From: Lachnospiraceae bacterium
GTDB lineage: Bacteria > Bacillota > Clostridia > Lachnospirales > Lachnospiraceae
Reading direction: 5' to 3'
NCBI GenBank assembly: GCA_022798035.1
Contig: JAAWLS010000053.1
Span: 1 to 10,405 of the forward strand
Length of the DNA: 10,405 bases
Shown: positions 1-10,405 of the stretch, in pieces
How the letters are laid out: every line of letters begins with the position of its first letter
Numbering within the stretch: position 1 is the stretch's first letter
Notes under the pieces: model-generated
What the model saw: the letters and a program-made list of their open reading frames with translations, nothing else
Databases searched by the model: none
What the model was told of the DNA's origin: nothing
Program-made: the position numbers and the translations under genes

Positions 1-765
1 TCTGCAAAACCAAATGGAGTGACACAGCCGAGAAATTTATCAGCAAATTTAAAACTTGGCGGAGAAACAGATGGTATAGATATTGCAATACCGAATTATG
101 CAATCAAGGCTACAGATGTTGATGTCAGTGTGAAAGGAGATATGGACGTAACGGTCTTATCTGATGATGGCGGAACAACAACTTTAAATGGAGAGGTAAA
201 GGACCAGGGTGTGGAAATCACAGCAGATGAGGCAGAAGATAAATCCGCTGAATGGATAAATCAGGCATTTGAAGGCGTAAATTTTACAGATTTTAATAAT
301 GGTAACTTAGAATTACGGGAGATTGTAGCGGCTGAGGTGGATTTGGATGGCAATTCTCAGAATGAAGTGGAAGAAACAGTGGCATATGACGTAACATATG
401 AGTACACATTTGACGGTATTCCGGTAAAGGGCGATTTTTACAGTGCAATTGTAGATGATACAGGCGTTGTTTCAAGCATGGTAAACCATAATGAATATGA
501 GATTATTCCGTCTCAAAGAACAGTGCAATTGTCTTTAGAAGATGCGTTAAAAGCGCTGGAAAATGAGGTGAAAGGCAGCGGGGGATTGAGGATATCGACA
601 TTTGCTGCAGAGGATGCTGTAATGCCAGAGGCATTGGATGTTAATGTTGCGTTTTGTGATAGTGATAATGATGGAATATTTGAACCGTCCTATATTTTTG
701 ATTTAACAGACGGCAGTTCCTATCAGGTCAACAGCATGACAGGTGAATGTTTAAGTAATGATTAG
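1..765 (+). CDS. PepSY/FTP-like exported protein, C-terminal part (5' end outside window)
   Basis: The reading frame is open from base 1, so the GTG at 19 is probably internal and the gene starts upstream of the window. About 254 residues are visible. The first ~85 are beta-rich and acidic. The stretch around 'DGIPVKGDFYSAIVDDTG' followed by 'SLEDALKALENEV' resembles the FTP/PepSY propeptide pattern (a 'gvPV.gd...v.dd.G.v' strand pair, then an 'sleeAl' helix). The C-terminus, 'DGSSYQVNSMTGE', resembles the closing strands of a PepSY repeat ('yvvda.TGe'). PepSY-type domains are known in protease propeptides and in extracytoplasmic sensor or inhibitor proteins. Function here is inferred only from this weak motif resemblance. 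The stop is 20 bp before the next gene's start, and a ribosome site lies between, so the two genes are probably co-transcribed. It could equally be an unrelated beta-rich lipoprotein. Confidence 0.72.
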   Translation, partial: SAKPNGVTQPRNLSANLKLGGETDGIDIAIPNYAIKATDVDVSVKGDMDVTVLSDDGGTTTLNGEVKDQGVEITADEAEDKSAEWINQAFEGVNFTDFNNGNLELREIVAAEVDLDGNSQNEVEETVAYDVTYEYTFDGIPVKGDFYSAIVDDTGVVSSMVNHNEYEIIPSQRTVQLSLEDALKALENEVKGSGGLRISTFAAEDAVMPEALDVNVAFCDSDNDGIFEPSYIFDLTDGSSYQVNSMTGECLSND

Positions 766-785
766 AGTATTTATGGAGGATAGAT

Positions 786-1826
786 ATGAAGGTGCAAAAA
801 AAAGCTCTGGTTTTAGTGGTTCTTTTTATTCTGAGTGTTTCCATATATGCGTGTGGGAAGGATAATCCGTCTTTGCAGCAGGAAGATTTAAAAATGATAA
901 GTCCTGCGAAAGAAAATGAGGAAGGCAGGCAGGAAGATTTAATAGAAAAAGAAGACGGGAAAGACAAACAGGAAGATTTGGCAGAGAAAGAGGGAGATAA
1001 AGAAGGCAGCCAGAAACAGCCGGTGGGAGATATACCGGAATTTTTAGAAAACTACTTTGAATTTGGAACATATTCAAAAAAGATAAGAATCCCAAATGCG
1101 GACAATATGGAATATGTTGCCATTACGGAGGAAAACCGGATAGAAATACCGGAATGCAATGTACTTTCAATCCTTTTCAATACTCTTTATAATGACATTG
1201 TTTTGTATGAAGGTTCCCCCGAAGAAATTAAGGATTTCTTCGGGGAAATCCAAAAATTAGAGTTTCAGAAGGAAAAAGAATATGTGGATACTTTGCCGTT
1301 AAATGCAGACTGTGTATTTGAGGCGGACAGTATCATGGTAAATGGGCATAGCAATTACATAAGAATACACATTAGAAGTTTTAGTGACGGTATGCATTAT
1401 TTTGATATTCATCAGGAAAATCAGGAAGTTATTTATGCATCTGCAAAATCAGAATCTCTGTTGGACATGGTAAAGACGATGGCAGGATTAAAAAGCATAG
1501 ATATAAACAAATCTGAAGGAATTGAAAAATTAGAGGCATTTATAGATAATGTATGGCAGCCGCTTGATGAAGAAAAAAAAGAGCTGTTCCAATTTATCAT
1601 CAAAGAAAAGGTGGAAAAGATAAAGAATTATTCCGGTGGGTGTCCTTTCGAATATAAGTTAAAAGCAACTTTGCATGATGGTGAAACAGTAGATATTTAT
1701 TATGCATCGGATAGCTGTGGCGCATTGGTAATCGGGGATTCTACTTATGAAGTAGAATTAGCGCCGGAAGAAGGGGAAGAATTTAAATATAGGAATCAGT
1801 TGGCAGATTTTTTTGGAAAACCGTAA
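786..1826 (+). CDS. lipoprotein of unknown function
   Basis: 346 residues. The start is fixed by GGAGGA at 775-780, five bases before ATG 786. The N-terminus is a lipoprotein signal peptide: KKK, a hydrophobic run (LVLVVLFILSVSIYA), then a lipobox IYAC with the modified cysteine near residue 23, so the mature protein is expected on the outer face of the membrane. Residues ~31-80 are a low-complexity, charged linker with three spaced copies of QEDL(K/I/A). The folded part follows, from about 'PEFLENYFEFG', and I do not recognise its family. It has two Cys residues near the C-terminus ('GGCPFEY', 'SDSCGAL') that could form a disulfide. It sits directly behind the PepSY-like gene and probably shares its transcript. 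No clear hairpin terminator follows it before the next promoter. Confidence 0.85.
   Translation: MKVQKKALVLVVLFILSVSIYACGKDNPSLQQEDLKMISPAKENEEGRQEDLIEKEDGKDKQEDLAEKEGDKEGSQKQPVGDIPEFLENYFEFGTYSKKIRIPNADNMEYVAITEENRIEIPECNVLSILFNTLYNDIVLYEGSPEEIKDFFGEIQKLEFQKEKEYVDTLPLNADCVFEADSIMVNGHSNYIRIHIRSFSDGMHYFDIHQENQEVIYASAKSESLLDMVKTMAGLKSIDINKSEGIEKLEAFIDNVWQPLDEEKKELFQFIIKEKVEKIKNYSGGCPFEYKLKATLHDGETVDIYYASDSCGALVIGDSTYEVELAPEEGEEFKYRNQLADFFGKP
1217..1245 (+). other. perfect 12-bp inverted repeat inside the lipoprotein gene
   Basis: ccccgaagaaat at 1217-1228 is perfectly complementary to atttcttcgggg at 1234-1245, with a 5-nt loop. It lies within the lipoprotein coding sequence (around SPEEIKDFFGE). 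There is no T-tract after it, so it is not a typical terminator. It may be chance, or an mRNA structure that slows ribosomes or affects decay. Confidence 0.5.
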
Positions 1827-1923
1827 ATCAATTTGTTTATCAGTTTTCTCTCGTTCAATCTTGGAAAACCAGCCATGAAAATTTAGAAGAAGTATTTTAT
1901 ATGTATCATTTTCAAATAGCAGG

Positions 1924-1952
1924 CTGACTTATGAAAAGGGGTGCGGTATAAT
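1924..1952 (+). promoter_or_regulatory. sigma-A type promoter for the Big_2/transglutaminase-like gene
   Basis: A perfect TATAAT lies at 1947-1952, 17 bp downstream of CTGACT at 1924-1929 (4 of 6 match to TTGACA). It is about 64 bp upstream of the start at 2016. The leader contains a small hairpin (atgata at 1972-1977 with tatcat at 1982-1987). This suggests the downstream gene is transcribed separately from the two genes before it. Confidence 0.55.
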
Positions 1953-2015
1953 TAAAGCAAATAAAGAGAGCATGATATTTTTATCATATCATTGATTCAT
2001 AAGGGGGAAGATGCT

Positions 2016-3068
2016 ATGAGAAGAAAACATATGGTTATTATTATCTTTGCATTGGCAATTATGCTGTTACTGCCCGGCATGACGGCAGAGGCAAAAGCAA
2101 ATCCTAAATTGGCGGCAAAGACAAAGGTTATGAAAACAGGGCAGACTTATCGGCTGGAATTAAAAGGTGTGTCCCGCAAAGCGAAAGTGAAATGGAAAAC
2201 TGATAAGAAATCAGTGGTTTCCATCGCAAAGAAAAAAGGAAACATTGTTACCCTCAAAGCAAGGAAAAAGGGAACGGCAGTGGTTACGGCCACATATAAG
2301 AAAAAGAAATATAAGTGCAGAATTACGGTCAGGGAAAAGAAAAAGCAGGCAGCAGACAATCCGGTATTAAACAGCAGCAATGTGACACTGCATTATCTTC
2401 CTGAGGAATATAAAGATTACATAACCTATGACCGCAGCCATATGAGGGAATACCGTTTCTGGGTGTCCGGGACAAAGAAAGAAGTAAGGGAATGGAAGAT
2501 AACCGGTAAGAATGCAGATTATTTCAGCATTACAGAGTATGGGCTGCTACGAATAGATTGGGAGCCGGCTTACATTGAGCCGTGTGTAAAGGCAACGGTA
2601 ACCGCTGTCCTTGAGGATGGGAGAAAACTGACAGCGGCAGTAAGGGCATATTCCGAGCTGAATATATACATAGATACGATATTTACGGATTTTGAGAAAC
2701 AGTATATTACTCTCTCCATGACAGAAAAGGAAAAAGCAGAAAAGGCGGCATGGTATATCAGCATAACTTCTGATTATGAATTATATAACAGTAATTGGTT
2801 TGACATATTTATCAAAGGGAAAGGGGACTGTTATGCAAGCCGTTATGCTGTGCAGTATATGTGCAGCCATATGGGAATCAAAGCCCTTGTCTGTAGGAAT
2901 TATGATGCGCATGGGCAGACGCTGGTTTTTGCGGATGGGAAGTTTTATATGGTAATTACAGGCTATAACGAGCCAAAACCGCGGAGTTATACAATGTATG
3001 AAATCAGCGGGGAGGCATTGAATAAGGTGGCAGAGGAGAATCTGATAGATTTGAATTATTTTTATTGA
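2016..3068 (+). CDS. secreted protein with Big_2-like Ig domain and transglutaminase-like C-terminus
   Basis: 350 residues from ATG 2016, chosen because AGGGGGA at 2002-2008 is a good ribosome site and because a signal peptide then begins at the N-terminus (MRRKH, hydrophobic core to LLLPGMTAEAKA). A TTG further upstream would give an implausible N-terminus. Residues ~30-110 match a bacterial Ig-like Big_2 domain ('KTGQTYRLELKGVSRKAKVKWKT', then 'GTAVVTATYKKKKYKCRITV'), which usually mediates surface or wall association. Residues ~265-320 resemble the transglutaminase/papain-like core: 'GDCYASRYAVQYM' gives candidate catalytic Cys272, and 'NYDAHGQTLVFADGKFYMV' gives His299. The Asp normally found just after the final strand (as in 'VDPT') is not evident; the sequence there reads 'ITGYNEP'. 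It may be a peptide-bond-processing or cross-linking enzyme, or an inactive binding domain. It has its own promoter upstream and a terminator 44 bp downstream. Confidence 0.88.
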   Translation: MRRKHMVIIIFALAIMLLLPGMTAEAKANPKLAAKTKVMKTGQTYRLELKGVSRKAKVKWKTDKKSVVSIAKKKGNIVTLKARKKGTAVVTATYKKKKYKCRITVREKKKQAADNPVLNSSNVTLHYLPEEYKDYITYDRSHMREYRFWVSGTKKEVREWKITGKNADYFSITEYGLLRIDWEPAYIEPCVKATVTAVLEDGRKLTAAVRAYSELNIYIDTIFTDFEKQYITLSMTEKEKAEKAAWYISITSDYELYNSNWFDIFIKGKGDCYASRYAVQYMCSHMGIKALVCRNYDAHGQTLVFADGKFYMVITGYNEPKPRSYTMYEISGEALNKVAEENLIDLNYFY

Positions 3069-3111
3069 CGGCAGATTTTAATAAGGTCGATAAAAGAGAG
3101 CCAGAATGAAT

Positions 3112-3155
3112 AAAGGGGATATTCCAAATAATGTTGCATTGGAATATCCCTTTTT
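3112..3155 (+). terminator. Rho-independent terminator
   Basis: gggatattccaa (3116-3127) pairs perfectly with ttggaatatccc (3139-3150) around an 11-nt loop, followed by TTTTT at 3151-3155. The stem extends outward through AAA/TTT. It ends the transcript of the Big_2 gene. Because A-residues flank the left arm it may also work for the convergent gene whose stop codon is at 3184. Confidence 0.85.
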
Positions 3156-3183
3156 ATCGTAAAGTGAATGCAGCTGAGAAAAA

Positions 3184-3771
3184 TTATTTATCGTATCTTA
3201 GGCTTTTCAGCATTGCTTTTATGTTCCCAAAGCCGGAAGAATTGGAATGTTCTATCACAGCGGAAAGGTATTCTTCATATTCCTTTTCGGTAAGGATATC
3301 CAGATTTTTTAAATTTAGTATGCCGAGAGCCACAGGCATAAAACCCGGATTTTTCTTTTCCCACAAATTTAAAAAGGTTTTATTATCAGCGATGGCATTG
3401 ACTGTAATAGAAAACCTCTGACCATCTGGGGATTTGACAAATAAAGTGTCAGCCTCATTGCAGAGATATATATCAAAAAACAGTGAATTGTGTCTGTTAA
3501 AAATTTCAAATAGCCAGTTTTTCAATCCATCTTTATCCATAATCTTTTTCATTTGTTTCATACCGTTTTCTGGCATACTATGAACGTATTTGGAAGTTTC
3601 GGATTGGAATTTCCGGCATTCTTCCTCTGTTATAATTTCCCAATCTAATAGTTTGAGTAAAGCAATTTCCATATACACAGAATGCGGATTTCCCCTATAC
3701 CATTGTAATAAGACTTGCTCGTCATCACTTAAATCTTCATAATATAAAGTTTTTGTTCCATTTCTTTCCAT
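3184..3771 (-). CDS. uncharacterised protein A1 (long paralog of the gene at 5297)
   Basis: 195 residues, start ATG at 3771 on the minus strand with AAAGGA at 3787-3782 upstream. Residues ~79-195 are clearly homologous to the whole 114-residue protein encoded at 5297-5641. By eye about 40% of positions are identical, including D(T)(L/I)F(V/I)KS, DG(Q/E)RF, LW.KKNP, ALG.LN and TE.E...YLS. Residues 1-78 are an N-terminal extension absent from the paralog, rich in acidic and aromatic residues ('LSDDEQVLLQWYRGNPHS'). No signal peptide, membrane segment or known catalytic motif is visible, so it is probably a small cytoplasmic protein. I do not recognise the family. It is divergently arranged with the ribbon-helix-helix pair starting at 3884, with a very AT-rich 112-bp spacer between. 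The context suggests control by, or partnership with, those DNA-binding proteins; this is inference. Confidence 0.85.
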   Translation of the reverse strand: MERNGTKTLYYEDLSDDEQVLLQWYRGNPHSVYMEIALLKLLDWEIITEEECRKFQSETSKYVHSMPENGMKQMKKIMDKDGLKNWLFEIFNRHNSLFFDIYLCNEADTLFVKSPDGQRFSITVNAIADNKTFLNLWEKKNPGFMPVALGILNLKNLDILTEKEYEEYLSAVIEHSNSSGFGNIKAMLKSLRYDK

Positions 3772-3833
3772 AATAGAATGTTCCTTTCTGGAATAGTATA
3801 AAAGATATTATAAAACATAATATATTTATAATA

Positions 3834-3862
3834 TTTTAGCACAATATAAAATATATTACAAT
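3834..3862 (+). promoter_or_regulatory. candidate promoter of the first RHH gene
   Basis: TTTTAG at 3834-3839 and TACAAT at 3857-3862 are 17 bp apart. The same pair (TTTTAT-17-TACAAT) recurs before the second RHH gene at 4125-4153. Conservation between the two duplicated copies is the main support; the match to consensus is modest. The surrounding 3800-3870 interval is almost entirely A/T and also has to contain the divergent promoter of A1. Confidence 0.35.
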
Positions 3863-3883
3863 AAAAAATAAGAGGTGATAAAA

Positions 3884-4057
3884 ATGTTTAGTCTAAAAAG
3901 GGAATATACAGAATATGAGAACAAATCATTGCGATTGCCTAGTGTTTTAATAGAAAGGGTTCAAGCATTGGCGAACGAAAATGAAATGTCGTTTAATAAA
4001 GTTGTCATCCGCTGTATTGAATATGCGCTGGAAAATAGTGAAAACAATGTCAGATAG
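3884..4057 (+). CDS. ribbon-helix-helix DNA-binding protein, copy 1
   Basis: 57 residues from ATG 3884, chosen because AGAGGTG at 3871-3877 is a properly spaced ribosome site; the in-frame GTG at 3875 lies inside that site. The pattern 'KSLRLPSVLIERVQALANENEMSFNKVVIRCIEYAL' fits the Arc/MetJ/CopG ribbon-helix-helix fold: one beta strand (S-L-R-L-P), helix A, a turn with (S)FNKV, then helix B. Such proteins bind operators as dimers of a two-stranded ribbon. A second, nearly identical gene follows at 4175. The divergent neighbour is A1, and RHH proteins commonly repress their own and adjacent promoters. Antitoxin or autoregulator roles are both possible. Confidence 0.82.
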   Translation: MFSLKREYTEYENKSLRLPSVLIERVQALANENEMSFNKVVIRCIEYALENSENNVR

Positions 4058-4124
4058 ATTCCAATCTGTTTGTTGTTATAAAAATAATATAAATTATATT
4101 ATGAAATACAATATAAAAGTAACA

Positions 4125-4153
4125 TTTTATCATACTGTATTTTACATTACAAT
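4125..4153 (+). promoter_or_regulatory. candidate promoter of the second RHH gene
   Basis: TTTTAT at 4125-4130 and TACAAT at 4148-4153 have the same spacing as the copy before the first RHH gene. The element acaatataaaa is also shared (3841-3851 and 4108-4118). The promoter region was therefore duplicated together with the coding sequence. Confidence 0.35.
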
Positions 4154-4174
4154 AGAAAATAAGAGGTGATAAAA

Positions 4175-4360
4175 ATGTTTAAGCTAAAAAGGGAATATAC
4201 AGAATATGAGAACAAATCATTAAGATTACCGAAAGATTTAATAGAAAAGGTGCAGGCATTGGCAAATGAAAATCAAATGTCATTTAATAAAGTAGTTATT
4301 CAGTGTATTGAATATGCATTGGGAAATATGGAACGTAACGTGGATAATCAAGAAAAATAG
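4175..4360 (+). CDS. ribbon-helix-helix DNA-binding protein, copy 2
   Basis: 61 residues from ATG 4175 behind AAGAGGTG (4161-4168). The first ~50 residues are nearly identical to the gene at 3884, with the same 'KREYTEYENKSLRLP' strand and 'NENQMSFNKVVIQCIEYAL' helices. Differences cluster at the C-terminal tail (NMERNVDNQEK) and at a few exposed helix positions (SVLIER versus KDLIEK). It has its own duplicated leader and ribosome site, and a terminator follows at 4408-4444. The two copies could form heterodimers or have divided the labour on related operators. Confidence 0.82.
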   Translation: MFKLKREYTEYENKSLRLPKDLIEKVQALANENQMSFNKVVIQCIEYALGNMERNVDNQEK

Positions 4361-4407
4361 AGGCAATAAATTTATAAGGTTTGATGAAATAATGAATTAG
4401 TAATTAA

Positions 4408-4444
4408 GGGATATTCTAACAAAATGTGTTGGAACATCCCTTTT
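4408..4444 (+). terminator. Rho-independent terminator of the RHH genes
   Basis: gggatattctaac (4408-4420) pairs with gttggaacatccc (4428-4440), with one A-C mismatch and one G-U pair, around a 7-nt loop, followed by TTTT at 4441-4444. Its arms are close in sequence to those of the terminator at 3112-3155, so the two hairpins bracketing A1 and the RHH pair look related. Confidence 0.75.
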
Positions 4445-4538
4445 CTATCATGGTATTTTTTAGAATCCACACTGATTATCAAATATTCCGTATATATAAG
4501 TCTTTTATGTAGATTGTGGGGAAGTAGTATGGGTGCAT

Positions 4539-4573
4539 AAAAATAGAGAAAGATGCTTTGAGGCGCTTTCTCT
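4539..4573 (-). terminator. terminator of HTH copy 1 (minus strand)
   Basis: agagaaag (4545-4552) pairs with ctttctct (4566-4573). Read on the minus strand, the hairpin is followed by A and TTTTT (complement of 4539-4543). It starts just after the stop of the HTH gene at 4577. The stem of copy 2 is the same sequence. Confidence 0.6.
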
Positions 4574-4576
4574 TAT

Positions 4577-4783
4577 CTAACAATCATCATCTATAAACTC
4601 AACTACATTATCTGCCGTACATTCTAAAATCCTGCATAATTTTTCAAGCGTATTCATGGTGATTGATTTATTACGTTTTAAATTTGTAATTGTGTATGGG
4701 CTGAAATTGTGCTTATGTATAAGGCTGTATGTCGTAACATGACGTTCCTGCATGGTTTTCCATAATGGTTCATACGAAATCAT
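4577..4783 (-). CDS. small Xre-type HTH regulator, copy 1
   Basis: 68 residues. It fits the compact Cro/CI-like HTH family (HTH_26 type): 'YEPLWKTMQERHVTTYSLI', then the helix-turn-helix around 'FSPYTITNLKRNKSITMNTLEKLCRILECTADNVVEF'. It ends in the acidic tail IDDDC. No other domain is present, so it is expected to act as a dimeric DNA-binding protein. The leader (AGAAAGAGAAAATGTT before ATG) has only a weak purine-rich ribosome site, shared with copy 2. The operator-like palindrome at 4844-4855 lies ~60-70 bp upstream of the start, suggesting autoregulation. No gene is divergent from this copy. It differs from copy 2 at only a handful of residues. Confidence 0.84.
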   Translation of the reverse strand: MISYEPLWKTMQERHVTTYSLIHKHNFSPYTITNLKRNKSITMNTLEKLCRILECTADNVVEFIDDDC

Positions 4784-4838
4784 AACATTTTCTCTTTCTG
4801 TTTTTTATTTTATTATCATTCAAACGAAAGCACTTGTA

Positions 4839-4858
4839 TATTAACAAATATTTGTCTA
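4839..4858. promoter_or_regulatory. operator-like site 1
   Basis: It contains the perfect 12-bp palindrome acaaatatttgt (4844-4855) inside a ~20-bp block, tattaac...gtcta, that is repeated at 5214-5233. It lies upstream of HTH copy 1. The TATAAT that overlaps the end of site 2 reads TACAAC here, so the plus-strand promoter has been lost or never existed in this copy. Confidence 0.5.
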
Positions 4859-4914
4859 CAACAAAGGATTCCGTATACCAGGGATTTCCGTAGTGAAAAT
4901 GAGCATAAATATAT

Positions 4915-4949
4915 AAAAACAGAGAAAGATGCTTTCCGGCTCTTTCTCT
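4915..4949 (-). terminator. terminator of HTH copy 2 (minus strand)
   Basis: agagaaaga (4921-4929) pairs with tctttctct (4941-4949). On the minus strand it is followed by G and a run of T (complement of the A-run at 4915-4919). It lies directly after the stop of the HTH gene at 4953. Confidence 0.6.
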
Positions 4950-4952
4950 TGA

Positions 4953-5159
4953 TTAACAACCATCGTCTATAAATTCAACTATATTATCTGCTGTGCAGTT
5001 TAAAATTCTGCATAATTTTTCAAGTGTATTCATGGTGATTGACTTATTGCGTTTCAAGTTGGTAATGGTATATGGACTGAAATTGTGCTTGTATATAAGG
5101 GTATACGTTGTGACGTTTCGCTCCTGCATTGTTTTCCATAGTGGTTCATATGAAATCAT
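4953..5159 (-). CDS. small Xre-type HTH regulator, copy 2
   Basis: 68 residues from ATG at 5159 (MISYEPL...), chosen over the longer open frame to 5255 because the start, leader and length then match copy 1 exactly. The upstream extension would also run through the promoter/operator region. It has the same single HTH_26-type domain, with few substitutions (for example ERN versus ERH, YTLIYKH versus YSLIHKH, tail IDDGC). It is divergent from A2 (5297) across a 137-bp region holding two operator-like sites and a good plus-strand promoter. The simplest reading is a repressor of A2 and of itself, possibly with copy 1 binding the same sites. This role is inferred from position only. Confidence 0.85.
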   Translation of the reverse strand: MISYEPLWKTMQERNVTTYTLIYKHNFSPYTITNLKRNKSITMNTLEKLCRILNCTADNIVEFIDDGC

Positions 5160-5208
5160 AACATTTCTCTTTCTGCTTTTTATTTTATTATCATTCAAAT
5201 GAAAGTGC

Positions 5209-5237
5209 TTGCATATTAACAAATATTTGTCTATAAT
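5209..5237 (+). promoter_or_regulatory. promoter of A2 with an operator in its spacer
   Basis: A perfect TATAAT lies at 5232-5237, 17 bp after TTGCAT at 5209-5214 (3 of 6 to TTGACA). The palindrome acaaatatttgt (5219-5230) fills the spacer between the two boxes. A protein bound there should block RNA polymerase, which fits repression by the adjacent HTH proteins. Confidence 0.5.
5214..5235. promoter_or_regulatory. operator-like site 2
   Basis: This block is nearly identical to site 1 (4839-4858), with the same perfect palindrome at 5219-5230. It overlaps the A2 promoter on the plus strand and lies ~55-75 bp upstream of the HTH copy 2 start on the minus strand. Confidence 0.5.
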
Positions 5238-5246
5238 GGATTTAGA

Positions 5247-5268
5247 TATTAACAAAAATATGTCTATA
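5247..5268. promoter_or_regulatory. operator-like site 3 (diverged)
   Basis: tattaacaaaaatatgtcta differs from site 2 at two central positions. Its centre is 33 bp from that of site 2, close to three helical turns, so two dimers would sit on the same face of the DNA. It is about 30 bp upstream of the A2 start codon. Confidence 0.45.
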
Positions 5269-5296
5269 AAATACTGGAAAGGGAAAACGAATCGTT

Positions 5297-5641
5297 ATGG
5301 ACGTGGATGAATTAAAAAATTTATTGTTTGAAATGCTAGAGGGGAATGGAGAGTTGTTTTCCGACCTGTCACTGGATGATGAAACGGACACTATATTTAT
5401 CAAATCTGTTGATGGGGAAAGGTTTATTGTCACTGTTAGTCCTGTGACAGCGGATGAAACGCTCATAGAGCTGTGGGCAAAAAAGAATCCGGAATTGATG
5501 TCTCTTGCCCTCGGAGTATTAAATATGAGGGATTTAGGAGCTTTTACAGAGGAGGAAGCTGACAAATATTTATCGGAAATTTTAGAACGTGCCGATAATT
5601 CTATTGTTGAGGATTTGGCTAAGCTTAGGAATGATGGATAA
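5297..5641 (+). CDS. uncharacterised protein A2 (short paralog of the gene at 3184-3771)
   Basis: 114 residues, strongly acidic ('SLDDETDTIF', 'TADETLIEL', 'TEEEADKYLSEILERAD'). The whole length aligns with residues ~79-195 of A1, and the start MDVDELKNLLFE matches MDKDGLKNWLFE in A1, which supports ATG 5297. The upstream AAAGGG (5278-5283) is 13 bases away, an unusually long spacing that may mean weak translation. Shared motifs are D(T)IF(I)KS.DG.RF, LW.KKNP, M..ALG.LN and a C-terminal helix. No signal peptide or membrane segment is seen and I do not recognise the family. It is divergent from HTH copy 2, with two operator-like sites between them, and is closed by a terminator at 5678-5706. 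Confidence 0.85.
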   Translation: MDVDELKNLLFEMLEGNGELFSDLSLDDETDTIFIKSVDGERFIVTVSPVTADETLIELWAKKNPELMSLALGVLNMRDLGAFTEEEADKYLSEILERADNSIVEDLAKLRNDG

Positions 5642-5677
5642 AAAGTGGTTTATTTGTATAATAATTTAGGAAAAAGA

Positions 5678-5706
5678 GGAATTGGCAGTTTGTCAGTTCC
5701 TTTTTT
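5678..5706 (+). terminator. Rho-independent terminator of A2
   Basis: ggaattggc (5678-5686) pairs with gtcagttcc (5692-5700), with two G-U pairs and a 5-nt loop, followed by TTTTTT at 5701-5706. A-residues before the left arm extend the stem. It lies 37 bp after the A2 stop. Confidence 0.8.
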
Positions 5707-5880
5707 ATTGCTTTATTGTAGCGGAATAGGACTTGTCATGGTTCTTTTTATGTTGTATTGAACCTGTTATGAAAGCATGGGATTTTGCTCTTTATAGACA
5801 TATAAAAATCAAAATACTATAATGGTATCTGGCAGGAAGATAGTTGTATATGATTAAGTATTGCAGAAAGAGGGATGAAA

Positions 5881-6014
5881 ATGATGACGAGTTATGAAGA
5901 ATATTTGAACATGGAACTTAACCTTACTTTTGAGGGTATGCGGTTATGTGTGCAGAGTGTCTGAATCCTGACAGAAAAGAAAAATCGGAGCGTAATTCAG
6001 GCAGAACATTCTAA
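5881..6014 (+). pseudogene. small gene broken by a frameshift
   Basis: AGAGGG around 5870-5875 precedes ATG 5881. Frame 1 reads MMTSYEEYLNMELNLTFEG, then meets a stop at 5962-5964, giving only 27 residues. Moving to the -1 frame at the GGG of 5934-5936 gives a continuation, YAVMCAECLNPDRKEKSERN, that ends at 6012-6014 and contains a CxxC pair. The likeliest history is loss of one G from a GGGG run. The intact product would have been about 44 residues and small enough to be a metal-binding or regulatory peptide, but I do not recognise it. A real 27-residue peptide, programmed frameshifting or a sequencing error cannot be excluded. Confidence 0.4.
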
Positions 6015-6334
6015 ATGTAAAGTGTTTTTCTCATTTTGCATCTTCATTCTGGGACATTTTTTCTAAGTCTGTCCAGTTCCAATGTTTATGAATTAACCTA
6101 TAGAATCTACTTAGACAGCCTGGCCTAGCATTAGGCTGCTTTGCCAAACATTGTGGTAATCTCACCCAAAATCATTAAAATTCCCACTCAATCCTTAGTT
6201 TTATACAGTATACCTTTCTATGCTGTGAACTATGAAGGAATATGGCAGCAAAATGCGCTTGTCTGTTCCTGCAAAATGAGGGGATAGTTATTGAGAGAGG
6301 GATAGGGTTATATCGACCGAAACAGAATAAGAAG
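6015..6334. other. non-coding or degenerate stretch
   Basis: About 320 bp with no supported gene on either strand. Short open frames such as the one from 6242 lack a ribosome site and run through the terminator hairpin. Minor features are an 11-nt palindrome, tatacagtata, near 6206-6216 and a weak inverted repeat around 6118-6142. It may contain the boundary of the integrative element to its right, but no attachment site can be identified from one copy. Confidence 0.4.
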
Positions 6335-6384
6335 CAATACAAAAAGACCATAGTCCCATTCCGGACTGTGGTTTTTTTGTATTG
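6335..6384. terminator. 22-bp hairpin, bidirectional Rho-independent terminator
   Basis: 6335-6356 pairs with 6363-6384 over 22 consecutive base pairs (two G-U) around a 6-nt loop. The GC-rich core accatagtcc/ggactgtggt is followed by seven T (6372-6378) on the plus strand and by a T-run complementary to AAAAA (6341-6345) on the minus strand. It insulates the Xre gene at 6478 from the degenerate stretch on the left. No intact gene ends just before it. Confidence 0.75.
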
Positions 6385-6419
6385 GGCAAATCAGATTTTA
6401 CGGTGCCGTTCTCCGACAG

Positions 6420-6470
6420 CCTCCTGATTTTTTACTCGGAAAAAAACAGGAAAGTAAGAAAATCAGGAGG
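6420..6470 (+). promoter_or_regulatory. inverted repeat covering the ribosome site of the Xre gene
   Basis: cctcctgatttt (6420-6431) is perfectly complementary to aaaatcaggagg (6459-6470). The right arm contains the ribosome site AGGAGG (6465-6470) of the gene starting at 6478, so the folded mRNA would hide it. The 27-nt loop is A-rich. This is either translational control or protection from read-through transcripts. Confidence 0.6.
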
Positions 6471-6477
6471 TCAGAAT

Positions 6478-6795
6478 ATGTATTATGATGTGCAGAAAAG
6501 CGCAGAAAGGATAAGGGATTTAAGGACAGGTAGCAACTTAACCCAGAGCGAGGCGGCAGAGAAGATGGGATTTTCCCTCAGCGGATACCGTAAGCTGGAG
6601 CAGGCACAGAACGGAGGAAGTATAGACAGTCTGATAATGGTAGCAGATTATTACCATATTTCCCTTGATTATCTGGTATATGGAGAGGAACGGGATTACA
6701 TAACAAGTCTGTCCGAGGGTTTGACAGACAGCCAGAAACGGGTTGTCCGGGCTACCATAGCAAGCCTGATACAGAACATAAAAAAATTTTCGTAG
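6478..6795 (+). CDS. Xre-family HTH regulator of the integrative element
   Basis: 105 residues from ATG 6478, fixed by AGGAGG at 6465-6470; a longer frame from 6382 would cross two hairpins and has no ribosome site. Residues ~8-65 are a Cro/CI-type HTH: 'SAERIRDLRTGSNLTQSEAAEKMGFSLSGYRKLEQAQNGGSIDSLIMVADYYHISLDYLVYG', with the typical LTQ..AA..MG recognition region and the 'D.L.YG' closing motif. The C-terminal ~35 residues (SLSEGLTDSQKRVVRATIASLIQNI) form a helical region likely used for dimerisation. Regulators of this kind are typically found in the control region of conjugative or mobilisable elements and often repress excision or transfer genes. Its translation may be limited by the hairpin over its ribosome site. 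Its targets are not known from this window. Confidence 0.88.
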   Translation: MYYDVQKSAERIRDLRTGSNLTQSEAAEKMGFSLSGYRKLEQAQNGGSIDSLIMVADYYHISLDYLVYGEERDYITSLSEGLTDSQKRVVRATIASLIQNIKKFS

Positions 6796-6797
6796 AG

Positions 6798-6834
6798 GTA
6801 ACCGCCACACGGTTACTAAGTAACCGAACTGTGG
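6798..6834 (+). promoter_or_regulatory. two mutually exclusive hairpins after the Xre gene
   Basis: Three 7-nt segments compete: gtaaccg (6798-6804), cggttac (6810-6816) and gtaaccg again (6820-6826). The middle one can pair with either neighbour. The second pairing is reinforced by ccaca (6805-6809) with tgtgg (6830-6834). No strong T-run follows, so it is either a weak terminator or an attenuator-like switch in the leader of the next, decayed gene. Confidence 0.45.
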
Positions 6835-6863
6835 TCTCTGCTTTTAGGAGAAAAGGTTATACA

Positions 6864-7267
6864 ATGGCATTACGAACTGAATAGGACAAGCACACATTCC
6901 GATATATTTTCGCTTTGCCTTGCGGCAGAGTGGCCGGAACCCATTTCGTGCCATGATAATCCTGCATGGTGTCCCACTGAGTTGTTTTTGCGGAAGAAAT
7001 AAAGTTCTTCCTGGATAAGTTGGAGAGCATCCTGTTGCCCGTGAAGGATTGGAGCAGAGGTTACGGCCTACCAGAGCAGCGGCTGGGGGTAATGAATTAT
7101 ACGGACACCACGATTGCAGAAATAATCCTTTCGTGGGAGCGGCGACCTGCATATGAATCCGGATGGGCTGGTAGAAGTGCAGTGGGAACGGGCGAGGTTC
7201 CATGTGTGTAACCCGGCTGGGGGATGAGAGGAATGGCTGGCTGCGTATGCAGCCGGTTGTCCTCTGA
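6864..7267 (+). pseudogene. decayed gene of unknown function
   Basis: AAAGG at 6852-6856 precedes ATG 6864, which reads MALRTE and then an in-frame TAG (6882-6884). Protein-like sequence continues across several frames: DKHTFRYIFALPCGRVAGTHF, then AEEIKFFLDKLESILLPVK (around 7000-7060), WSRGYGLPEQRLGVMNYTD and TIAEIILSWE. In a different frame follow DLHMNPDGLVEVQWERARF and CNPAG, then after the GGGGG run near 7220, DERNGWLRMQPVVL and a stop at 7265-7267. One nonsense change and at least three frameshifts would be needed, so this is probably a dead gene of roughly 130-150 codons. It is more GC-rich than the left half of the window. The open minus-strand frame over the same bases looks like a non-coding shadow. 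Confidence 0.5.
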
Positions 7268-7343
7268 TATAAACGCTTTTGCCCCAAAGAAGAAACGGCA
7301 GAAATAAAAATACAGGACTTTATGGGGGCGGGAGCGTTTATAT
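7267..7343 (+). promoter_or_regulatory. long hairpin in the leader of the recombinase-like/MazF operon
   Basis: atataaacgct (7267-7277) pairs perfectly with agcgtttatat (7333-7343). The stem continues through three G-U pairs and five G-C pairs (gcccc 7281-7285 with ggggc 7325-7329), then aaag/cttt, around a ~28-nt loop. No T-run follows, so it is more likely a structured leader or DNA-level inverted repeat than a terminator. The operon starts 75 bp downstream. Confidence 0.55.
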
Positions 7344-7418
7344 GGGAGGATAACATAGCCGGCAGAGTTTTCCCTTTATAGTATGGTAAAAAGCAGATAT
7401 TTTGATTGGAGGTCATTT

Positions 7419-7799
7419 ATGATGGGCTACGAAAAAAACCAAATAGTAAAAGGTATTTTGTTTATAAGCAGCATGAAGTGTCAGAAGAATGTGGAGCGGA
7501 TGGCGGAGCAGATAACAGTGCAGTGTGCGGGGAGAAACATTCTTGTGGAAGATGTGGCGGTGGAGCATAACCTGATTGGAGATATGGATATGGACAGGCC
7601 GGTGATAAAGTCTGTCGTCAATGCCGTTGTAAACAGGGGTTATGAGGTTCTGGCGCTCCGTAACCAATATGATGTGACAGAGGATTATTCCGATTGGGAG
7701 AAATTTGTGGGCAGCATGGCGGATATGGGTGTGCAGGTGTATCTGGCAGATGCGGGTGAGTTTGCCGGCAGTGTTTATGGAGGGGAAAGTGGAGATTAA
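7419..7799 (+). CDS. catalytically degenerate serine-recombinase-like protein
   Basis: 126 residues from ATG 7419 behind GGAGG (7408-7412). The order of elements matches a resolvase/invertase N-terminal domain. It has a first strand (KGILFISSMK), a long helix, 'VEHNLIGDMDMDRPVIKSVVNAVVNRG' like the 'gisG....RP.l..ll..v..G' segment, a strand 'YEVLALRNQYDVTED' at the 'vlv...dRlsR' position, and 'GVQVYLADAGEF' like 'Gv.v....e'. Arg60 of the RP motif is kept. The Tyr-x-Arg-x-Ser motif of the first strand and the DR..R motif are not (ISSMK; YDVTE), so strand cleavage is unlikely. It overlaps the MazF gene by 11 bp. It may be a DNA-binding or protein-binding partner, perhaps modulating the large recombinase or acting as the toxin's partner. 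That role is inference. Confidence 0.78.
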   Translation: MMGYEKNQIVKGILFISSMKCQKNVERMAEQITVQCAGRNILVEDVAVEHNLIGDMDMDRPVIKSVVNAVVNRGYEVLALRNQYDVTEDYSDWEKFVGSMADMGVQVYLADAGEFAGSVYGGESGD

Positions 7800-8142
7800 A
7801 AGAGGCGACATTATCATTGTGGATTTGGGACAGCATGAAACATCAGTCCAGTCGGGAATCCGGCCTTGTGTTGTTATGAGCAACGACATGGCAAACAGGC
7901 ACAGCCCGGTTATCACGGTTGTCCCGCTTACTTCAAAGATACGGAAAAAACAGTATTTGCCAACTCATGTATTTTTGAACAGATATAGGAATAGCGGGTT
8001 GGAATGCCACAGCCTTGCCCTCTGCGAGCAGATTACTTCCGTTGCTTTTTCGGATGTTTTAGAGGTGGCAGGCAGGGTAAGTTGGAGAAAGATGGCTGAG
8101 ATAGGCCATGCTGTTAAGGTACAGTGTGGATTGGCGGCATGA
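7789..8142 (+). CDS. MazF/PemK-family endoribonuclease toxin
   Basis: 117 residues from GTG 7789, giving the family's typical N-terminus MEIKRGDIIIVDLG. GGAGG at 7779-7783 is 5 bases upstream and lies inside the preceding gene; ATG 7777 is an alternative without a ribosome site. Hallmarks are 'SGIRPCVVMSNDMANRHSPVITVVPLTSKIRKKQYLPTHV', then 'ECHSLALCEQITSV'. Arg25 and Thr48 correspond to the catalytic Arg and Thr of MazF enzymes, which cut single-stranded mRNA at short motifs. The usual 'EQIRT' Arg is replaced (EQITS). Length is normal for the family. No MazE-like gene precedes it; the recombinase-like protein takes that place. Translational coupling is expected at both its ends, since it overlaps both neighbours. 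Confidence 0.9.
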   Translation: MEIKRGDIIIVDLGQHETSVQSGIRPCVVMSNDMANRHSPVITVVPLTSKIRKKQYLPTHVFLNRYRNSGLECHSLALCEQITSVAFSDVLEVAGRVSWRKMAEIGHAVKVQCGLAA

Positions 8143-8299
8143 AAGTGGGTGTGACAGGTTGGATGCTTTAACTTTGGCAAAGAAGTTAGCGGTTCTTGCA
8201 AGGATATATGCGTTAGGATTATTAAATGAAGATGAATATACAAAAGCGAGAAACAGAATTATGCAGGAACACAATGTAGTAACATTTGAACAAGTATAA
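8126..8299 (+). CDS. small SHOCT-like protein of integrative elements
   Basis: 57 residues if GTG 8126 is used (AAGG at 8116-8119, six bases upstream). ATG 8108 is an in-frame alternative adding six residues. It overlaps the MazF gene by 17 bp (35 bp with the alternative). The segment 'DALTLAKKLAVLARIYALGLLNEDEYTKARNRIMQEH' has the pattern of a short two-helix SHOCT-type module: helix, G-L-(L/I)-(N/S)-E-x-E-Y turn, then a helix with K..(I/L). In my knowledge of clostridial elements such small proteins often lie just before large serine recombinases, as here. Role unknown; oligomerisation or a recombination accessory role are possibilities. Confidence 0.7.
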   Translation: MDWRHESGCDRLDALTLAKKLAVLARIYALGLLNEDEYTKARNRIMQEHNVVTFEQV

Positions 8300-8307
8300 G
8301 ATTTTGT

Positions 8308-8342
8308 GAAAGGCAGGAAAAAGAAATTTTTATCTGCCTTTC
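8308..8342 (+). other. hairpin after the MazF operon
   Basis: gaaaggcag (8308-8316) pairs perfectly with ctgcctttc (8334-8342), and an inner aaaaa/ttttt stem closes on a GAAA tetraloop (8323-8326). It begins 9 bp after the last stop codon. It lacks a downstream T-run, so it may mark or protect the 3' end rather than terminate. Confidence 0.5.
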
Positions 8343-8362
8343 GTACATTAGTTAATATTTTC

Positions 8363-8429
8363 TTTTTGATATATAGTAAGGTCAGAAACAAGATAAGAGT
8401 TTGTTTCTGGTTTTACTATATATCAAAGG
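8363..8429 (+). promoter_or_regulatory. 29-bp hairpin abutting the ribosome site of the large recombinase
   Basis: 8363-8391 pairs with 8401-8429 over 29 consecutive positions, counting five G-U pairs, around a 9-nt loop. The core is gatatatagtaa...agaaacaa with ttgtttct...ttactatatatc. It ends one base before AAGGAGG (8430-8436). The three internal positions where the arms differ at the DNA level all keep G-U pairing as RNA on the plus strand, which points to selection at the RNA level. Confidence 0.65.
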
Positions 8430-8443
8430 AAGGAGGAACAGGA

Positions 8444-10132
8444 ATGGCAGGAGAAGTGGAAGTTATTAAAGCGGTAGAAGGAAACGGAATCAGACGCAGG
8501 AATATGGTTGGCAATGGCCTTTCGATTGAAAGAAAAAAAGTGGCGGCATATGTGCGGGTGAGTACCGATGGCGAAGAACAGTTACAGAGCTTTCAGTCAC
8601 AGAAAACATATTATCAAGAGAAGATTTCCAAAGAAAAAGAGTGGGTAATGGTTGGCATCTATGCGGATGAAGCGATTACAGGAACTAAGACAGTCAAGAG
8701 AGACGGTTTCCTGAAAATGATTAACGACTGCATGGCAGGCATGATTGATGTTATCCTCACAAAATCCATATCCAGATTTTCCCGTAATCTGGTAGATACC
8801 CTTCAATATGTCCGTATGCTCAAAGAAAAGGGGATAGCGGTTATTTTTGAAAAAGAGAATATTAACACGCTTTCAATGGAAAGTGAGATGGCATTGGCAT
8901 TGCTTTCCACCCTTGCTCAGAATGAAGTGGAATCGTTATCTGCAAATGTAAAAATGGGAATCAAAATGAAAATGAAACGTGGCGAAATGATGGGGTTCAA
9001 TGGCTGCCTCGGTTATGATTACCATCCAGAGGATAAGAGCATTACTGTAAATCCGGGGGAGGCAGAGAGTGTTCGTGAAATATTCGATATGTATTTAAGA
9101 GGGTATGGTGCGCCGACAATAGCAAAGGAACTGACCAAGCTTGGCAGAAAGAACAAGAAAGGGGAAGTGAAATGGACAGAAAGCGGGATAAGGACGATTA
9201 TCAATAATGAAAAGTATAAGGGAGACCTCCGGCTGGGAAAAACCTTTACGGTTGATCCGATTTCAAAGCGCAGGCTTGAAAATATGGGCGAAGAAGAACA
9301 GTATTATATCAAAGAACACCATGAGCCTATCGTTTCACCCGAAATATGGGATGCAGCACAGGAGATTAAAAAGAGCCGCTACCGCAAAAATGCAATGTCC
9401 ATTGAGGGAACAAGAAAGAAGTACAGTAGGAAATTTGCTTTCAGCAGTATGTGTGAATGTGGATTTTGTGGAAAGTATCTAACGAGACGTGCCCATAATC
9501 AGACAACAACACAGACAAAGCCAGTATGGAAATGCAGGACTGCTACCAATTTTGGCATTGAGAACTGTCCGCACAGCAAGTCAATTGACGAGGCAATCAT
9601 TGAAAATGCCTTCATTGAAATGTTTCATCTACTTGCAGACAACTTTGATGATGTTCTGGATTTGGTTATCCATTCTGTTGAGGAGACATTATCGAATGAT
9701 GAAAGTGCCATTAAGTTGCAAAAGGTAAATAAAACTCTTGACTTGCTGGAATCAAAGAGAAAGAAATTGACCGATATGCTGTTAGATGATAAGATTACGA
9801 AAGAGGCATACGATGCAAAGTATAATGAATTGACACGAAAGATTAACCAGACAAAAGGGGAACGCTCGTTGTATTCTTCAAATGTAGAGGCACAAAAGCA
9901 TGTCAGCCAGAGAATGAAAGAGATTCGTGCCTGTATTACAGAGGCAGATATGCTTGATAAATTCGACAGAGCAGTTTTCGAGAGCATTGTTGAAAAGGTG
10001 ATTGTTGGTGATATGAATGAGGATGGAATAGTCGATCCATATAAGCTGACATTTGTGCTGAAAGGTATGGATGACAGGGTTGTACCGGATGCAAAAAGAC
10101 GGTATAAAAATTTGAATAAGAAAATTGGTTAG
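8444..10132 (+). CDS. large serine recombinase (integrase/excisionase of the element)
   Basis: 562 residues from ATG 8444, set by AAGGAGG at 8430-8436; an in-frame GTG upstream would run through the 29-bp hairpin. The catalytic domain spans residues ~32-165: 'VAAYVRVST' with Tyr36, Arg38 and nucleophile Ser40, 'SISRFSRN' (Arg111, Arg114) and 'EVESLSANVKMG' into helix E. The Recombinase domain follows at ~185-315 (GYDY, EAESVREIFDMYL, G...IA..L, W....I..I..NEKYKG). Then comes a zinc ribbon with Cys339, Cys342, Cys364 and Cys375, a coiled-coil segment at ~420-500, and a C-terminal segment. All features of an active large serine recombinase are present, at the usual length. Such enzymes integrate and excise elements at short att sites. 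Another gene begins 35 bp downstream. The att sites are not in view. Confidence 0.96.
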   Translation: MAGEVEVIKAVEGNGIRRRNMVGNGLSIERKKVAAYVRVSTDGEEQLQSFQSQKTYYQEKISKEKEWVMVGIYADEAITGTKTVKRDGFLKMINDCMAGMIDVILTKSISRFSRNLVDTLQYVRMLKEKGIAVIFEKENINTLSMESEMALALLSTLAQNEVESLSANVKMGIKMKMKRGEMMGFNGCLGYDYHPEDKSITVNPGEAESVREIFDMYLRGYGAPTIAKELTKLGRKNKKGEVKWTESGIRTIINNEKYKGDLRLGKTFTVDPISKRRLENMGEEEQYYIKEHHEPIVSPEIWDAAQEIKKSRYRKNAMSIEGTRKKYSRKFAFSSMCECGFCGKYLTRRAHNQTTTQTKPVWKCRTATNFGIENCPHSKSIDEAIIENAFIEMFHLLADNFDDVLDLVIHSVEETLSNDESAIKLQKVNKTLDLLESKRKKLTDMLLDDKITKEAYDAKYNELTRKINQTKGERSLYSSNVEAQKHVSQRMKEIRACITEADMLDKFDRAVFESIVEKVIVGDMNEDGIVDPYKLTFVLKGMDDRVVPDAKRRYKNLNKKIG

Positions 10133-10167
10133 CATAGCATTACCAAAAAGCAGAAAGGGTTATAAAA

Positions 10168-10405
10168 ATGAACACTCAGAAAGGCTTTTTGGATAATACA
10201 GTGGATGATGGATTTGTAGTAGATGGGACAGAGGAATTGAACACTGAAATGTGTTCTTATATACAAAACGACATAGAAGAAATGTGTTCATCTATGCGTG
10301 ACGACACATGTGGAGACTATTGTGTTGATACAAAAGAAAAACTCGTAGAAGTCCTTTATTTTAGGCACTTTGCGAAGCATTTCATGTTCACTTCGGAGGG
10401 TGAAA
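10168..10405 (+). CDS. start of a further element gene, unrecognised (3' end outside window)
   Basis: AAAGGG (10154-10159) is eight bases before ATG 10168, and the frame stays open for 79 codons to the window edge. It begins MNTQKGFLDNTVDDGFVVDG and is highly acidic. Two near-repeats occur, MCSYIQND and MCSSMRDD, followed by a Cys-containing stretch, TCGDYCVDTKEKLVEVLYF. The last visible part, RHFAKHFMFTSEGE, is more basic and aromatic. No family is recognised from this part. It is close enough to the recombinase to be co-transcribed, so an accessory role in excision or regulation is possible, as is a second recombinase with an unusual N-terminus. Confidence 0.7.
   Translation, partial: MNTQKGFLDNTVDDGFVVDGTEELNTEMCSYIQNDIEEMCSSMRDDTCGDYCVDTKEKLVEVLYFRHFAKHFMFTSEGE

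Follow-up and report, generated by a model that had tools for sequence, protein, structure and literature searches.

In the window, the 10,405-nt stretch of a Lachnospiraceae contig that was analysed, six genes form two divergent units (Table 1). The gene positions given in an earlier note on this DNA were recovered, as was the orientation in which A1 diverges from a pair of ribbon-helix-helix (RHH) genes and A2 from a pair of HTH_26 genes. The note's claim that A1 and A2 have a domain in common also holds, with 46% identity over 102 residues (E 4e-34).

Table 1. Genes and putative regulatory features of the locus (positions in the window).
Feature	Position	Strand	Description
A1	3184-3771	-	195 aa; H-C-H architecture; unnamed family
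A1-RHH1 divergent regulatory region	3772-3883		Shares an identical 22-nt core with L011 and L013 (other Arc-like-RHH loci)
Promoter-like site toward A1	3833-3861	-	TTGTAA-N17-TAAAAT, TG ahead of second hexamer
RHH1	3884-4057	+	57 aa RHH; 82% identity with RHH2; Arc match below Pfam cut-off
RHH2	4175-4360	+	61 aa Arc-like RHH; tandem paralog of RHH1, dN/dS 0.12
HTH1	4577-4783	-	68 aa HTH_26
Operator-like box, copy 1	4839-4861	+	Upstream of HTH1, no A gene behind
HTH2	4953-5159	-	68 aa HTH_26; tandem paralog of HTH1, 91% aa identity, dN/dS 0.03
Operator-like box, copy 2	5214-5236	+	Contains palindrome ACAAATATTTGT (5219-5230)
Operator-like box, copy 3	5247-5269	+	Tandem with copy 2, ahead of A2
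A2	5297-5641	+	114 aa; C-H architecture; pI 4.05

The A family consists of an alpha-beta-beta-beta domain (C) and a helical hairpin (H), and A1 carries an additional helical-hairpin domain at its N-terminus. The fold of A2 is predicted as alpha-beta-beta-beta-alpha-alpha-alpha (mean pLDDT 82, pTM 0.51). The earlier note had not recognised the domain, and the libraries agree: neither A1 nor A2 has a convincing or above-cut-off match in Pfam, NCBIfam, PHROGs or PADLOC, and no convincing structural match for A was found. Relatives of A2 number 133 database proteins, and the C-domain profile draws 819 clusters. None was found in phage, plasmid and viral collections with the queries used, so that a role in element control is only putative. 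One genome can hold several A-family copies, and some copies adjoin mobilisation or restriction-modification genes.

Both regulator pairs prove to be duplications, as the earlier note had held, and the tandem repeats include upstream DNA (251 nt at 82% identity for one pair; 254 and 73 nt at 85 and 92% for the other). Silent sites have diverged while the proteins were kept, both for HTH1 and HTH2 (dN 0.044, dS 1.41) and for RHH1 and RHH2 (dN 0.112, dS 0.97). Across seven measurable regulator pairs dN/dS is 0.03-0.26, low ratios that reflect strong purifying selection on the copies. Arc, like Mnt, is an RHH protein, and the Pfam Arc model (cut-off 20.4 bits) accepts RHH2 (20.9) and the partners at L011 (21.3) and L013 (21.7; L numbers denote loci of related genomes), with RHH1 falling below it at 13.6 bits. 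Against the PDB, RHH2 gives a weak Arc match (E 0.079). HTH1 and HTH2 match HTH_26 above the Pfam cut-off (4e-14 and 1e-14), and HTH2 resembles VanU-type regulators in matching PDB entry 3tyr (E 4.8e-5), which is VanUg. However, it scores 26.4 bits against the VanU model, far under the cut-off of 150, and the window proteins scanned include no glycopeptide-resistance gene product.

A divergent small DNA-binding gene lies beside 18 of the 19 H-bearing genes tabulated in related genomes, so that the regulator neighbours in which the earlier note saw a possible system are indeed conserved. Since the same arrangement is found in other genomes, the pairing of A with a regulator is not a product of chance. 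At 11 loci, a divergent small regulator was found at 14 of the 85 genes that encode 45-250 aa and possess a recognised ribosome-binding site, and all 14 belong to the A family. The earlier note had proposed one effector type with two alternative regulators; unrelated folds do occupy the same position, but the partners fall into five or more kinds rather than two: RHH of two types, HTH_26, and HTH_3 of two types. Partners are exchanged between close relatives: when 14 A proteins were compared, the most similar A protein was paired with a regulator of another kind in 11 cases, and in one A pair of 90% identity the partners are of unrelated fold. On a 15-row tree the regulator kind changes nine times, the minimum being four and the shuffled mean 9.5. 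Five relatives (L047, L056, L058, L059 and L071) lack a recognised regulator, which counts against the repressor-gated switch proposed below. Together with the 7% of residues that differ between A1 and its L005 relative, and a third homolog in the window's genome whose reading frame is interrupted, these relatives could be read as local repressor genes beside decaying passenger genes with no joint function. This is highly improbable, however, given a dN/dS of 0.15-0.29 across the three measurable A pairs, the similarly low ratios of the regulators, and a divergent pairing that stands well over the local background.

The intergenic DNA follows the regulator. Between loci with the same regulator kind its likeness is high (median z 23.2, 13 pairs), and between different kinds it vanishes (median z 0.4, 78 pairs). 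Since conservation of the intergenic DNA tracks regulator kind and is lost across kinds, regulator and operator would together form a swappable control cassette. Operator-like repeats occur in relatives: inverted repeats in L011b, L048 and L055 are stronger than in any of 200 shuffles, and period-10 direct repeats at the three loci tested with the second RHH type were equalled or exceeded in 2, 2 and 16 of 200 shuffles. In the window, the operator-like box occurs three times and in none of 200 shuffles, with a pattern written from these very copies. The palindrome ACAAATATTTGT sits in the 17-nt spacer of a putative promoter reading toward A2, TTGCAT-N17-TATAAT (5209-5237), the first hexamer of which agrees at only 3 of 6 positions and which is absent from the list of promoter-like matches. 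By itself, the palindrome falls short of significance, being reached by 97 of 200 shuffles, and is ordinary for the composition of the window, which weighs against a switch. The same holds for the window's HTH intergenic DNA, which bears no resemblance to that of L011 (z -0.5 and -0.7). The promoter-like site toward A1 is repeated at 4124-4152, upstream of RHH2 with no A gene behind it, and promoter-like matches in the region do not exceed those of shuffles (18 versus 15.3, sd 3.3).

These features are most readily interpreted, with a probability of about 0.5, as a repressor-gated module, present in two complete copies, in which regulator and operator are portable and are exchanged ahead of A. 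We infer that a small RHH or HTH repressor, duplicated here, binds operators in the common divergent promoter region, and that the bound repressor would keep down both its own gene and the facing A gene. Upon loss or dilution of the repressor, for example when an element enters a repressor-free cell or when an inducing signal is received, A would be made. The regulator with its operator would then be a portable control cassette, swapped by evolution ahead of the same A family. A precedent exists in the immI region of phage P22, where, as a passage of PMC11016777 describes, the Mnt and Arc repressors control the antirepressor Ant. At the A loci, small repressors are likewise proposed to control the adjoining gene, and Arc-like partners that pass the Pfam cut-off belong, within the window, to the A1 unit only. 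Unlike immI, other A loci carry HTH repressors, and the ten A-locus neighbours scanned included no recognised phage gene; A was compared with Ant through the profile libraries only.

A divergently encoded toxin-antitoxin system, with A as the toxin and the RHH or HTH protein as an antitoxin that both represses and neutralises it, is unlikely, although several observations agree with it. According to PMC2701414, it is typical for a type II toxin to swap between partners of unrelated structure, RHH and Xre proteins among them, and partners of these sorts also accompany the A family. Gene sizes, the multiple A copies per genome, the mobilisation or restriction-modification neighbours of some copies and the SymE genes adjoining C-only relatives point in the same direction, as do matches of the RHH partners to CopG_antitoxin (4.5e-5 to 0.0055), which like those to BrnA and CcdA fall below the Pfam cut-offs. 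However, in the window and at the other A loci tabulated, A and its regulator are divergent and not in one operon. No toxin model in the four libraries matches A1 or A2, though A could represent a new toxin family, and the A pair of 90% identity with partners of unrelated fold is hard to reconcile with specific neutralising contacts. The regulators are also short: of 33 listed, 26 have 49-79 aa, one has 88 and six have 108-113. Those of 49-79 aa are essentially bare DNA-binding domains, and the RHH and HTH_26 partners (49-77 aa) have almost no tail. Since 26 of the 33 are of this size, a repressor-gated switch resembling immI is favoured over a classical type II toxin-antitoxin system, and an element-control switch would fit the locus better. 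The 113- and 108-aa HTH partners have about 45 residues beyond the bare domain, which could bind a toxin and which count against the switch.

The C domain is also found by itself, in many cases facing an HTH gene and upstream of SymE. A SymE_toxin gene follows the C-only gene at L049 (Pfam 9e-20), L046 (1e-8) and L070 (6e-16), and the SymE counterparts at five further loci (L050-L054) are identical to that of L049 at 47-56 of 62 residues. The HTH protein facing the C-only/SymE operon of L070 is the closest to HTH2 of four HTH proteins compared (38 of 68 residues). The C domain might accordingly be an accessory, adaptor or modulator, of SymE-type modules, and the A family a SymE-less offshoot. 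This reading is very doubtful, as inspection by eye of A-family gene lists showed no SymE gene adjoining A. In contrast to SymE modules, the window has no SymE-family member in the ten proteins scanned, A1, A2 and all four regulators being part of that set.

A might be a toxin, an immunity factor or a control protein. Under the repressor-gated switch, it would most probably work by binding another protein, in the manner of antirepressors or element-control proteins, and not as a classical type II toxin; members of the family are small and mostly acidic, and what A binds is the least certain point of the model. Alternatively, A might promiscuously antagonise repressors, its own included, for instance as an acidic DNA mimic that titrates DNA-binding proteins of several folds in a feedback loop. 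This would account for the free exchange of regulators, and the median net charge is -12 among 123 A-family proteins and -7 among the 120 C-only proteins listed, and A2 has a pI of 4.05. However, A1 is only mildly acidic (pI 5.3), individual charges run up to -1 for A-family and to +1 for C-only proteins, and acidity is common among small proteins of bacteria, making this role rather improbable. A broader proposal, equally speculative, is that the A/C family is the effector of a previously undescribed class of mobile control modules in Clostridia. In such modules, entire cassettes of repressor and operator, differing in fold, would replace one another ahead of a single protein, which would serve as a fold-agnostic antagonist of DNA-binding proteins.

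The locus draws attention to a protein family for which the four libraries searched contain no model. Because A is paired with a regulator, simple constructs of two genes would allow a direct test of what A does. Under the favoured reading, evolution would exchange whole control units, repressor together with operator DNA, upstream of one conserved protein.

The window is contig C27 of its parent assembly, which comprises 2.26 Mb in 325 contigs with a completeness estimate of 64%. The six-gene arrangement claimed by the earlier note, in which the tandem ribbon-helix-helix genes RHH1 and RHH2 face A1 and the tandem HTH_26 genes HTH1 and HTH2 face A2, was confirmed at its positions, and the claimed paralogy of A1 and A2 is borne out by 46% identity across 102 residues. 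A second local alignment match relates the N-terminus of A1 to the C-terminal hairpin of A2, and two modules are therefore named: C, with ~53 residues in an alpha-beta-beta-beta order, and H, a helical hairpin with the pattern W..NP...TEEE. The predicted A2 structure has a mean pLDDT of 82 and a pTM of only 0.51. The same genome has a third homolog on contig C304 (L022), a distant C-H one whose frame is interrupted; it is divergent from an RHH-like gene that is followed by an ORF with a P-loop recognised by eye.

Features of the window and related loci
Sequence	Feature	Position	Strand	Remarks
Window	A1	3184-3771	-	H-C-H
Window	A2	5297-5641	+	C-H
A2 protein	Predicted helix	residues 3-15		structure model
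A2 protein	Predicted strands	residues 21-27, 32-37, 42-46		structure model
A2 protein	Predicted helices after strands	residues 54-61, 65-79, 85-112		structure model
Window	Point matching ~1.9 kb of extra DNA in L004	3159/3160		L004 against window and L005
Window	RstR-like HTH gene	6478-6795		NF041951, 6.7e-15, below cut-off
Window	MazF/PemK toxin gene plus preceding gene	7422-8142		PF02452, 1e-24 (toxin); preceding gene a possible unrecognised antitoxin, no Pfam match, NCBIfam matches all sub-threshold
Window	Large serine recombinase adjoining the cluster	8447-10132		Ccr and XisF models below cut-offs
L055	C domain ending a longer protein, RstR-like HTH facing	1492-1986		DUF6809-like by eye, unconfirmed by Pfam

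A protein search with A2 returned 133 matches at E <= 0.001 (120 listed) and one with A1 returned 3; an organism is named in few of the listed matches, each time a Lachnospiraceae bacterium. Scanning a species-genome collection gave 12 A loci, including L004 and L005, both of which correspond to the window locus, and a search of 8 genomes known to hold A loci gave 20 matches. At E <= 0.01 a profile of the C domain alone picks up shorter relatives in 26 of 397 family genomes and hits 819 protein clusters out of 979 candidates (120 listed); in the genome search, 21 matches reach E <= 1e-3. Source gene names in the A2 and C-profile listings are few, all "hypothetical protein" or "Uncharacterized", and two rows carry a MGnify tag alone.

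The pairing with regulators suggested by the earlier note recurs in 18 of 19 tabulated H-bearing genes, each immediately divergent from a small DNA-binding gene, the exception being L058. The 19 include near-copies (L012/L015 and the H-only genes of L006/L036); L007 and L008, with H and C-H on separate reading frames, are each counted once, and L004, L005 and other loci of the 8-genome search are omitted because they repeat tabulated loci. Unrelated folds do occupy the same position, as had been proposed, but the kinds of partner exceed two. Arc-like RHH proteins face window A1 and genes of L011 and L013 (RHH2 and the L011 and L013 proteins lie above the Arc cut-off), and a second RHH type serves L007-L010, where, of three proteins scanned, that of L010 lies above the RHH_1 cut-off and those of L007 and L009 have RHH-type models below cut-off as best matches. 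HTH_26 proteins face window A2 and two L011 genes, a 113-aa HTH protein occurs in L006 (twice), L035 and L036, and a 77-79 aa HTH protein in L012, L014 and L015. The L022 partner is weakly recognised as RHH-like (RHH_1 E 0.16).

The background sample came from 11 loci and comprised 85 genes that encode 45-250 aa and have a recognised ribosome-binding site. A divergent neighbour within 400 bp is present for 20 and a small divergent regulator for 14, all of the A family (L012 and L015 both counted). The remaining 71 lack such a regulator. A2 falls into this group, its partner HTH2 having given way to an overlapping false frame in automatic gene calling. The profiles used to recognise regulators derive from the very regulators found here, and the background may therefore be underestimated for others.

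Tandem regulators occur in both window units, L007, L008 (one copy without a usual start codon), L009, L010, the Arc-like unit of L011 and L035, as well as the C-only locus L046; remaining units have a single copy. The window copies are kept by purifying selection (dN/dS 0.03 at dS 1.41 for HTH1/HTH2, 0.12 at dS 0.97 for RHH1/RHH2).

We infer a repressor-gated switch, in which the small regulator would bind and repress, holding the A gene off. Among 14 units compared (L008, L015, L022 and L036 left out), intergenic DNA is alike within a regulator kind and unlike across kinds: 11 of 13 same-kind pairs have a similarity score z > 12, two of them neighbouring units in one locus, against only 2 of 78 different-kind pairs with z > 4. 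The two same-kind exceptions pair the window HTH_26 unit with those of L011. Exact common cores span 22 nt in three Arc-like loci, 18 nt in three second-RHH loci and 15 nt in three 113-aa HTH units. In 9 of 24 intergenic regions tested, no more than 4 of 200 shuffles reach the inverted repeat, and the period-10 direct repeat of three second-RHH loci is reached by 2, 16 and 2 of 200. The box TATTAACAAAWATWTGTCTAYAA has three copies in the window, 5' of HTH1, 5' of HTH2 and again before A2, and appears in 0 of 200 shuffles; the pattern was written from its copies and thus shows repetition, not independent discovery. The HTH1 copy, with no A gene behind it, is consistent with autoregulation. Counting against the switch, the window palindrome is ordinary for its composition in a shuffle test, and promoter-like sites in the window region show no excess over shuffles.

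A tree built from 15 A domains requires 9 changes of regulator kind (minimum possible 4), compared with a mean of 9.5 for shuffled kinds, which are as low in 94 of 200; most inner branches are weak, with 3 of 12 starred, and two long rows drew a program warning. One well-supported three-row clade carries three kinds. Independently of the tree, the closest A carries another kind for 11 of 14 proteins (near-copy L015 left out), and the A proteins of L006b (HTH partner) and L008 (RHH partner) are 90% identical across 118 residues. The regulators move as well. Among four HTH proteins compared, the closest to window HTH2 is that of L070 (38 of 68 residues), which faces a C-only gene with SymE, a toxin-family gene, 3' of it, whereas the protein of L011, where an A gene is faced, has 26 of 68 residues in common with HTH2.

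The 397-genome search gave 17 C-only or C-fusion genes at E <= 1e-3. In twelve an HTH gene lies directly opposite; four of these, L051-L054, are near-copies of a single locus. In the near-copies L050 and L069 one same-strand gene intervenes, and L047, L056 and L059 have no facing HTH gene. A class-wide search adds L070, with a facing HTH gene, and L071, a near-copy of L059, with none. In a recurrent unannotated module, a SymE or SymE-like gene comes after the gene of a small C-domain protein, which an HTH gene faces (L046, L049-L054, L070; in L050 the HTH gene stands one further gene away). In L059 and L071 the C-only gene lies between ORFs judged by eye to be integrase-like and primase-like, and no regulator is recognised there.

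A classical type II toxin-antitoxin system is the less likely reading, given the divergent gene order and RHH and HTH_26 partners with hardly any tail, although the longer HTH partners leave room and RHH partners match antitoxin models, all below cut-off. The switch has further points against it: five relatives lack a recognised regulator (L047, L056, L058, L059, L071), the structural check gave nothing convincing, and the queries used found no relative in phage, plasmid or viral collections. Layout, partner exchange and control-DNA conservation are established at the sequence level; binding and repression by the regulators are putative steps of the switch. The genes beside A loci differ from one to the next and include mobilisation genes (L006), a YhcG nuclease (L009), a DDE transposase and D12 methylase (L010), HsdM (L012), DnaJ (L013) and an M42 peptidase (L014); two of 10 neighbours scanned had no match. 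The module is thus found in mobile-looking and ordinary surroundings alike.
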